From Balneolaceae bacterium (GTDB lineage Bacteria > Bacteroidota > Rhodothermia > Balneolales > Balneolaceae), in NCBI GenBank assembly GCA_017643365.1, contig JAEPNO010000006.1, forward strand, positions 62,001 to 126,000: DNA of 64,000 bases, in the 5' to 3' direction. Position numbers and translations under genes: made by a program. The notes under the pieces are model-generated. The model was not told where the DNA came from, ran no database searches, and saw only the letters and a program-made list of their open reading frames with translations. Positions 1-64,000 of this stretch are shown piece after piece (position 1 is the first letter of the stretch; each line of letters opens with the position of its first letter).

Positions 1-1134
1 ATTTCACTAGATATATGCGAGGTTGCTGGTTTAGCACACGATATCGGGCATCCACCATTCGGACACCAAGGTGAAGAAGCTTTAGATGAATGTATGCGAG
101 ATTTTGGTGGATTTGAGGGAAATGCCCAGACATTAAGGATATTAACTAGATTAGAAAAGAAGGCTCTGTTTGATGTAAGTGAAGGGTACAGTTATGATAA
201 CAGAGCAGGGTTAAATCTAACATTTCGAAGTCTTGCATCCGTTCTAAAGTATGATAGGGTGATACCCGAAAAAAACGATAATCGTACCAGTGAATGGATA
301 AATCATCCAATGAAAGGATATTATAATTCAGAGAGTGACATTGTAAGTCAGATAAAAGAGAAGGTTATAAGCAGTGATGTGGAGGGTTTTAAAACAATAG
401 AATGTTCCATAATGGATCTTGCAGATGATATAGCATATTCAACTTATGATATTGAAGATGCATTTAAAGCTGGTTTTTTGAACCCGTTAAAGATACTGTA
501 TACATCAGATGAAATTCTGGAACAAATAATAGAAAAGATTGATCCAGATGAGGACAAAGGTATTGAAGTAAACGATATCAAAGAAGTGTTATATCGAGTA
601 TTTGGGTCAGTATTCGATGTAGAAAAGAGTATAGAAGACTTTAAAAGTCCAGAGGAATACGCATATTACTATAGTAATACAGCATACAATACGTCAATTG
701 AAAGTGCCAGTAACGGATATTTACGAAATATAATCACCTCAGGTAGAATAGGATATTTAATTCGCGGTGCATATATAGATAATGATGATTACACTCCATT
801 AGCAAAGGTATCTATAGATGAAGAGAGACGACTTGAAATTGACGTTTTGAAGTACCTTGTGTACTGCACTCAAGTTGAAAATCCAAAATTAAGTATCGCC
901 AAACACAGAGGTCAAGATATAGTTAAGGAGATTTTTGGATTCTTATACTCTAAGGGAGGATATGACTCACTTCCTGATGATTTTCGTGCCATGTATGATG
1001 AAATTCAAAGTAACGACTTACAAAGAGCTAGAGTGATCTGTGACTTCATAGCAGGTATGACTGATAGATATTGTTCTGAGTTTTATTACAGATTGAAATC
1101 TGAGAACCCAAAATCAATTTTTGTCCCTCTCTAG
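1..1134 (+). CDS. dgt: dGTP triphosphohydrolase, HD superfamily (5' end outside window)
   Basis: The reading frame is open from base 1, so the start lies outside the window; 377 residues are visible. Visible residues 9-20 read AGLAHDIGHPPF followed by GHQGEE, the metal-binding HD signature of bacterial dGTPases, which hydrolyse dGTP to deoxyguanosine and triphosphate. A second helical block around residue 140 (MDLADDIAYSTYDIEDAF) also fits the family, where it completes the active site. The C-terminus ends cleanly in PKSIFVPL. It converges on hsdR, with 23 bases between the stops. dGTPases and related HD hydrolases can limit phage growth by depleting dNTPs, so its place beside a restriction operon may be meaningful, but a housekeeping role is equally possible. 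Confidence 0.88.
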   Translation: MSLDICEVAGLAHDIGHPPFGHQGEEALDECMRDFGGFEGNAQTLRILTRLEKKALFDVSEGYSYDNRAGLNLTFRSLASVLKYDRVIPEKNDNRTSEWINHPMKGYYNSESDIVSQIKEKVISSDVEGFKTIECSIMDLADDIAYSTYDIEDAFKAGFLNPLKILYTSDEILEQIIEKIDPDEDKGIEVNDIKEVLYRVFGSVFDVEKSIEDFKSPEEYAYYYSNTAYNTSIESASNGYLRNIITSGRIGYLIRGAYIDNDDYTPLAKVSIDEERRLEIDVLKYLVYCTQVENPKLSIAKHRGQDIVKEIFGFLYSKGGYDSLPDDFRAMYDEIQSNDLQRARVICDFIAGMTDRYCSEFYYRLKSENPKSIFVPL

Positions 1135-1157
1135 CATTTCAGGTAGGACTAATAATC

Positions 1158-4037
1158 CTACCCCACCATCCCCTTCACAAACACATCCACAAAATCGCGC
1201 ATTTTCTGGATGATGCGAGAAGTGATTTGATTTGCGAATAAGGCACTCGGTCTTTCTTCAAGGCAATCATATACGTCATCAATTAAAGGATCCTTGCCCG
1301 AGAAAATGTAGCGATCCATCAGGTTTTGGAACTGCTGTTCATCCAAATTTTCTTCATCGCTGATTTCCTTTAAGCGCAACACTTTCTGATCGTGCCAGAA
1401 TTGTTCGAACTCATCTTCAATGGTATCGAGGTCGTCGATGTGGGGCAGGTTCTCTTCGATGAATTTCTCGATGAGCTCACGCTTGCTGCGTAGCTCCACA
1501 TCACCGGCGAGGATGTCCATAATCGCTTTGGTTTGAGCTTCCTTATCCGGTGCGTCAGCTTGCTTGAGCTTTGCCAGCAGCTTGATGATGTACGATCGAT
1601 TGATCTCGTCTTTGTGGATCAGTTCAAGTTCAAAATCCACATCATCGAGAATGGATACTTTCTCTTTCTGATGCTCGGTGCGCACTTTATCGTGCAGATC
1701 CAAATACTTGCTCTTGTAGTCTTCGAATTGCTGCTCAGGCATCGACAAATCGTCCCATTCGAACTCTACTATAGTCTTGAGTGCGTTCAGCGTGCGCATG
1801 AGTGCGCGGAAGGCTTTCACGAATTCCAGCTCTGCTTCCTCATCCGGTAAATGATCTACACTTTTCACCGTTGGTGTGATTTGCATCAGCTCTAAGAATC
1901 CTTCATTGAATTTCTTAACGAACTCCTCATACGGTGGCGTAAAGATCTCTTCTTTCGCCTGGAGATTGGAGAAAAGCGCAATGGCTTCGTCGGTGCGTTC
2001 TTTAAGGTTACGGAAGCACAGAATATTCCCTTGCGACTTCGTTTCGCCCAGTATACGATTCGTGCGTGAGTACGCCTGAATAAGCCCGTGATAACGCAGG
2101 TTCTTATCAACATACAAGGTGTTCACTTTCTTGGCATCGAAGCCCGTGAGCATCATACTTACCACCAGCACGATATCGAGTCGGTGTTTGTCGTGATCGA
2201 AATTCTCTTTCTCACGGTCTTTGAGTCTCTTACTCAGATCCTTGTAGTAGTTCTGAAAACTCTGGCTGTCTTTGGTCGAGAAATTAGTGCCGAACATGGC
2301 ATTATAATCGCCGATGTATTCTTCCAGCTTATCGCGTGTATGCGAGGTACTGTACCGAACAGAAGGCTCAGCTGCTATTCCAAATTCATCACTTTCCAAC
2401 GCCGGCAACTCACCTGTTGCGTCTTTGTCCTCTTCATTTGTGCCGTAAGTAAAAATGGTGGCTATGCGCAGGTCATGTTCGCCGGCTAATTTCTTTTGCT
2501 TGAACAGATCGTAGTAGTTGATCAGCGTGTCGATTCCACTAGTTGCAAAAAGTGCTGAATAATCTCTGTTGTGCGTTTTTTGATTGTGTCGCTGAACGAT
2601 GTAATCCACAATCTTTTCCAGCCTGCGCGGATCTTCCATAGCCTCGCGCGTATTGATGGCTTCTACATCGATATCGAGCAGGGTATTCCCTTTTTTCTTG
2701 AACCGACCAATGTACTCCACCGCAAACTTCAGCACGTTTTCATCGCGGATGGCATCGGTGATCACATACTTGTGCAGGCATTCATCAAACAGATCAGCAG
2801 TGGTTCGTTTACCAAATTCGTTTTTGTTGGCATTGTCGGCAAAAATGGGCGTTCCCGTGAAGCCAAACAACTGCACATCACTAAAGAACTGCGTGATGGC
2901 TTGATGCGTCTTCCCAAACTGACTCCGGTGACATTCATCAAAAATGAACACCATCTTTTTATGTTGATGCGATTCCATCTGATTGCGATAGCGTTGCTTC
3001 TTGATAGCTACGCTCAACTTCTGAATGGTGGTTACAATCAGCTTGTTTTTGTCGTTGAATTGATTGACGAGCGACCGCGTGTTTTCGGTCATGTCCACAC
3101 TATCTTTTTTGAAAGCGTTGAACTCGTTCGCCGTCTGATAATCCAGATCCTGCCGGTCTACCACAAACACCACTTTTTCGATATCCGGCTGGTTCATAAT
3201 CACCTGACTCGCTTTGAAACTGGTAAGTGTTTTACCCGATCCGGTGGTGTGCCAGATGTATCCGTTTTGCTCTGATTCCTTCACACTCTTTATCATTGCT
3301 TCTACAGCGTAGTATTGATACGGTCGAAGCACCATCAGGATCTTGTGCGTTTCGTTGCGCACCATGTAGTGTGCCAGCATCTTACCCAGGTGATCCCGGT
3401 TCAGAAAAGCGTCCGCGAACTTAGTTAAATTCTTAACGGGCTGATTGTTTTCATCTGCCCAGTCGAAAGTTTGCTTGAACGACTGCTTGCGGTTGTTGGC
3501 GTAGTATTTGGTGTTCACTCCGTTACTGATCACAAAAAGCTGCACGTACTGGAAAAGTCCGCGATTGGTCCAGTAAGCATGGCGTTGATAGCGATTCACC
3601 TGATTGAAGGCCTCCTTCATTTCCAACCCACGGCGCTTGAGCTCAATTTGCACCAGCGGTAAGCCGTTGACTAGGATGGTTACATCGAAACGAACCCTAT
3701 GAACTCCATCTACCTCTATCTGCGTGGTTACCTGAAAACGATTGCGCAGCCAGTTTTCCGAATCGAAGAATTGCACGTACAGTGTTTGATCCTCTCGCTT
3801 AATAGAAAAACGATCTCGCAGGGTTGCTGCCTTTTGAAATACATTGCCTTTGCCCAGGTGATTGAGGATTTGCTCGAACTCAAAGTCTGTATAGGTGTGA
3901 TTGTTGAAGGCTTCCAGCTGCGCCTTCAGATTATCAAGCACTTCTTGTTCATTGGAAACCTGCACCGATTCATACCCCAGCCCGGTAAGATGTTGTACCA
4001 GTTCCTGCTCGAGTTGATATTCGGATTGGTGGCTCAT
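1158..4037 (-). CDS. hsdR: type I restriction enzyme, R (endonuclease/translocase) subunit
   Basis: A 959-residue motor and nuclease subunit of a type I restriction complex; it translocates DNA with ATP and cuts it away from the recognition site. The N-terminal nuclease core is visible as D118 and E132-L-K134 (VQIELKRRG), the PD-(D/E)xK pattern. Helicase motif I is TTGSGKT at 264-270 and motif II is DECH at 367-370. Further on, TGTP and a SMMLTGFDAKKV block followed by QAYSRTNR fit helicase motifs III and V-VI. Length is normal for the family. Its ATG overlaps the stop of the upstream 240-residue gene as ATGA, so it is the last cistron of the operon hsdM-hsdS-GxxExxY-DUF4268-nuclease-hsdR. 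Confidence 0.95.
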   Translation of the reverse strand: MSHQSEYQLEQELVQHLTGLGYESVQVSNEQEVLDNLKAQLEAFNNHTYTDFEFEQILNHLGKGNVFQKAATLRDRFSIKREDQTLYVQFFDSENWLRNRFQVTTQIEVDGVHRVRFDVTILVNGLPLVQIELKRRGLEMKEAFNQVNRYQRHAYWTNRGLFQYVQLFVISNGVNTKYYANNRKQSFKQTFDWADENNQPVKNLTKFADAFLNRDHLGKMLAHYMVRNETHKILMVLRPYQYYAVEAMIKSVKESEQNGYIWHTTGSGKTLTSFKASQVIMNQPDIEKVVFVVDRQDLDYQTANEFNAFKKDSVDMTENTRSLVNQFNDKNKLIVTTIQKLSVAIKKQRYRNQMESHQHKKMVFIFDECHRSQFGKTHQAITQFFSDVQLFGFTGTPIFADNANKNEFGKRTTADLFDECLHKYVITDAIRDENVLKFAVEYIGRFKKKGNTLLDIDVEAINTREAMEDPRRLEKIVDYIVQRHNQKTHNRDYSALFATSGIDTLINYYDLFKQKKLAGEHDLRIATIFTYGTNEEDKDATGELPALESDEFGIAAEPSVRYSTSHTRDKLEEYIGDYNAMFGTNFSTKDSQSFQNYYKDLSKRLKDREKENFDHDKHRLDIVLVVSMMLTGFDAKKVNTLYVDKNLRYHGLIQAYSRTNRILGETKSQGNILCFRNLKERTDEAIALFSNLQAKEEIFTPPYEEFVKKFNEGFLELMQITPTVKSVDHLPDEEAELEFVKAFRALMRTLNALKTIVEFEWDDLSMPEQQFEDYKSKYLDLHDKVRTEHQKEKVSILDDVDFELELIHKDEINRSYIIKLLAKLKQADAPDKEAQTKAIMDILAGDVELRSKRELIEKFIEENLPHIDDLDTIEDEFEQFWHDQKVLRLKEISDEENLDEQQFQNLMDRYIFSGKDPLIDDVYDCLEERPSALFANQITSRIIQKMRDFVDVFVKGMVG

Positions 4038-4756
4038 GCTTTAATTCTGTTCCATTTCAAACATTGAGAATAAAACTCATTAAGCTCATTATGACATTCT
4101 TTTCCATCAAAAGCTTCAATCCATTCTTCATAGGATATCATAAAAGTCTGCATAGCTAATACTCGCCAATACACCTCACCCTTCGACTCCCAAATAGCAT
4201 TTTCTTCTTCGTACATATCGTATCGATCTTCAATTTGACGGGCATAAAACGAAGACTTCAATTTTTCAGCAACTTCGTGTTTGTCAAGAGTCGATAGTGG
4301 CGCAACTACTCCAAAAAAGGAATTGATATTTGTATCACGAGTATTGTAAGCGATACAAGCAATGTTTCGACTTGCCTGATTATAGTTTGGAGCATTGGTA
4401 GTTCCTTTACTTAAAGGACTTCCCATTTTTGCCTCGATGATTCCGAATAGCTTAGCATCATCATTCACGATGATTTCTCCCCGTTGTTCAAAGTTGATGC
4501 TGAAATCACCTAAAGCCATATCAGCATGCGTGTAACCTTCCCTATACTTATCTGCAAATACAAACGGACTTGAAATTAAACCCTCAGATGTCCAGTTGCT
4601 TAGTTCACCAAACGCTATGTCCTTTACTGTGAGTTTTTCCTCAACCGAATGATAAACCAGTAATCGAGTCATCCAACCTTCATTGTAAATCTCAGTAGGA
4701 TTTAAACGATGAGCATCGCCTTGAAGCGTAGATATAAGTTCAAAAATGGCTTTCAT
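4034..4756 (-). CDS. uncharacterised protein, possible PD-(D/E)xK nuclease
   Basis: A 240-residue soluble protein that I cannot place in a named family. Around residues 75-115 it contains THADMALGDF, then DDAKLFGIIEAKMGS. The spacing of an acidic residue before a strand ending in E-A-K resembles the PD-(D/E)xK nuclease core, as does the Gln-containing stretch after it (YNQASRNIACIAYNT). It is coupled by ATGA overlaps to the DUF4268 gene upstream and to hsdR downstream, so its dose is probably tied to the restriction complex. No signal peptide or membrane segment is seen. The nuclease assignment is inferred from motif shape only. Confidence 0.6.
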   Translation of the reverse strand: MKAIFELISTLQGDAHRLNPTEIYNEGWMTRLLVYHSVEEKLTVKDIAFGELSNWTSEGLISSPFVFADKYREGYTHADMALGDFSINFEQRGEIIVNDDAKLFGIIEAKMGSPLSKGTTNAPNYNQASRNIACIAYNTRDTNINSFFGVVAPLSTLDKHEVAEKLKSSFYARQIEDRYDMYEEENAIWESKGEVYWRVLAMQTFMISYEEWIEAFDGKECHNELNEFYSQCLKWNRIKA

Positions 4757-5868
4757 ACTTTCACCTTATTCCAGAATTGGAGCAGTGCGTTATAGAACTC
4801 AATCATATTATCAGCATACCAATCAATCCAAATGTGCCAATCATCTCGATCGTAGAAACTGCTATAATTTGGGTTAAGGTCGGTATACGAGATTTCATGC
4901 TTAATCCGCGACGCCTTTTTTGTCTCAAGACGTTCCCAATCGATTTCCTTGGGATATACCCGTTCGATCTCTTCTTTTTGAGCATACATAGAGTCGAACA
5001 ATTTCTTGTCTTTATCTTTACTAAAGTACAGCTCAACACGAATAGCGTTGCGACCAATACAGAACGCGAACTTACCGTTCCCTACCCAAGATCCGATGCT
5101 AAAACTTCCGCTTGGAGTAACTCGGTCTAACAAATCAAAATTTCGAGCCTTTAACTCATGCTTAAGCTGAGCCCAGAAGTCAGTCAACTTTGCATTCCGT
5201 TCGGCGGTTACCTTACTTTTCGATTTCTCTTCCTTCTCCTTCTCACGTGCATCGATGATAAACTCTTGCGTTTCTGGGAGTGGAATGATTTGTTCAATTT
5301 GGAGGAATATATCTTCGCCTTTGCTGTAGGGGGTTGCACGGAAGCACTGCACGTTGATGTCATGATCCAGCAGCCAAAGCACAGTAGAGGTAACCTCTTT
5401 GCGAAAATTGTTAGCTACAAAGATCATGCGCTGATCTACATCGTTCAGGAGAAGTTGATCTTCTTCATCCAGTTCCAGAAACTCTAAGAGTGCTTCCTTG
5501 GCGTTTTCACCGGTGCCCTGTTTGTCAAGGTATTCCTGATAGATCTTTATGATTTGAGAGGTGGTAAGGGTTGAGCAGTACGAGGCATACTTGAGTGCTT
5601 GCCAGATTACGTTACGACCACTGTCATCGAGTTTATTTTCAATAACCACCAAACCGCCATCTTTGTGAACAGCCAGCAAATCAAGGCGCTCGCGGGTATC
5701 GTTAAAGCCGTCGTACTCTTTTTGGATGATGAGCATATCCGGATCCAGAATTTCCGGGTTCTTCTCAATCCATTCTTGCAGATGATCCCGTTCCCGGAAC
5801 TTTAACTCCTGAAATTGCCGGGCTTCCAACTTCACCAGGTCATTCTTTTCTCGATCTATTTGATACAT
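4753..5868 (-). CDS. DUF4268 protein with NucS-like endonuclease fold
   Basis: A 371-residue protein with two parts. Residues 25-110 look like the PD-(D/E)xK domain found in NucS/RecB-like nucleases: ERLDLLAV followed by GLVVIENKLDDSGRNVIWQ, giving D, E-N-K and a conserved Q. After a charged linker (about 205-225, rich in K and E), the C-terminal half (WAQLKHELKARNF to the end, with FDRDDWHIWIDW-like aromatic content) is typical of DUF4268. Members often lie near restriction systems, but their biochemical role is not settled. It starts 4 bases after the GxxExxY gene stops and overlaps the next gene by ATGA. Confidence 0.78.
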   Translation of the reverse strand: MYQIDREKNDLVKLEARQFQELKFRERDHLQEWIEKNPEILDPDMLIIQKEYDGFNDTRERLDLLAVHKDGGLVVIENKLDDSGRNVIWQALKYASYCSTLTTSQIIKIYQEYLDKQGTGENAKEALLEFLELDEEDQLLLNDVDQRMIFVANNFRKEVTSTVLWLLDHDINVQCFRATPYSKGEDIFLQIEQIIPLPETQEFIIDAREKEKEEKSKSKVTAERNAKLTDFWAQLKHELKARNFDLLDRVTPSGSFSIGSWVGNGKFAFCIGRNAIRVELYFSKDKDKKLFDSMYAQKEEIERVYPKEIDWERLETKKASRIKHEISYTDLNPNYSSFYDRDDWHIWIDWYADNMIEFYNALLQFWNKVKV

Positions 5869-5872
5869 AGTA

Positions 5873-6265
5873 TCATGCTTTAAACTTCTTATTGGTCAAA
5901 CGCTTGAATTGTAATGAATTTGAACCAAAATTAATAAGCAAACCTACCTCTAAATTATAGGCTTCTAAATAGTTGATTGCTTGCGCTAGATGCACATCTT
6001 GTAATTCTATCACTGCCTTAATTTCCACTGCAATCACACCTTCTACCAAAAAATCCACGCGTCGTTTACCTACCGGACGCCCTTTATAATGAATGGGCAT
6101 GTCATGTTCGCGTGAAAAAGACAGCCCCTGTTCGGTCATTTCTATCTCCAGCGATCGTTGATACACCACTTCCTGAAATCCATTCCCCAAATGATTGTGC
6201 ACTTCCATTGCGCTCTTGATAATCTTCCCCGTCAATTCTGAATATTTATACTCATGATTAATCAT
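5873..6265 (-). CDS. GxxExxY family protein
   Basis: A 130-residue protein matching the GxxExxY family. The name-giving motif is GNGFQEVVYQ at about residue 28, and a nuclease-like strand pair follows, VDFLVEGVIAVEIKAV, with D and E-x-K, so the fold is again of PD-(D/E)xK type. The C-terminus (YLEAYNLEVGLLINFGS followed by FKR) is also typical. The molecular role of this family is unknown. Upstream lie two tandem copies of an imperfect inverted repeat (6282-6496) separating it from hsdS, and downstream it runs into the DUF4268 gene. The gene may therefore be an insertion into the restriction operon. Confidence 0.85.
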   Translation of the reverse strand: MINHEYKYSELTGKIIKSAMEVHNHLGNGFQEVVYQRSLEIEMTEQGLSFSREHDMPIHYKGRPVGKRRVDFLVEGVIAVEIKAVIELQDVHLAQAINYLEAYNLEVGLLINFGSNSLQFKRLTNKKFKA

Positions 6266-6281
6266 TCTTTCCCCTTTTTTA

Positions 6282-6366
6282 AACTATGATTTTGATGATT
6301 TCCGTGATGACTATGATCACTTACACCACTCTCCAAACTAAATCATACCAATCACAAAAATCACAG
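6282..6366. repeat. imperfect inverted repeat, copy 1 of 2
   Basis: The left arm (starting AACTATGATTTTGATGATT) is complementary, with mismatches, to the right arm ending AATCACAAAAATCACAG. A second copy follows at 6405-6496. Both lie in the 231-base gap between hsdS and the GxxExxY gene, which holds no other visible feature. Confidence 0.75.
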
Positions 6367-6404
6367 TACAAACACCCCGTACTTGATTTCAACCTCATCC
6401 TTTT

Positions 6405-6496
6405 AACTATGATTACGATGATTCATGTGATGACTATGATCTCCTAATCCACTTCCCAGCCAATCACATTAATCATACCCATCACAAAAATCACAG
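6405..6496. repeat. imperfect inverted repeat, copy 2 of 2
   Basis: The unit begins AACTATGATTACGATGATT and ends ATCACAAAAATCACAG directly before the stop codon of hsdS. It shares arms with the copy at 6282-6366, while the central part differs. On transcription it would form an AU-rich stem at the 3' end of the hsdS message. Confidence 0.75.
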
Positions 6497-7726
6497 TTAA
6501 ACAAACATCTGCTGCAATAAGCCTTTTTTGAAGGTTTGGGCTTTTTCTAATTCTTCCTCAACATGAATAATTTTCTCTTCAATAGATTCTAAAAAGAGAC
6601 CAACCTTTTCTTGTTCGTCCTCATCAACGGGTAAATTCAATGATTTTGATAAGAAGGTCGTATTAGTGATGTTAATTGTATTCTTAGCACCTTTTTGAAT
6701 AATTGAATGCAGGTAATTATGGGCATTAACTGGTGATTCAAAATAAATGTCAAGCAATCTACCTAACCACTTTGTTTCAGGAGTAAATACTCCATAAAGT
6801 GGGGAAACAATTACATTTTTATCGATCTTGCTTTGCTTAATAATTCCATATGGGAAATCACCTGTTGGACTTTTTGTGTAGACAATGTCAAATGGTTGAA
6901 CCTGATTATAATGATCAGTTGTAGATGCTGCAAAGCTTCTGCCAAGATGTTCAATCTGATTGATCAAGCCTTTATGTACTGAGACTGAAAATACTTCTTC
7001 TGAACCATCACTTTTATTTTTATGCTCAAATAATACATCAGCTAACTTTCTTTTTTTCCAATCAGGGTATAGATCTCCATTCGATTTGCGAAACCTAATT
7101 TCTTGGGTGAAGAGCTTCTGCATCACGCCTTTTTTGTACTGCTCCAGCAATTCCTTCTTGCGGGTCAGCTGCTCAATCTTTTTATCCACCGCCGAAAGGA
7201 AGGAAGCGATTTTTTGCTGTTCGGGTTTTTGAGGCACATTGATTTTAAGAGTAGATATATCTTTAGTAGATAAGTTTGGTGGGTCTGTCCCTGCGATATT
7301 ACTCTCAATCTTATAAATGAGAGAGCTTTTTTGGAGTAAATTATAAACGAACTCATTAACTCCATTGGTTAAAAGCTTACCAACCCTTTGGTTAAGAAGT
7401 GACTCATCTTCTTCTTCACTAATTCGAGCAATTTTAAGTTTACCATTCAGGATTGGTCTGGTTAATGCAATTACATAATCACCTGTTTTAAGTAAAAACC
7501 TTGAATATTTCTCTCTAAAATTGGTTGGTAGATAAGATAGATTCGAATTTGATATCTGATTAATACCAACATCCGCGATCTTGATCCATCTACAACCATC
7601 TACCTGCGAATCTGAGCTTGAAAAAGCAAAACCATTGAAAATGGAAAAAACATCGTCAACCTTTTTTAATTCCCACTCCACCTCAAACTCCGGAAACCTC
7701 AACATTGGCACTTTTCGCTCTTCCAT
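6497..7726 (-). CDS. hsdS: type I restriction-modification specificity subunit
   Basis: A subunit of about 409 residues that reads the DNA target. It has the usual two-fold plan: a target recognition domain, the central conserved helix (PEQQKIASFLSAVDKKIEQL, then KKELLEQYKKGVMQKLF), a second recognition domain, and a repeat of the helix at the C-terminus (EDEQEKVGLFLESIEEKI, then KKGLLQQMFV). I prefer the ATG at 7726 (MEERKVPMLRFPEF), one base after the hsdM stop, over an upstream TTG at 7744 that would overlap hsdM; a GAGG lies about 12 bases before it. Translational coupling to hsdM is likely. Confidence 0.93.
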   Translation of the reverse strand: MEERKVPMLRFPEFEVEWELKKVDDVFSIFNGFAFSSSDSQVDGCRWIKIADVGINQISNSNLSYLPTNFREKYSRFLLKTGDYVIALTRPILNGKLKIARISEEEDESLLNQRVGKLLTNGVNEFVYNLLQKSSLIYKIESNIAGTDPPNLSTKDISTLKINVPQKPEQQKIASFLSAVDKKIEQLTRKKELLEQYKKGVMQKLFTQEIRFRKSNGDLYPDWKKRKLADVLFEHKNKSDGSEEVFSVSVHKGLINQIEHLGRSFAASTTDHYNQVQPFDIVYTKSPTGDFPYGIIKQSKIDKNVIVSPLYGVFTPETKWLGRLLDIYFESPVNAHNYLHSIIQKGAKNTINITNTTFLSKSLNLPVDEDEQEKVGLFLESIEEKIIHVEEELEKAQTFKKGLLQQMFV

Positions 7727-7727
7727 C

Positions 7728-9326
7728 TTAAAACGGCGCCTCAATCCCTAGTTGTTTGCAGTAATCGGCTATGGTGGTATCAGTTTCTTTCATGTCCTGC
7801 TCCAGCTGTCGGAGTTCCTGAGCTACGGCTTCCAGATCCACCGGTTCTTCCTCTTCAAAGGTATCCACATAACGCGGGATGTTGAGGTTGTAGTCGTTTT
7901 CTGCTATTTCTTCGCGGTTGGTGATGTAGGAGTATTTGTCCTCAGACACACCCCTAAATCCTTTCTCAAGAGGGGACTTTTGCACAAATTCTCGGTAGGT
8001 GGTTATGATTTTGTCAATGTCCTGTGGGCGGAGGCGGTTCTGGGTTTTCACTTTCTCGTAGTGGTCTTCGCCACTCGCATCAATAAAGAGCACATGTTCG
8101 GGATGGGCGCGTTGCTTGCGGAGCACCAGCACACAGGTTGGAATGCCCGTGCCATAAAAGATATTGGCAGGCAGCCCAATCACGGCATCCAGCACATTCA
8201 ATTCCTTAATCAGGTACTCGCGAATATGTCCCTCGGCGCTGCCCCGGAACAACACGCCATGCGGTAGAACGCACGCCATGGTTCCCGTTTCGTCCAGCTG
8301 GTACAACATGTGCTGCACAAAAGCGAAATCGGCTTTGGTCTTCGGTGCTAGCTTGCCGTAACTGCTAAAGCGTTCGTCGTTCATCTTCAGGGGATCGGAA
8401 CTCCATCGCGCAGAAAAAGGCGGATTGGCAACAACCGCTTCAAAGCGCTGTTCCAGATGCTGAGGGCGCTCCAGCGTATCTTCGTTTTTAATATCAAAGC
8501 GACTGAAATGAACATCGTGCATGATCATGTTCATGCGGCACAAGTTGTAAGTAGTAGGATTGCTTTCCTGACCAAAGTAATCGCCTACTTCTTCTACCTC
8601 ACGCGCCACGCGAAGCAACAGCGATCCCGAACCACAGGTTGGATCGTACACATTGCGCAGGCGTTTCTTGCCGGTTGTAACCAGCTTTGCCAACACCGAG
8701 CTTACTTCTTGTGGCGTGTAAAACTCCCCGGCTTTCTTTCCCGCGCCGGAAGCAAACTGCCCGATCAGATATTCATAGGCATCGCCCAGCACATCGTTTT
8801 CGGGATTATCCAGCTGGAAGTCGATTTGGTCGAGATGACTCATCACCTTTACAATCAGCTCGTTTTTGTCCTCTTCGGTCTTCCCAAGTTTAGAGCTCGT
8901 CAGATCCAGATCTTCAAACAGGTTCTCGAAATCTTCCTCACTTTCGGTCCCCATGGTACTCTGCGTGATGTGGTTGAGTACTTTTTGCAGATCCCCTAAA
9001 ATGAAGGTAGGCGTTCCACCGGCGTCCGCCCTTTTTACTATCGCGCTAAAGAGTTCGTGCGGTTCCAGGAAATAGCCCAGGGTATTCAAGGACATCGGCT
9101 TTAAGGCGCTCACATATTCCTCGCGTTTGGCATGTCCATCCAGTTCGCTGTATTTCAGTCCGTCCGGCTCCAGCGCTTTGTTGGCATACGCTAGCATCTT
9201 TTCACTCAGGTACTTGAAGAAGATGAAGCCGAGCATGTAATCGCGGAATTCATCCGCCCCCATCTTTCCCCGTAAATCGTTAGCAATATCCCAGAGTTTC
9301 TGCTTCAGGTGTTGTTGATTGGTCAT
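7728..9326 (-). CDS. hsdM: type I restriction-modification methyltransferase subunit
   Basis: A 532-residue N6-adenine DNA methyltransferase. The N-terminal helical domain (LWDIANDLRGK, then MLGFIFFKYLSEKM) is typical. S-adenosylmethionine motif I is DPTCGSGS at 228-235 and catalytic motif IV is NPPF at 301-304. The C-terminal part has ENDYNLNIPRYVDTFEEEE, also diagnostic. It is the first gene of the leftward operon. Residues about 449-461 (QKSPLEKGFRGVS) are unusual: they are encoded by a copy of a dispersed repeat (7947-7981) inserted in frame before KYSYI. The 125-base gap to the divergent membrane-protein gene should hold the promoter. Confidence 0.95.
   Translation of the reverse strand: MTNQQHLKQKLWDIANDLRGKMGADEFRDYMLGFIFFKYLSEKMLAYANKALEPDGLKYSELDGHAKREEYVSALKPMSLNTLGYFLEPHELFSAIVKRADAGGTPTFILGDLQKVLNHITQSTMGTESEEDFENLFEDLDLTSSKLGKTEEDKNELIVKVMSHLDQIDFQLDNPENDVLGDAYEYLIGQFASGAGKKAGEFYTPQEVSSVLAKLVTTGKKRLRNVYDPTCGSGSLLLRVAREVEEVGDYFGQESNPTTYNLCRMNMIMHDVHFSRFDIKNEDTLERPQHLEQRFEAVVANPPFSARWSSDPLKMNDERFSSYGKLAPKTKADFAFVQHMLYQLDETGTMACVLPHGVLFRGSAEGHIREYLIKELNVLDAVIGLPANIFYGTGIPTCVLVLRKQRAHPEHVLFIDASGEDHYEKVKTQNRLRPQDIDKIITTYREFVQKSPLEKGFRGVSEDKYSYITNREEIAENDYNLNIPRYVDTFEEEEPVDLEAVAQELRQLEQDMKETDTTIADYCKQLGIEAPF
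7947..7981. repeat. dispersed repeat inserted in frame in hsdM
   Basis: These 35 bases match the reverse complement of an intergenic repeat at 58031-58065 at about 33 positions. On the hsdM strand the repeat reads AAAAGTCCCCTCTTGAGAAA and encodes KSPLEKGFRGV without breaking the frame. It lies in a surface-loop-like region between the catalytic and C-terminal parts of HsdM. Confidence 0.8.
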
Positions 9327-9451
9327 CCGAAAAGCTTAGTTAGCAGTTAATTTTTCTTGTGTTGCGTGCAAAGAAAATAATAGAACGCTTGATGGAAGCA
9401 AAAGTATTTTGTATTTCAAAACAATCTTTGTTTTACTTCACCAATTCATCA

Positions 9452-10231
9452 ATGAAAAAAACTAAAAAAGTGACCACTCAAAAGACTAATGAGGTTGTCA
9501 AAGACGAATTGGAGGAGGGTGAAAAAACTATAGATTATCTTCCCTTAATTAACCTTTTACTAGCCGTTTTAATTATTCTAACTATCATAGCTTTGATAAT
9601 ATATTTTGTATTTGATAACTGGACAGATCGTGGAACATTTGGCGACATGTTTGGAGCTATCAACACATTATTTTCAGGGTTAGCCTTCGCTGGTGTTATT
9701 TATGCAATAATCCTGCAAAGTCGAGAACTTGAATTGCAAAGAAGGGAAATGAGAGCAAGTCGATCGGAATATCGGTTCAGTAATAGATTGAGAAAAATGG
9801 AGATTCTTAATGATTTCTATAATCGATATGAAAGTGAATACTACAGGAAAATCAGAAAAGAAAGTGCTGAACTTATATTAGCTGCTAAAGAATTACCTAC
9901 AGATAATTCATCACACACTAAATCTATTGATGATCTGTTGAATTTTTTTCAAGAACTTGGAATCTTACTAAAACATGAAATTCTAGACGTAGAATTTGTT
10001 GCTAATAGATTTGCAACTGAATCAAGAGCATTTTACTTGCTCACACATGAATACATAATTAAAGTTCAAGATGATGAGGGTCCATTAGTATGGGAAAGTG
10101 TGTGTTATCTGATTAATAAAATTAATGAACATTTGGAAGATGAAATAACAAATGATAAAGCTCTCGACTTCATAAAAAAAGAATCTCTTCTAGATCCAAC
10201 TGAAAATACTTACCCATCACACATATTATGA
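9452..10231 (+). CDS. two-helix membrane protein resembling phage abortive-infection (AbiC-like) proteins
   Basis: About 259 residues from the ATG at 9452; an upstream in-frame TTG at 9359 would add 31 residues with no family look. A lysine-rich N-terminus precedes a hydrophobic helix (LINLLLAVLIILTIIALII). Next comes GTFGDMFGAINTLFSGLAF and a second helix running into a long charged helix (LQSRELELQRREMRASRSE). That pattern, two membrane helices joined by a GDMFGAxNxLFSGLAFAG motif, is what I recall from putative phage abortive-infection proteins of the AbiC type. The rest is a helical cytoplasmic domain. It is transcribed away from hsdM. The defence role is inferred from family resemblance and location. 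Confidence 0.65.
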   Translation: MKKTKKVTTQKTNEVVKDELEEGEKTIDYLPLINLLLAVLIILTIIALIIYFVFDNWTDRGTFGDMFGAINTLFSGLAFAGVIYAIILQSRELELQRREMRASRSEYRFSNRLRKMEILNDFYNRYESEYYRKIRKESAELILAAKELPTDNSSHTKSIDDLLNFFQELGILLKHEILDVEFVANRFATESRAFYLLTHEYIIKVQDDEGPLVWESVCYLINKINEHLEDEITNDKALDFIKKESLLDPTENTYPSHIL

Positions 10232-10265
10232 TAGGTAATAACTCATGAGTATTGCCTTGCTTTGA

Positions 10266-10571
10266 TTACTTGTATGCACCAAGCTCGAGCTTTTCAAGGC
10301 GTGTGTAAATTCTGGCTACCAGGTAGTAGGGAGTGCTAGCTATTGCACCAGCGATCAATGAGATCAGTAAACTGAGTATTGCATCTGCTTCTATTGCATA
10401 GAGCAGGTAGTAAATGCCCAATGTTGCACCCCAAAAGCAAAGAGTGCCAACTAAAATCATCAGCAGCTTGTAAATTGATTCGATCATAGGCAAGATGACC
10501 TTGTAGAAAAAGATCGGAAGTGCTAATGCTAGCACAACTAGAATTATAGAAATGAATTGTTCGTCAGGCAT
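10266..10571 (-). CDS. small membrane protein of unknown function
   Basis: A 101-residue, strongly hydrophobic protein with three likely membrane helices: about 7-30 (ISIILVVLALALPIFF), 36-60 (LLMILVGTLCFWGATLGIYY) and 64-90 (ILSLLISLIAGAIASTPYYL). The tail is charged (RIYTRLEKLELGAYK). It is convergent with the AbiC-like gene, 34 bases away. I do not recognise a family. It may accompany the neighbouring defence-type gene or be island cargo. Confidence 0.55.
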   Translation of the reverse strand: MPDEQFISIILVVLALALPIFFYKVILPMIESIYKLLMILVGTLCFWGATLGIYYLLYAIEADAILSLLISLIAGAIASTPYYLVARIYTRLEKLELGAYK

Positions 10572-11028
10572 ATGCGTACAATTAGTTATTAGTCTCGTGA
10601 AGTTATAAAAAGCGAATGTATTTGCAAGTCAGCATACGGGACTAAATGAGTCCTCAGCATGACCTTATATACCCATTTGATATCCGATACTTGCTTTGAA
10701 TCAATGCTAAATTACAATTGGAATAGTATCTATTTACCCGAGTCTTTCCCGAGCACTTCCCGACCTTTTTGATGAAGGATCATCGGATAAATTCACCCGT
10801 TGCAAAATGGTTTAGCAAGCTATATAGCTGAATTATCCCTGACTCTTTCCAAACTATTAAGCATACCAAAACCGCCAGTGTTTTACCCTACTATCACCCT
10901 CCTTTATGTGAAGGACTATCGTATTATTTATCCACTAAAACTTGATTACCCTTCAATAACTTCGGCGCATATCGTTATACTTTTGTAGGTGTTTTGGTAG
11001 TGCATCGACTTGAAGGATAATCGGATTA
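10572..11028. other. intergenic region, no gene recognised
   Basis: This stretch of 457 bases carries no convincing coding frame; the 62-codon open frame at 10800-10988 has no signal of being a gene. Weak repeats are visible, for example GAAGGATCATCGGATA at 10774 against GAAGGATAATCGGATT near 11011, and several TATCGT motifs. It separates the restriction/AbiC block from the integrase module. I found no second tRNA-Phe end here. Confidence 0.5.
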
Positions 11029-11439
11029 CTATCGTACATTAGTATCACGGATTAAACCTATGATTCTGAAGTAAGACTCAATGCCATCGAGAGTTCCTCT
11101 ACTAGCAGGAAAAGCACCGTTTGTGATATCGATCAAGTTCTGAAGTACTTCCAGGGAATGGGATAGTGCTTCTCGATGTAGCTTTTCCAGCTCCTTTTGT
11201 TTGAACTGTAGCTTAATGCCATCCAGGTGATCATCGTAACTATCCGCCCGAAACTTCCATTTATAGGTTCGAGCCCAGCGCTGGATCTGACGTATGTAAG
11301 AGGCTTTAGCACCGAGCTCTTTTAGTACTTTATTGTAGGATCGAAGTGGTCCCATATCCCGATAAATAGTGAAGGCATCAAAGGCTTGACTGCTCTCGCC
11401 ATCAAAGCGAGTCCAGAGGGGTTTATTGGTTGTATCCAT
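11029..11439 (-). CDS. small-terminase-like HTH protein
   Basis: A 136-residue protein. Residues 8-70 (ESSQAFDAFTIYRDMGPLRS, then KVLKELGAKASYIRQIQRWA and YKWKFRADSYDDHL) match the helix-turn-helix region I recall from phage small-terminase-like and related hypothetical proteins, which share the YRDMGPxRS...WS..Y.W..RA..YD pattern. The remainder is helical and charged. It is the last gene of the module integrase, unknown, alpA, rep. In phage satellites a terS homologue redirects packaging of helper capsids. Whether this one binds pac DNA cannot be seen from the sequence. Confidence 0.55.
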   Translation of the reverse strand: MDTTNKPLWTRFDGESSQAFDAFTIYRDMGPLRSYNKVLKELGAKASYIRQIQRWARTYKWKFRADSYDDHLDGIKLQFKQKELEKLHREALSHSLEVLQNLIDITNGAFPASRGTLDGIESYFRIIGLIRDTNVR

Positions 11440-11480
11440 GTTATTTCGGTTTATCTGTATCAGGTAACTAGTTATGACTA

Positions 11481-12400
11481 TTAATAAAGCGTGTTTAAGG
11501 TAGCATTGAATTTCTCTGCTAACTCATCATAAAGGTCAATGCCTCTGTCATTTACAAAAGATCGAGAAAGCTCTTTACAGTAAGCTTTTGCTCTACTCTT
11601 GTTCTGAGTATCAAGGCCATCGCATTCTTCAATGAGCGCTAAGTAGGTTGATAGTCCTTTGATGGCGAGTGCATCGGCAGCAATGAAGCTTTTAAAATCT
11701 GAGGCTTTCTTTACTAGAGAAGTATCAAGAGTAGTATGCCGGACTCTATCAATCGATTCGAATTCTTCTATGATTTTCAGTTTTAACTCATCGAATAAGC
11801 CATCACGGTACAGATTTCGGATAAACAGTTTATCTCTACTGAAGTACTTGAATGGGTCATTTCGGTACCGTACTTCGAAGCGAATCATTTTTTTGCCTAG
11901 AAGCTCCTCAGGTAAAGTAGCTCCATTCTTTTTTAGTTCTTTGACCTTATCATAAAACTCTTTTCTCCTACTCGAGTTGCTATATGTTAGTGTAGAGCCA
12001 TTGATGGAACGGCTTTCTCGGTACTCGTACCGAGATACTTGAAATATCTAATTGGCTCGTAATCGCATTCGAATGATAATCCAAAGTCAACTTGAGTTAG
12101 TTTTGCCATCATTAAGGATACGCCGAATCTATGGCTCAAAGATTCAATGGCATATAAACACATCTCTTGGCAAAGATTGGTGTAATTATTACCTATTAAA
12201 TACTTTGATAAACTCCCGGAAATGAAAAGCCCACTTTTGCGTACTGCCCAATACATATTGTCAAGATATCCAGAGTATGAAGTGATTCCGTTCTTAGCAT
12301 GAAATGAACAGTTATTAAAATTACTAGGGATCACTTCAATCAGGCTATAATCGGGTACGAAATCCTGTGGAAGAAATATGTTTACAGAGTCGAGCAACAC
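11481..12400 (-). pseudogene. replication initiation protein (phage/plasmid gene II/X-like), frameshifted
   Basis: Two frames make one protein. The 5' part (GTG at 12400) begins LLDSVNIFLPQDF and runs to KYLGTSTEKAVPS, then would end MALH-stop. The -1 frame continues naturally as NGSTLTYSNSSRRKEFYDKV, then KELKKNGATLPEELLGKKM and RFEVRYRNDPFKYF to 11481. The order (N-terminal catalytic-like part, NSSRR-FYDK segment, then LLRFEVRY) is that of rolling-circle-type replication proteins of phages and plasmids in Bacteroidota. One base is missing near 12000. No slippery heptamer is evident there, so a deletion or sequence error is likelier than programmed frameshifting. Confidence 0.7.
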
Positions 12401-12427
12401 TCAAAAATTGATAGTAAATACCCCTTA

Positions 12428-12634
12428 TTACTTAAGGGATATTTCCAGTTGTTGCTTTTGCTTGTTTAAGTGTTCTTGAATATCGGATTCGAGCCAACCA
12501 ACAGCTCTGCCATTAGGTGAGATTTTGAAACTAGGTGGGAGGTCGCCTCGTTTGATCATGTCGTAGATTGCCTGGCGAGATACACCGCCAAGAATTGCAC
12601 ATAGTTCTGGAAAGCGAATAATTCTGTTTGTCAT
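12428..12634 (-). CDS. AlpA-family helix-turn-helix regulator / excisionase-like protein
   Basis: A 68-residue protein of the MerR/AlpA winged-helix type. It opens IIRFPELCAILGGVSRQAIY and has the recognition region DMIKRGDLPPSFKISPNGRA, then VGWLESDIQEHL, which is diagnostic of AlpA-like proteins. These activate excision and satellite genes or act as recombination directionality factors. It lies between the integrase/unknown pair and the replication gene, the usual place in small integrative elements. Confidence 0.88.
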   Translation of the reverse strand: MTNRIIRFPELCAILGGVSRQAIYDMIKRGDLPPSFKISPNGRAVGWLESDIQEHLNKQKQQLEISLK

Positions 12635-12703
12635 CGTGTCATCTTTTGTTTAGTTGAACAATTGATGACAAACTATTTCAAAGATTTAAAATAGATTAAG
12701 TAT

Positions 12704-13501
12704 CTAGGTTCCTTTATTATCGGAACCTTTGTTCCTCTTGTTTAAAAATTTTCGATATGCACGATCAAAGTTCTCTGGAGTGTCAGTTTTGATGTACTCC
12801 GATAATTCTAGTCCCCTTTCTGTAATTAGGCTGCATAGCTTGCTAAATGCCTCTTCGATATTATTATTACTATTGTGCCTCAATTCACCAAACCATTTAT
12901 AAATCTCATCACGATGAGGTTTCTCTACTGGAATTTCTACTGTATAAGCATCTTCATTAATTTGACGTTTATCTAACTCGAACTTAACAGGTAGTGAATG
13001 AAGAAGTATGTCCCGAACCAAACCGAAAGCAACATTATAAAGTGCTAGGCTTCGTCTAAAGTACTTGGTATCAATTTCAAACTCTACGATCATTGAAGAT
13101 GATTCATAAGGGAATCGGTTATAGATCCAGTGATTATCACTCGCATTTTCTTCAATAAAAAACTCAACCTCATAGTAAAGATTAGGCGTTGGATTTTTTA
13201 TTTGATTATGTAAGATCGATCCGATACCATCGACAATTCGATCATAGAATATCTTATCTTCTTCTTTTAAATATCTTTTAGCTTCAAATTGAATGTCAGT
13301 AACATGACTTTTGAGTTCATTTTCTCTGTCCGAAATAAAGATTTTTAATTCATCTCTTAACATTACCAGCATAGGAAAGGCTTTGAGAGGATCATTATTG
13401 TAATGTTTCACTAATATTTGGTTGTACTCAATCTCAGGATGTTCGAAATCACGCAGTTGAGCTTTTCGGATCTCTTTAAAGTCTTTGCTAAATCGTTCCA
13501 T
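12704..13501 (-). CDS. uncharacterised protein coupled to the integrase
   Basis: A protein of about 265 residues with no family I recognise. It is rich in charged and aromatic residues and mostly helical by eye, with no signal peptide or membrane helix. The ATG at 13501 overlaps the end of the integrase gene by 14 bases, so the two are co-translated; an in-frame TTG sits one codon upstream. The C-terminal tail is basic (RAYRKFLNKRNKGSDNKGT), which could suit nucleic-acid binding, but that is a guess. Confidence 0.6.
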   Translation of the reverse strand: MERFSKDFKEIRKAQLRDFEHPEIEYNQILVKHYNNDPLKAFPMLVMLRDELKIFISDRENELKSHVTDIQFEAKRYLKEEDKIFYDRIVDGIGSILHNQIKNPTPNLYYEVEFFIEENASDNHWIYNRFPYESSSMIVEFEIDTKYFRRSLALYNVAFGLVRDILLHSLPVKFELDKRQINEDAYTVEIPVEKPHRDEIYKWFGELRHNSNNNIEEAFSKLCSLITERGLELSEYIKTDTPENFDRAYRKFLNKRNKGSDNKGT

Positions 13502-14681
13502 CAATTACCTGTTTCAATTTAATATTCCAAATTTGAAGTGCTTGTTTCTTCTCATCTATATAATCATGCCTATCATACACCGCAGTAACCTGAGTGTCAC
13601 CGGCTAGACCTTTGTGGTTAAGTACTTTTCCTAGTGTTGTGCGATCTACTCCCAGCTCAGCCATGTATGTAGCAACCGTTCTTCGAAGGTCGTGTAGCCT
13701 AAAATCAGTAATCTCTGATTTAGTCCGAACGTCACCTGCTACTTTCTGCAACCAGTTGATCGGTTCGTTTGGATTAACAGTGCTGGCAAACACATAGTCA
13801 CTTGGCTGAGGATCCTCTTTTCGATTTGATAAGACTTTTAGGGCTAGATCTGGAAGAGGAAGTACTTGAACCCTTTTTGCCTTCGTATTCTCAGCAGGTA
13901 TAGTCCAAACGTTATCTGTAATATCCTCCCACTTCATTAATCGAGTCTCGCCGGCACGCTGTCCGCAAATCAATAGCATTTTGAATAAGGAGCTAAATGG
14001 CTCGTGAATAGCTTCGAAGGTCTCCCAAAGCTTTTTTATCTCCGCTTCAGTATAGACCCTCTTGCGTGTGTTCTCTTTCCCTAATGGTTTGATATGCTGA
14101 ACAGGGTTTGAGTCAGCAATACCACGATTAATCCCGAAACTGAACATGCTGGATAGTATAGCTCGCACTCTATTCGATTGTATGGGAGCAGGACTATCAC
14201 CCTCGGCAATATCCTCCAGCAACTCAATGACGTGATATCGTTCAACTTCCTTAATTGGTAGCTTACCTAGGCTAGGAAGAATGAAGTTGTCAATTCTACG
14301 AGTATAATCCTTGAGCGTGCTTTCTTTCAGGTTAGGAAGGTGTCGTTTTTTGTACATCTCAGCAAGATCGGATACAGTGCTGGCTTTTGTGGATCGCCTG
14401 GCTTTCACTTTTTCTGCTTGTGGATCTTCACCTTGACGAATTTTGAACCTCAGGTCTCGTGCAAAGTCTCTAGCATCAGATAAAGATATATCGTCTGCCT
14501 TACCTATAGTGTATCGTATGCCGTCGTCTCCATAACGAAGACTGTAAGATTTATAACCGGTTGAAGTGACTCTAAGTACTAAGCCTTCAACTACGGTGTC
14601 GTAGAACTCAATTCTGGCTCCTTTCTTCACAGGAGGCTTCGATTTAGTTATGAATGCAGAAGTGAGTTTCTTTTTAGGCAT
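13488..14681 (-). CDS. int: tyrosine recombinase / site-specific integrase
   Basis: A 397-residue integrase of the P4-like type. Residues 1-95 form the DUF4102-like arm-binding domain (LTSAFITKSKPPVKKGARIE), 100-190 the core-binding SAM-like domain, and 205-385 the catalytic domain. The catalytic set is visible: R242 (CGQRAGETR), H330-D-L-R333, H356 (LNHKGL) and Y369 (AVYDRHDY). It reads away from the tRNA-Phe fragment 180 bases upstream, the usual geometry for tRNA-targeting elements. Its upstream region holds a nested inverted repeat that could regulate it. Confidence 0.94.
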   Translation of the reverse strand: MPKKKLTSAFITKSKPPVKKGARIEFYDTVVEGLVLRVTSTGYKSYSLRYGDDGIRYTIGKADDISLSDARDFARDLRFKIRQGEDPQAEKVKARRSTKASTVSDLAEMYKKRHLPNLKESTLKDYTRRIDNFILPSLGKLPIKEVERYHVIELLEDIAEGDSPAPIQSNRVRAILSSMFSFGINRGIADSNPVQHIKPLGKENTRKRVYTEAEIKKLWETFEAIHEPFSSLFKMLLICGQRAGETRLMKWEDITDNVWTIPAENTKAKRVQVLPLPDLALKVLSNRKEDPQPSDYVFASTVNPNEPINWLQKVAGDVRTKSEITDFRLHDLRRTVATYMAELGVDRTTLGKVLNHKGLAGDTQVTAVYDRHDYIDEKKQALQIWNIKLKQVIDGTI

Positions 14682-14683
14682 TG

Positions 14684-14759
14684 TTATGAAAAGTTCCTGA
14701 CCCCGAGTGTCGGGGTCAGCTCGGGGTCAGTAAAAATTGCTTGTTCTTACTTTTCATAA
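14684..14759. promoter_or_regulatory. nested inverted repeats upstream of the integrase
   Basis: An outer perfect 10-base inverted repeat (TTATGAAAAG at 14684-14693, CTTTTCATAA at 14750-14759) encloses an inner one (CTGACCCCGA at 14697-14706, TCGGGGTCAG at 14710-14719). A further direct half, CTCGGGGTCAG, lies at 14720-14730. The structure starts three bases before the integrase ATG. It could be an operator, integrase arm sites or a leader hairpin. Confidence 0.6.
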
Positions 14760-14860
14760 TAGTACAATAGTTGATATTATAAAGCAACTAAATGGATAAA
14801 AAACAGTGTCTATATATTTGCATTACTTTGCTTCTCTTTATATCACTTGATTTAGATTTT

Positions 14861-14907
14861 ACGGACTGAAAATCCGTGTGTCGGCGGTTCAATTCCGCCC
14901 GGTCCCA
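14861..14907 (+). other. 3' half of tRNA-Phe(GAA), candidate attachment site
   Basis: The anticodon stem ACGGA/TCCGT encloses loop CTGAAAA with anticodon GAA. Variable bases GTGTC follow, then T arm GGCGG-TTCAATT-CCGCC, acceptor strand CGGTCCC and the discriminator A. The matching 5' acceptor strand (GGGACCG) and a D arm are absent upstream. This is therefore a 3' fragment, as left at the distal end of an element integrated at the anticodon loop of a tRNA gene. The intact tRNA should lie left of this window. Confidence 0.85.
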
Positions 14908-14913
14908 CGTTTC

Positions 14914-14948
14914 AAACCCCGATCAGAATTTCTGGTTGGGGTTTTTTT
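14914..14948 (+). terminator. rho-independent terminator after the tRNA-Phe fragment
   Basis: The arms AAACCCCGATCAG and CTGGTTGGGGTTT pair with a few mismatches and are followed by a run of T. It is the original tRNA terminator by position. Confidence 0.75.
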
Positions 14949-14996
14949 ATGGAATTCATCCCCAACTAGAGTAAGCGTCTGCGTGTTAGGTTGTAA

Positions 14997-15130
14997 AATC
15001 AAAAAGGTCCAAGCGGGCGCTTGAACCAGTTACAGTTTTTTATTGGAAGTCATCCTAAATAAGAAGCTTTGTGGGGTAACAGTGGGGTACCGGAATAGTT
15101 TGCTCCTCCCTTTATCTAAAGAATTCCATT
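14997..15130. repeat. direct repeat, copy 1 (brackets the Fic region)
   Basis: This shares a near-identical core with 16969-17105: GGTCCAAGCGGGCGCTTGAA, then CCAGTTACAG, a T run, ATTGGAAGTCATCC, and GCTTTGTGGGGTAAC with a second TGGGGTA. The core contains the inverted repeat CAAGCG-GG-CGCTTG. It begins about 90 bases after the tRNA-Phe fragment. The rest of 14949-15266 shows no gene. Confidence 0.8.
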
Positions 15131-15266
15131 CTGAGAGTTCATTTATAGCAGATGATTCATTTATGTTACCTTAATTAAATAAATGACATTTGTTTTAAAT
15201 AGTGTGAACCCTTATTTAAGTTTTGTATAAAAATCTTAAATAGCGAATCTTCTTATTAAACATTAA

Positions 15267-16394
15267 ATGAATAATTTTAAATCAGGTACTTATATTAGTC
15301 GAGGCACATATAAGAGCTTCGAGCCAACTCTAATCCATAGGCAATGGGAGCTGGATGATATGGACATTATTGAGTTACTGAGCCAAGCGGATCGTCAACT
15401 AGGGCGGCTAGACATGTACTCGGAGTATATTCCAAATTTGAGCTTATTTATCAGTATGCATGTAGCTAAGGAGGCAACACAAAGTAGTAAGATTGAGGGG
15501 ACACAAACGCGGATGGATGAAGTATTGATGAATAAAGAAAATGTGCCAAGTGAAAAACGCGATGATTGGGAAGAAGTTCAAAACTATATCGAAGCAATGA
15601 GAACGGCCATTCTGCAACTTGAAGAGCTTCCTTTTTCATCCCGCATGATTAGGAATACTCATAAAGTTTTGATGCAAGGTGTAAGAGGGGAGCGAAAGCA
15701 ACCCGGCGCATTTCGGGTTAGTCAGAACTGGATTGGGGGAACTTCCATCAATGATGCATTTTTTATTCCACCACATCATGAAAGTATTAATGACTTAATG
15801 TCTGACCTGGAGCATTTTGTGCACGATGAGGAAATAAGGATTCCACATTTATTAAAGATTGCTATCATTCATTAACAGTTTGAAACTATTCACCCATTTT
15901 TGGATGGAAATGGTCGAGTGGGAAGACTAATGATTACATTATACCTAGTAAGCTGTGGCATTATAAAACAGCCTATTTTGTATTTGTCGGATTTCTTTGA
16001 AAAGAACCGAGGTGCATATTATGAAAACTTACAAAGGATCAGGGAGAAGAACGATCTGCCTAGATGGATAAAATTCTTTCTTCAGGGAGTAATTGAAACA
16101 GCAAAAAACAGTATCCAAACCTTTGACGGTATACTTCAATTGCAACGGCAAGTAGATGCCAAGATTCAAACACTTGGAAGTCGGTCAGTAAGAGCACAAA
16201 AAGTGATATATCAATTGTACAAACGGCCCATTATTTCCGCAGAGAAGGTAGCCGAAGCAGCTGAGGTTTCTATGCCGACTGCATATAAATTGATCAAAGC
16301 GCTGGAAGACTTGAAGATATTATATGAAGTAACCGGCGCGGAAAGGAATAGGTTGTATGTGTACCGTGAATACTTAGACCTTTTTACGAAATGA
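15267..16394 (+). pseudogene. Fic-family protein (AMPylator type), broken by an in-frame TAA
   Basis: One frame of about 375 codons with a single stop at codon 203 (15873-15875). Before it the N-terminal Fic helical domain is intact, including the autoinhibitory (S/T)xxxE(G/N) motif as SSKIEG at 73-78. Right after it the frame reads QFETIHPFLDGNGRVGR, the complete catalytic Fic motif, then a winged-helix tail (ISAEKVAEAAEVSMPTAYKL). Family members have Tyr where the TAA stands (IAIIHYQFETIHPF), so one base change explains it. Intact class II Fic proteins transfer AMP to target proteins. A product from the 3' part alone would lack its regulatory domain. Confidence 0.88.
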
Positions 16395-16537
16395 CAGGAT
16401 TTGGTGAAATATATTGAATTTGTAAATCCCCCCAGTTTGCTGAAAGTTTACTCTGGAGTGCATTCCTAAATCTACACTATAGAGGGGACATATAATTTCA
16501 ACTCGTTCCCAAGCTAGTCAAATAAATTTACTTGAAA

Positions 16538-16885
16538 ATGACAAAGATTTATAGAGTTATAATAATTTTATTACTAACACTAATCTCTTGCAATGAACAA
16601 CAAAGAAAAAAAGCTGAACAAAAAACTCGGGAATTTTATAAAGCTGAAATAAAAGGAACGATTGTTAAGATTTCATCTAGTACAATGGGATATTATGTCA
16701 AAGTGGATAATGATTTTAAAGAATATGGGTTCGTATATAAACCAGAATCAAATAAACCTAGCCTTAATAATTTTGCTCTTAAAGGAGATTCACTTATTAA
16801 GAAAACAAATTCATCTAGCTTTACGATTAAGAAAAGTAATGGAACACGCCATACTTATTCTTTAAATATGAATTTTTCATATTAA
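16538..16885 (+). CDS. small lipoprotein of unknown function
   Basis: About 115 residues from the ATG at 16538; an in-frame TTG two codons earlier is less likely. The signal peptide IYRVIIILLLTLISC ends in a lipobox cysteine, predicting lipid anchoring in an envelope membrane. The mature part begins with a Lys/Glu-rich helix and continues as a small strand-rich domain (KGTIVKISSSTMGYYVKVDN). I recognise no family. Its AT-rich composition differs from the helicase gene downstream, so it may be cargo of the scar region bracketed by the direct repeats. Confidence 0.6.
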   Translation: MTKIYRVIIILLLTLISCNEQQRKKAEQKTREFYKAEIKGTIVKISSSTMGYYVKVDNDFKEYGFVYKPESNKPSLNNFALKGDSLIKKTNSSSFTIKKSNGTRHTYSLNMNFSY

Positions 16886-16968
16886 GCTTATAGATCTCAA
16901 TTGGAAGGCAGTTCGTTCCCAAGCTCCAACTTCCCAACTTGCGCATACCTCCATTTGTGCGGATGTAA

Positions 16969-17105
16969 ATTCAAAATGGTCCAAGCGGGCGCTTGAACCA
17001 GTTACAGTTTTTATTGGAAGTCATCCCATTTAATCTGCTTTGTGGGGTAACTATGGGGTAACAGATTACTATGCACTTCCTAATCCATTAAGATTTCCAT
17101 TCTAA
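16969..17105. repeat. direct repeat, copy 2 (brackets the Fic region)
   Basis: The second copy of the repeat at 14997-15130 has the same palindromic core (16978-17026) and the TGGGGTAAC tail. The ends (TTTCCATTCTAAGACGTC against ATTCCATTCTGAGAGTTC) are diverged. The remainder of 16886-17287 holds TTCGTTCCCAAGCTCC, also seen near 16500, and no gene. Confidence 0.8.
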
Positions 17106-17287
17106 GACGTCACAATTATCTGCAGGCTGAAAATACTCATTCATAAATACATAGATTTCTCACTTCATTCGAAATGACAAATTCAGAAAAATAGTCTGCG
17201 AATAGTTTAGACTATTCTTCATAACCAGCTAGATTTTCACATTCATAATCACCCATTTTACGAGCGTAAATTGCCGTAACTTTGGCT

Positions 17288-18598
17288 ATGTCATCATCAA
17301 AAAAGAATCAAAAGAACATTCTGCAAAAATTGGGGATTGAAAGCCTCAACGCCATGCAGGAAGAAGCCATGCACGCCATTCATTCGAATCCTGAAGTGGT
17401 GCTAATTTCCCCAACAGGCACGGGTAAAACACTGGCTTTTTTATTACCGATTATTCAAAATCTCGATGCAAATTGCACGGAAGTTCAGGCACTGATTTTG
17501 GTCCCATCACGTGAGCTTGCTATTCAGATCGAACAAGTCGCCCGCGAAATGGGCTCGGGTTACAAAGCCAATGCGTTTTTTGGCGGACAACCAATGTCGA
17601 AGGATAAATCGAATTTGAAGCACCGTCCCGCTATTCTAATCGGCACGCCGGGACGAGTGGCAGATCATCTACGAAAAGAATCCTTTACCACAGACTTTAT
17701 CCAAACACTGGTGCTCGACGAGTTCGATAAATCCTTGGAAGTAGGTTTTGAGGAAGAGATGAGTGAGATACTTGGCGAATTGCCGGCACTTACTAAAAAA
17801 GTACTTACCTCAGCTACACATGAAATCGAAATTCCGGAATTTGTAGCTCTTGATAATCCAAAAACTATCATCTACAAAGATTCCGGGGAATCGGAATTAA
17901 CCGTTAAGCGGGTGCTATCTCCATCCAAAGACAAACTGGATATTCTGGTTTCTTTGCTTCGGCATATTGGCGACAAACAAGGGGTTATTTTCTGCAATTT
18001 CAAAGAGTCGATACAGCGTGTGAGTGATTTTCTAAATCACTATAGCATCGGTCACGGTTGCTTTTACGGCGGTTTGGAACAATACGATCGGGAAATGGCA
18101 CTCATCAAATTTCGGAATGGAACGCATCGACTTTTATTAGCCACAGATTTGGCAGCAAGGGGTATCGATGTTCCGGAAATGGATTTCATTATCCATTACC
18201 ATCTTCCGATAAAAGAAGCGGAGTTCACCCATCGAAATGGACGAACGGCACGAATGAATAGCGGCGGTGTGGCGTATGTGCTGCAATGGGAGCAGGAAGA
18301 GTTGCCTGAGTTTATTCAACAAGCTGAAGTAGAAGAGGTGTTGGATGCGCCAGTTCCCTCAAAAACAGAATGGCAGACGGTTTACATCTCTGGTGGAAGA
18401 AAAGACAAAATTTCGAAAGGCGATATCGCCGGCTTGTTCTTCAAGCAAGGAAAGTTAAAAAAACATGAACTTGGCAGAATCGAACTAAAGCAAGACAGCG
18501 CGTTCGTGGCCGTAGAAACTTCAAAAGCTGAATCGCTCATCAAGCTGTTAGATAATTCGCGATTAAAAAAGAAAAAGGTGCGGGTTAAGATAGTATAG
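17288..18598 (+). CDS. DEAD-box RNA helicase with DbpA-type C-terminal domain
   Basis: About 436 residues from the ATG at 17288 (MSSSKKNQ). Motifs in order: Q-motif-like LNAMQEEAMHAI, motif I SPTGTGKT near residue 42, PSRELA, GTPGR, motif II as DEFD near 144, SATH, ATDLAARGID and motif VI HRNGRTAR. The last 75 residues (TVYISGGRKDKISKGDIAGL and onward) fit the DbpA RNA-binding domain, which in E. coli targets 23S rRNA helix 92. The likely role is ATP-driven remodelling during large-subunit ribosome assembly. Replacement of DEAD by DEFD is the one oddity and is conservative. Confidence 0.9.
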   Translation: MSSSKKNQKNILQKLGIESLNAMQEEAMHAIHSNPEVVLISPTGTGKTLAFLLPIIQNLDANCTEVQALILVPSRELAIQIEQVAREMGSGYKANAFFGGQPMSKDKSNLKHRPAILIGTPGRVADHLRKESFTTDFIQTLVLDEFDKSLEVGFEEEMSEILGELPALTKKVLTSATHEIEIPEFVALDNPKTIIYKDSGESELTVKRVLSPSKDKLDILVSLLRHIGDKQGVIFCNFKESIQRVSDFLNHYSIGHGCFYGGLEQYDREMALIKFRNGTHRLLLATDLAARGIDVPEMDFIIHYHLPIKEAEFTHRNGRTARMNSGGVAYVLQWEQEELPEFIQQAEVEEVLDAPVPSKTEWQTVYISGGRKDKISKGDIAGLFFKQGKLKKHELGRIELKQDSAFVAVETSKAESLIKLLDNSRLKKKKVRVKIV

Positions 18599-18909
18599 TT
18601 GTCGAGCTCTCAGTAAGGTCGTATCGCGATACGCCCATACTGAGGGTGCAACACACGCATACTCAAGGCGCGGCGAAGAGTCATCTCAAATAATTACATA
18701 GCTAAATTAAGAGTTGTGAAGATCCTTCTCCGCCAGCTGGCGGATCTGGATGCCTATTATAAATAGTTTAACGCTTATTCTGTACTATGTTTGAATTAAC
18801 AATTGTTGTTGTAGATCTATCGTCTAAATTCACCCTTTGATCCTTTGATCCTTTGATCCTTTGATCCTCTAATTCTCCCGGTTCCCGAGCCTGTCGAGGG
18901 GCCGTAAAA
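18599..18909. other. intergenic region with degraded repeats
   Basis: The region contains a perfect 14-base palindrome CGTATCGCGATACG (about 18618) and a degraded copy of the GTCA-type hairpin repeat (GCGGCGAAGAGTCATCTC through GAAGATCCTTCTCC). An 8-base tandem repeat at 18835-18866 follows. No gene is seen. Confidence 0.6.
18835..18866. repeat. 8-base tandem repeat (CTTTGATC x4)
   Basis: Four perfect head-to-tail copies of CTTTGATC lie about 45 bases beyond the stop of the leftward LytTR regulator gene. A different 8-base repeat occupies the same kind of position at 25347-25378. Confidence 0.9.
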
Positions 18910-19608
18910 CTACCCAATCAGTCTTTCCACATTCGATTTGAACATCTTTCCTATTGGGATTTGTGTTTCGCCGATGAAGATTCGATTGCCGATGATGCTG
19001 GTAATATGACTTTTCGAAACCGCAAAAGAACGGTGGACTTGCAGGAATTCTGTAGATCCAAATTCCTCTAACAATTCAGAGATTTTTTCTCGAACAGAAA
19101 GAGTTTTATCAGCAGTTACAACGTTGGTGTAATTGCCCGAAGCTTCCAAATATTGAACCTGATCCAATTCTATCTGAACGTAAGGTTTGTCTTCACGGAG
19201 GAAAATGGTGCGGGGTTTTTGCTCGGGTTCGGCAATAGGGGTAGTACTCTTTACAGGACTCGAAAGCGTGGTTTTGTTGATGGCTTTCAGAAATCGCTCG
19301 AAACTGAATGGCTTCAACAAATAATCAACCACATTCAGCTCGTAGCCTTCGAGGGCATATTCCTGATAAGCGGTGGTCACAATCACTTTTGGGGGATTGC
19401 TCAAAGTGCGCAAAAACTCAAATCCTTTGAGCGTAGGCATGTTCAAATCGAGAAAAATTAAATCAACGGTCTGGGCATTCAAAAACTCGATGGCTTCCAA
19501 CGCATCGTAGCAATTTTTAAGCAATTTCATGTTTGGCAACAGATCGCAATAACCTTTGATGATATCGTGGGCTACGTATTCGTCGTCGATGATGATGTAT
19601 TCGATCAT
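18910..19608 (-). CDS. LytTR-family response regulator
   Basis: A 232-residue two-domain regulator. The receiver (1-120) shows IIDDEY, the phosphoacceptor in LIFLDLNMP near residue 55, TTAYQEYA and LLKPF. The LytTR DNA-binding domain (about 135-232) shows YLEASGNYTNVVTADKTLSV, FLQVHRSFAVS and GRIFIGETQIPIGKMF. It would control transcription in response to a LytS/AlgZ-type kinase. Its ATG overlaps the stop of the upstream kinase fragment as ATGA. The next genes on the other strand encode an ABC exporter, a frequent target of such pairs. Confidence 0.93.
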   Translation of the reverse strand: MIEYIIIDDEYVAHDIIKGYCDLLPNMKLLKNCYDALEAIEFLNAQTVDLIFLDLNMPTLKGFEFLRTLSNPPKVIVTTAYQEYALEGYELNVVDYLLKPFSFERFLKAINKTTLSSPVKSTTPIAEPEQKPRTIFLREDKPYVQIELDQVQYLEASGNYTNVVTADKTLSVREKISELLEEFGSTEFLQVHRSFAVSKSHITSIIGNRIFIGETQIPIGKMFKSNVERLIG

Positions 19609-20087
19609 AGGTGCTGAATGCTTAGCATTGCGGTGTACTCGTTGTTGTGCAGTTCAATAAAAGTGTGGATGTAATCGATTTCCTTCTGAATCGCTACCCG
19701 CTTATTCTCACCCTCGTAAATACTGTAACGCATCAAATCCGACAGTTTTAAGATCAGGTTTTTGGCTTTCTGGGGATCAGAATCTACCGTGCCGTAAAGG
19801 TTATTCAGCATATTGAAAAAGAAATGCGGGTTCACCTGACTTTTAAGATGCTGCAGCTCGGTATGTTGCTGGATAGTTTTTAGAGCCAGTAATTCCCGGC
19901 GTTGTTTCACGATCCATCGGATGGCCCAGAAGATCATAAACACACAGTAAATAAATACCGAGAACGAGTAATACGGCTCGATGGCTTCGTCTTCGGTGTA
20001 CATAAACACGAGTGCGCCGCCTATCAGAATGATCCAGAAAGCGTATTTCTGAATCCAGGGAAATCGGGTGAAAAGGTTGTCGATCAT
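19605..20087 (-). CDS. LytS-type sensor histidine kinase lacking its ATPase domain
   Basis: 160 residues: two membrane helices (about 15-30, 40-62), a coiled linker, then the His_kinase domain with the phosphoacceptor motif QVNPHFFFNMLNNLYG near 92-107 and LSDLMRYSIYEG. The family normally continues another 150-190 residues with HATPase boxes N and G. Here the protein ends ELHNNEYTAMLSIQHL and its TGA overlaps the regulator ATG. The ATP-binding domain is therefore missing and autophosphorylation should be impossible. An internal deletion that kept the coupling to the regulator is the simplest reading. Confidence 0.8.
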   Translation of the reverse strand: MIDNLFTRFPWIQKYAFWIILIGGALVFMYTEDEAIEPYYSFSVFIYCVFMIFWAIRWIVKQRRELLALKTIQQHTELQHLKSQVNPHFFFNMLNNLYGTVDSDPQKAKNLILKLSDLMRYSIYEGENKRVAIQKEIDYIHTFIELHNNEYTAMLSIQHL

Positions 20088-20291
20088 GGCGCAAAGTTAG
20101 TGAAGCAACCGACCGCTAACAAAGTTCTTGATGAACAATCCAATACGAGGTACAAACCATTCATTTTTTGGGATGAGATAAATTCATCACTGAAAAGGAC
20201 ACGTTCATAATCACCAAAACAGTTTCTACGTCAAAAGCTCAGAGGCAAAGAATTGGACAGTTAATTTGGTCGAAAATTCAAATAACCGACC

Positions 20292-21161
20292 ATGAACACA
20301 CTTTCAATTACCAATCTTTCCAAAACTTATAACAACGGCGTAAAAGCATTAGACAACGTTTCTCTAAACATTCAAAATGGGCTTTTCGGATTGTTGGGAC
20401 CAAACGGCGCGGGGAAATCCAGTTTGATGCGTACCATCGCAACACTGCAAAACCCGGATGCAGGCTCAGTTTATTTAAACGACATCAATATTCTGGAACA
20501 ACCGCATCAGCTAAGAGAGAATCTTGGGTATTTACCGCAGGAATTCGGGCTCTATCCGAACATTCCGGCGGAGGTTTTGCTTAACCATTTCGCGGTGTTG
20601 AAAGGAATTTCTGACAAGAAAAAGCGAAAAGAACGGGTGGAATATTTGCTCGATCAAACCAATTTGTATCAACATCGGAAAAAGAAACTGGGCGGGTTTT
20701 CGGGAGGCATGAAACAGCGTTTTGGCATTGCACAGGCGTTACTCACCAATCCCAAATTGATTATCGTGGACGAACCCACAGCCGGACTCGATCCCACCGA
20801 GCGCAATCGGTTTCACAATGTGTTGAGCGAGTTAGGCGAACAGGCAATCGTGATTTTATCCACGCATTTTGTCGATGATGTGAAGGAGCTGTGTACGAAC
20901 ATGGCCATCATGAACGAGGGTAAAGTGCTTTGGTCGGGTGCACCGGAAAAAGCTATTTCTAACATCGAGGGGAAAGTGTGGCAAAAGCAGATTTCAAGAG
21001 ATCAGATTGAAGGATATAAAACAGAATACATGGTAATTGCGGAGCAGCTTTTCCGAGGCAAACCGCTGGTTTATGTGTACGCTGAGGATGATCCCGGAAC
21101 AGGATTTCTGCCTGTTCAAACGGATCTAAATCATGTCTATTTCTCTGCCATTCAGCGCTGA
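20292..21161 (+). CDS. ABC transporter ATP-binding protein
   Basis: A 289-residue ATPase subunit. Walker A is GPNGAGKS at 36-43, then a Q-loop (YLPQEFG), signature FSGGMKQRFGIAQAL, Walker B LIIVDEPTAGLDP and the switch His in STHFVDD. The C-terminal 80 residues (EGKVWQKQISRDQIE and onward) are the extra domain seen in ATPases paired with permease/M1-peptidase proteins. The permease gene starts at 21196, 35 bases later, in the same direction, so they form a transporter operon. The substrate is unknown. Confidence 0.93.
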   Translation: MNTLSITNLSKTYNNGVKALDNVSLNIQNGLFGLLGPNGAGKSSLMRTIATLQNPDAGSVYLNDINILEQPHQLRENLGYLPQEFGLYPNIPAEVLLNHFAVLKGISDKKKRKERVEYLLDQTNLYQHRKKKLGGFSGGMKQRFGIAQALLTNPKLIIVDEPTAGLDPTERNRFHNVLSELGEQAIVILSTHFVDDVKELCTNMAIMNEGKVLWSGAPEKAISNIEGKVWQKQISRDQIEGYKTEYMVIAEQLFRGKPLVYVYAEDDPGTGFLPVQTDLNHVYFSAIQR

Positions 21162-21195
21162 TATCTGCACAAAAACTCCCTCAATTTCCATCATT

Positions 21196-24100
21196 ATGTT
21201 TGCCGAACTTTTCCTTTTCGAACTCAAATACCGAGCCCGTCGCTTCGACACCTATTTTTATTTCATCGCCCTTTTTCTGTTTTCGATCATTAGCGTCGAC
21301 TTCATTTTCGAAGGACAGCTCACCACGCTTTTGCCCAATTCTCCAATCGTGATTGCCCGAACCATGGGCATCGTTTCTGCACTCTTTTTGATGATTGTAT
21401 CTATGATTGCAGGCACTTCAATATTGAGAGATTTCACTCAAAACTCCCACGTGTTATTGTTCTCATTTCCTTTTACCAAAGCTCAATATTTACTATCGAG
21501 GTTTCTGGGGTCGTTTGTTGTGGTTGTTCTCATTTTTACCGCATTGCCATTGGGGATGATGCTCATCCCACTTTTGCCATGGCACCAAACTTCAGAGTTG
21601 TAGAGCTTCCACCTTTGGTCGTATTTCCAGCCATTTTTTGGGTTAATTTTACCAACGTTATTCTTCAGCAGCGCTTTGTTTTATGTCACCGGTTTACTCA
21701 CCCGAAAACTACTTTTGGTGTACATTCAAGGCTTCTTTTTCTTGTTGATTTACTTGTTCTCGCTGCAACTTGCGGTGGGCTCAGACGACCTGTTTTTAAC
21801 CACACTGCTCGAGCCATTCACTTTTCAAAGTGTGCGAATAATTACCGGAGGCTGGAGTATGGCGGATCGAGTTTCTGCGATGGTGCCCATCGAAGGCGTG
21901 TTGCTTGTTAATCGACTTTTGTGGATTTCTTTGGGGATATTCACGCTTGGCCTTGGCTACGCTCGGTTTCAATTTAGCGTGCATCTTAAATCATCCCGAA
22001 AGCAGAAAAAGCTGGATCAAAGTGAAGAAATTCCATCCATAAAAAGAGTACATCGTTTCGCTTCAGTTTTTTCAAATGTGGATGTAAAGCCAGATGCTTT
22101 TCGGCAGTTGTTGCATCATACGGTGTTTAATCTACGGCTGATAGTGTCTGAAATTTCATTCTGGGCGATTTTGCTGTGTGCAGCCGGAATTTTGTTGATC
22201 AACGGGTTTAGCCTCGGCACCGACTTTGGAGTTGATAATCTGCCTACCACATATCTGATTGTGGGCGAGTTGGTGGAGCTGACTTTTTTCTTTTTTATCG
22301 GGATAATCCTGTTTTACTCCGGCGAATTGATGTGGAAAGAGCGGGGTGAGACCATCCATTTAGTAGCTGATGCTTTGCCGGTTCCAAACTGGGTTCAGCT
22401 CACCGGAAAAGTACTCGGCTTACTCTGTCTATTGGTGATTCTTATCGTGCTGATGATTGCAACCGGAATCGGGTTTCAAGTGACACACAGTTATTTCGAT
22501 TTCGAGATTGAGTTGTACCTGATAGCATTTTTTGTGGAGATTTTCCCATTTTTGGTGCTGATTAGTGTGGTGAGTTTTATCTCGCAGGTGCTCGTAAATC
22601 ACAAATATGTGGCACACTTTATTACAGCTGCTTTTCTTTTCATAACTACGGCAGGATTTTCAACATTCGACCTCAATCACAATTTGATTTCATTCGGTGG
22701 TTCGGTGTTACCAACCTACTCCGATATGAACGGGTTTTCTTATATGATGAGCTCCTACCTTTGGATTAAATCGTATTGGTTAGCAATCACGTTTTTGATT
22801 TTTGTGTTGGTGATTGCTCTACTTCCGCGAGGCTCTGAATCAAGATTTCTTCAACGTCTAGCCGGTTATCGCTCAAATTTCACTCATTCGTTAAAGCTTG
22901 CAAGCGGTCTCTTTTTTGTGGGATGTTTGATCACCGGATCGATGATTTTCTATCACACCAATATTGCCAGCACGTATTACAGTACATCAGAAGAACAGCA
23001 ACTGAGAGCCGATTACGAGCAGCAGTTCAGTTATATCAAAGAGCTCCCGCATCCTGAAATGACCGCTGTTTATTTGGAGTTAGATTTGTATCCATCAGCC
23101 TTGAGCTATCAGGTTAAAGGGCGTTATCAATTGGTAAATAAATCGACCGAAAGCATTGATGGCTTTTACATCCAAAAACTTCCGAATGAGCATGTTCTTC
23201 TGAAATTTCCCGATCAGGCTACTATTGCGTCCATCGAGAGTACCAACGCTAATTTTGGATTGTATAAAATCAGTTTGAATGAACCTATGTTGCTCGGCGA
23301 TACTCTGGAATTAGCGTTTCAGCAAAGATATCAGGTTCCGAAATTTTCGTCGGAATTTAGTCCGTATTTGGTGTCAAACGGTACGTTAATTGATGACTAC
23401 CACTTGCCTTCGCTTGGCTATTTGGAAGACATCGAGATTGCTAACCCAAAACTTAGAGCCGAGTTTGGATTGCCTGAAAAACCTGTGAATCCTATCGAAG
23501 ATGTGAATTCCCGCACCATCGGAAAAGCAAACGGGAATGGCGAATACATCGATTATGAAGTGACTGTTAGCACGGATTCTGCTCAGGTTGCCATCGCTCC
23601 CGGTAACTTGATCAAAAGATGGATCGAAGAAGACCGAGCGTATTTTCATTATAAAACTGATCAGAAGATTTCGAATTTATTCAGCATGGTTTCGTCAGAT
23701 TATGAAGTGATCTCTTCGTCATTAATAACAAAAGATTCGGCGGTGGTTGAGCTGGAAATCTACCATCATCCCGGTCATGAATTTAATACCGAGAGCATGA
23801 TGACGGGGATGAAGAACTCGCTGGATTACTTTTCGGAGCACTTTTCGCCCTATCAGTTTGATCATCTTCGAATCGTGGAAGTGCCCATTTATCATGATCG
23901 GGCTCAATCGATTCCGGGAATCATTACAGTAGCTGAAAACATGGGGTTTACTTTGGAACCGAACTCTGAATCTATCCCTGATCTACCTTTTTTCATCACC
24001 GCGCACGAAGTAGCGCATCAATGGTGGGGTGATCAGGTAAATGCTGCGGATGTTCCCGGACAGCTTATGATTGCTGAAACGCTAGCACAATACTCCGCGC

Positions 24101-24798
24101 TTATGGTATTTAGACAACGCTATGGCGAAAATTTGACTAATGAGCTTTTGAAATCAAATATGCGGCAGTATTTCAAGAAACGGACGGGAAAAGATGAGGA
24201 TGAATCGCCGTTGAGCTTAGTGAAGTCGGGCGAGGATCACGTGTATTACCGAAAGGGATTAGTTGTGATGAATGCATTAGAACGATTGATTTCGGAAGAG
24301 AAAATCAACGCAGTATTATCGAGCTTTATCAAAGATTGGAACTCACAAAATGGAATAAAGCACAAGTTTGAGAGTCGATATCCTACAACCGAAGATTTAC
24401 TGAGCTATCTTTATGAAGTGACGCCAGAGGCTAAAATATCACAGGTGATAGAACTGCTTGAATCGGTGATTATTTACGATAATGAAATTAAGGAAGTGAA
24501 AGCCGATCAATTAGCTTCAGGTGATTATCAGGTAGAGCCAATACTGCAGCTGAGAAAACTGGATGTTTCTGATTGGGAGTCTGAACGTGAAATTAATTTT
24601 GATCATCCCGTAGAAATCGGATTCTATTCGGTAGATGAAGATGGGGAATTAAGGTTAATCGACATCAAAGGAATCCATCGCCAAAACAACGAAGAATCGT
24701 TCATTTATGAGTTTAGTGAAAAGCCGGATGTGGTGGTTATCGATCCAAAACTGATGTTGTTGGATAGAGATGTGCTGGATAATAAGAAAGAGTCCTAG
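21196..24798 (+). pseudogene. ABC permease fused to M1 aminopeptidase, interrupted by an in-frame TAG
   Basis: One frame of about 1200 codons with a single TAG at codon 136 (21601-21603). It begins FAELFLFELKYRARRFDTYF and runs through membrane helices to HQTSEL-stop, then continues SFHLWSYFQPFFGLILP with further helices to about residue 600. The C-terminal half is an M1 metallopeptidase with HEVAH at about 937-941, the next zinc-ligand Glu in AETLAQYSALM, and AENMG upstream. Such fusions pair with the ATPase just before. An internal start near 21676 would still give 1040 residues including the peptidase, so partial function is possible. It otherwise shows no decay, so the stop is recent or a sequence error. 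Confidence 0.85.
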
Positions 24799-25127
24799 TA
24801 AGGGCGTATCGCGGCCCTTACATCAAGTCACTGAGAGCGTAGCGAAGAGTCTTCACAAAAAGGTGTTTCCATAAATTGATAGTGAAGATCCATCACTTCG
24901 TTCTGGATGACTCGTTGTTATTGAATCGTTTATTACAAGGAGTCCTTTCCCTTTTGAAATGGGAAGCTATTTATGCACCGAAACTCAAAATTCGAGTGTA
25001 GGTGTAGAAGGGGTTTGTTCCTATTTGTGGAAATAACCAAGGACTAAAGTCCTTGCTTGATTATGTACTTTGTAGAACCACATTTTGATTCCAATAGTTA
25101 CTCACGCCTAGCTAAACAAGTCAATCT
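24799..25127. repeat. dispersed hairpin repeats, left flank of the duplication
   Basis: The region holds the hairpin GTAAGGGC...GCCCTTAC (24799-24824) and a GTCA-type hairpin module starting near 24827. A variant segment follows with TTTATGCACCGAAAC (24970-24984), then CAAGGACTAAAGTCCTTG (25038) and a second GTCA module from 25120. The part 24941-25127 is nearly the same as 29879-30065, 4938 bases away. No gene is seen. Confidence 0.8.
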
Positions 25128-25346
25128 GAGCGTAGCGAAGAGTCTTCCCAAATTTTTACATATCCAAATTTAGAGTTTTAAAGATCCATCATTCACTTAT
25201 GGATGACCTAAATTCGCAACTCGTAATTTTCAACCAACGAAGCTAATCTGTGTTAAAGCTTCGATTAGTAAACTTTAGCGTAGTTGATCTTTATTCATTA
25301 TTCGTAGATCAATTTGTTTGGATTAACAATTTTGAAGTACGCACAT

Positions 25347-25378
25347 TGTTCCTCTGTTCCTCTGTTCCTCTGTTCCTC
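25347..25378. repeat. 8-base tandem repeat (TGTTCCTC x4), copy 1
   Basis: Four perfect copies end two bases before the stop codon of the leftward amidohydrolase gene. Repeat number variation would alter only the 3' untranslated end. The same run recurs in the second duplication copy at 30285-30316. Confidence 0.9.
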
Positions 25379-25380
25379 AG

Positions 25381-27132
25381 CTACTCATTAAATCCATCAA
25401 AAACCAACCGCCCATCAACGATAGTGCCCAGGATTTTGCCGGTCCATAAGGAATTGGGGTTTTGTTCTCCAACGTTTAATACATCGATGTTTAGGATGGT
25501 AAGATCCGCGCGCTTTCCTACTTCGATGGTGCCGAGTACATCTTCTTGAAATGCTGCATAGGCCGACCAACTAGTATAAGCACGCAAAGCTTCTTCGGGA
25601 GTGAGCGCCTGTTCGGGATACCAACCGCCTTCGGGCTGATGATCCTTATTTTTTCGGGTGATGGCGGCATAAAATCCATAAAAGAAATTGTGATCACTAC
25701 CGGTTAAATCAGAATTGAAAGTAAGCGGAACGCCATGCTCTCGAAAAGTGCGCCATGCGTAAGCGCCTTTGATCCGTTCGCTGCCTACGCGATCTTCTGC
25801 CCAACCCATATCCTCAGCCATGTGCGGTGGCTCCATCGATGAGATGAGCTCCAAATCCGCAAATCGTTGAAAATCGTTTGGGTGAACCACCTGGGCGTGT
25901 TCAATTCGATGTCGATTTGATTTGGCTTGAGGGTTGGCTTCAAAAACACGTTGATAAAAGTTGAGCATATCCCGATTTCCGGCATCTCCAATTGCATGAA
26001 TTCCGAGCTGAAATCCGGCTTCCATCATTTGCTCAACCAGCTCTTCATTAAAACCGTAGTCTTCGCCACTAATGCCTCGGTGACCGGGTTTATCGGAATA
26101 ATCATCGATCAATTTTGCACCGCGAATTCCTAATGATCCATCGTAATACGCCTTTACTGCACGCACGGTGAACAGCTCGCCGGACTCGGTTTCCGGACCT
26201 TTCTGCATCCAATCTTTCAAAAGTTGTTCATCGGTGGCTTGCAACATGGCATACACACGAACCGGAGAAATACCCTCATCTTCCAATTGTTGATATGCTT
26301 CGAGATATTCCCGATTGGTGCCAGCATCATGAAACGCTGTGTAGCCCGACTGAGCCATAACCTCCATCCCATGAAGAGCAATCCGGCGAAAATCTTCTTC
26401 GGTTTTTGCGGGAAGTGATTCTTCGATTAACTCGGCTGCATTATTTAAAAAGATGCCGTTTGGCTGCCCATTTTGGTCTTTAACGATTTCCCCGCCTACC
26501 GGAGATTCTGTTTCGGCGGTAATTCCTGCACGACTCATCGCTTCGTAATTGGCTACCGAGGTAAAACCATGCGTACCAATAATAAATACGGGTCGATCGG
26601 GAAAGGCATCAGATAAATCCTGAGCAGTTGGTAATAACTCGGAGGCCATACTACCTTCATCATAACCAAAACCCAGAATCCAATCGCCGGCAGCAGTTGA
26701 TTCCTCCTGATGATCGAGCAAATGTTGCACAATCGATTCCTTATCCGCCAAACCGCTTAAATCTATTTTTCCTAAATCTTCTCCAAAATAATAAGGGTGC
26801 GCGTGACTGTCGACCAAGCCGGGAATTACGGTTCCGCCTTTTGCATCCAGCATTGTCGTGTTTTCATTTCGATAAGAAAGTGCGGTCTCCTCATCACCAA
26901 CAAACACGATATTTGTGCCTTCAATCACGATGGCTTCAGCATCGGGATTCCATTGCCCGTTTTGAAAAGGTGCGGCTGAATTCGTGCTTCCATCTTGATC
27001 CGGACCTGGCCACGCTAAGGTATAAACGTTGGCATTTGTGATGATTGTCCGTTCAGGGGCATTAGTTTTACAAGCCCAAAATGAGACAGTTGAAAAGAAG
27101 CAGATCAGAATAAGGGAGTAGAATTTTTGCAT
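25381..27132 (-). CDS. YtcJ-like amidohydrolase lipoprotein, copy 1
   Basis: About 583 residues from the ATG at 27132, which gives a clean lipoprotein signal (KFYSLILICFFSTVSFWAC); a start 17 codons upstream would mask it. The enzyme core belongs to the amidohydro_3 group. It shows VIPGLVDSHAHPYYFG with the metal-binding HxH, FHDAGTN, VRAVKAYYDGSLG, a later zinc ligand in GIHAIGDAGN, RIEHAQVV, and the C-terminal GKRADLTILN. It should hydrolyse an amide or related bond of an unknown substrate in the periplasm or at the envelope. It is divergent from the aldo/keto reductase gene, sharing a 200-base regulatory gap. Confidence 0.92.
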   Translation of the reverse strand: MQKFYSLILICFFSTVSFWACKTNAPERTIITNANVYTLAWPGPDQDGSTNSAAPFQNGQWNPDAEAIVIEGTNIVFVGDEETALSYRNENTTMLDAKGGTVIPGLVDSHAHPYYFGEDLGKIDLSGLADKESIVQHLLDHQEESTAAGDWILGFGYDEGSMASELLPTAQDLSDAFPDRPVFIIGTHGFTSVANYEAMSRAGITAETESPVGGEIVKDQNGQPNGIFLNNAAELIEESLPAKTEEDFRRIALHGMEVMAQSGYTAFHDAGTNREYLEAYQQLEDEGISPVRVYAMLQATDEQLLKDWMQKGPETESGELFTVRAVKAYYDGSLGIRGAKLIDDYSDKPGHRGISGEDYGFNEELVEQMMEAGFQLGIHAIGDAGNRDMLNFYQRVFEANPQAKSNRHRIEHAQVVHPNDFQRFADLELISSMEPPHMAEDMGWAEDRVGSERIKGAYAWRTFREHGVPLTFNSDLTGSDHNFFYGFYAAITRKNKDHQPEGGWYPEQALTPEEALRAYTSWSAYAAFQEDVLGTIEVGKRADLTILNIDVLNVGEQNPNSLWTGKILGTIVDGRLVFDGFNE

Positions 27133-27282
27133 GCTTAAAAGTGATGGGATTGTGCTATGATGGATTGAAGATATTGCAGCCAAGTATCGGACAATCGGAC
27201 TAGTTATTCAACTTATCAAAGATTAGTTTAGGCGCTAACCATTCAAAAATTAACTCTTTGTTAATCAGAACGTTGCAATGTT

Positions 27283-27304
27283 TAATGCTGTTGCAACAGT
27301 ATTA
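27283..27304. promoter_or_regulatory. 22-base palindrome between divergent genes, copy 1
   Basis: The left half is TAATGCTGTTG and the right half is its reverse complement with one base pair differing. It lies 29 bases before the aldo/keto reductase ATG and about 150 bases before the amidohydrolase ATG. A dimeric repressor or activator site is plausible. Confidence 0.6.
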
Positions 27305-27332
27305 ATGAAGAAACATCAAAGTAAACATCACT

Positions 27333-28331
27333 ATGGAATATAGATTTTTAGGAAGATCAGGGTTAAAAGTATCGGCATTGTCCTTTGGTTCGTGGGTAAC
27401 ATTTGGCGAACAGGTTGATACCGATCTGGCGTACAATCAAATGAAAACGGCATACGATGCCGGTGTAAACTTCTTCGATAATGCGGAAGGCTACGAAGCG
27501 GGTAAATCGGAAGAGATTATGGGTGCAGTGATAAAAAAAGCAGGCTGGAAACGATCGGATTTGGTGTTGTCGACAAAAATTTTCTGGGGTGGCGATGGCC
27601 CGAATGAAAAAGGACTTTCTTTCAAACACATTAAAGAAGGGACCGAAGCGGCTTTAAAAAGAATGCAAACCGACTACGTAGATTTACTCTTTTGCCACCG
27701 TCCCGATTTGTACACACCCATCAGCGAAACAGTGTGGGCGATGCATCAAATGATTTTGGAAGGAAAGGCGCTGTATTGGGGAACCAGTGAGTGGAGCGCC
27801 GAACAAATTCGAGCTGCTTATGATTTTGCCATTCAACATAATCTTCGTCCACCGTTAATGGAGCAGCCCGAATACAACATGTTTAACCGGCGCAAAGTAG
27901 AGAAAGAATACACAGCACTTTATCGCGATATTGGCCTAGGCACAACTATATGGAGTCCGTTAGCTTCAGGTTTGCTCACCGGAAAATATAACGACGGTGT
28001 ACCGGAAGGATCTCGGCTAAACATCGAAAAATACAGCTGGCTAAAAAAGCGCCTGCTCGAATCTGCCGAAGGACGAATTAAGCTCAGAAAGGTTAAAAAA
28101 CTGGCACCTATTGCTGAAGATCTTGGAATTTCGATGCCTCAACTGGCGCTGGCTTGGTGTTTAAATAATAAAGATGTGAGTACAGTTATCACCGGCGCAT
28201 CGAATGTTAAACAGGTGGAACAGAATATGAAAACGATGGATATTCTTGACAAAGTTGATGAGCAGGTGATGAAAGCCATTGAAGAAATTTTGCAGAATAA
28301 GCCGAAAGAAGATCAGGACTGGCGAGCTTAG
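27333..28331 (+). CDS. aldo/keto reductase, Kv-beta-like, copy 1
   Basis: A 332-residue NADPH-dependent oxidoreductase of the AKR fold. It shows YRFLGRSGLKVSALSFGSW, the catalytic Asp/Tyr region FFDNAEGYEAGKSEE, Lys in LVLSTKIFWGG, YVDLLFCHRPD (HRPD in place of the more common HxWD), and WSPLASGLLTGKY. The cofactor end is VITGASNVKQVEQN. The close match to voltage-gated potassium channel beta-subunit-like reductases (YghZ type) suggests reduction of small aldehydes such as methylglyoxal; the actual substrate is unknown. It forms an apparent two-gene unit with the small membrane protein 59 bases downstream. Confidence 0.94.
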   Translation: MEYRFLGRSGLKVSALSFGSWVTFGEQVDTDLAYNQMKTAYDAGVNFFDNAEGYEAGKSEEIMGAVIKKAGWKRSDLVLSTKIFWGGDGPNEKGLSFKHIKEGTEAALKRMQTDYVDLLFCHRPDLYTPISETVWAMHQMILEGKALYWGTSEWSAEQIRAAYDFAIQHNLRPPLMEQPEYNMFNRRKVEKEYTALYRDIGLGTTIWSPLASGLLTGKYNDGVPEGSRLNIEKYSWLKKRLLESAEGRIKLRKVKKLAPIAEDLGISMPQLALAWCLNNKDVSTVITGASNVKQVEQNMKTMDILDKVDEQVMKAIEEILQNKPKEDQDWRA

Positions 28332-28390
28332 CAATTATCCATCAATCAAATAGCTGAGAACTGAATTACAAACTGTTTTGGAGAACAAAT

Positions 28391-28828
28391 ATGCTGAAAT
28401 TTATTACCATAGAAACCGACTACAAACCACGTGAGCGAAAAATTGTTAACACCATAATGACGTTGCTCACGGCGGTGGCAACACTCATTTACCCCGACTT
28501 TCTATATCTGATCGCCGGTGGTTATTTAGTTGCTTTGGGTGTTTTGTTCTTTGCGTTTAAACTGCCAACATTTCTTGCAGCATTTCCTGCCGTAACCGGA
28601 GTGCTAATCCTCATATTTCCGGATTTAATACCCATAACCTTTGGGGTGTTCTTGATTTTGTTTGGCCTGATTTTCTTCTTTTCGTTCTCGCTAAGCATAC
28701 TTGGAGTGCTCACTTTCGTAATAGGGATGCTCATTTATTTTAATCCGGATTTGATTGCCTACTTCATCGCTGCATTTATGTTGATGTATGCTATAAATAA
28801 TATTTTCAGCTTAATAAGGAGTAAGTAG
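28391..28828 (+). CDS. small membrane protein with three internal repeats, copy 1
   Basis: A 145-residue protein, nearly all membrane. A short charged N-terminus (ETDYKPRERKIVNT) is followed by helices arranged as three repeats, each opening with a P-D turn: YPDFLYLIAGGYLVALGVLF, FPDLIPITFGVFLILFGLIF and NPDLIAYFIAAFMLMYAIN. The pattern recalls DUF3096-type one-repeat proteins in triplicate. No transport or enzymatic motif is seen. It follows the aldo/keto reductase and is duplicated with it. Confidence 0.75.
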   Translation: MLKFITIETDYKPRERKIVNTIMTLLTAVATLIYPDFLYLIAGGYLVALGVLFFAFKLPTFLAAFPAVTGVLILIFPDLIPITFGVFLILFGLIFFFSFSLSILGVLTFVIGMLIYFNPDLIAYFIAAFMLMYAINNIFSLIRSK

Positions 28829-28929
28829 GCATTAAAAATGAAGACAGCCCTGAAGAACTTTAGCGGGTGTATAAATCAGATATTGAAGATGCCCAAATTA
28901 AGCCCGCTATTGTTTCACGAATCGGCTTC

Positions 28930-30065
28930 CAAGGACTGAAGTCCTTGCTTGATTATGTTCTTTGCAGAGCTACATTATGATTCCAATAGTTACTCACGCC
29001 TAGCTAAACAAGTCACTCAGAGCGCAGCGAAGAGTCTTCCCAAAAAAAAGGTCTTTCCGTAAAATGATTGTGAAGATCCATCACTTCGTTCTGTATGACT
29101 CGTTGTTATAGACTAGTTTCATCCATGGAGTCCTTCCCCTTTTGAAAGGGGAAGACAGAAGGGGTTTGTTTCCATTAGTTGGAATAACCAAGGACTGAAG
29201 TCCTTGCTTGATAATGTTCTTTGTAGCATTGCACTCTGATCCCAACAGTTACTCACGCCTAGCTAAACAAGTCAATCTGAGCGTAGCGAAGAGTCTTCCC
29301 AAAAAAAGGTCTTTCCATAAAATGATTGTGAAGATCCATCGCTTTGCTCTGTATGACTCGTTGTTATAGACTCGTTTCATCCATGGAGTCCTTCCCCTTT
29401 TGAAAGGGGAAGACAGAAGGGGATTGTTTCCATTAGTGGAAATAATCAAGGACTGAAGTCCTTGCTTGATTATGTTCTTTGCAGAGCTACATTATGATTC
29501 CAACAGTTAATCACAATTAGTTAAACAGGTCACTCTGAGCGTAGCGAAGAGTCTTCCCAAAAAAAGGTCTTTCCATAAAATGATTGTGAAGCTCCATCGC
29601 TTCTTTCTGGATGACTCGTTGTTATAGACTAGTTTCATCCAAGGTAGACAGAGGGGATTGTTGCCAGTAGTGGAAATAATCAAGGACTGAAGTCCTTGCT
29701 TGGTTATGTTCTTTGCAGAGCTACATTATTATTCCAATAGTTAATCACACTTAGTTAAACAGGTCACTCAGAGCGTAGCGAAGAGTCTTCCCAAAAAAAG
29801 GTCTTTCCGTAAAATGATTGTGAAGATCCATCGCTTTGCTCTGGATGACTCGTTGTTCTAGACTCGTTTCATCCATGGAGTCCTTTCCCTTTTGAAATGG
29901 GAAGCTATTTATGCACCGAAACTCAAAATTCGAGTGTAGGTGTAGAAGGGGTTTGTTTTCACTTGTGGAAATAATCAAGGACTAAAGTCCTTGCTTGATT
30001 ATGTTCTTTGTAGAGCCACATTATGATTCCAATAGTTACTCACGCCTAGCTAAACAAGTCACTCA
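28930..30065. repeat. hairpin repeat array 1
   Basis: Five units of about 234-295 bases start at 28930, 29189, 29447, 29681 and 29976, each opening with the perfect hairpin CAAGGACT-GA-AGTCCTTG (AA in the last). Each unit then has a GTCA...TGAC imperfect hairpin of about 88 bases. Most also have a 10-base-stem hairpin CTTCCCCTTT/AAAGGGGAAG (for example 29133-29154). The last unit carries the variant TTTATGCACCGAAAC segment also found left of copy 1. No gene lies in 28829-30318. Confidence 0.88.
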
Positions 30066-30284
30066 GAGCGTAGCGAAGAGTCTTCCCAAATTTTTACATA
30101 TCCAAATTTAGAGTTTTAAAGATCCATCATTCACTTATGGATGACCTAAATTCGCAACTCGTAATTTTCAACCAACGAAGCTAATCTGTGTTAAAGCTTC
30201 GATTAGTAAACTTTAGCGTAGTTGATCTTTATTCATTATTCGTAGATCAATTTGTTTGGATTAACAATTTTGAAGTACGCACAT

Positions 30285-30316
30285 TGTTCCTCTGTTCCTC
30301 TGTTCCTCTGTTCCTC
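30285..30316. repeat. 8-base tandem repeat (TGTTCCTC x4), copy 2
   Basis: The same four copies as at 25347-25378. The identical copy number in both duplicates shows that little slippage has happened since the duplication. Confidence 0.9.
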
Positions 30317-30318
30317 AG

Positions 30319-32070
30319 CTACTCATTAAATCCATCAAAAACCAACCGCCCATCAACGATAGTGCCCAGGATTTTGCCGGTCCATAAGGAATTGGGGTTT
30401 TGTTCTCCAACGTTTAATACATCGATGTTTAGGATGGTAAGATCCGCGCGCTTTCCTACTTCGATGGTGCCGAGTACATCTTCTTGAAATGCTGCATAGG
30501 CCGACCAACTAGTATAAGCACGCAAAGCTTCTTCGGGAGTGAGCGCCTGTTCGGGATACCAACCGCCTTCGGGCTGATGATCCTTATTTTTTCGGGTGAT
30601 GGCGGCATAAAATCCATAAAAGAAATTGTGATCACTACCGGTTAAATCAGAATTGAAAGTAAGCGGAACGCCATGCTCTCGAAAAGTGCGCCATGCGTAA
30701 GCGCCTTTGATCCGTTCGCTGCCTACGCGATCTTCTGCCCAACCCATATCCTCAGCCATGTGCGGTGGCTCCATCGATGAGATGAGCTCCAAATCCGCAA
30801 ATCGTTGAAAATCGTTTGGGTGAACCACCTGGGCGTGTTCAATTCGATGTCGATTTGATTTGGCTTGAGGGTTGGCTTCAAAAACACGTTGATAAAAGTT
30901 GAGCATATCCCGATTTCCGGCATCTCCAATTGCATGAATTCCGAGCTGAAATCCGGCTTCCATCATTTGCTCAACCAGCTCTTCATTAAAACCGTAGTCT
31001 TCGCCACTAATGCCTCGGTGACCGGGTTTATCGGAATAATCATCGATCAATTTTGCACCGCGAATTCCTAATGATCCATCGTAATACGCCTTTACTGCAC
31101 GCACGGTGAACAGCTCGCCGGACTCGGTTTCCGGACCTTTCTGCATCCAATCTTTCAAAAGTTGTTCATCGGTGGCTTGCAACATGGCATACACACGAAC
31201 CGGAGAAATACCCTCATCTTCCAATTGTTGATATGCTTCGAGATATTCCCGATTGGTGCCAGCATCATGAAACGCTGTGTAGCCCGACTGAGCCATAACC
31301 TCCATCCCATGAAGAGCAATCCGGCGAAAATCTTCTTCGGTTTTTGCGGGAAGTGATTCTTCGATTAACTCGGCTGCATTATTTAAAAAGATGCCGTTTG
31401 GCTGCCCATTTTGGTCTTTAACGATTTCCCCGCCTACCGGAGATTCTGTTTCGGCGGTAATTCCTGCACGACTCATCGCTTCGTAATTGGCTACCGAGGT
31501 AAAACCATGCGTACCAATAATAAATACGGGTCGATCGGGAAAGGCATCAGATAAATCCTGAGCAGTTGGTAATAACTCGGAGGCCATACTACCTTCATCA
31601 TAACCAAAACCCAGAATCCAATCGCCGGCAGCAGTTGATTCCTCCTGATGATCGAGCAAATGTTGCACAATCGATTCCTTATCCGCCAAACCGCTTAAAT
31701 CTATTTTTCCTAAATCTTCTCCAAAATAATAAGGGTGCGCGTGACTGTCGACCAAGCCGGGAATTACGGTTCCGCCTTTTGCATCCAGCATTGTCGTGTT
31801 TTCATTTCGATAAGAAAGTGCGGTCTCCTCATCACCAACAAACACGATATTTGTGCCTTCAATCACGATGGCTTCAGCATCGGGATTCCATTGCCCGTTT
31901 TGAAAAGGTGCGGCTGAATTCGTGCTTCCATCTTGATCCGGACCTGGCCACGCTAAGGTATAAACGTTGGCATTTGTGATGATTGTCCGTTCAGGGGCAT
32001 TAGTTTTACAAGCCCAAAATGAGACAGTTGAAAAGAAGCAGATCAGAATAAGGGAGTAGAATTTTTGCAT
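30319..32070 (-). CDS. YtcJ-like amidohydrolase lipoprotein, copy 2
   Basis: The protein is identical to that of 25381-27132, with its own ATG at 32070, lipobox cysteine and the complete set of amidohydrolase metal ligands. Both copies are open and have their upstream regions, so the duplication doubles gene dose rather than leaving a fragment. Nothing in the sequence separates the two functionally. Confidence 0.92.
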   Translation of the reverse strand: MQKFYSLILICFFSTVSFWACKTNAPERTIITNANVYTLAWPGPDQDGSTNSAAPFQNGQWNPDAEAIVIEGTNIVFVGDEETALSYRNENTTMLDAKGGTVIPGLVDSHAHPYYFGEDLGKIDLSGLADKESIVQHLLDHQEESTAAGDWILGFGYDEGSMASELLPTAQDLSDAFPDRPVFIIGTHGFTSVANYEAMSRAGITAETESPVGGEIVKDQNGQPNGIFLNNAAELIEESLPAKTEEDFRRIALHGMEVMAQSGYTAFHDAGTNREYLEAYQQLEDEGISPVRVYAMLQATDEQLLKDWMQKGPETESGELFTVRAVKAYYDGSLGIRGAKLIDDYSDKPGHRGISGEDYGFNEELVEQMMEAGFQLGIHAIGDAGNRDMLNFYQRVFEANPQAKSNRHRIEHAQVVHPNDFQRFADLELISSMEPPHMAEDMGWAEDRVGSERIKGAYAWRTFREHGVPLTFNSDLTGSDHNFFYGFYAAITRKNKDHQPEGGWYPEQALTPEEALRAYTSWSAYAAFQEDVLGTIEVGKRADLTILNIDVLNVGEQNPNSLWTGKILGTIVDGRLVFDGFNE

Positions 32071-32220
32071 GCTTAAAAGTGATGGGATTGTGCTATGATG
32101 GATTGAAGATATTGCAGCCAAGTATCGGACAATCGGACTAGTTATTCAACTTATCAAAGATTAGTTTAGGCGCTAACCATTCAAAAATTAACTCTTTGTT
32201 AATCAGAACGTTGCAATGTT

Positions 32221-32242
32221 TAATGCTGTTGCAACAGTATTA
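32221..32242. promoter_or_regulatory. 22-base palindrome between divergent genes, copy 2
   Basis: Same as 27283-27304, again 29 bases before the aldo/keto reductase start codon. Confidence 0.6.
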
Positions 32243-32270
32243 ATGAAGAAACATCAAAGTAAACATCACT

Positions 32271-33269
32271 ATGGAATATAGATTTTTAGGAAGATCAGGG
32301 TTAAAAGTATCGGCATTGTCCTTTGGTTCGTGGGTAACATTTGGCGAACAGGTTGATACCGATCTGGCGTACAATCAAATGAAAACGGCATACGATGCCG
32401 GTGTAAACTTCTTCGATAATGCGGAAGGCTACGAAGCGGGTAAATCGGAAGAGATTATGGGTGCAGTGATAAAAAAAGCAGGCTGGAAACGATCGGATTT
32501 GGTGTTGTCGACAAAAATTTTCTGGGGTGGCGATGGCCCGAATGAAAAAGGACTTTCTTTCAAACACATTAAAGAAGGGACCGAAGCGGCTTTAAAAAGA
32601 ATGCAAACCGACTACGTAGATTTACTCTTTTGCCACCGTCCCGATTTGTACACACCCATCAGCGAAACAGTGTGGGCGATGCATCAAATGATTTTGGAAG
32701 GAAAGGCGCTGTATTGGGGAACCAGTGAGTGGAGCGCCGAACAAATTCGAGCTGCTTATGATTTTGCCATTCAACATAATCTTCGTCCACCGTTAATGGA
32801 GCAGCCCGAATACAACATGTTTAACCGGCGCAAAGTAGAGAAAGAATACACAGCACTTTATCGCGATATTGGCCTAGGCACAACTATATGGAGTCCGTTA
32901 GCTTCAGGTTTGCTCACCGGAAAATATAACGACGGTGTACCGGAAGGATCTCGGCTAAACATCGAAAAATACAGCTGGCTAAAAAAGCGCCTGCTCGAAT
33001 CTGCCGAAGGACGAATTAAGCTCAGAAAGGTTAAAAAACTGGCACCTATTGCTGAAGATCTTGGAATTTCGATGCCTCAACTGGCGCTGGCTTGGTGTTT
33101 AAATAATAAAGATGTGAGTACAGTTATCACCGGCGCATCGAATGTTAAACAGGTGGAACAGAATATGAAAACGATGGATATTCTTGACAAAGTTGATGAG
33201 CAGGTGATGAAAGCCATTGAAGAAATTTTGCAGAATAAGCCGAAAGAAGATCAGGACTGGCGAGCTTAG
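32271..33269 (+). CDS. aldo/keto reductase, Kv-beta-like, copy 2
   Basis: The protein is identical to that of 27333-28331, with the same upstream palindrome and the same downstream membrane-protein gene. The N-terminal LGRSGLKVSALSFGSW, the catalytic FDNAEGYEAG and the cofactor-binding ITGASNVKQVEQN are all kept. Confidence 0.94.
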   Translation: MEYRFLGRSGLKVSALSFGSWVTFGEQVDTDLAYNQMKTAYDAGVNFFDNAEGYEAGKSEEIMGAVIKKAGWKRSDLVLSTKIFWGGDGPNEKGLSFKHIKEGTEAALKRMQTDYVDLLFCHRPDLYTPISETVWAMHQMILEGKALYWGTSEWSAEQIRAAYDFAIQHNLRPPLMEQPEYNMFNRRKVEKEYTALYRDIGLGTTIWSPLASGLLTGKYNDGVPEGSRLNIEKYSWLKKRLLESAEGRIKLRKVKKLAPIAEDLGISMPQLALAWCLNNKDVSTVITGASNVKQVEQNMKTMDILDKVDEQVMKAIEEILQNKPKEDQDWRA

Positions 33270-33328
33270 CAATTATCCATCAATCAAATAGCTGAGAACT
33301 GAATTACAAACTGTTTTGGAGAACAAAT

Positions 33329-33766
33329 ATGCTGAAATTTATTACCATAGAAACCGACTACAAACCACGTGAGCGAAAAATTGTTAACACCATAATGACG
33401 TTGCTCACGGCGGTGGCAACACTCATTTACCCCGACTTTCTATATCTGATCGCCGGTGGTTATTTAGTTGCTTTGGGTGTTTTGTTCTTTGCGTTTAAAC
33501 TGCCAACATTTCTTGCAGCATTTCCTGCCGTAACCGGAGTGCTAATCCTCATATTTCCGGATTTAATACCCATAACCTTTGGGGTGTTCTTGATTTTGTT
33601 TGGCCTGATTTTCTTCTTTTCGTTCTCGCTAAGCATACTTGGAGTGCTCACTTTCGTAATAGGGATGCTCATTTATTTTAATCCGGATTTGATTGCCTAC
33701 TTCATCGCTGCATTTATGTTGATGTATGCTATAAATAATATTTTCAGCTTAATAAGGAGTAAGTAG
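33329..33766 (+). CDS. small membrane protein with three internal repeats, copy 2
   Basis: Identical to 28391-28828. The three P-D-opening hydrophobic repeats are unchanged. It is the last gene before array 2. Confidence 0.75.
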   Translation: MLKFITIETDYKPRERKIVNTIMTLLTAVATLIYPDFLYLIAGGYLVALGVLFFAFKLPTFLAAFPAVTGVLILIFPDLIPITFGVFLILFGLIFFFSFSLSILGVLTFVIGMLIYFNPDLIAYFIAAFMLMYAINNIFSLIRSK

Positions 33767-33867
33767 GCATTAAAAATGAAGACAGCCCTGAAGAACTTTA
33801 GCGGGTGTATAAATCAGATATTGAAGATGCCCAAATTAAGCCCGCTATTGTTTCACGAATCGGCTTC

Positions 33868-34945
33868 CAAGGACTGAAGTCCTTGCTTGATTATGTTCTT
33901 TGCAGAGCTACATTATGATTCCAATAGTTACTCACGCCTAGCTAAACAAGTCACTCAGAGCGCAGCGAAGAGTCTTCCCAAAAAAAAGGTCTTTCCGTAA
34001 AATGATTGTGAAGATCCATCACTTCGTTCTGTATGACTCGTTGTTATAGACTAGTTTCATCCATGGAGTCCTTCCCCTTTTGAAAGGGGAAGACAGAAGG
34101 GGTTTGTTTCCATTAGTTGGAATAACCAAGGACTGAAGTCCTTGCTTGATAATGTTCTTTGTAGCATTGCACTCTGATCCCAACAGTTACTCACGCCTAG
34201 CTAAACAAGTCACTCAGAGCGTAGCGATGAGTCTTCCCAAAAAAAGGCCTTTCCATAAATTGATTATGAAGATCCATCGCTTTGCTCTGTATGACTCGTT
34301 GTTATAGACTCGTTTCATCCATGGAGTCCTTCCCCTTTTGAAAGGGGAAGACAGAAGGGGATTGTTTCCATTAGTGGAAATAATCAAGGACTGAAGTCCT
34401 TGCTTGATTATGTTCTTTGCAGAGCTACATTATGATTCCAACAGTTAATCACAATTAGTTAAACAGGTCACTCAGAGCGTAGCGAAGAGTCTTCCCAAAA
34501 AAAGGTCTTTCCGTAAAATTATTGTGAAGCTCCATCGCTTCGTTCTGGATGACTCGTTGTTATAGACTAGTTTCATCCAAGGTAGACAGAGGGGATTGTT
34601 GCCAGTAGTGGAAATAATCAAGGACTGAAGTCCTTGCTTGATTATGTTCTTTGCAGAGCTACATTATGATTCCAATAGTTAATCACATTTAGTGAAACAG
34701 GTCACTCAGAGCGTAGCGAAGAGTCTTCCCAAAAAAAGGTCTTTCCGTAAAATGATTGTGAAGATCCATCACTTCGTTCTGGATGACTCGTTGTTCTAGA
34801 CTCGTTTCATCCATGGAGTCCTTCCCCTTTTGAAAGGGGAAGACAGAAGGGGATTGTTTCCATTAGTTGGAATAACCAAGGACTGAAGTCCTTGCTTGAT
34901 AATGTTCTTTGTAGAACTACATTATGATTCCAATAGTTAATCACG
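33868..34945. repeat. hairpin repeat array 2
   Basis: Five units start at 33868, 34127, 34385, 34619 and 34877, each with CAAGGACTGAAGTCCTTG. The first four are in register with array 1 (offset 4938). The fourth unit lacks the variant insert seen in array 1 and has the ordinary CTTCCCCTTT hairpin instead. Example GTCA module: 33950-34037. Differences from array 1 cluster inside the GTCA modules. The gap 34946-35111 shows nothing further. Confidence 0.88.
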
Positions 34946-35111
34946 GAAGAATAAAGTCATGGGAAGAAGGGAATTGAACTAGTACTAAATTTTTAAGGTT
35001 AACCAGAATGGTGATATTAAATGCCGAATAAATTAGAATGGTATTCAGATTTAGTTTATTCAGCCGATAAGTGAGTATCTTCCTGAAAGAAAAAAATAAT
35101 ACTGGGCGAAA

Positions 35112-37403
35112 TTGTCGCAGAATAACCTTCATAGTAACCGTTTTCCGCCGGCATTGTCCGGCTTTTTAATCGCTTTGCTGATCTTCAGTACCGGGATGCT
35201 TATATCCTATTTCCGATTTCAGGTACAAAAACAGAGCGAAGAAGGCGAATTGCGCGATGTTATGGAAATTGTTGAGCAGAACATCCAGCGTACTATTAGC
35301 GAGGCATACAGCGCGGCGCTCTTTTTGGCACTCACAGTGCAAGATAATGGCGAAGTAAAAAACTTTGAGACGTATGCCGAGAATTTGTTGAATAATCATG
35401 AAGGTGTTGATGTTCTGCAGTTAGTGCCCGATGGGGTTATTCAATATGTGTATCCTTATGAAGGAAATGAGGCGGTTATCGGTTACAATATTCTTGCCGA
35501 TCCAAAAGTAAATCGTGAGGTAATAAGAGCTACGGAAACAAGAACTGTATATTTTGCCGGACCTTTTGAGTTGAAGCAAGGTGGGATGGCTGTTATTGGC
35601 CGCATCCCGGTTATTATTGAAGATGAACTTTGGGGGCTGTCGGCGGTGATTGTTTACCTAAGTACGATGATCGAACAATCGGGCATAAACGAGTTTTCTG
35701 ACAAGTATTATTTCCAATTGGGAAAAACCAATCCAAACACCGGGATTGAAGAGTTTTTCATGCCGGGCGACAAAAACATTGAATTCGAAAACGGGCAATC
35801 GGTCAATTTCCCGGAAGGTGAATGGAAGTTATATGCGGCACATAAAAATGTGTCGAATGCTTGGTTTTCGTTTATTTTTATTGGGGGATTTTCTTTGGTT
35901 GGGGCCGTTTTATGCGGGTTTATGTCGTATAAACTGTTTCGTAAACCCTACGAGCTAGAAGATTTAATTGAAGAGCAATCGCGGGAATTATTGGAAAGTC
36001 GCGAACAGTTTAAAGAAAGCTCAGAATTGCTTACCTCGGTGCTTGAAAGTCCGCAAAACATTGTGATTTTCTCTCTTGATCGCAATTACAACTACATGGC
36101 TTTTAATGAGAATCACCGTAGTATTGCCCAAGATTTGTTTGGGGTTCCCATCAAAAAAGGGATGAATATATTTGATGTTGTGCCCAAAAAAGCACGCGCT
36201 TTGCTAATGGTTAATTATAACCGAGCACTTAATGGCGAAGCTTTCGAATTGGTTCAAGAAACTGTAGATGCAGAACTAAATGTTCAATATTGGCAAAATT
36301 GGTTTTCACCGATACGAGACAAACAAGAAAACATTATTGGGCTAACGGTTTTCTCTATTGATATTACTCAACGTGTTGAAGCAGAGCAAACCATTGAGCG
36401 GAACGAACGCCGTTTACGCACGCTGATCTCAAATTCACCTTATTGTATTCACGAACTTGATACCGAAGGCCGCTTGATTTCGATTAACGAAGCCGGTGCC
36501 GAGATGTTCAAAATGGATTCACCTGAGAGCTACCTTGGTCGGTATTATTTCGGCCTAATGAAAAACGGTTACCGCGAAAAATCAGAGCAATTGTTTAACC
36601 GCACCTTGTTAGGCGAATCTACCGAGTTTGGCTTTGATGATGGTGAAAACTATTTCGAGTCGTTGTTTATACCACTTAGAAACGATGACAATGTGGTTAC
36701 GAGAGTGATGGGGATTACTCAGGATGTAACTCAGCGGAAGCACTCTGAATCCTTTGTTGAAAACTCTTTACGCGAAAAAACTACGCTGTTAGCAGAGATT
36801 CATCACCGCGTAAAAAATAACTTGGCAATTGTATCCGGGTTGTTAGAGCTGCAAAAAGGGGAAGTTGATGACGAGCGTCTAACGGCAATTTTTGATCAGA
36901 GTATCAACCGAATTATAAGCATTGCTATGGTGCACGAGTTGATGTACAACACGCAAGATCTTTCTTCGATTAATGTGCACGATTATCTGGAAAAATTAGT
37001 GCCTGCAATTAGCGCTACCATGCAAAATCGAATTCAAAATGTGGATATCGATATTGACATCGAAGAGTACCGGCTTAACATCAACCAAGCTATTCCATTG
37101 GGATTATTGCTGAATGAACTGTTCACCAATTCGTTTAAATACGCTTTTAAAGATCGCGACGACAATCGAATCAGAATAAAATTAGTGGTTGATGACGAGA
37201 AGATTTCAGCAGTGTATGCAGATAATGGACGAGGATTTCCGGCGGATGTTGATTTTGAGAAACCAAAGAATTTAGGCTTGAACCTTATACATGCTCAGCT
37301 TCAGCAGCTAGATGCCGAGTATGAAGCAAAAACAAAAGATAAGTTTGAGTTAGTATTTCATTTTTCGGTTCAGGGCAGAGGGTCACATTCTAATATTAAT
37401 TAG
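35112..37403 (+). CDS. CHASE-PAS-PAS sensor histidine kinase (HisKA_2)
   Basis: 763 residues; the only start available is the TTG at 35112, since a TAA lies five codons upstream and no ATG precedes the first helix. The first membrane helix is about 16-38. An extracytoplasmic CHASE domain follows to about 245 (VYPYEGNEAVIGYNILADP, FAGPFELKQGGMAVIGRIPV), then a second helix about 250-275. Two PAS domains come next (about 310-430, 435-555). The HisKA_2 dimerisation motif is LLAEIHHRVKNNLAIVSGL, and the HATPase domain has LLNELFTNSFKYAF, YADNGRGFP and LGLNLI. CHASE domains bind small extracellular ligands. No regulator gene adjoins it; the lone receiver at 41129 is a candidate partner. Confidence 0.92.
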   Translation: MSQNNLHSNRFPPALSGFLIALLIFSTGMLISYFRFQVQKQSEEGELRDVMEIVEQNIQRTISEAYSAALFLALTVQDNGEVKNFETYAENLLNNHEGVDVLQLVPDGVIQYVYPYEGNEAVIGYNILADPKVNREVIRATETRTVYFAGPFELKQGGMAVIGRIPVIIEDELWGLSAVIVYLSTMIEQSGINEFSDKYYFQLGKTNPNTGIEEFFMPGDKNIEFENGQSVNFPEGEWKLYAAHKNVSNAWFSFIFIGGFSLVGAVLCGFMSYKLFRKPYELEDLIEEQSRELLESREQFKESSELLTSVLESPQNIVIFSLDRNYNYMAFNENHRSIAQDLFGVPIKKGMNIFDVVPKKARALLMVNYNRALNGEAFELVQETVDAELNVQYWQNWFSPIRDKQENIIGLTVFSIDITQRVEAEQTIERNERRLRTLISNSPYCIHELDTEGRLISINEAGAEMFKMDSPESYLGRYYFGLMKNGYREKSEQLFNRTLLGESTEFGFDDGENYFESLFIPLRNDDNVVTRVMGITQDVTQRKHSESFVENSLREKTTLLAEIHHRVKNNLAIVSGLLELQKGEVDDERLTAIFDQSINRIISIAMVHELMYNTQDLSSINVHDYLEKLVPAISATMQNRIQNVDIDIDIEEYRLNINQAIPLGLLLNELFTNSFKYAFKDRDDNRIRIKLVVDDEKISAVYADNGRGFPADVDFEKPKNLGLNLIHAQLQQLDAEYEAKTKDKFELVFHFSVQGRGSHSNIN

Positions 37404-37507
37404 GAAACCCGTTTTATATTTTTTTGAAGGTTTAATGAGTTCGATATATTAGGTTGCGTATGTGATCAGCCATTGTGGGTTCTCGTTTAATAGTTTAGAA
37501 TACAAAG

Positions 37508-39445
37508 TTGACAATTTTAGTGGGTGACAATAAAAAGAAAAGTACCTTTATTTTTTCGGGTATTGGGGTAGCGTTATTTATCGCTGTAATTGGGTTTAGT
37601 ATAGCTTTTCTGCAGTATAATTCAATTCTAAAGAGCGAAAAAGCAGAGACAACTGAAGTATTATTGTTGATTCAAAAGAACCTGCAATATGCCTTTCGTG
37701 AAGTAAACAGTGTGGCCTTGCTCTTGTCTCAAACCATTAGTGTATCTGGAGAGGTTGAGAATTTTGAAGAAGTTGCCTCTGAGTTAATGGAGCAGTACCC
37801 AACGGTTAACTTGTTGGAAATAATACTTGATAATGTAGTTAGTGAGATTTACCCATCTGAAGATATTGAAAATGTGATTGGGTATAACATGGAGCAAAAT
37901 GCTCGTGTAATGAGTGAATTGGTTACAGCGTACGAAAGAGACGCACTCTATGTATCAGGTCCAATTAGGTTGGTAGAAGGTAAGTTAGGCTTAATCGGTT
38001 TGCTGCCTGTGCAAAATAATGGGGGGGAAATTACGGCAGTTGCTGTAATCATGTACCTAGAAACCATTCTTGAAGAAGCTCAAATCGATCTCTTTTCCAA
38101 CAACTATGATTTTCTGTTGTACAAATACAATAGTTTTGATGGCACTACAGATGTCTATTTAGATAATGCTGAGAAGTCGAACGATTTAAGCCAATATGCA
38201 TCAATTTCGGTGGATGAAGCCGATTGGACGTTGTATGCAAAGAAGAAAAATCAAAATCTGGCTGTACACATATTTATCATCATCGGGATTTGTACAACGT
38301 TAGTGTCCATTATTTGTGGGTACCTTTCGTATAAACTTTTCCGCAAACCCTTCGATTTACAAGAGCTTCTGGATGAAAAGTCTCACGATTTAATTCAAAG
38401 TCGAGAAGAGTTTATGAAATATTCGAAGCTTCTTAACTCTATCCTCCAAAGCCCGGAATACATCTACATTTATTCTTTAGATACCGACTATAACTACCTC
38501 GCCTTCAACAAAACCCATGAAATAGCGGTACATAAAAAGTATGGGATTGGAATAGAATTAGGCAAAAACTTGCGTAGTATTTTACCCGAGCAAGATAAGG
38601 CTTATTTATTTCCTTATCTCAATCGTGCAATGCTGGGAGAGGCTTTTGAGGCCATTATCGAGTCCAAAGCTACAGATGGTGAAAGCAACTATTGGCAATA
38701 TTGGTTTTCGCCCATAAAAGATGATAATGGCAAAGTTACCGGAATAACGGTGTTCTCGGTTGATATCTCAGAGCGAAAGAAAGCAGAAGTTTTGATTAAA
38801 AAATCGCTGGATGAGAAAACAACGCTTCTTTCTGAAATCCATCACCGGGTAAAGAATAATCTTGCAATAGTATCGGGGCTTCTTCAACTGCAAAAATCAG
38901 AAGTTAATGATAACCGATTATCAACAATTTTTGACCAAAGCATTAATCGAATTATCAGCATAGCCATGGTGCACGAGTTGATGTACAGTTCCGATGATCT
39001 GTCATCCATTAATGTGCATGATTATCTGGATAAATTAATTCCAGCCATTAGTTCTACAATGCAAAATCGCATTCAAGATGTAGAATTTGATATTGATGTT
39101 CAGGATCATCGCTTAAACATAAACGAAGCCATTCCGCTTGGTTTACTTCTCAACGAGCTAATTACGAACTCCTTCAAATATGCATTTAAAGGGCGTAGTA
39201 ATAACCGAATTGCAATACACCTATCCGTTAACGATAAACAAATCCAAGTTTCATATTCTGATAACGGGATCGGATATCCGGAACATATTGACTTTAACAC
39301 CCCCAAAAACCTGGGTTTAAACTTGATACATGCACAATTACAACAATTAGATGCTAACTATCAGGTAGCTACAAACGGTAAATTTAAGCTTGAGTTCAGT
39401 TTCGTTTCGCAGGAATCAGATGCATTTAATGGTGTAGAAGCATAA
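37508..39445 (+). CDS. CHASE-PAS sensor histidine kinase (HisKA_2), paralogue
   Basis: 645 residues; a TTG at 37508 or a GTG at 37520 must serve as start because no ATG lies before the first helix. Architecture: membrane helix about 15-38, CHASE domain to about 240 (IYPSEDIENVIGYNMEQNA, YVSGPIRLVEGKLGLIGLL), helix, one PAS domain about 310-430, then LLSEIHHRVKNNLAIVSGLL and HATPase boxes (LLNELITNSFKYAF, YSDNGIGYP). The kinase core is very close to the preceding gene, and one PAS domain has been lost or never gained. The pair looks like a tandem gene duplication that has since diverged in the sensor. Confidence 0.92.
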   Translation: MTILVGDNKKKSTFIFSGIGVALFIAVIGFSIAFLQYNSILKSEKAETTEVLLLIQKNLQYAFREVNSVALLLSQTISVSGEVENFEEVASELMEQYPTVNLLEIILDNVVSEIYPSEDIENVIGYNMEQNARVMSELVTAYERDALYVSGPIRLVEGKLGLIGLLPVQNNGGEITAVAVIMYLETILEEAQIDLFSNNYDFLLYKYNSFDGTTDVYLDNAEKSNDLSQYASISVDEADWTLYAKKKNQNLAVHIFIIIGICTTLVSIICGYLSYKLFRKPFDLQELLDEKSHDLIQSREEFMKYSKLLNSILQSPEYIYIYSLDTDYNYLAFNKTHEIAVHKKYGIGIELGKNLRSILPEQDKAYLFPYLNRAMLGEAFEAIIESKATDGESNYWQYWFSPIKDDNGKVTGITVFSVDISERKKAEVLIKKSLDEKTTLLSEIHHRVKNNLAIVSGLLQLQKSEVNDNRLSTIFDQSINRIISIAMVHELMYSSDDLSSINVHDYLDKLIPAISSTMQNRIQDVEFDIDVQDHRLNINEAIPLGLLLNELITNSFKYAFKGRSNNRIAIHLSVNDKQIQVSYSDNGIGYPEHIDFNTPKNLGLNLIHAQLQQLDANYQVATNGKFKLEFSFVSQESDAFNGVEA

Positions 39446-39513
39446 TCGAATCAGCCAACAACTTCATCAATCCTACACATTGGCATAGCATATTGGCAAT
39501 AGACCCAGAGTAA

Positions 39514-39978
39514 TTGCTACAACTAAACACAGGAAAGGAGGGAGCGAGGAAAAGGATTAATCTCATCATTTTAAGCTGCTTTGTATTAAGTATTTCATGT
39601 GCAGATAAAGCCAATCAAGAAGAAATGCCGAACATTGCAGACTTTGAAATAACCGAAGTTGTAAGTGCTAAAGAACATATAGAAACAGTTTGCTATGTGT
39701 GCCATAGTCCTACAGCGGCACCCGACGACAGACTTGCACCACCTCTTGAAATAGCTAAACGCAATTATTTAGCAAAAACCGATTCCAGAGAAGAGTTTGT
39801 TGATAAAATGGTTCAATTCATATTAATGCCAACTGCAGAACAAGCAATGTTACATAGCGATGTTGAGCAATATGGAATCATGGATCCGGTAGGCTTTTCG
39901 GAGCAAGATGTTCGGGAGATCGCAGAGTATATTTATGATAATAAGCTTGAAAAACCCAGTTGGTTAAAAGACCAATAA
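39514..39978 (+). CDS. cytochrome c-like lipoprotein with one CxxCH motif
   Basis: About 154 residues from a TTG at 39514; no ATG is available. A purine-rich AGGAAAGGAGGG at 39531-39541 would fit a ribosome site for a start closer to the signal peptide (RINLIILSCFVLSISC), so the start is uncertain. The mature part has a haem-binding CYVCH near residue 60 and a later Met in ILMPTAEQAML that could be the sixth haem ligand. The C-terminal helix (FSEQDVREIAEYIYDNKLEK) is typical of class I cytochromes. An electron-carrier role in the envelope is likely; its partner is unknown. Confidence 0.72.
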   Translation: MLQLNTGKEGARKRINLIILSCFVLSISCADKANQEEMPNIADFEITEVVSAKEHIETVCYVCHSPTAAPDDRLAPPLEIAKRNYLAKTDSREEFVDKMVQFILMPTAEQAMLHSDVEQYGIMDPVGFSEQDVREIAEYIYDNKLEKPSWLKDQ

Positions 39979-40040
39979 ATGTTTTTAAAATGATTATTGT
40001 TGGGCTTGCATGAACTCAACCTCTCGAAATAATAATCTAT

Positions 40041-40940
40041 ATGTTTAAGATTGCCTGGCACCCGGAATATGTGCATCCGGTACCGGAAAATCATCGCTTT
40101 CCAATGATCAAGTACGAGCTTTTGCCGCAAAGGCTGGTTCGGCTGGGTATTGTAAAAGAGGATTATTTCTTTGAGCCATCAGCAGGTGAAAACTACGATT
40201 TAAGTGTGCATTGTAACGAGTACCTGCAACGATTATTCGCTGTCAATTTATCCAAAAAGGAAGAACGGGCAAGTGGGTTTAAGCAAAGCAAATCGTTAGT
40301 TGATCGCGAGCTAAGGATTACTAACGGCACCGTGGAGGGCTCAAAATTTGCTCTTAATGATGGAGTGGCATTTAATATAGCGGGGGGCACACATCACGCA
40401 TTTACTAATCGACCGGAAGGATTTTGCCTACTGAACGATCAGGCAGTAGCAGCAAATTATCTGCTAGAAAATACATCCGTAGAAAAAATATTAATTGTGG
40501 ATTTAGACGTCCATCAAGGAAATGGAACGGCCGAGATATTTGCCGAAGATCCGCGAGTTTTCACATTTAGTATGCATGGTGCGAACAACTATCCCGCTAA
40601 AAAGCCAAAATCTGATCTTGATATTCCATTGCCCGATAAAACTAAAGATCATGAATATCTCTCCATTTTAAAGGAAACCTTGCCTAGATTGATTCGCCAG
40701 CAAAAACCCGATTTTGTATTCTTTCTTTCTGGAGTGGATGTTTTGGCCGACGATAAGCTTGGCCGGCTATCATTAAGTCTTGAAGGATGCAGGCAAAGAG
40801 ATGAATTTGTATTCGATGCCTGTTACTCAAAAAAAATACCGGTTATGGTAACAATGGGCGGCGGCTACGCCCCTGATATTAAGCTAATATTAGAAGCTCA
40901 TTGTAACACCTTTGCTTCTGCTGCTGAAATATTTTCATAG
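40041..40940 (+). CDS. histone deacetylase-family amidohydrolase
   Basis: A 299-residue enzyme of the arginase/deacetylase fold. It shows the conserved GGTHHAF, GFCLLNDQAVAA, the zinc-binding D-x-H in IVDLDVHQGNGTAEIF, SMHGANNYP, a distal zinc Asp in SGVDVLADDKLGRLSL and VMVTMGGGYAPDI. Bacterial members remove acetyl groups from small molecules such as acetylpolyamines or from proteins. Length is normal and there is no signal peptide, so it is cytoplasmic. It stands alone between the cytochrome gene and the response regulator. Confidence 0.92.
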   Translation: MFKIAWHPEYVHPVPENHRFPMIKYELLPQRLVRLGIVKEDYFFEPSAGENYDLSVHCNEYLQRLFAVNLSKKEERASGFKQSKSLVDRELRITNGTVEGSKFALNDGVAFNIAGGTHHAFTNRPEGFCLLNDQAVAANYLLENTSVEKILIVDLDVHQGNGTAEIFAEDPRVFTFSMHGANNYPAKKPKSDLDIPLPDKTKDHEYLSILKETLPRLIRQQKPDFVFFLSGVDVLADDKLGRLSLSLEGCRQRDEFVFDACYSKKIPVMVTMGGGYAPDIKLILEAHCNTFASAAEIFS

Positions 40941-41065
40941 ATCTATTTATAGAATTTACCAATCCGATCGGTTCTAATCTTCGTAATAACAAATACTAAA
41001 AGACTGTTTATGTTTTATTAGCAGCGAAAAAGTTTCGTTGACAGGAAAAAAATATTAGAAAAAGC

Positions 41066-41096
41066 TTTGAAATGTTAAAAACTTCTAATATATTTG
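41066..41096 (+). promoter_or_regulatory. Bacteroidota-type sigma-A promoter
   Basis: TTTG at 41066-41069, a 19-base spacer and TATATTTG at 41089-41096 match the TTTG/TANNTTTG consensus. Transcription would begin near 41103, which supports the ATG at 41129 as the start of the regulator below. Confidence 0.7.
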
Positions 41097-41128
41097 TGTT
41101 AGATAATTTTAATAAAAGAGAGTACGAG

Positions 41129-41530
41129 ATGAACGCAAGGACACAACAAGTAATGATCGTTGAGGATGACTTGCTCTTATTGATGGTTGAAGAGAGGTTG
41201 GTAAATAAGCTTGGTTACAACGTAGTAGCTAAGGCAAGTGAGGGACAACACGCACTAAGACTGTACAGAGAAGTAAATCCAGAGTTATTAATCGTAGATA
41301 TTAATCTAAAAGGAGAGTTAACCGGGCTTGATATTGTAGAGCGACTTAAGAAAGAAGGCTCAGAAACACCCGTAATCTTCTTATCCGGCGAGAAGGAAGC
41401 GCACATGGTTGAAAAAGCCCAAGAACTAGGCTGCGTTGACTATCTGCTAAAACCGATTACCGCAAAAGGTTTGAAAGCATCGCTCGAAAAAGCAATGGCG
41501 CGTAGAAAATCAACAGTTCACGCCGCTTAA
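41129..41530 (+). CDS. single-domain response regulator (CheY-like receiver)
   Basis: 133 residues from the ATG at 41129, chosen because the promoter and expected transcript start lie downstream of the alternative ATG at 41072. Receiver features: acidic pair in MIVEDDLLLL, phosphoacceptor Asp in LLIVDINLKGELTGLDIVE, Ser in IFLSGEKE, and Lys in DYLLKPITAKGL. There is no output domain, so it acts by protein-protein contact or as a phosphorelay step. It lies 1.7 kb from two HisKA_2 kinases, which often work with such stand-alone receivers. A strong terminator follows. Confidence 0.9.
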   Translation: MNARTQQVMIVEDDLLLLMVEERLVNKLGYNVVAKASEGQHALRLYREVNPELLIVDINLKGELTGLDIVERLKKEGSETPVIFLSGEKEAHMVEKAQELGCVDYLLKPITAKGLKASLEKAMARRKSTVHAA

Positions 41531-41569
41531 AAAACATTTTCAAATAAATTATTGATACCATAACCCTTT

Positions 41570-41603
41570 AGTGAGGTAGTTTGAACGCTGCCTCACTTTT
41601 TTT
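41570..41603 (+). terminator. rho-independent terminator
   Basis: The stem AGTGAGGTAG / CTGCCTCACT has one G-T pair, a short loop and seven T residues. It ends the response regulator transcript. In the other direction the stem is entered after the stop codon of the convergent YhdH gene, so it may serve both. Confidence 0.88.
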
Positions 41604-41605
41604 AT

Positions 41606-42598
41606 TTATGGCTCAGAATGTTTTACAACGATTCTGCCCACCTGCTTTCCATCGAGTATGGCGTCTATTTCGCTGGATAATTGTTCGAGTGGTACTACTC
41701 GGTAATAATTATCAGGTAACGTATCGAGGGGAAGTTGTGCAGCCGTTTCCCAAATTTGCTCACGAATTGATCGAATACAAAAAGCTGAGTCGATACCCAG
41801 CAACGATATGCCTCGAAGAATAAATGGAAGGACGTTCGTTTGCAATTGCACACCTAATACATTTCCACAACAAGCCACGGCTCCTTTGGGATAGGTTTGC
41901 CGCAAAACAGCATCTAGCAATTTCCCTCCAACCGTTTCAATACAACCATTCCATTTACGAGGCAATAATGGACGTGAAGGCGCTTCGATCAAATCTTTAG
42001 AATTAATGATTTCATTGGCACCAAGTACAGTAAGTAATTCATTCGCTTCTGATTTAGTACTAGCTGCGATCACTTTGTAACCCAATTGAGAAAGTGAAAA
42101 AACTGCAAATGATCCAACACCCCCCGTTGCACCGGTTACTAAAACAGGTCCACCATCCAGTTCAATGGATTCCGTTTTCAATCGTTCAATGCCATATAAA
42201 GCAGTAAATCCTGCCGTACCAATACTCATGCTTTGCTCAAGCGATAACCCATTTGGTAACTTCACAACCCAAGATGCCGGAACGCGGATTAACTCCCCAA
42301 ATCCACCGAAAGTGTTTGTGCCGAGGTCATTACCGGTAACGATCACTTCTTGGCCTTCTTCAAAAGTTCCGGATTGGTCATTGAGAACAACACCTGCTGC
42401 ATCAATTCCGGGAATGTGTGGATAGGATTTAGTAACGCGATTTAACCCACGCGATGACAACGCATCTTTGTAATTCAACGAAGAATAATGAACCCGAATA
42501 GTTACTTCGTGATCGGGTAATTCGGAGTAAGGAACAGATTTAATCGAGGCTTGGTGGTCCTCATCAACATAAAAAGCATTAAAAGTATCCGGTATCAT
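41606..42598 (-). CDS. YhdH/YhfP-type quinone oxidoreductase (acryloyl-CoA reductase family)
   Basis: 330 residues from the ATG at 42598, which overlaps the stop of the aldehyde dehydrogenase gene as ATGA; an ATG at 42619 would overlap more deeply. A zinc-independent medium-chain reductase: the N-terminal part has VHYSSLNYKDALSSRG and SYPHIPGIDAAGVV, the NADPH-binding loop is VTGATGGVGSFAVF, and the end has GRIVVKH. YhdH-type enzymes reduce acryloyl-CoA or related 2-enoyl compounds. With the SDR and aldehyde dehydrogenase it would process reactive carbonyl compounds. Confidence 0.9.
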   Translation of the reverse strand: MIPDTFNAFYVDEDHQASIKSVPYSELPDHEVTIRVHYSSLNYKDALSSRGLNRVTKSYPHIPGIDAAGVVLNDQSGTFEEGQEVIVTGNDLGTNTFGGFGELIRVPASWVVKLPNGLSLEQSMSIGTAGFTALYGIERLKTESIELDGGPVLVTGATGGVGSFAVFSLSQLGYKVIAASTKSEANELLTVLGANEIINSKDLIEAPSRPLLPRKWNGCIETVGGKLLDAVLRQTYPKGAVACCGNVLGVQLQTNVLPFILRGISLLGIDSAFCIRSIREQIWETAAQLPLDTLPDNYYRVVPLEQLSSEIDAILDGKQVGRIVVKHSEP

Positions 42599-43965
42599 CG
42601 AAATATCGTTTTTAACCATTTAATTTTGCCATCGTAAGGGGCGTATCGAAGTGGAATATCAACCAAGAAATTCTTTTTCATGATGCTTTTTTGATGCGAA
42701 AATGAATCGAAGCTGGCTTTTCCATGATAGGAACCGAACCCGCTGGCACCTACACCGCCAAAACTTAGGTGATGATTACCCAATTGAGCAATGGTATCGT
42801 TAATGGCTCCCCCACCAAATGAAACTTGCTCAAGCACCTTTTTTTCGATGTCATCATCTGATGTGAATAGGTAAAGTGCTAAAGGTCGAGTTGTTTGCAA
42901 GATTTGTGCAATGGCTTCATCAATATGATTAAAAGATAGTATGGGAAGAATTGGCCCGAAAATTTCATCCTGCATAATAGGATGATCCCAAGTGACATCG
43001 CCAAGAACAGTGGGTGCGATATATCGCTCAGATGAATCAGATTCCCCACCAATAACAGTACGACCATTATCAAGAAAAGCAGTTAATCGGTCAAAATGTG
43101 AATCATTGATTATACGCGTATAGTCATCGGATTGCGAAGGATCCGATCCGTATAAATGTTCGACAGCTTGTCTAAGTTCATGTTCAAAATCTTCGCGAAT
43201 ACTTTCTTGAACCAATAAGTAATCTGGAGCCACACAAGTTTGTCCGGCATTTACAAATTTGCCCCAAACAATACGTTTTGCCGAAACTTCTAAATCAGCC
43301 GATTCTTCGACAATACAGGGAGATTTCCCACCAAGCTCTAAGGTGACGGGGGTTAATTTTTTTGCCGCCGTTTGCATGATAATTTTGCCAACACGAGTGC
43401 TCCCGGTAAAGAAGATGTAATTGAAATTGAGATCCAAAAGAGCACTACTTTCTTCAACCCCACCTAACACAGTGTATACAACCGAGGGATCAAAATATTG
43501 GGCAATAAGTTTGTGCAGAATTGCAGACGTATGCTCGGATAACTCCGAAGGCTTTAGCACTGCAGTATTTCCTGCAGCCAAAGCTCCCACCAATGGCAAT
43601 AAACAAAGTTGTACCGGGTAATTCCATGGAGCAATGATCAGCACATTACCATAAGGTTCAGTAAGGATGTAATTCTTAGATGGGAAATTGACCAGAGAAG
43701 TGGGAACCGATTTTGGCTTAATCCACTTTTCAATGTTTCGCAACGCAAAATTGATCTCGTTTATGATGAGCCCAATTTCAGTTCCATATGTTTCAAAAGG
43801 GGGTTTTTTGAAATCTTTATAAACAGCGTCCATGATTTCTTTGTCATGGTTTTTAAGAAGCTGTTTAAGCGTATTTAACTGTTCAATTCTAAAAGAAACC
43901 GGCTTCGTTTTTCCTGCCACAAAGAATTGACGTTGTGCCTCTAATACATCTGCGTATTTAGTCAT
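42595..43965 (-). CDS. aldehyde dehydrogenase, class 3-like
   Basis: A 456-residue NAD(P)-dependent aldehyde dehydrogenase. Motifs in order: IIAPWNYPVQLCLLPLVGAL, FTGSTRVGKIIMQTAA, the general base Glu in TLELGGKSPCIV, the catalytic Cys in FVNAGQTCVAPDY, EIFGPILPIL and FGGVGASGFG. The length and the hydrophobic-looking C-terminus (PLRYAPYDGKIKWLKTIFR) match class 3 / coniferyl-type enzymes that oxidise long-chain or aromatic aldehydes. It overlaps the SDR gene by 8 bases and the YhdH gene by 4, so the three form a tightly coupled operon. Confidence 0.94.
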   Translation of the reverse strand: MTKYADVLEAQRQFFVAGKTKPVSFRIEQLNTLKQLLKNHDKEIMDAVYKDFKKPPFETYGTEIGLIINEINFALRNIEKWIKPKSVPTSLVNFPSKNYILTEPYGNVLIIAPWNYPVQLCLLPLVGALAAGNTAVLKPSELSEHTSAILHKLIAQYFDPSVVYTVLGGVEESSALLDLNFNYIFFTGSTRVGKIIMQTAAKKLTPVTLELGGKSPCIVEESADLEVSAKRIVWGKFVNAGQTCVAPDYLLVQESIREDFEHELRQAVEHLYGSDPSQSDDYTRIINDSHFDRLTAFLDNGRTVIGGESDSSERYIAPTVLGDVTWDHPIMQDEIFGPILPILSFNHIDEAIAQILQTTRPLALYLFTSDDDIEKKVLEQVSFGGGAINDTIAQLGNHHLSFGGVGASGFGSYHGKASFDSFSHQKSIMKKNFLVDIPLRYAPYDGKIKWLKTIFR

Positions 43966-44776
43966 TATCCTTTCCTTTAAAAGTATCCATCGAGGCGTAC
44001 ACGTTAAATACTTTATCAGCTACAAAATCGTACCAGGAAGACGGTAAATTACCCCGAACAAAAGTGGTGAGTTTAACAAGCCACGGGGATTTTAACGTTG
44101 TTTTATTCTTTTCAATTGAACGAATAATTTTATCAGTGAAAAGATCCGGATCAAGAATGGGCATAAGTCTAGGAGGCGTAACGCCGGTAAACATCTTTGT
44201 GCCGATGTAGCTCGGCATCACATTGGTAAATTGTATGTTTGGGTGATTTCGTTGCACTTCTAAACGAAGTGATTCTGCCCAACCAATCGCACCCCATTTA
44301 CTGGATGCATAAGGAACCATGCCGGGATTGGGAGTTAAGCCGGCTGCAGAGGTTATCGTAATAATATGACCGGAATTCTTCTCCATCATGGCTGGAAGAA
44401 ATGCTTTGGTGACATACATGGGCGCTAATTGATTTACACCCACCGTTCGGTCGATATCCTCAAAAGTATGTTCATGAAAAGCTTTTCCGACAATAATACC
44501 GGCATTGTTGATTAGAATATCAACAATGGGAAATGTTGAGAGCACTTCTTTAGCACAGGCCTCAACTTCGGCAGCATTCGAAACATCAACTTTATGCCCG
44601 GAAACACTAAAACCTTGAGCATTCAGCTTTTCTACCGTTGAAGTAAGTTTCTGCTCGTTGATATCCCAAATAATCAAATGACGGGCATCTTTCTTCAGGG
44701 CTTTTTGTCCCATCAGCAAACCAATGCCTTCAGCGCCACCGGTTATCAGTACAATTTTGTTTTTAAATGAGCTCAT
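43958..44776 (-). CDS. short-chain dehydrogenase/reductase
   Basis: A 272-residue SDR of the classical type. The cofactor loop is TGGAEGIG near 12-19, followed by NNAG (LINNAGIIVG), catalytic Ser in ITITSAAG and YxxxK as YASSKWG. A C-terminal helical extension (TTFVRGNLPSSWYDF and onward) resembles SDRs acting on lipid or long-chain substrates (DHRS/RDH-like). It is the first gene of the operon with aldehyde dehydrogenase and YhdH, suggesting stepwise alcohol-aldehyde-acid conversion. Confidence 0.92.
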   Translation of the reverse strand: MSSFKNKIVLITGGAEGIGLLMGQKALKKDARHLIIWDINEQKLTSTVEKLNAQGFSVSGHKVDVSNAAEVEACAKEVLSTFPIVDILINNAGIIVGKAFHEHTFEDIDRTVGVNQLAPMYVTKAFLPAMMEKNSGHIITITSAAGLTPNPGMVPYASSKWGAIGWAESLRLEVQRNHPNIQFTNVMPSYIGTKMFTGVTPPRLMPILDPDLFTDKIIRSIEKNKTTLKSPWLVKLTTFVRGNLPSSWYDFVADKVFNVYASMDTFKGKDND

Positions 44777-44878
44777 ATTGTTTTTTGTTGAAGCTAATCA
44801 TTTACAACTCATAAACTCAAAAGGCTTTTAGAATGCCGAAAGCAATACTAAATTAAAGGTCTAACGAACTAACTATTT

Positions 44879-46525
44879 ATGAAAAGAAATCTAACGTCAA
44901 TTAAATATCTCTTAGCAGTTACACTTTTGGCTGTTTTTTCATGTGATGATATCCATGACGCGTACTTAGGGGCGGAATCCATCAACCAAGAACAAATGAT
45001 GGACCACATTGAAGAGTTGTCATCCGATGCCTACATGGGGCGTGGCACCGGAACCGAAGGCGAGCAAATGTCGGTAGATTATTTGGTAGGCCAGTTGAAA
45101 GCAATGGGCGTGAGTTCTGGAACAGAGGACGGAAGCTACGTGCAACCCTTTCCTTTGGTTGGTCAGCAAACTAGTAATCATTCAATGAGCATTGGCAATT
45201 TGGACGCGACTTATTTTGAAGATTTTGTAGCATGGCCGGCCGGTGAACAAACCGAGCTAGACATCAGCAATGCTGAATTGGTGTATGTGGGATATGGAAT
45301 TCAAGCTCCTGAAGAAGAGTGGGATGATTTTAAGGATTTGGATGTGCGCGGAAAAGTCCTCATGATTAAAAACAACGATCCCGGTTATGATGAGAATCTT
45401 TTCGGCGGATCAGCCAGATTGTACTATGGCCGATGGTCGTACAAGTTCGAGAAAGCGAAGGAAATGGGAGCGTTGGGAGCCATCATCATTCATACCGATG
45501 AAACCGCCGGTTATGGTTGGAATGTGGTTTCGAATAGTTGGAGTCGGGAGCGGTTTAACGTGAAAAGTAATGATGGCGATTCAGAAACTGCGTTGAGCGC
45601 CTGGATTACCTACGACTTTGCCAAACAGGTATTTGATGCTGCAGATTTAGATGTGGATGCGTTGTTAGAGGCGGCTGATGACCCAAACTTTGAACCCGTA
45701 TCTTTAGGTGATGTTCGTTTGGATGCTGAACTAGATGCTTCTTATCGAACAATAAACGCTAAGAATGTTGTTGGGATGATTGAAGGTTCTGACCCTGAAT
45801 TAAAAGACGAGTATCTGATTCTAACCGCCCACTTCGATCATCTTGGAGTAACCAATCCGATCGATGGCGATGACATCAACAACGGAGCCGAAGATAACGC
45901 AGCGGGAGTTAGTGCTTTGCTGGAAATGATGCAGGCGTTCAAATCACAACAAAGTGAAATTAAGCGTAGTGTAATTGGTTTGATTGTTTCTGCCGAAGAA
46001 GTTGGGTTGCTTGGGTCAAAGTATTGGGCTGAAAATCCAACCGTAAATCCGGCGCAGATTTCAGCAAACATCAATCTCGACGGCATGAATGTATACGGCT
46101 ACACCAACGATGTTGTGATAATTGGCTATGGTCGAAATACCATCACCCAGTTGGTGGAAAAGCACGCCGAACAAGACGGCAGAGTCGTAATTGCTGATCC
46201 AAATCCTGAACTGGGACTTTTTTATCGATCCGATCATTTTAATATGGCAAAAGTTGGAATCCCAGCGATTTTCCCCATTCCCGGCAGCGACTTTGTTGGA
46301 AAAGATGAGGCATTTTCAGCTTTGATTGATAGCGTATCATCAGCGAATTACCACACAGTAAACGACGAAATTAACAAGTATTGGGATTTATCCGGTGCCG
46401 TTAAAGACACCCGACTATTCTATAAAGTAGGCGTAGATATTTTAAATGCACCTGAGTTACAACGATGGTATTCGGGCGATGAATTTGAAGCAACCAGACT
46501 AGAATCATTAAACACAGAACTATGA
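44879..46525 (+). CDS. M28-family metallopeptidase lipoprotein with PA domain
   Basis: 548 residues with a lipoprotein signal (IKYLLAVTLLAVFSC). A PA-type insert spans about 130-260 (LVYVGYGIQAPEEEWDD, GKVLMIKNNDPG). The peptidase domain has AHFDHLG, NGAEDNAAGVSALLEMM, the catalytic Glu in SAEEVGLLGSKYW, INLDGM and YRSDHFNMAK, so all zinc ligands of the M28 family are present. It is probably an exported aminopeptidase. The DUF2911 gene follows with an ATGA overlap, a pairing that suggests joint expression. Confidence 0.94.
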   Translation: MKRNLTSIKYLLAVTLLAVFSCDDIHDAYLGAESINQEQMMDHIEELSSDAYMGRGTGTEGEQMSVDYLVGQLKAMGVSSGTEDGSYVQPFPLVGQQTSNHSMSIGNLDATYFEDFVAWPAGEQTELDISNAELVYVGYGIQAPEEEWDDFKDLDVRGKVLMIKNNDPGYDENLFGGSARLYYGRWSYKFEKAKEMGALGAIIIHTDETAGYGWNVVSNSWSRERFNVKSNDGDSETALSAWITYDFAKQVFDAADLDVDALLEAADDPNFEPVSLGDVRLDAELDASYRTINAKNVVGMIEGSDPELKDEYLILTAHFDHLGVTNPIDGDDINNGAEDNAAGVSALLEMMQAFKSQQSEIKRSVIGLIVSAEEVGLLGSKYWAENPTVNPAQISANINLDGMNVYGYTNDVVIIGYGRNTITQLVEKHAEQDGRVVIADPNPELGLFYRSDHFNMAKVGIPAIFPIPGSDFVGKDEAFSALIDSVSSANYHTVNDEINKYWDLSGAVKDTRLFYKVGVDILNAPELQRWYSGDEFEATRLESLNTEL

Positions 46526-47664
46526 AACCCCTTTTATTTTCAATAATACTTTTAATGGCAGCTTGTGGCGCTAAAGAACCGGCCAATGTTGGGTTTATAA
46601 CCCGATTGGGCGCTGATACCGTGGCCGTTGAAACTTTCGAGTTAACGGCTGATGGCATCATTGCAGATGTGGTGGTGCGATCGCCACGTACCGTGCTTAC
46701 AACTTCTGAAGTTACGTTGGGCGAAGATGGTGGGATACAAGAGATGACTATGTATCGATATCCATCAGACCTTGGTTACGATGGCGAGCGCGAGCTTTAT
46801 CGCACCATTACGCGACAAGGTGATAGCTTAGAAATAACCACAAATGTTGGTGATGAGACATCAACAGCCATGATTGCTTACGAAAACGGCGTAGTTCCAT
46901 TTTTAGAGTACACCCATTGGCCGTTCGAGATTGCGTTGCGTTCAAATGAAATGGAAAACGGTGACATGTTTGACCTTCCGATGTTGGGTGGACGTAGAAC
47001 CATGGGTTTTAAACTTTTCGTAAACGAGGATGGAAATACGGTAATTCGACATCCATCCAGAGGAGAAATGGTGGTAGAGCGCACCATGGATAATGGTATT
47101 TCGAAGTTGGATGCATCTGCAACAACACAAAAGCTGATGGTGGAACGCACTAATAATATTCCGATTAAACAAATTGCCATGCAGTTTAAGCGAGCAGAAG
47201 CAAATGGTAAGGTTTTTGGTGCTTTGTCGGGTGCGGTTACTCAAGAATTCGATGTTAATGGTACAAATTTCAGATTGGAGTATGGCTCACCTTTGGCTCG
47301 TGGGCGTGAACTATTTGGTGGCATTGTATCCTACGGTGAGCGATGGAGAACCGGCGCAAATCGTGCAACTCATTTCAGAACTTCTTCTAATATCCGCTTA
47401 GGCTATGTGGATGTTCCGGCCGGCGAGTATACCTTTTTTACGATTCCAGAAGTTGATGGTGGAACCTTAATTATTAACAAGCAAACCGGGCAAAACGGCA
47501 GGACGTATAACGAAGAACTTGATTTAGGGCGAACAGCAATGATGAGAGAAAATAATGCTGAATACGTTGAATCGTTCACAATAATCGTTTCTGAAGATGG
47601 TGATGACGCAGCGTTAAATCTACTTTGGGGAAACACTCGATATACCATCCCAATAGAGTTATAA
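46522..47664 (+). CDS. DUF2911-domain lipoprotein
   Basis: A 380-residue lipoprotein (signal LFSIILLMAACG). The C-terminal 165 residues are DUF2911: YGSPLARGRELFGGIV, ERWRTGANRATHFRTS, VDVPAGEYTFFTIPE and the closing LLWGNTRYTIPIEL. The N-terminal 200 residues form a strand-rich domain without a recognised name. The function of DUF2911 is unknown; it is common in Bacteroidota and relatives and predicted to be periplasmic. It is translationally coupled to the M28 peptidase. Confidence 0.9.
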   Translation: MKPLLFSIILLMAACGAKEPANVGFITRLGADTVAVETFELTADGIIADVVVRSPRTVLTTSEVTLGEDGGIQEMTMYRYPSDLGYDGERELYRTITRQGDSLEITTNVGDETSTAMIAYENGVVPFLEYTHWPFEIALRSNEMENGDMFDLPMLGGRRTMGFKLFVNEDGNTVIRHPSRGEMVVERTMDNGISKLDASATTQKLMVERTNNIPIKQIAMQFKRAEANGKVFGALSGAVTQEFDVNGTNFRLEYGSPLARGRELFGGIVSYGERWRTGANRATHFRTSSNIRLGYVDVPAGEYTFFTIPEVDGGTLIINKQTGQNGRTYNEELDLGRTAMMRENNAEYVESFTIIVSEDGDDAALNLLWGNTRYTIPIEL

Positions 47665-47714
47665 ACAATTTTCGTAATTAAGTTCAGTGATGTTTATTCC
47701 GATAAAAAGGGTGA

Positions 47715-49229
47715 ATGAGTATCACTGAAATGAATAACCACGCGCTTTTATTTAAACGGTTAATGGAAAACACACCCGGTAGTGTGTTTTTTAAGGATTT
47801 GAACGGCCGTTTTATAGCAATTAATAAGACTTGTGCTACAAAGTTTGGGCTTGATAGTCCTGAAGAAGCTATTGGTAAAACCGATTTCGATTTTTTTGCC
47901 ATCGAACATGCGCAAATTGCAATGGAAGATGAGCAGAAAGTAATTGCTACACAGCAACCCATAGTAAACAAAGAAGAGCGGGAAGTTTTTAATAATACAG
48001 ACCGGACTGTTAAATGGGCGTCCACCAGCAAATATCCTTTGTTAGATGACGATGGGACTATAATTGGTGTTTACGGCATCACTCAGGATATCACAGAAAA
48101 GAAGCTGCAATTTGAAGAGGTTGAGCGCCTCAGAAGGCAAGTAGAATCGATTTTAAACTCTGTTCCGAATTTAATTTTTATTAAAGATGAATTTGGTAAG
48201 TATGTATTGGCAAACGAAGCCGCGAAAAATTATTTCGATCCAGAAAATGGCGACATAATTGGTAAAACAGATGTTGATTTAGGCGTGCCGAAAGATCGAG
48301 CGGAAAAGTATTTAGAAACCGAGGCTGAAGTAATAGCCAGCCAGAAACAAGCCTTTTATCCCGAAGAAAAAACAATTCGTAGAGACGGTGTAGAACGCTG
48401 GCACCAAACTACAAAACTACCGTTTACCTTAGCGAATGGTCGCCCCGCTGTACTTTCGGTTACAACCGATGTAAGCAAGCGAATTCAATATGAAGTTGAC
48501 TTAATTGAGTCGCTAAATGTGATTAGCAAGCAAAATGAACGACTTTCGAATTACGCGCATATAGTTTCACATAATCTGAGGAACCACGCGGGTGGGATTT
48601 CCATGCTGGTGAGCTTGATTCAGATTGCAGAAACTGAAGAAGAGAAAAACGAATCTATAGAAATGTTGGAATGTGCATCGGAACGACTAAACGAGACCAT
48701 CGCCGACTTGAATGAAATTATTGATAACCAAAGTAAGGTAGAAACAGATCTCAAAATTCTAGATTTCCAGCAAGTATTGAATGGCGTAAAAGAGGTTCTT
48801 GCCACTGAGATAAAATCAAAAAATGTGAGTTTGAAAGAGGATATAGAGGCCGGGCTATTTATTAAATACAGTCCAGCTTATTTGGATAGTATTCTACTTA
48901 ACCTCTGTTCAAATGCTATAAAATATCACCATCCCGATCGTACACCGGAAATTTTCATAAAAGCATGGCGCGAAAACGACAAGGTGAAATTACAGATTTC
49001 GGATAATGGGCAAGGTATAGACCTGAACAAACATGGCAAGAATATCTTCGGCATGTACAAAACCTTTCACGACAACCATAATGCCAAAGGTATTGGGCTG
49101 TACATCACCAAAAATCAGGTCGAATCACTGGGTGGCACCATCAAAGTGGAAAGCGAACCTCACAAAGGTAGTACATTTACCGTAGATTTTGGGAAACAAC
49201 ACCGAGATACGATGTTGGTGTCTTCTTAA
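47715..49229 (+). CDS. PAS-PAS sensor histidine kinase (cytoplasmic)
   Basis: 504 residues without membrane helices. Two PAS domains (about 12-135 and 140-265) carry a repeated FFKDLNGRFIAINKT / FIKDEFGKYVLANEA pattern typical of PAS_4. A dimerisation helix follows with phosphoacceptor His in YAHIVSHNLRNHAGG, then HATPase boxes N (LNLCSNAIKYHH), G1 (ISDNGQGID) and G2 (GIGLYITKNQVESLGG). There is no receiver or output domain. It overlaps the next kinase gene tail to tail by four bases, so the two messages are antisense at their ends. Confidence 0.92.
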   Translation: MSITEMNNHALLFKRLMENTPGSVFFKDLNGRFIAINKTCATKFGLDSPEEAIGKTDFDFFAIEHAQIAMEDEQKVIATQQPIVNKEEREVFNNTDRTVKWASTSKYPLLDDDGTIIGVYGITQDITEKKLQFEEVERLRRQVESILNSVPNLIFIKDEFGKYVLANEAAKNYFDPENGDIIGKTDVDLGVPKDRAEKYLETEAEVIASQKQAFYPEEKTIRRDGVERWHQTTKLPFTLANGRPAVLSVTTDVSKRIQYEVDLIESLNVISKQNERLSNYAHIVSHNLRNHAGGISMLVSLIQIAETEEEKNESIEMLECASERLNETIADLNEIIDNQSKVETDLKILDFQQVLNGVKEVLATEIKSKNVSLKEDIEAGLFIKYSPAYLDSILLNLCSNAIKYHHPDRTPEIFIKAWRENDKVKLQISDNGQGIDLNKHGKNIFGMYKTFHDNHNAKGIGLYITKNQVESLGGTIKVESEPHKGSTFTVDFGKQHRDTMLVSS

Positions 49230-50887
49230 GATTGATTATGTGGAAAGCGAAGAATAAAGCGAGTTCCACCCTCCGGAATAGCATCAAACAAATACGTTCC
49301 GTCTAATTGTTGGCTCAGAATCTTAATTAATGTAATTCCCAGTGAATCGGCTTCTTCCAAGTTAATATCCTCCGGAATTCCGATACCATTGTCTTCAACT
49401 TTTATCTGAATGAATGAAGGATTTCGATCGATAAATACATTTATCGAGCCGTTTTCTGCATTATCAAAGCCGTGTTTTATAGCGTTAACAACCGCCTCGT
49501 TAATGATTAACGAACACGGAACCGCTTGTTCAATATCCAGAAAAACATCCTGCGAATGTACGTTTATAGAAAGGCGATCGGACTGAGTGAAGGAGTTTAT
49601 TAAGCTGGATATAAGTTCCTCTACATAACTACCAACGTTAATTTCATCCAGCGTTTCAACCTGATAAAGTTTTTGATGGACGAGTGCAATTGATAGAATT
49701 CTGTTTTGCGAATCTTTAAGAACATCAATGGTGTTTGGATCATCTACTTTCTTCATCTGCAGCTCTAACAATCCGGAAACAATAGCCAGATTATTCTTTA
49801 CCCGATGATGAATTTCTTTCAAGAGCGTTTCTTTTTCCTTTAACGATTTTTCGATGATCTCTTTTTGCTTTTTCATGTCGGTGATATCGAAAATCACAGA
49901 CTGAATGGCTTGCTTACCTTTATAAACAATTGGACGGGAGTGAGCAACAACGTGACGTAAATCGCCCCGCTTTGTATAAATACGGCCAACTGCTGGCTCT
50001 AATGTTTCATTTGATTCTAGTTTGACTTGCCTGTCTTTGATGTATTCTACGTCTTCATCTGGAATAAACTCATACACCGAACGCCCGATTAATTCATCCA
50101 CAGAATCGTACCCAAAAAATGCAGGGGCTGAAGAATTTGTAAAAGCAATGTTACCGTCGATGTATACCGATACCGGAAATGGACTTTGCTCCACCAATTC
50201 CCTCCATCGAGCTTCCGATTCGTGTTCTTCGGTTATATCCTCGAAAATGCCATACACACCGGTAATTAAGCCTGCCTCGGTACGTGGAAATTTATTAACT
50301 CGAATAGTTTTTTGAGTTTCATCGGCAAGAAATACTCGAAGTTCATATTGGCTAGCTTCACCTTCAAGTGCTTGGTCAAATTGTTTCTGGGCAAGTTGCT
50401 GATCATCAGGATGTATAAAATCTTTAAAGCCGAGTTGTAGTAATTTTGGTTCAGAAAGACCGGTAAACTCAATTAGTTTATCATTCACATGAATGAATTT
50501 TCCGTTTGTATCGAAACAATAAAAGGGAAGGGGATTATGCTTAAAAAGAGAGCTCGAAATTTCGGGTGGTGTATTGCTAATCAAGGTATGAGCGCTAACT
50601 AACACACATTCAAAAATTGCTTGCGAGTTTTCGTCTTGAATGCAATGCACATATAAACGAGCGGGTGGCTGTTGATCGATCGCCACCAACGAGCCATGCA
50701 CAACAGCGGGATTAGCAGAACGCTGTTCAATTACTTGTTGGAATTCATGGTCGTTATCCGGCTCAAAAAATTGATAGAGATTGAGCGTGGTATTCTCATC
50801 AAAGCCTGGGACAATTGCGTGTAGCTCGCTTGCCTTCTCTTGAATATCTAACTGTTGATCGATGTTAAAAACTATCGAATACGACAT
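49226..50887 (-). CDS. PAS-PAS sensor histidine kinase (HisKA_2)
   Basis: 553 residues and no membrane helices. After a divergent N-terminal sensor-like region, PAS domains lie at about 115-225 (NPLPFYCFDTNGKFIHVND) and 230-345 (PFPVSVYIDGNIAFTNSS). HisKA_2 is LLKEIHHRVKNNLAIVSGLL, nearly the same as in the CHASE kinases at 35112 and 37508. HATPase boxes are INEAVVNAIKHGF, VEDNGIGIPEDI and LGITLIKIL. These three kinases form a local paralogue group and might converge on the lone receiver at 41129. A cytosolic signal is likely. Confidence 0.92.
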   Translation of the reverse strand: MSYSIVFNIDQQLDIQEKASELHAIVPGFDENTTLNLYQFFEPDNDHEFQQVIEQRSANPAVVHGSLVAIDQQPPARLYVHCIQDENSQAIFECVLVSAHTLISNTPPEISSSLFKHNPLPFYCFDTNGKFIHVNDKLIEFTGLSEPKLLQLGFKDFIHPDDQQLAQKQFDQALEGEASQYELRVFLADETQKTIRVNKFPRTEAGLITGVYGIFEDITEEHESEARWRELVEQSPFPVSVYIDGNIAFTNSSAPAFFGYDSVDELIGRSVYEFIPDEDVEYIKDRQVKLESNETLEPAVGRIYTKRGDLRHVVAHSRPIVYKGKQAIQSVIFDITDMKKQKEIIEKSLKEKETLLKEIHHRVKNNLAIVSGLLELQMKKVDDPNTIDVLKDSQNRILSIALVHQKLYQVETLDEINVGSYVEELISSLINSFTQSDRLSINVHSQDVFLDIEQAVPCSLIINEAVVNAIKHGFDNAENGSINVFIDRNPSFIQIKVEDNGIGIPEDINLEEADSLGITLIKILSQQLDGTYLFDAIPEGGTRFILRFPHNQS

Positions 50888-51009
50888 GAAACCCAGTATT
50901 TAACCATTAACTAGCGGTTTCAATATACTTAACATAGCCTTGAAAGTATAGGTTGATAAAAACTAACTTATTTCGTGATCAACATTCGGGCAATTTGTAC
51001 TTTCACTCT

Positions 51010-51849
51010 ATGAATCTGGACTTATTCGAACCCATCGCTTTAACTCAAAAGGAACGTGTAAATGCGGCGCTGCCCGAGCATATGCCACATACGCCGGGAG
51101 TGTATACCATGTACGATGCCAAAGATCAGGTTCTGTACGTGGGCAAGGCGAAAGATTTACAAAAACGGCTTACATCGTATCGGTATTCGAAATCGAAAAA
51201 GGTGATTCGCATGATCGCACATCTTCATCGAATCGGAATTGAAGAATGCAAAAACGAAACCGATGCCATCCTTCTAGAAAATTTACTTATTCGATCGCTT
51301 CGTCCTCCGTTTAATGAAGCCAATAAGAAGCCCGAAACTTATTACTACATTTCTACCACACGGCAAGGCAATAAGCGTGAGTTTCGTTTGTCGATGCGAC
51401 CTTTGAATGATTATCCAAAAACGTATGGCTGTTTTAAAGGTCATTTACGTGTGCGAAAGGGACTGGGAGCCTTGCTAAAATTACTATTCGTAACCGACGA
51501 GCACATCGATAGCGCCTGCTTCTTACCCACACAATTATTGAAGCGAATAACCCCGATGCGATATGCTATTCCGCTTGACGACCAACGCGGCGTGCAGGTG
51601 CATCAATTACTAAAAGGAACGAGCGCACATTTGCTTGAGGAGTTTGAGCAGTTGGTGGATGAAAACCCGTTCCGCGACCGTTTTACCAACAAGTACTTTG
51701 CCAGCGAAGTAGAGCACCTTCGCTTGTTTTACGAACTTGGCCCGGCTCGCAATCAATTAATGAAACGCGAGTTGAATTTGGAATCAGAAATCATCCCCCA
51801 AGACCAACTCGACGACCTACAAGTGCTTTTGGCCGAGCGTATAAACTAA
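51010..51849 (+). CDS. GIY-YIG nuclease, UvrC N-terminal/Cho-like
   Basis: 279 residues from the ATG at 51010; the frame is open further upstream to a TTG, but without family similarity. The N-terminal 90 residues carry the GIY-YIG signature in the UvrC style: TPGVYTMYDAKDQVLYVGKA, KDLQKRLTSY, EECKNETDAILLENLLIRSL, PPFNE. The C-terminal 180 residues show no UvrB-binding or second nuclease domain that I can recognise. A role in DNA repair, as for Cho, is plausible but unproven. Confidence 0.85.
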   Translation: MNLDLFEPIALTQKERVNAALPEHMPHTPGVYTMYDAKDQVLYVGKAKDLQKRLTSYRYSKSKKVIRMIAHLHRIGIEECKNETDAILLENLLIRSLRPPFNEANKKPETYYYISTTRQGNKREFRLSMRPLNDYPKTYGCFKGHLRVRKGLGALLKLLFVTDEHIDSACFLPTQLLKRITPMRYAIPLDDQRGVQVHQLLKGTSAHLLEEFEQLVDENPFRDRFTNKYFASEVEHLRLFYELGPARNQLMKRELNLESEIIPQDQLDDLQVLLAERIN

Positions 51850-51858
51850 TTCTAAGAT

Positions 51859-52308
51859 TTACCAAAATAACCCAAGGCCAAGACGGAAATTCAGCCCGAA
51901 TACCATCAAACCTAAAGCTAGTAAGCTAAGTATACCAAAGTAGTTTGCAGCCGAAGAAAGTGTACCTGATTCCGGAGTCGACATTCCTTTCTTTTTACCG
52001 ATGATCATCCAAGCGAAAAGAGCAACCCAAAGTACAAGTTTCACCACAACGGTGAGGGACAGATGGGTTTCGAAAGCAAACCACTCACTCATAGGCAGGT
52101 AAATCATAGCCAAGCGAAATCCGATCAACAACTGAAGAGTAAGCACGATATGTGAGCCCCGATCGAAGGCCTTGATGTAATTGAATGCAAAGCTTGGATT
52201 GTCGGTGCGCTTAGCAAAAGGAATTACGATAAATGAGGCCATCCAGATCCCACCTATAATTATGATGGCAAAGAAAACGTGTAGTAAAACCAGAAATTGA
52301 TATTCCAT
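51859..52308 (-). CDS. CopD-like four-helix membrane protein
   Basis: 149 residues with four membrane helices: about 4-28 (FLVLLHVFFAIIIIGGIWMA), 50-70, 83-105 (LTVVVKLVLWVALFAWMII) and 122-145. The early His in LLHVFFA, the charged YIKAFDRGSHIVL and the GIWMASFIV pattern fit the CopD/DUF2269-like group of small membrane proteins. A copper or haem role is only a family-level suggestion. It is convergent with the GIY-YIG gene. Confidence 0.65.
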   Translation of the reverse strand: MEYQFLVLLHVFFAIIIIGGIWMASFIVIPFAKRTDNPSFAFNYIKAFDRGSHIVLTLQLLIGFRLAMIYLPMSEWFAFETHLSLTVVVKLVLWVALFAWMIIGKKKGMSTPESGTLSSAANYFGILSLLALGLMVFGLNFRLGLGLFW

Positions 52309-52375
52309 AAGAAATTGAGATAAGTTGGTTTAAAATAGCCGTATTTTTGGGGAGTTTCTACGGGATTTATTTGGA

Positions 52376-53542
52376 ATGACACTTTCGAAAACGACTCAGA
52401 CTCATCAAGATAATAGAAAATCACTGCGATTTGAATTCATAGCCATTTGCGCAGTGTTTTTTGTATTAGGTTTTAATTTTTCTACATGGGCAAGTCGTAT
52501 CCCGGCAATCCGCGACTCTGCGCTTCTCATTCCGGCAACTTTAGGTTATGCCTTGCTCGCAAGAGGTATTGGTTCGGTAATAATGATGCCGGTTACTGCT
52601 TGGTTGGTGAACGTTTTAGGAGCACGAAAAACAGCGCTCATTTTTGGGTGGGTAGTGGGGCTTTCACTTTTGCCCATTGCCTTTTCACCGAGCTGGGTAG
52701 CATTAGCGGCATCTATGGTCATTATGGGGGCATCAGGTGGTGGTTTTAATCTGGCCATTAATGCATTAGGTGCGAGCTACGAAAAACGATCAGGTATGCC
52801 TCGAATGTCAACTATCCACTCCTGGTTTGGCGTTGGCAATTTATCTGGTGCTGTACTTGGAACATTGGCAGCAGGAATATTGATCTCTGCTAAAATCCAC
52901 ATGATAGTAATTACATTTGTGATGATTTTAGTAGTAATCATTGCTTTTCGATTTATCCCAAAAGAGGTCAAGGCAGCCATTCGAAAACCCGGCTTAGAGT
53001 GGCCGGATCGACCGGTACTGTGGTTGGGTGCCATTATTTTTATGGCAGCATGCACAGAGGCTTCCATCATGAATTGGGTGGCCTTATTTTATTCTGATTA
53101 CTTAAACACCGGTGAAGGATTGGCAGCCATCGGGTACACAACATATGCGGTTGCATTGTTGATGATGCGTTTTACCGGCGATCGGTTACGAGCAAAGTTT
53201 GGTTCTCGAAATATTATAACCCCAGGACTGTTGATTGCTGTTGCAGGAATTTTGTTAGCTATTTTTGCCCAACAACTATGGATTTCGAGTGTGGGCATTT
53301 TTGCTATGGGTGCAGGTGTGGCTTTAACTTTCCCATTCATTTTTAGCATTACGGGTAAGATCAGTCCCAATGCACTTGCAACCGTGATGATAATGGGCGG
53401 GGTTGGTGAGTTAATATCGCAACCGATTATGGGCGTGATCGTTCAGCATCATCAACTGGATGGCGGTTTTTATACCATCGCCGGAATTGTATTGCTAACC
53501 TCGCTTATGGCGTGGAATTCGAGATTGCTGAAAGAGAATTAA
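52376..53542 (+). CDS. MFS transporter, YbjJ-like
   Basis: A 388-residue transporter with about twelve hydrophobic helices. The first helix is followed by STWASRIPAIRDSALLIPAT, the hallmark of the YbjJ/fucose-permease-like MFS branch. The conserved loop GARKTAL and the motif GGGFNLAINALGASYEKRSG in the fifth-helix region also fit. Substrates of this branch are mostly unknown; sugars or small organic acids are candidates. No regulator gene adjoins it. Confidence 0.9.
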   Translation: MTLSKTTQTHQDNRKSLRFEFIAICAVFFVLGFNFSTWASRIPAIRDSALLIPATLGYALLARGIGSVIMMPVTAWLVNVLGARKTALIFGWVVGLSLLPIAFSPSWVALAASMVIMGASGGGFNLAINALGASYEKRSGMPRMSTIHSWFGVGNLSGAVLGTLAAGILISAKIHMIVITFVMILVVIIAFRFIPKEVKAAIRKPGLEWPDRPVLWLGAIIFMAACTEASIMNWVALFYSDYLNTGEGLAAIGYTTYAVALLMMRFTGDRLRAKFGSRNIITPGLLIAVAGILLAIFAQQLWISSVGIFAMGAGVALTFPFIFSITGKISPNALATVMIMGGVGELISQPIMGVIVQHHQLDGGFYTIAGIVLLTSLMAWNSRLLKEN

Positions 53543-53589
53543 AAAATGGTAGGTGGATTTCATGAAATCCACCTACATGGTTCGAACAG

Positions 53590-55443
53590 TTACTCCAACT
53601 CCCATACACTCGTTGTCATTGCGGGGGCTGTAAAATCAACCGAAACGTCGATGCTACCTCCATCAAAAATATGGGTGGCGGTAGAAAAGTGATCGAGGAT
53701 TTCAGCAAGTACTTCTCGGGGGATGGTCACATCCTCATCGTTTTGATTCATAATCACCATCACGTTCTGATCATCGTGTAAACGGAAATACGCATATACA
53801 CCATTCTGTGGCACAAAATGGATCAACGTGCCTTCATGAACTGCTACGGCGTCTTTTCGCCAGTGATTGATGGTTTTAGTGTACTCAAAAATTTCGTTTT
53901 CTTTATCGGTTCGACCTTCTTCGGTAAATACAGAGCGCTCATCACCGGGCCAGCCGCCAGGCATGTTAGGTCTACGATGTTCATCATCACCTCCACGATA
54001 TTCGTGCCCCATCATCAATTCATTGCCGTAATAAATCTGGGGAATTCCACGCGTGGTCATCAAAAAATTGTACGCCATTTTAAACTTACGTTCGTCTTTT
54101 CCGAGACGCTCGAAAATGCGATCCATATCGTGATTATCCATAAAAATGACATTCTTCATCGGATCGGCATACAGAAAATCATTGCCCAATAAATTCCAGA
54201 TGGCCGAAACTCCATTATCCCAGCCAAAGCCTTCGTTAAGCGCTCGGTCGATGGTTTGAGCCAGTGGAAAATCGGTTACACTTGGCAAATGTGATTGATA
54301 ACCGTCATCGGTTCCGGGCTTATCAAATTGCCAATAGGCTTCCGGCGCAGGGAAATTCAACCAAGCTTCACCCACGATATTGAAATTCGGATACGCGGCA
54401 AGCACTTCTTTCGCCCAACGTGCCATATACGCTTGATCTGGAAATACGTACGTATCCATGCGGATGCCATCAATGCCTGAATATTCGATCCACCAAATCG
54501 TGTTTTGGATCAGATAATCGGCGAGGAGTGGCTGGTTTTGATTCAGATCCGGCATTTCCTTCACGAACCAGCCTTTTTCGAGCTTATTCGAATCGAATTC
54601 GCTCGCATATGGATCGGAAGCAACCGGACCTCGGTAGCTGGTCTGACCATATTTTTCCCAGCTGTGCACCCAATCGGTGGTGGGCAGGTCGCTCATCCAC
54701 CAATGTTGATCACCAATGTGATTGTGAATCATGTCCATGATCACTTTCATTCCATTTTGATGGGAGGCCTCAACCAGCATTTTGTATTCTTCATTAGTTC
54801 CCAGGCGACGATCAACACGATACATATCGGTAGCTGCGTAACCATGATAACCACCGTACTCGGGCGTCATGTCATTTTCGAAAATCGGCATCAACCAAAT
54901 AGCCGTCATTCCCTGTTCTTTGATGTAATCGAGATGATTCATCACACCTTCAAGGTCACCACCTTGCCGACGTTCGGGGTTCGTCACATCCGCCGTTTCC
55001 AGCATACCTTCGATGGAATCGTTGTCCGGATTTCCATTTGCAAATCGATCGGGCATCATCAGGTAAATCAAATCCGAAGCGTCGAAACCCATGTGTTTGC
55101 CTTCGGTAGATGCACGTGGTTTTAGTTCAAAATCTACATTCACACGATCCCGGTGACCTTTGAGTAGTTCGATGTCGATCGTGCCGGCCTTTGCTTTGTC
55201 AGATACCTCGAGATACAAAAACAGATAGTTTTTCGAATCCACGGCAATTTGTCGGGTGATTTCCACGCCGGGGTAGTCGATGGTTGCTCGATACTCGCCC
55301 AGATTCTCGCCATAGAGTTGAATTTGAAGCTCCTGAACAGGCATGTTGGTCCACCAGAAAGGAGGTTCTACTTTTTCAACTTGAGCTAAAGTCGCCGAAC
55401 AAAGAAGCAGGCTGGCGGCAAAGGATAGAAACGCGTTTTTCAT
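53590..55443 (-). CDS. GH13 alpha-amylase / cyclomaltodextrinase-like enzyme, exported
   Basis: 617 residues with an N-terminal signal peptide (LSFAASLLLCSATLAQ). An N-terminal beta-domain (about 25-115, PPFWWTNMPVQELQIQLYGE) precedes the catalytic barrel. GH13 region I is MDMIHNHIG. The nucleophile region II is GIRMDTYVF, region III with the acid/base is GEAWLN and region IV is FMDNHDMDRI. A C-terminal beta-domain closes it. The architecture is that of neopullulanase/SusA-type enzymes cleaving starch-derived oligosaccharides in the periplasm. Confidence 0.94.
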   Translation of the reverse strand: MKNAFLSFAASLLLCSATLAQVEKVEPPFWWTNMPVQELQIQLYGENLGEYRATIDYPGVEITRQIAVDSKNYLFLYLEVSDKAKAGTIDIELLKGHRDRVNVDFELKPRASTEGKHMGFDASDLIYLMMPDRFANGNPDNDSIEGMLETADVTNPERRQGGDLEGVMNHLDYIKEQGMTAIWLMPIFENDMTPEYGGYHGYAATDMYRVDRRLGTNEEYKMLVEASHQNGMKVIMDMIHNHIGDQHWWMSDLPTTDWVHSWEKYGQTSYRGPVASDPYASEFDSNKLEKGWFVKEMPDLNQNQPLLADYLIQNTIWWIEYSGIDGIRMDTYVFPDQAYMARWAKEVLAAYPNFNIVGEAWLNFPAPEAYWQFDKPGTDDGYQSHLPSVTDFPLAQTIDRALNEGFGWDNGVSAIWNLLGNDFLYADPMKNVIFMDNHDMDRIFERLGKDERKFKMAYNFLMTTRGIPQIYYGNELMMGHEYRGGDDEHRRPNMPGGWPGDERSVFTEEGRTDKENEIFEYTKTINHWRKDAVAVHEGTLIHFVPQNGVYAYFRLHDDQNVMVIMNQNDEDVTIPREVLAEILDHFSTATHIFDGGSIDVSVDFTAPAMTTSVWELE

Positions 55444-55542
55444 GAATGTGTGATTAAGTCAAAGATTCGAATGACAGAAAGTACCAAACCAATGCTTTAG
55501 AATCAGATGTAAGTGCTTACAATTTTATGTGAAAGCGGTGAA

Positions 55543-56079
55543 TTATTGATGTACTACAAATTCAATCGATTGAGACTCAACTCCGATGTATTTCATGTTT
55601 AGAACATATTCGGGGCATTCAGATGAACCAAATTCAACAGATCCATCCGAGAGCATTATGTAATTACCGGTTCTATTTAGGGTGATTTCTGCTTCGAATT
55701 CATAATTTCCGGTTTCAGAGTTATAAGGGGCAACAAATGAAGTAGAATTCTTGCCTTGGCTACCTTTTCGAAAAGTTAATTTATTATCAATGAAGAAATC
55801 GGCCTTTCCTTCCCATGAAATTAATTGCACTAACCCTGTTTCGTCCCCGGTTGATTCTAAAAGGTTGACCATCTCCCCAAAATATTCGTTCGAATTTGGA
55901 ACTGATATTCTAAGAATTATAGTGTCTCCAACTTCAAATGACTCTTGTAAAGGTGAGACGGAAATCAGAGGTGCGTAGCTGTTTTGTTCCCAATTCTCGA
56001 TGAGAGAGCACTCATTTTCGAAACATTGAATAGCTAATAAATATGGACTTAGAATAAGTAAAAAGTATATGTTCTTCAC
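55543..56079 (-). CDS. exported protein of unknown function
   Basis: About 178 residues, starting from a GTG at 56079 with a signal peptide (KNIYFLLILSPYLLAIQC) that ends in a possible lipobox cysteine. The rest is strand-rich, without recognised motifs. Several further cysteines (ENECSL, SSECPEY) could form disulphides. It stands alone; the gene to its left is a convergent-free amylase 100 bases away. No function can be suggested. Confidence 0.6.
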   Translation of the reverse strand: MKNIYFLLILSPYLLAIQCFENECSLIENWEQNSYAPLISVSPLQESFEVGDTIILRISVPNSNEYFGEMVNLLESTGDETGLVQLISWEGKADFFIDNKLTFRKGSQGKNSTSFVAPYNSETGNYEFEAEITLNRTGNYIMLSDGSVEFGSSECPEYVLNMKYIGVESQSIEFVVHQ

Positions 56080-56273
56080 GTTGGGGAATAAAGATTACTA
56101 TGAGTGTTTGACTATACGTGATTACAAATCTAATATTTCACATAATCAAAGAAGATCATTGATCTTAATGATTAATTAATGTTAGGCACCTCTATAACAT
56201 TTTGATAGATTCTCGTACAGGTACCTTCGAAATAAATCAGGGCACCCAAAATTGGGAAATACGAGACAGAACC

Positions 56274-57059
56274 ATGAGTAACGATCGGTTATACACTGAA
56301 AAGGAAATCAGTAAGATTTTAAAGCGGGCGGGGGAAATTCAAGCTTCTGAAAGGGAGAAAGTTACGATGGGGTTATCGCTTGAGGAGTTACAACAACTGG
56401 CAGAAGAAGTGGGCCTAGAGCCGGATATCATCGCGAATGTTGCCGAAACCATCGACATTGAACCTGAAAACGAAGATGAGGGGTTTCTTTCATCATTAAT
56501 GATGCCCACCAAAATTGATGTCGAACATGTTATTCAAGGTGAAATATCGGAAGATGAATGGCCGGAGGTAGTGGCCATGATGGAGCGCCATTCCGGTAAG
56601 GCGGGGATTTCATCGCAAGTAGGAAAGTTATTGGAGTGAACCGCTGAAACGAACAATACAACGCATAAACTTTCACTAATTCCCGGTACCGATCAAACCA
56701 AACTTATTTACCAAGGGCTGTTTGGCAAACTTGCTATGGCATGGACGATTCCAATAGTTGTAAATGTTGGCTTTTGGACCATTTTCCTGGCGATGCTAAA
56801 TCTGGGCATGATTGGCATCCCCATCGGTCTTGCAGCTACCTTTATTACGTATTTAGTAGTTTTAAGAGGGTTTAAAAACTACATCAAGAAAAAGAAAAAC
56901 TCGGTTCGACATACCTTTATTAAAGTGAAAGGACTTGTTTCAAAAAGCACGCCTATAGAGGAAAAATCAGCAACAAAGTCCGCCGATTACATTCAGTTTC
57001 CCGATGCATTTGATGAAGATGATTCGAATGAAAATTTTGGCAAGAATAGGGTGAGATAA
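56274..57059 (+). pseudogene. two-helix membrane protein interrupted by an in-frame TGA
   Basis: One frame of 262 codons from the ATG at 56274, with a TGA at codon 122 (56637-56639). The first part is soluble (LYTEKEISKILKRAGEIQAS, then LSLEELQQLAEEVGLEPDII), ending GISSQVGKLLE-stop. The frame goes on as TAETNNTTHKLSLIP, then a strand and two membrane helices (AWTIPIVVNVGFWTIFLAM, IGIPIGLAATFITYLVVL). In the related protein layout I recall, Trp stands at this place (LEWTA), so TGG to TGA is the simplest cause. The family function is unknown. Confidence 0.75.
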
Positions 57060-57160
57060 GAGTCTATCTCAATCAACGAGTTTTCTTATCAACCTAAATT
57101 CGTTGTTTACCTCCAAATTTATCCATTCTGTGGTTTCGTGTTTTTGTGGCAAAACTTTGG

Positions 57161-58018
57161 TTACCTAGAAAATCGAACCAAATTTCCCAGCTCCAATTCT
57201 CTGCCGGTAGTCGATTTCAAACCTAGTGTGGTAGCTTCGAACTTTTTTGGCCAACCTCGAATTCCTCGCAGCATTTTTTTTAGATCAGGAAGTGGAAGTT
57301 GTGGCGAGTAGGTATTCAAAATCAGGAATTGATGCTCGGGATCAAGAATCTTAAGAATATTGGAAAGAAGCGGCTCCAGATCGTTGTTTAGTTTCCAGTT
57401 TTTGCCTTTTGGAACCATACCAAAAATCGGCGGATCGAGAATCACTCCATGGAATTTTTCTCCGCGCTTGATGCAACGCTCAACATACTTTCGAGCATCT
57501 TCAACAATCCAGCGAATCGTAGAAATATCGTTGAGATCAGCATTTTCGCGAGCCCAATTTACCGCTGTTTTTGAGGAATCAACGTGGGTGACTTTTGCCC
57601 CGACTCGATCCGCAACCAACGAAGCCCCGCCGGTGTATGCGAACAAATTTAGAATGCGTGGTTGGGTGCCGGATTCTGAAATGTGAGCGCATTGTTCGAC
57701 AATAAAATCCCAGTTTTCTGCCTGCTCGGGAAATATCCCCAAATGCTTAAAGGCGGTTTCTTTTAGCTGAAACAGAATCGAAATCTCGTCCTGCTGATAT
57801 TCGATCGTAAAGTCAGGAACGGGTTTATTCCAGCTCCCTTTTTGTCCTTTTTGCTCTGTAAAGCGATGCGTGGCTACATCCCACAACGAAACAGCACCTT
57901 TTTTCGATGTTGCCGATGGTTCCGGCCGATCCACCACCAAATCCCCAAACCGCTCCAGTTTTCGTCCTTCGCCGATATCAATGAGTTCGTAAGATTTCCA
58001 GGATGTTGGGTATTTCAT
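57161..58018 (-). CDS. class I SAM-dependent methyltransferase, RlmI/RlmK-like
   Basis: 285 residues of the PF10672-type family. The S-adenosylmethionine loop is ILNLFAYTGGASLVADRVGA, with THVDSSKTAVNWARENADL after it. The catalytic-side motif is ILDPPIFGMVPKGKNWKL. The N-terminal part (YELIDIGEGRKLERFGDLVV) is the usual lead-in. Relatives methylate cytosine or guanine in 23S rRNA, but no PUA domain is present, so the exact target is open. The hairpin repeats at 58031 and 58084 lie just upstream. Confidence 0.85.
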   Translation of the reverse strand: MKYPTSWKSYELIDIGEGRKLERFGDLVVDRPEPSATSKKGAVSLWDVATHRFTEQKGQKGSWNKPVPDFTIEYQQDEISILFQLKETAFKHLGIFPEQAENWDFIVEQCAHISESGTQPRILNLFAYTGGASLVADRVGAKVTHVDSSKTAVNWARENADLNDISTIRWIVEDARKYVERCIKRGEKFHGVILDPPIFGMVPKGKNWKLNNDLEPLLSNILKILDPEHQFLILNTYSPQLPLPDLKKMLRGIRGWPKKFEATTLGLKSTTGRELELGNLVRFSR

Positions 58019-58030
58019 GGTTTATTAATA

Positions 58031-58065
58031 AAAAGTCCCCTCTTGAGAGGGGATTTAGGGGTGTG
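58031..58065. repeat. dispersed hairpin repeat, intergenic copy
   Basis: This is the intergenic partner of the in-frame copy inside hsdM (7947-7981). The internal hairpin is CCCCTCTTGAGAGGGG. It lies just upstream of the methyltransferase start. Confidence 0.8.
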
Positions 58066-58089
58066 TTGAATTACAATATTGACCTAATC

Positions 58090-58150
58090 TACACCTACAC
58101 ATAAAGTTTCGGTGCATAAATATCTTCTCCTTAACAAGGAGAAGGACTTG
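58090..58150. repeat. reversed copy of the TTTATGCACCGAAAC repeat segment
   Basis: GTTTCGGTGCATAAA (58106-58120) is the reverse complement of the variant segment at 24970 and 29908. It is followed by a 9-base stem CTTCTCCTT/AAGGAGAAG and GGACTT. The order of parts is the same as in the arrays, reversed. Confidence 0.75.
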
Positions 58151-58240
58151 TTGATATAATATTTAGTTTAGCAAAAAGCTCTTATGCATTGAGCGAAAAA
58201 CCTCTGTTGTAGGATTTAATGACTCAATTAAAGTGAGTTC

Positions 58241-59311
58241 TTATTCTTCACCCAAGAATATATCCACCAGTTTCCAGTGTAAATCGTCAAAACCAACACT
58301 AGATCGATTGATCGTGTAGGCGATTACCATGTTGTGTTCTTTGTTGATCAAAAACATGGTGCTACCGCCCACTGAGCCACCGGAATGTCCGACCCAACGC
58401 TCTCCGTTGTGCGATAAATTACTCCAGCCCATCCCGTAGTTGGTCGACTCGCCATTGGTTAAGGTTAAGGGTGTCATCAAATCATTATGCACACGTTCGG
58501 GTTGATAATCGTAATCGAGATAAGCGGCACCGAAACGAATTAAATCTTCGGTAGTACCTACAAAACCACCACCGGCCCACTTGTAGGAATTATCAACATA
58601 TGGGGCAACGAGGTTGTCGCCACCAACCGGCACATAAAAAGTAGTAAGATTCGGGATTTCCTGATTCGTCCACTCTGGAACAGTGTTGTTCATTTCCAGC
58701 GGATCGAAGACATGATCTTTCATATAGCCTAGAAACTCTTCTTCAGAAGCTCCTTCAATCACAGCCGAAATCAGATTCCAGCCATAGCTCGAATAACTAT
58801 ACTGAGTGCCCGGCTCAAATAACAAAGGATCATCCGCAAAAATAGTGAGTCCTTCATCTACCGTAGAAAATAGCTTCGTGCTCATAAACTCGGTGCCTCT
58901 GTAATGGCGAATTCCGGCGATATGTCCCGCCACCTGACGGACAGTGATATCGTAGTCCTTTTTCGGGAAATTCGGTACGTACGTTTGAACGATGGTGTCG
59001 GGATCGAGCCTATCTTTTTTCATCAAATCACCCATTGCCGCCGCTGTTAGTGTTTTTGACACACTTCCGATTCGGAACTTGGTTAGGGCCGGATCAACCG
59101 GTGTTTGAGTTTCGATATCAGCATACCCAAATCCTTCGCTCCAGATCATTTCATCTCCCAAATAAATGGAAACAGCCATGCCGGGCAGGCTTTTATCTTC
59201 AACAAACGACTCAACCAAAGCCTCTGCTTTCGCAATATTTTGCTGAAGGGATTGGGCATTTAAAACTACAGGTGCACCAAGAAGTACGGCAATCAGGATT
59301 AGTTTTCGCAT
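58241..59311 (-). CDS. exported serine hydrolase, beta-lactamase/class C fold
   Basis: 356 residues with a signal peptide (KLILIAVLLGAPVVLNAQ). The SxxK nucleophile motif is SVSK in FRIGSVSKTLTAAAMG, the Tyr motif is YSSYGWN, and the third motif region is HSGGSVGGSTMF. It therefore belongs to the beta-lactamase/DD-peptidase/esterase group, with D-peptide or ester substrates; resistance activity cannot be inferred. It is followed in the same direction by no close gene, and the M20 genes upstream (59322-61920) are probably co-transcribed with it. Confidence 0.92.
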   Translation of the reverse strand: MRKLILIAVLLGAPVVLNAQSLQQNIAKAEALVESFVEDKSLPGMAVSIYLGDEMIWSEGFGYADIETQTPVDPALTKFRIGSVSKTLTAAAMGDLMKKDRLDPDTIVQTYVPNFPKKDYDITVRQVAGHIAGIRHYRGTEFMSTKLFSTVDEGLTIFADDPLLFEPGTQYSYSSYGWNLISAVIEGASEEEFLGYMKDHVFDPLEMNNTVPEWTNQEIPNLTTFYVPVGGDNLVAPYVDNSYKWAGGGFVGTTEDLIRFGAAYLDYDYQPERVHNDLMTPLTLTNGESTNYGMGWSNLSHNGERWVGHSGGSVGGSTMFLINKEHNMVIAYTINRSSVGFDDLHWKLVDIFLGEE

Positions 59312-59321
59312 AGTGTGTTTG

Positions 59322-60614
59322 TTAGAGTTTTTCCATCTGAGTGAGGCGGTAAATCAGTAATGCCGCACGTTGTGTTAACTTCATATAGGAAGGAGTGTGC
59401 AGCATCTCGTTCGGGCTATGAGCGCCACGACCAATTACCCCAAGTCCATCTAATCCGCCTTCAATATAATTAGCGACAAAAGAGATGTCGGCGGCCCCAC
59501 GTCGACCGGGATCGAAAGCTTCAACCGGGCCAATTCCCATATCTTCGCTAACCCCGCTTAAAACATCAAGCACTTTCATATTTCCATCGGTGGGTGCCAT
59601 TGGCGGATAGCCTTTGTTGAAAGTAAAAGTAGAGGTAGTTTGAGGAAGTGATTCTGAAACTATTTCTTCCATTTTCTTAACTACACGTTCCCCTTGATCT
59701 TCGGTTAGGTATCGTAAATCCCCTTTGATTACCGTCTTTTTTGGAACGATGTTGGTCTTACCACTCATTTCTCCGGTTTGGTTTTCATCGTCGAAGTTAA
59801 CTTCGTTTCCGCCAACAATCATGGCCGCATTAAAGGTGAGATATTCTTCCTGAAGCTCATTATAAAATCGATGCAAAATTCGTCCGGCTTCATATACCGA
59901 GCCTGCCCCAACTCGCTCACTAAAAACCCCGGATGAATGAGCTTGAACACCTTCAATTTCAATCAACCAGCTATTTGAGGACCTGCGTGCAACCGTTGCA
60001 TAATGCCAACCTGAAGCGCCTTCGAAACCCAAAGCAATATCGGATTGCTTAGCTGCTTCAACCAGATGATACCGCGATATAGATGTGGGTTTACCCGCTT
60101 TTTCCTCGTCACCTGTTAAAACTACGGTAATCGTTGCATCTTCCAACGCTCCGGCCTCATTTAATGCTTTGAGCGCATATAGAATCATAACATTTCCGCC
60201 TTTCATATCAGCAATGCCTGGACCTGCAATGGTAGAATCGTTGAGCATTTCGGCTTTTTGAAAAGGGCTATTTGGCTCAAAAACCGTGTCCAAATGACCA
60301 ATGAGCAAGAGTTTTAATCCTGAAGTTCCTTTTTTGCGAGCAATGAAATGCCCGCCACGGTTTACTTCGCTTTGATCAACCCATTCGGTTTCGAAGCCTA
60401 ATTCGTTGTACGCTTGGATGTATCTTTTTCCCAACGCTTGAACACCTTCCGGATTCATCGATCCAGTGTTCATATTTACATTTTCGATCAAGAAATCGAC
60501 CGCTTCGTCATGATTTGACTCTATCGAGCTAAGAATTGACTGTTCAACATCGCTCAGAGATTGAGCGAAACTAACTGACGGGATAAGTAATAGTAAGAGT
60601 AATAGCTTCTTCAT
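59322..60614 (-). CDS. M20-family metallopeptidase, glutamate carboxypeptidase-like, exported
   Basis: 430 residues from the ATG at 60614, which begins the signal peptide KKLLLLLLLIPSVSFAQ. The upstream GTG/TTG alternative would run into the preceding gene. Metal ligands: LIGHLDTVFE, GIADMKGGNVM, catalytic Glu pair in VLTGDEEKAGKP and the late His in GRGAHSPNE. The dimerisation insert is present between. It resembles carboxypeptidase G2-type enzymes removing C-terminal Glu or related residues. It begins 2 bases after the preceding M20 gene stops. Confidence 0.92.
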   Translation of the reverse strand: MKKLLLLLLLIPSVSFAQSLSDVEQSILSSIESNHDEAVDFLIENVNMNTGSMNPEGVQALGKRYIQAYNELGFETEWVDQSEVNRGGHFIARKKGTSGLKLLLIGHLDTVFEPNSPFQKAEMLNDSTIAGPGIADMKGGNVMILYALKALNEAGALEDATITVVLTGDEEKAGKPTSISRYHLVEAAKQSDIALGFEGASGWHYATVARRSSNSWLIEIEGVQAHSSGVFSERVGAGSVYEAGRILHRFYNELQEEYLTFNAAMIVGGNEVNFDDENQTGEMSGKTNIVPKKTVIKGDLRYLTEDQGERVVKKMEEIVSESLPQTTSTFTFNKGYPPMAPTDGNMKVLDVLSGVSEDMGIGPVEAFDPGRRGAADISFVANYIEGGLDGLGVIGRGAHSPNEMLHTPSYMKLTQRAALLIYRLTQMEKL

Positions 60615-60615
60615 G

Positions 60616-61920
60616 TTATTTTCCTGCGGATCGTTCAAAGTAGTCGATTACGAGATTGCTCATAGCTCTGACGCCCAATTTCAATCCCGATTCGTCGATG
60701 TAAAAGTCGGGGGTGTGATGCCCGGCTGCGGTTCCTCCCGGAGGTAATCCACCTAAAAAGAAATACAAGCCCGGAACTTCTTCCTGGAAGAAAGAAAAAT
60801 CTTCGGCTCCGGTAATCGCGTTGATGTAATTCACCTTGTCGGCACCGGCTACTTCTTGTAAGGTCGGTAGCATCATGGCTGTTAATTCAGGATCGTTGTA
60901 GGTGATCGGGTAGCCTTCGCGAATGTTGAGAATGGCTTCGGCTCCGTTACTTTCTGCTGTGTTGATAACCACAGTTTCGAGTCGCTCAAATAACTTCTCG
61001 CGCATTCCGGCATCCAGCGTTCGGATAGTTCCCTCCATGTACACTTCTTCGGGGATGATGTTGCTTCGAACGCCGCCATGAATTTGCCCAACGGTGATGA
61101 CTGCTGCTTGAGTGGTTAAATTTAGATTTCGACTAACAATAGACTGAATATTGTTGATGATTTGCGATGCCGTCACAATCGGATCGACTCCCGTCCACGG
61201 CGCAGAACCATGTGCTTGTTTTCCTTTTACGGTGATTTCGTAGCTGTTTACCGCAGCCATGATTCCGCGATCCCGGTAATTAATTTGCCCTACAGGAGTT
61301 GCATCCGATATGTGTAACCCAAAAATGACGTCCACATCAGGATTGGTGAGCACGCCTTCTTCCACCATCATTTTAGCGCCACCATTTTCTCCCGGAGGTG
61401 CTCCTTCCTCAGCAGGTTGAAAAATGAACTTCACAGTACCGGATAGCTCATCCTTCATTTCGGTAAGTATCTGAGCTACTCCCATCAAAATGGCGATGTG
61501 AGTATCGTGACCGCAGGCATGCATCACGGGTACTTCTTTGCCTTGATATTCGCCCATCATTTCAGATTTAAATGGTAGGTCGTTTCGCTCGGGAACGGGC
61601 AAGGCGTCCATGTCGGCCCGAAGTGCAACCACGGGACCGGGCTTTCCGCCTTCAAGAATCGCCACTACACCGGTATGTGCAATTCCGGTTTCAACATCGA
61701 GCCCCAGCGATTCTAAATGCTCTGTTACTTTAGCTGCAGTGTTGAATTCCCGGTTCGATAACTCCGGATTTTCATGAAAATAGCGGCGCCATTCAATCAC
61801 CTGATTTTCGAGATCATCCGCACGTTGATCGATTATAGCTTTGAGATTCGAGTTCTGTGCGCTGATTTCAGGAACGAGAAACAGCAAGAATAGAGGTAGA
61901 GCAACAAGTAATTTTTTCAT
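60616..61920 (-). CDS. M20-family amidohydrolase (IAA-amino acid/hippurate hydrolase-like), exported
   Basis: 434 residues from the ATG at 61920, where a good signal peptide begins (KKLLVALPLFLLFLVPEISA); the frame is open further upstream through repeat-derived sequence. Metal-site motifs: RADMDALPVPE, MHACGHDTHIAILMG, QPAEEGAPPGENGG and ITGAEDFSFF. These are typical of aminoacylase-like M20D enzymes that hydrolyse N-acyl amino acids. It is the first gene of an apparent three-gene leftward unit of exported hydrolases. Confidence 0.92.
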   Translation of the reverse strand: MKKLLVALPLFLLFLVPEISAQNSNLKAIIDQRADDLENQVIEWRRYFHENPELSNREFNTAAKVTEHLESLGLDVETGIAHTGVVAILEGGKPGPVVALRADMDALPVPERNDLPFKSEMMGEYQGKEVPVMHACGHDTHIAILMGVAQILTEMKDELSGTVKFIFQPAEEGAPPGENGGAKMMVEEGVLTNPDVDVIFGLHISDATPVGQINYRDRGIMAAVNSYEITVKGKQAHGSAPWTGVDPIVTASQIINNIQSIVSRNLNLTTQAAVITVGQIHGGVRSNIIPEEVYMEGTIRTLDAGMREKLFERLETVVINTAESNGAEAILNIREGYPITYNDPELTAMMLPTLQEVAGADKVNYINAITGAEDFSFFQEEVPGLYFFLGGLPPGGTAAGHHTPDFYIDESGLKLGVRAMSNLVIDYFERSAGK

Positions 61921-62061
61921 TGAGCAATAAGTTTTGAATTCGCCCAAAAATGTAGAGGAAATGCGGTGGAAAACAAAAGAACAATAGAACATTGAACAGT
62001 TGAACAAGCTGAACTTCGAACTCTGGAGAATTACGAATATGAGAGATAAGATTTTCGATTT

Positions 62062-62160
62062 ACGAATTAAATAATCACAGACATCTAAAAAAGGAAATGA
62101 AGTTAATTTACAAAAAGACTCAAACAACGAGCTCCCTCTCCTGTAGGAGAGGGTCGGGGC
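62062..62160. repeat. AATCACAGACA-type repeat, copy A
   Basis: It runs from ACGAATTAAATAATCACAGA to a hairpin with a 9-base stem (CCCTCTCCT-GT-AGGAGAGGG, 62134-62153) and a G-rich tail. It is nearly identical to copy C. Confidence 0.8.
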
Positions 62161-62445
62161 GGGGTGGTGATGAACAAACGAGCAGTTAAACTCGGGTGAA
62201 TTACGAATAAGCGAGTAACGAAATAAGAATTACGAATTTTCTACACCAAGTCACACTGAGTGAAAGCGAAGTGTCAACGAAATTTTAAATATGGCATTGA
62301 GCCAGTGCTTTACTCGATTAGATCTGCAGATCAGACTTCGATAATAAAAAAATTACTGTGTACGATTTATAATTAGTCTCCCCTTGAGGGGAGTACCGTC
62401 CGCCAACCGGCGGATGGGGAGGGGTGTTCGGTGATGTGATGAATT

Positions 62446-62548
62446 ACGAATTGACTAATCACAGACACTTTGAAATGAAATGAAGTTATTCTACAAATTG
62501 ACTCAAACAACGAGCTCCCTCTCCTGCAGGAGAGGGTCGGGGTGAGGT
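62446..62548. repeat. AATCACAGACA-type repeat, copy B
   Basis: Same order of parts as copy A but more diverged in the middle. The hairpin loop is GC instead of GT. Confidence 0.8.
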
Positions 62549-62597
62549 TAGAAGAACATTGAACATCGAACAATCGAACTTTGAATACTAGAGAAAT

Positions 62598-62701
62598 ACG
62601 AATTAACTAATCACAGACATCTAAAAAAGGAAATGAAGTTAATTTACAAAAAGACTCAAACAACGAGCTCCCTCTCCTGTAGGAGAGGGTCAGGGTGAGG
62701 T
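62598..62701. repeat. AATCACAGACA-type repeat, copy C
   Basis: It matches copy A almost base for base from ACTAATCACAGACATC to the end of the hairpin, about 27 bases before the stop of the TolB-like gene. Confidence 0.8.
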
Positions 62702-62727
62702 GTATTAATAACATCGATAGAACTTAA

Positions 62728-63621
62728 TCAAAAAGGCTTCCACTCAGCGATTTCATCGCGGCCTTCGTGGGTAGTGATTCTTCGCTTATCCGATCCATCA
62801 GGACGCATAATAAAAATATCAGAATTGCCATCGCGAACCGAGGTGTAGGCAATCCACTCGCCATCGGGCGACCAACGTGGCCAGCGGTTGTCGTATTCAT
62901 CATTAGTGATGTTAGCCAGTGATTCACCACCCACCGAAATCGTAAATATGTCACAACCATTTTCTGAACACCCATGGAAGGTGAGCTGCTCGCCATCGGG
63001 TGAAAAATCGGATAAACAATCGAAACCGGGTTTGTTAGTTACACGACGTTCTTGTTTGGTTTCCAAATCATACACAAAAATCTCGCCATTACTTTCTTCC
63101 CGATTTACCTGTCGGCAAAACGTGAGTTGCGAACCATCCCGAGAGAAGCGAATACCCGAATCGTAGGTTTCGTTAAAAGTGATTCGAGTGGTGTCGGTGG
63201 TTCCAATTTCCACCAGATAAATTTCGTCACCACTGCCGTATCTGCCTTCAACATCACGATCGCTGGTAAAAGCTAACAGTTTTCCATCCGGAGATAATTG
63301 CGGACTTCCATCTTTTGCAGGATGATTACTCAAATTCGTGGTTTCGCCCGTTTCCAGATTCAAACTCATAATCTCAGTATTACCGGTTTGATAAAACACG
63401 AACAACACTTCGTTTTCAGAAGCCCATTGAAGTCCATACGCCGTGGTTGTGGTGTCTTGGAAAACTTCACGGACATTCGTGTAAGCGGTGTCGGTTATAA
63501 AAATGCCAAGATTTGCGTGCGTCTGATCGGAAGCGTAAACGAGTTCGGGTTCATATTGATCCGATTGAGTTCCGGTGCATGAAATCAAAAAAAAGAAGGA
63601 AAAAATGACGAAATATTTCAT
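62728..63621 (-). CDS. TolB/WD40-like beta-propeller lipoprotein
   Basis: 297 residues with a lipoprotein signal (KYFVIFSFFFLISC). The body is a series of PD40 repeats, each with an S-P-D-G-x-x-L/I pattern: LSPDGKLLAFTSDRD, FSRDGSQLTFCRQ, FSPDGEQLTFHGC and WSPDGEWIAYTSVRDGNSDI. This predicts a small beta-propeller. Such proteins bind other proteins or act in TolB-like envelope complexes, and no enzymatic site is seen. It is leftward, after the epimerase gene, with a 59-base gap. Confidence 0.88.
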   Translation of the reverse strand: MKYFVIFSFFFLISCTGTQSDQYEPELVYASDQTHANLGIFITDTAYTNVREVFQDTTTTAYGLQWASENEVLFVFYQTGNTEIMSLNLETGETTNLSNHPAKDGSPQLSPDGKLLAFTSDRDVEGRYGSGDEIYLVEIGTTDTTRITFNETYDSGIRFSRDGSQLTFCRQVNREESNGEIFVYDLETKQERRVTNKPGFDCLSDFSPDGEQLTFHGCSENGCDIFTISVGGESLANITNDEYDNRWPRWSPDGEWIAYTSVRDGNSDIFIMRPDGSDKRRITTHEGRDEIAEWKPF

Positions 63622-63680
63622 AGTGGAATGGGCTACAATTTGTTAACAGAAGTACCGTAAAAATGGTAGAAAAGAAAAGC

Positions 63681-64000
63681 CTAATCTAAAATAGTGATCT
63701 GATAACTTAATGATTCTTGAGTGCCGGGTTCGAGCAATCGTAGCTTCTCTTTATTACTAAACTTTCCGTTTGTTTGTTGGTGATCGGTGATGCCATGCCA
63801 AGGCTCGATACAAACGAAAGGAGCTCCGGGCTTTGCCCAAATTCCGAGGTAAGGAAACTCATGAAAATCGACGCGAAGGATACTCCCGAGGCTATCATTT
63901 TTGAGGGTAACATGATTGCTCTCCAGGTTTTTAAAAATCAATGCATCACGATCGTACATATTACTTTGTAGCCTTAAAATATTGCTGTTTTCCAGCATTG
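63681..64000 (-). CDS. aldose 1-epimerase family protein (5' end outside window)
   Basis: Only the C-terminal 105 or so residues are visible, because the gene runs off the right edge. The segment PYLGIWAKPGAPFVCIEPWH followed by GITDHQQTNGKF and LEPGTQESLSYQITI matches the galactose mutarotase-like fold near its end, including the conserved catalytic-region Glu in CIEPW. Family members interconvert anomers of aldoses or sugar phosphates. Which sugar cannot be told from this part. Confidence 0.8.
   Translation of the reverse strand, partial: MLENSNILRLQSNMYDRDALIFKNLESNHVTLKNDSLGSILRVDFHEFPYLGIWAKPGAPFVCIEPWHGITDHQQTNGKFSNKEKLRLLEPGTQESLSYQITILD

Follow-up and report, generated by a model that had tools for sequence, protein, structure and literature searches.

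A hybrid palindromic repeat at the join of a tandem gene duplication in a Balneolaceae bacterium

Introduction

Dispersed short palindromic repeats reportedly act as recombination sites, and Shyamala, Schneider and Ames are said to have described, in 1990, tandem duplications with REP-REP join points at which the joined repeat is a hybrid. Their paper is cited in PMC7661048 and PMC11708052. Tandem duplications of Pseudomonas fluorescens SBW25 had endpoints in imperfect direct repeats, listed as intergenic on both sides, in two of five isolates (PMC7661048). In Burkholderia thailandensis, a region flanked by IS elements is duplicated, and the duplication resolved again, by RecA-mediated recombination between these elements (PMC9946442).

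Here we analyse a tandem duplication in the genome of a Balneolaceae bacterium whose two copies meet in a composite palindromic repeat of hybrid structure. A literature search directed at the mechanism rather than the organism found no paper on this duplication locus.

Results

A doubled three-gene block bordered by palindromic repeats

The window, by which we mean the whole stretch of 64,000 nucleotides that was analysed, covers positions 62001–126000 of contig C48 in a genome of 3.77 Mb and 51 contigs. It contains a tandem duplication with a period of 4,938 bp, in which a block of amidohydrolase, aldo/keto reductase and DUF3096 genes is present in two direct copies between a peptidase M1 gene on one side and a CHASE-domain histidine kinase gene on the other (Table 1). 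The amidohydrolase and reductase genes are divergent, and the intergenic region between them is present in both copies. Offset comparison shows that the copies are identical over an exact tract of 4,147 bp. Positions 24700–35100 gave no Rfam match at gathering score, and a near search of plasmid records with 24801–35000 returned no match.

The block borders consist of a composite palindromic repeat of ~258 bp per unit, in which we distinguish by eye (i) a REP-like inverted pair (GAGCGTAGCGAAGAGTCTTC ... GAAGATCCATCGCTTTGCTC), (ii) a CCCCTTTTGAAAGGGG palindrome and (iii) a AAGGACTGAAGTCCTT palindrome. One repeat (L) lies to the left of copy 1, four units (a1–a4) follow copy 1, and four units together with a truncated fifth (b1–b4, b5) follow copy 2. 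The first three units have the same lengths in both arrays, whereas the fourth unit measures 295 bp in array 1 and 258 bp in array 2. Parts of the composite repeat are dispersed across the organism's own genome. With up to 20 candidates scored per genome, which makes the count a lower bound, the query 34698–34955 found matches in its own genome and in at least five others of the 38 searched; the matches in these five relatives cover single parts only. Dispersed short repeats, as in RAYT-type REP elements, are thus present in the organism's own genome and in at least 5 of 37 relatives. Four matches to PF01797, the Y1 transposase family, occur in the same genome (G000:C44:160078, C22:88275, C33:94827 and C33:115386).

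Two 8-bp repeats were also observed in the window. The microsatellite TGTTCCTC is present in four copies and at equal length in both block copies (25347–25378 and 30285–30316); the second, CCTTTGAT, is located at 18834–18868, and a similar repeat makes up the 3′ end of contig C21. At 35112–39445, two adjoining CHASE-PAS-HisKA_2 histidine kinase genes cross-match the corresponding pair of the closest relative in the search, G002, at the DNA level, and are probably an older tandem pair beside the block duplication.

Table 1 Features of the duplicated locus. Positions are those of the window
Feature	Position	Strand	Basis or remark
Left-flank composite repeat L	24823..25150	+	read as parent of the join on its 3′ side
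37-bp variant segment in L	24967..25003	+	alignment
Exact tract, copy 1, 4,147 bp	25128..29274	.	offset comparison and shared-node list
Amidohydrolase (Amidohydro_3), copy 1	25381..27183	-	
Aldo/keto reductase, copy 1	27333..28331	+	
DUF3096 small protein, copy 1	28391..28828	+	scores 23.6 bits (Pfam cut-off 23.3)
Array 1, units a1–a3 (259, 258, 234 bp)	28931..29681	+	
Unit a4	29682..29976	+	hybrid, 295 bp instead of 258
Exchange interval GGAGTCCTT, 9 bp	29877..29885	+	common to L, join and b4
37-bp variant segment in join	29905..29941	+	alignment
Remainder of join	29977..30065	+	L-derived; 10 differences from L over 29958–30065
Exact tract, copy 2	30066..34212	.	offset comparison
Amidohydrolase, copy 2	30319..32121	-	identity to copy 1
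Aldo/keto reductase, copy 2	32271..33269	+	identity to copy 1
DUF3096 small protein, copy 2	33329..33766	+	identity to copy 1
Array 2, b1–b4 and truncated b5	33869..34944	+	
Counterpart of exchange interval in b4	34815..34823	+	

The join between the tandem copies is a hybrid repeat

Unit a4 exceeds its in-register partner b4 (34620–34877) by a 37-bp segment that is equal to a segment of L. The seven other complete array units (a1–a3, b1–b4) all lack the segment, which within the locus is confined to L and the join. The original prediction had placed a variant of the left flank in the last unit of array 1, and the 15-base variant TTTATGCACCGAAAC indeed starts at 24970 and at 29908; exact copies of it were found at a mean of 0.00 in 100 shuffles. 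A third exact copy is located at 58106–58120 on the minus strand. The prediction had further assigned the ordinary hairpin to the matching unit of array 2. Unit b4 does carry the ordinary palindrome TTCCCCTTTTGAAAGGGGAA and lacks the 37-bp segment, but the variant unit also retains the TTCCCCTTTTGAAAGGGGAA-type palindrome in imperfect form, to which a second short palindrome is added. When folded as DNA and compared with shuffles, the join segment is no more stable than expected (z −0.52), with z-scores of −1.96 for the array 2 segment and −2.43 for the left-flank segment.

We compared L base by base with array 2 (b4 and the start of b5), which yielded 31 informative sites for the join. To the left of 29877, all 15 informative sites are array-type and match b4. 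From 29886 onwards, 12 of 16 sites are L-type, five of them within a run of 81 exact bases (24939–25019 = 29877–29957), and four are array-type. A single breakpoint fits 27 of the 31 sites, a value equalled by 36 of 100,000 shuffles. The join is therefore a hybrid repeat, array-type on its 5′ side and left-flank-type on its 3′ side, with the switch located in 29877–29885. This is the two-part structure predicted for a crossover between the left-flank repeat and an array unit, which it supports; a RecA crossover and other short-homology exchanges are not separated by it.

At the four later array-type sites, L carries a base that is absent from every other aligned unit, and we therefore read them as later changes in L. 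On its 5′ side, the join agrees with b4 at 97 of 100 aligned sites and with L at 83 of 98. Agreement with a2 amounts to 96 of 99 sites with 5 gap columns. Since a2 fits nearly equally well by count, the assignment of b4 as partner is based on register and on 46 exact bases shared by join and b4 (29840–29885). Seven further sites match neither L nor array 2, though those agree with each other (29833, 29837, 29839, 29959, 29962, 29975 and 30015). The first three lie on the array side, where a4 reads as a2 and b2 do, while b4 reads as a1, b1 and L; this triple switch suggests an exchange between units.

Divergence between the copies is uneven

The copies differ at 0 of 4,147 positions in the core, at 17 of 602 in the outer array (29275–29876) and at 10 of 108 between the 3′ part of the join and L (25020–25127). 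Outer repeats that differ by 2.8% and 9% thus lie beside a letter-identical tract of 4,147 bp. Within the arrays, the units inside the exact tract show 0 differences in 344 positions compared with 17 in 602 outside (Fisher p = 0.0005, a guide only, as the end of the tract was picked from the same data). Hypermutability of the repeats as the sole cause of this pattern is disfavoured by the latter comparison. A base confined to a single unit accounts for 9 of these 17 array differences; the remaining 8, the triple switch included, concern bases that also occur in other units.

Since the copies diverge at the edges of the core but not within it, the core was probably homogenised later. The most economical reading would be that the join is older, that units exchanged some sequence with one another and that the core was homogenised afterwards; exchange with other repeats could also have caused the uneven divergence. 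A single recent crossover predicts none of the 10 differences in 108 positions between L and join beside 81 identical bases, which counts against the simplest model. The identity of the join side to its parent repeat that is expected of a recent event was not found, although there is no difference over the 81 bp or over the 4,147-bp core. The difference argues against recency, not against recombination between flanking direct repeats.

We also considered a second exchange, based on the equal phase of the exact-tract ends, both of which adjoin GTCA[AC]TC[TA]. This site differs in three of five in-register unit pairs (L/J, a2/b2 and a3/b3, not a1/b1 or a4/b4), and the equal phase is therefore likely a coincidence.

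The assembly supports a join without fixing the copy number

A short-read assembler may write a loop in its graph as two copies, in which case the true state could be (i) another copy number, (ii) a chromosomal copy together with an excised circle or (iii) a mixed population. In searches of the contigs, 44 of 51 were readable, the seven short ones (506 to 1,281 bases) consisting of N. Among the 88 ends of these 44 contigs, 226 pairs agree exactly over a terminal stretch of 72–77 bases and none over a longer one, which points to a short-read de Bruijn assembly at k=77, a value typical of SPAdes. A few sequences, probably insertion sequences, recur at the ends of many contigs, and repeats of that size were therefore not bridged. 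A k=77 graph of the region contains four shared nodes of 81, 4147, 207 and 98 bp, of which the 4,147-bp node exceeds the reach of ordinary read pairs.

Against a purely graphical origin, the 10 differences of the 3′ part of the join from L and the 17 between array 1 and array 2 mark the loop as a separate piece with reads of its own. We therefore infer that at least one molecule containing the join must exist, and a pure copying artefact of the assembler is rejected for the same reason. Exactness of the core was further evaluated by simulating the merging of core differences isolated by 77 bases, under the assumption that changes are evenly spread. At 0.3% divergence, the probability of an exact core was 0.12, and at 0.5% it was 0.007. 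With divergence of 1% or above, 0 of 4,000 runs gave an exact core; the outer array shows 2.8%. A bubble-merging assembler might be expected to merge surviving clusters of differences as well. If all of the DNA belongs to a single chromosome, only one order of the loop is possible. The assembly does not fix the number of copies, as two copies, more copies or one copy and a circle give an identical graph. Overall, we regard an assembly effect as a possible but doubtful explanation of the two copies.

A single copy in relatives

At E<=1e-100, the reductase was found in 22 of 58 genomes. Copy number, counted from the reductase alone, is one match in each of the 21 relatives and two in the genome studied here. 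G002 has one reductase copy and preserves the order amidohydrolase, reductase, DUF3096, kinase; its DUF3096 and CHASE-kinase ORFs are 144 bp apart, without an array. On the left side, its contig ends 528 bases from the amidohydrolase ORF and the peptidase gene is located near the end of another contig. Because the contig ends cut this side, the left flank could not be polarised with G002.

Mode of exchange and source of the variant segment

Around the exchange point, L and b4 are ~88% similar (86 of 98 aligned sites), and perfect homology is now limited to 9 bp, a poor substrate for RecA pairing today. The join could instead have arisen by short homology or by a palindrome-driven process (hairpin break, template switching or gyrase-type strand exchange) rather than by RecA pairing over long homology. 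This would fit the location of the 9-bp interval, directly beside the 5′ arm of the CCC(C)TTTTGAAAGGG palindrome, and the fact that L and b4 today share no perfect match longer than this at the exchange point. However, L and b4 are related from one end of the unit to the other and the exchange took place in register; the two may also have been more alike at the time of the event. Palindromes also occupy much of the unit, so that an exchange close to one of them is unsurprising. We consider this mode of exchange unlikely, though far from negligible.

The variant belongs to a dispersed family with 24 places in its own genome: 2 are exact, 16 cover most of the variant with 75–88% identity, and 6 match the palindrome only. 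Among the other places that span the variant, identity is at most 88% (52 bases) or 84% (73 bases), and matches of 93% elsewhere in the genome are confined to the 28-base palindrome. One diverged variant repeat is located in the window at 58088–58148 on the minus strand, between two minus-strand ORFs, and is 75% identical to the L segment. A random occurrence of the variant among array units of relatives was not found: at E<=0.001, the segment matched only its own genome among the 38 genomes searched, and L is therefore its best supported source. Independent entry of the variant into the last array unit by gene conversion from one of the 16 other dispersed places, unrelated to the duplication, is very improbable and was rejected, as 81 bp match L without a difference, compared with at most 88% identity at the other variant-covering places in the 44 readable contigs, and the sequence past the variant continues into the left flank of copy 2, a course that the join explains.

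Discussion

Features of a tandem duplication generated by recombination between flanking repeats are found together at this locus: direct copies, a hybrid join with one switch, and a single copy in all 21 relatives with a reductase match. We propose that an out-of-register exchange between repeats generated both the hybrid join and the duplication and that the core was homogenised afterwards, a reading to which we assign, as a whole, a probability of about 0.83. On sister chromosomes or replication arms, L would have paired out of register with the fourth array unit. An exchange at the base of the CCCTTTTGAAAGGG palindrome would then have yielded the order L – genes – array – hybrid – genes – array. 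With less confidence, we suggest that recombination between the 4.1-kb copies may have kept the core identical after the join had formed, while the outer array units and the 3′ part of the join might meanwhile have drifted and swapped short stretches with neighbouring units. As both copies hold the amidohydrolase/reductase intergenic region, the likely effect of the duplication is extra gene dosage.

More tentatively, the locus could be a long-lived amplification cassette. The join would be old, given the differences on its L-derived side (10 of 108 sites) and in the outer array (17 of 602). The 4.1-kb core, comprising three genes and 344 bp of array, would be kept letter-identical by continuing recombination, in the form of gene conversion, of recurrent cycles of amplification and loss or of passage through a circle; the palindromic arrays would serve as standing borders for changes in dosage in these bacteria. 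We consider this possible, if rather speculative.

The proposed exchange offers a clear natural case, from a little-studied bacterial group, of a gene duplication caused by palindromic repeats, in which the exchange can be placed within 9 bp. The locus also calls for caution, in that the age of a duplication cannot be read from the identity of its tandem copies; the flanks here look older than the core. Three points go beyond the original prediction: the narrowing of the switch to 9 bp, the uneven divergence between the copies, and a copy number that the assembly does not fix.

Compared with the REP joins that Shyamala et al. reportedly described in 1990, the locus is alike in its palindromic repeats as recombination sites and in its hybrid join. 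It differs from what is recounted of that work in that it belongs to the Balneolaceae, has composite array units of ~258 bp and was found in an assembly, not as a selected laboratory duplication. The duplications of SBW25 are unlike it, with repeats of about 1.5 kb, lengths of 45–290 kb and first detection on days 2–5 of an evolution experiment (PMC7661048). In B. thailandensis, homologous repeats flank the region as they do here, with a variable tandem copy number there; that system differs in its IS2-like elements, its size of 208.6 kb and the experimental proof of copy-number change (PMC9946442). The route to tandem duplication by recombination between repeats is already known, and the present locus is a new instance of it with REP-type join points.
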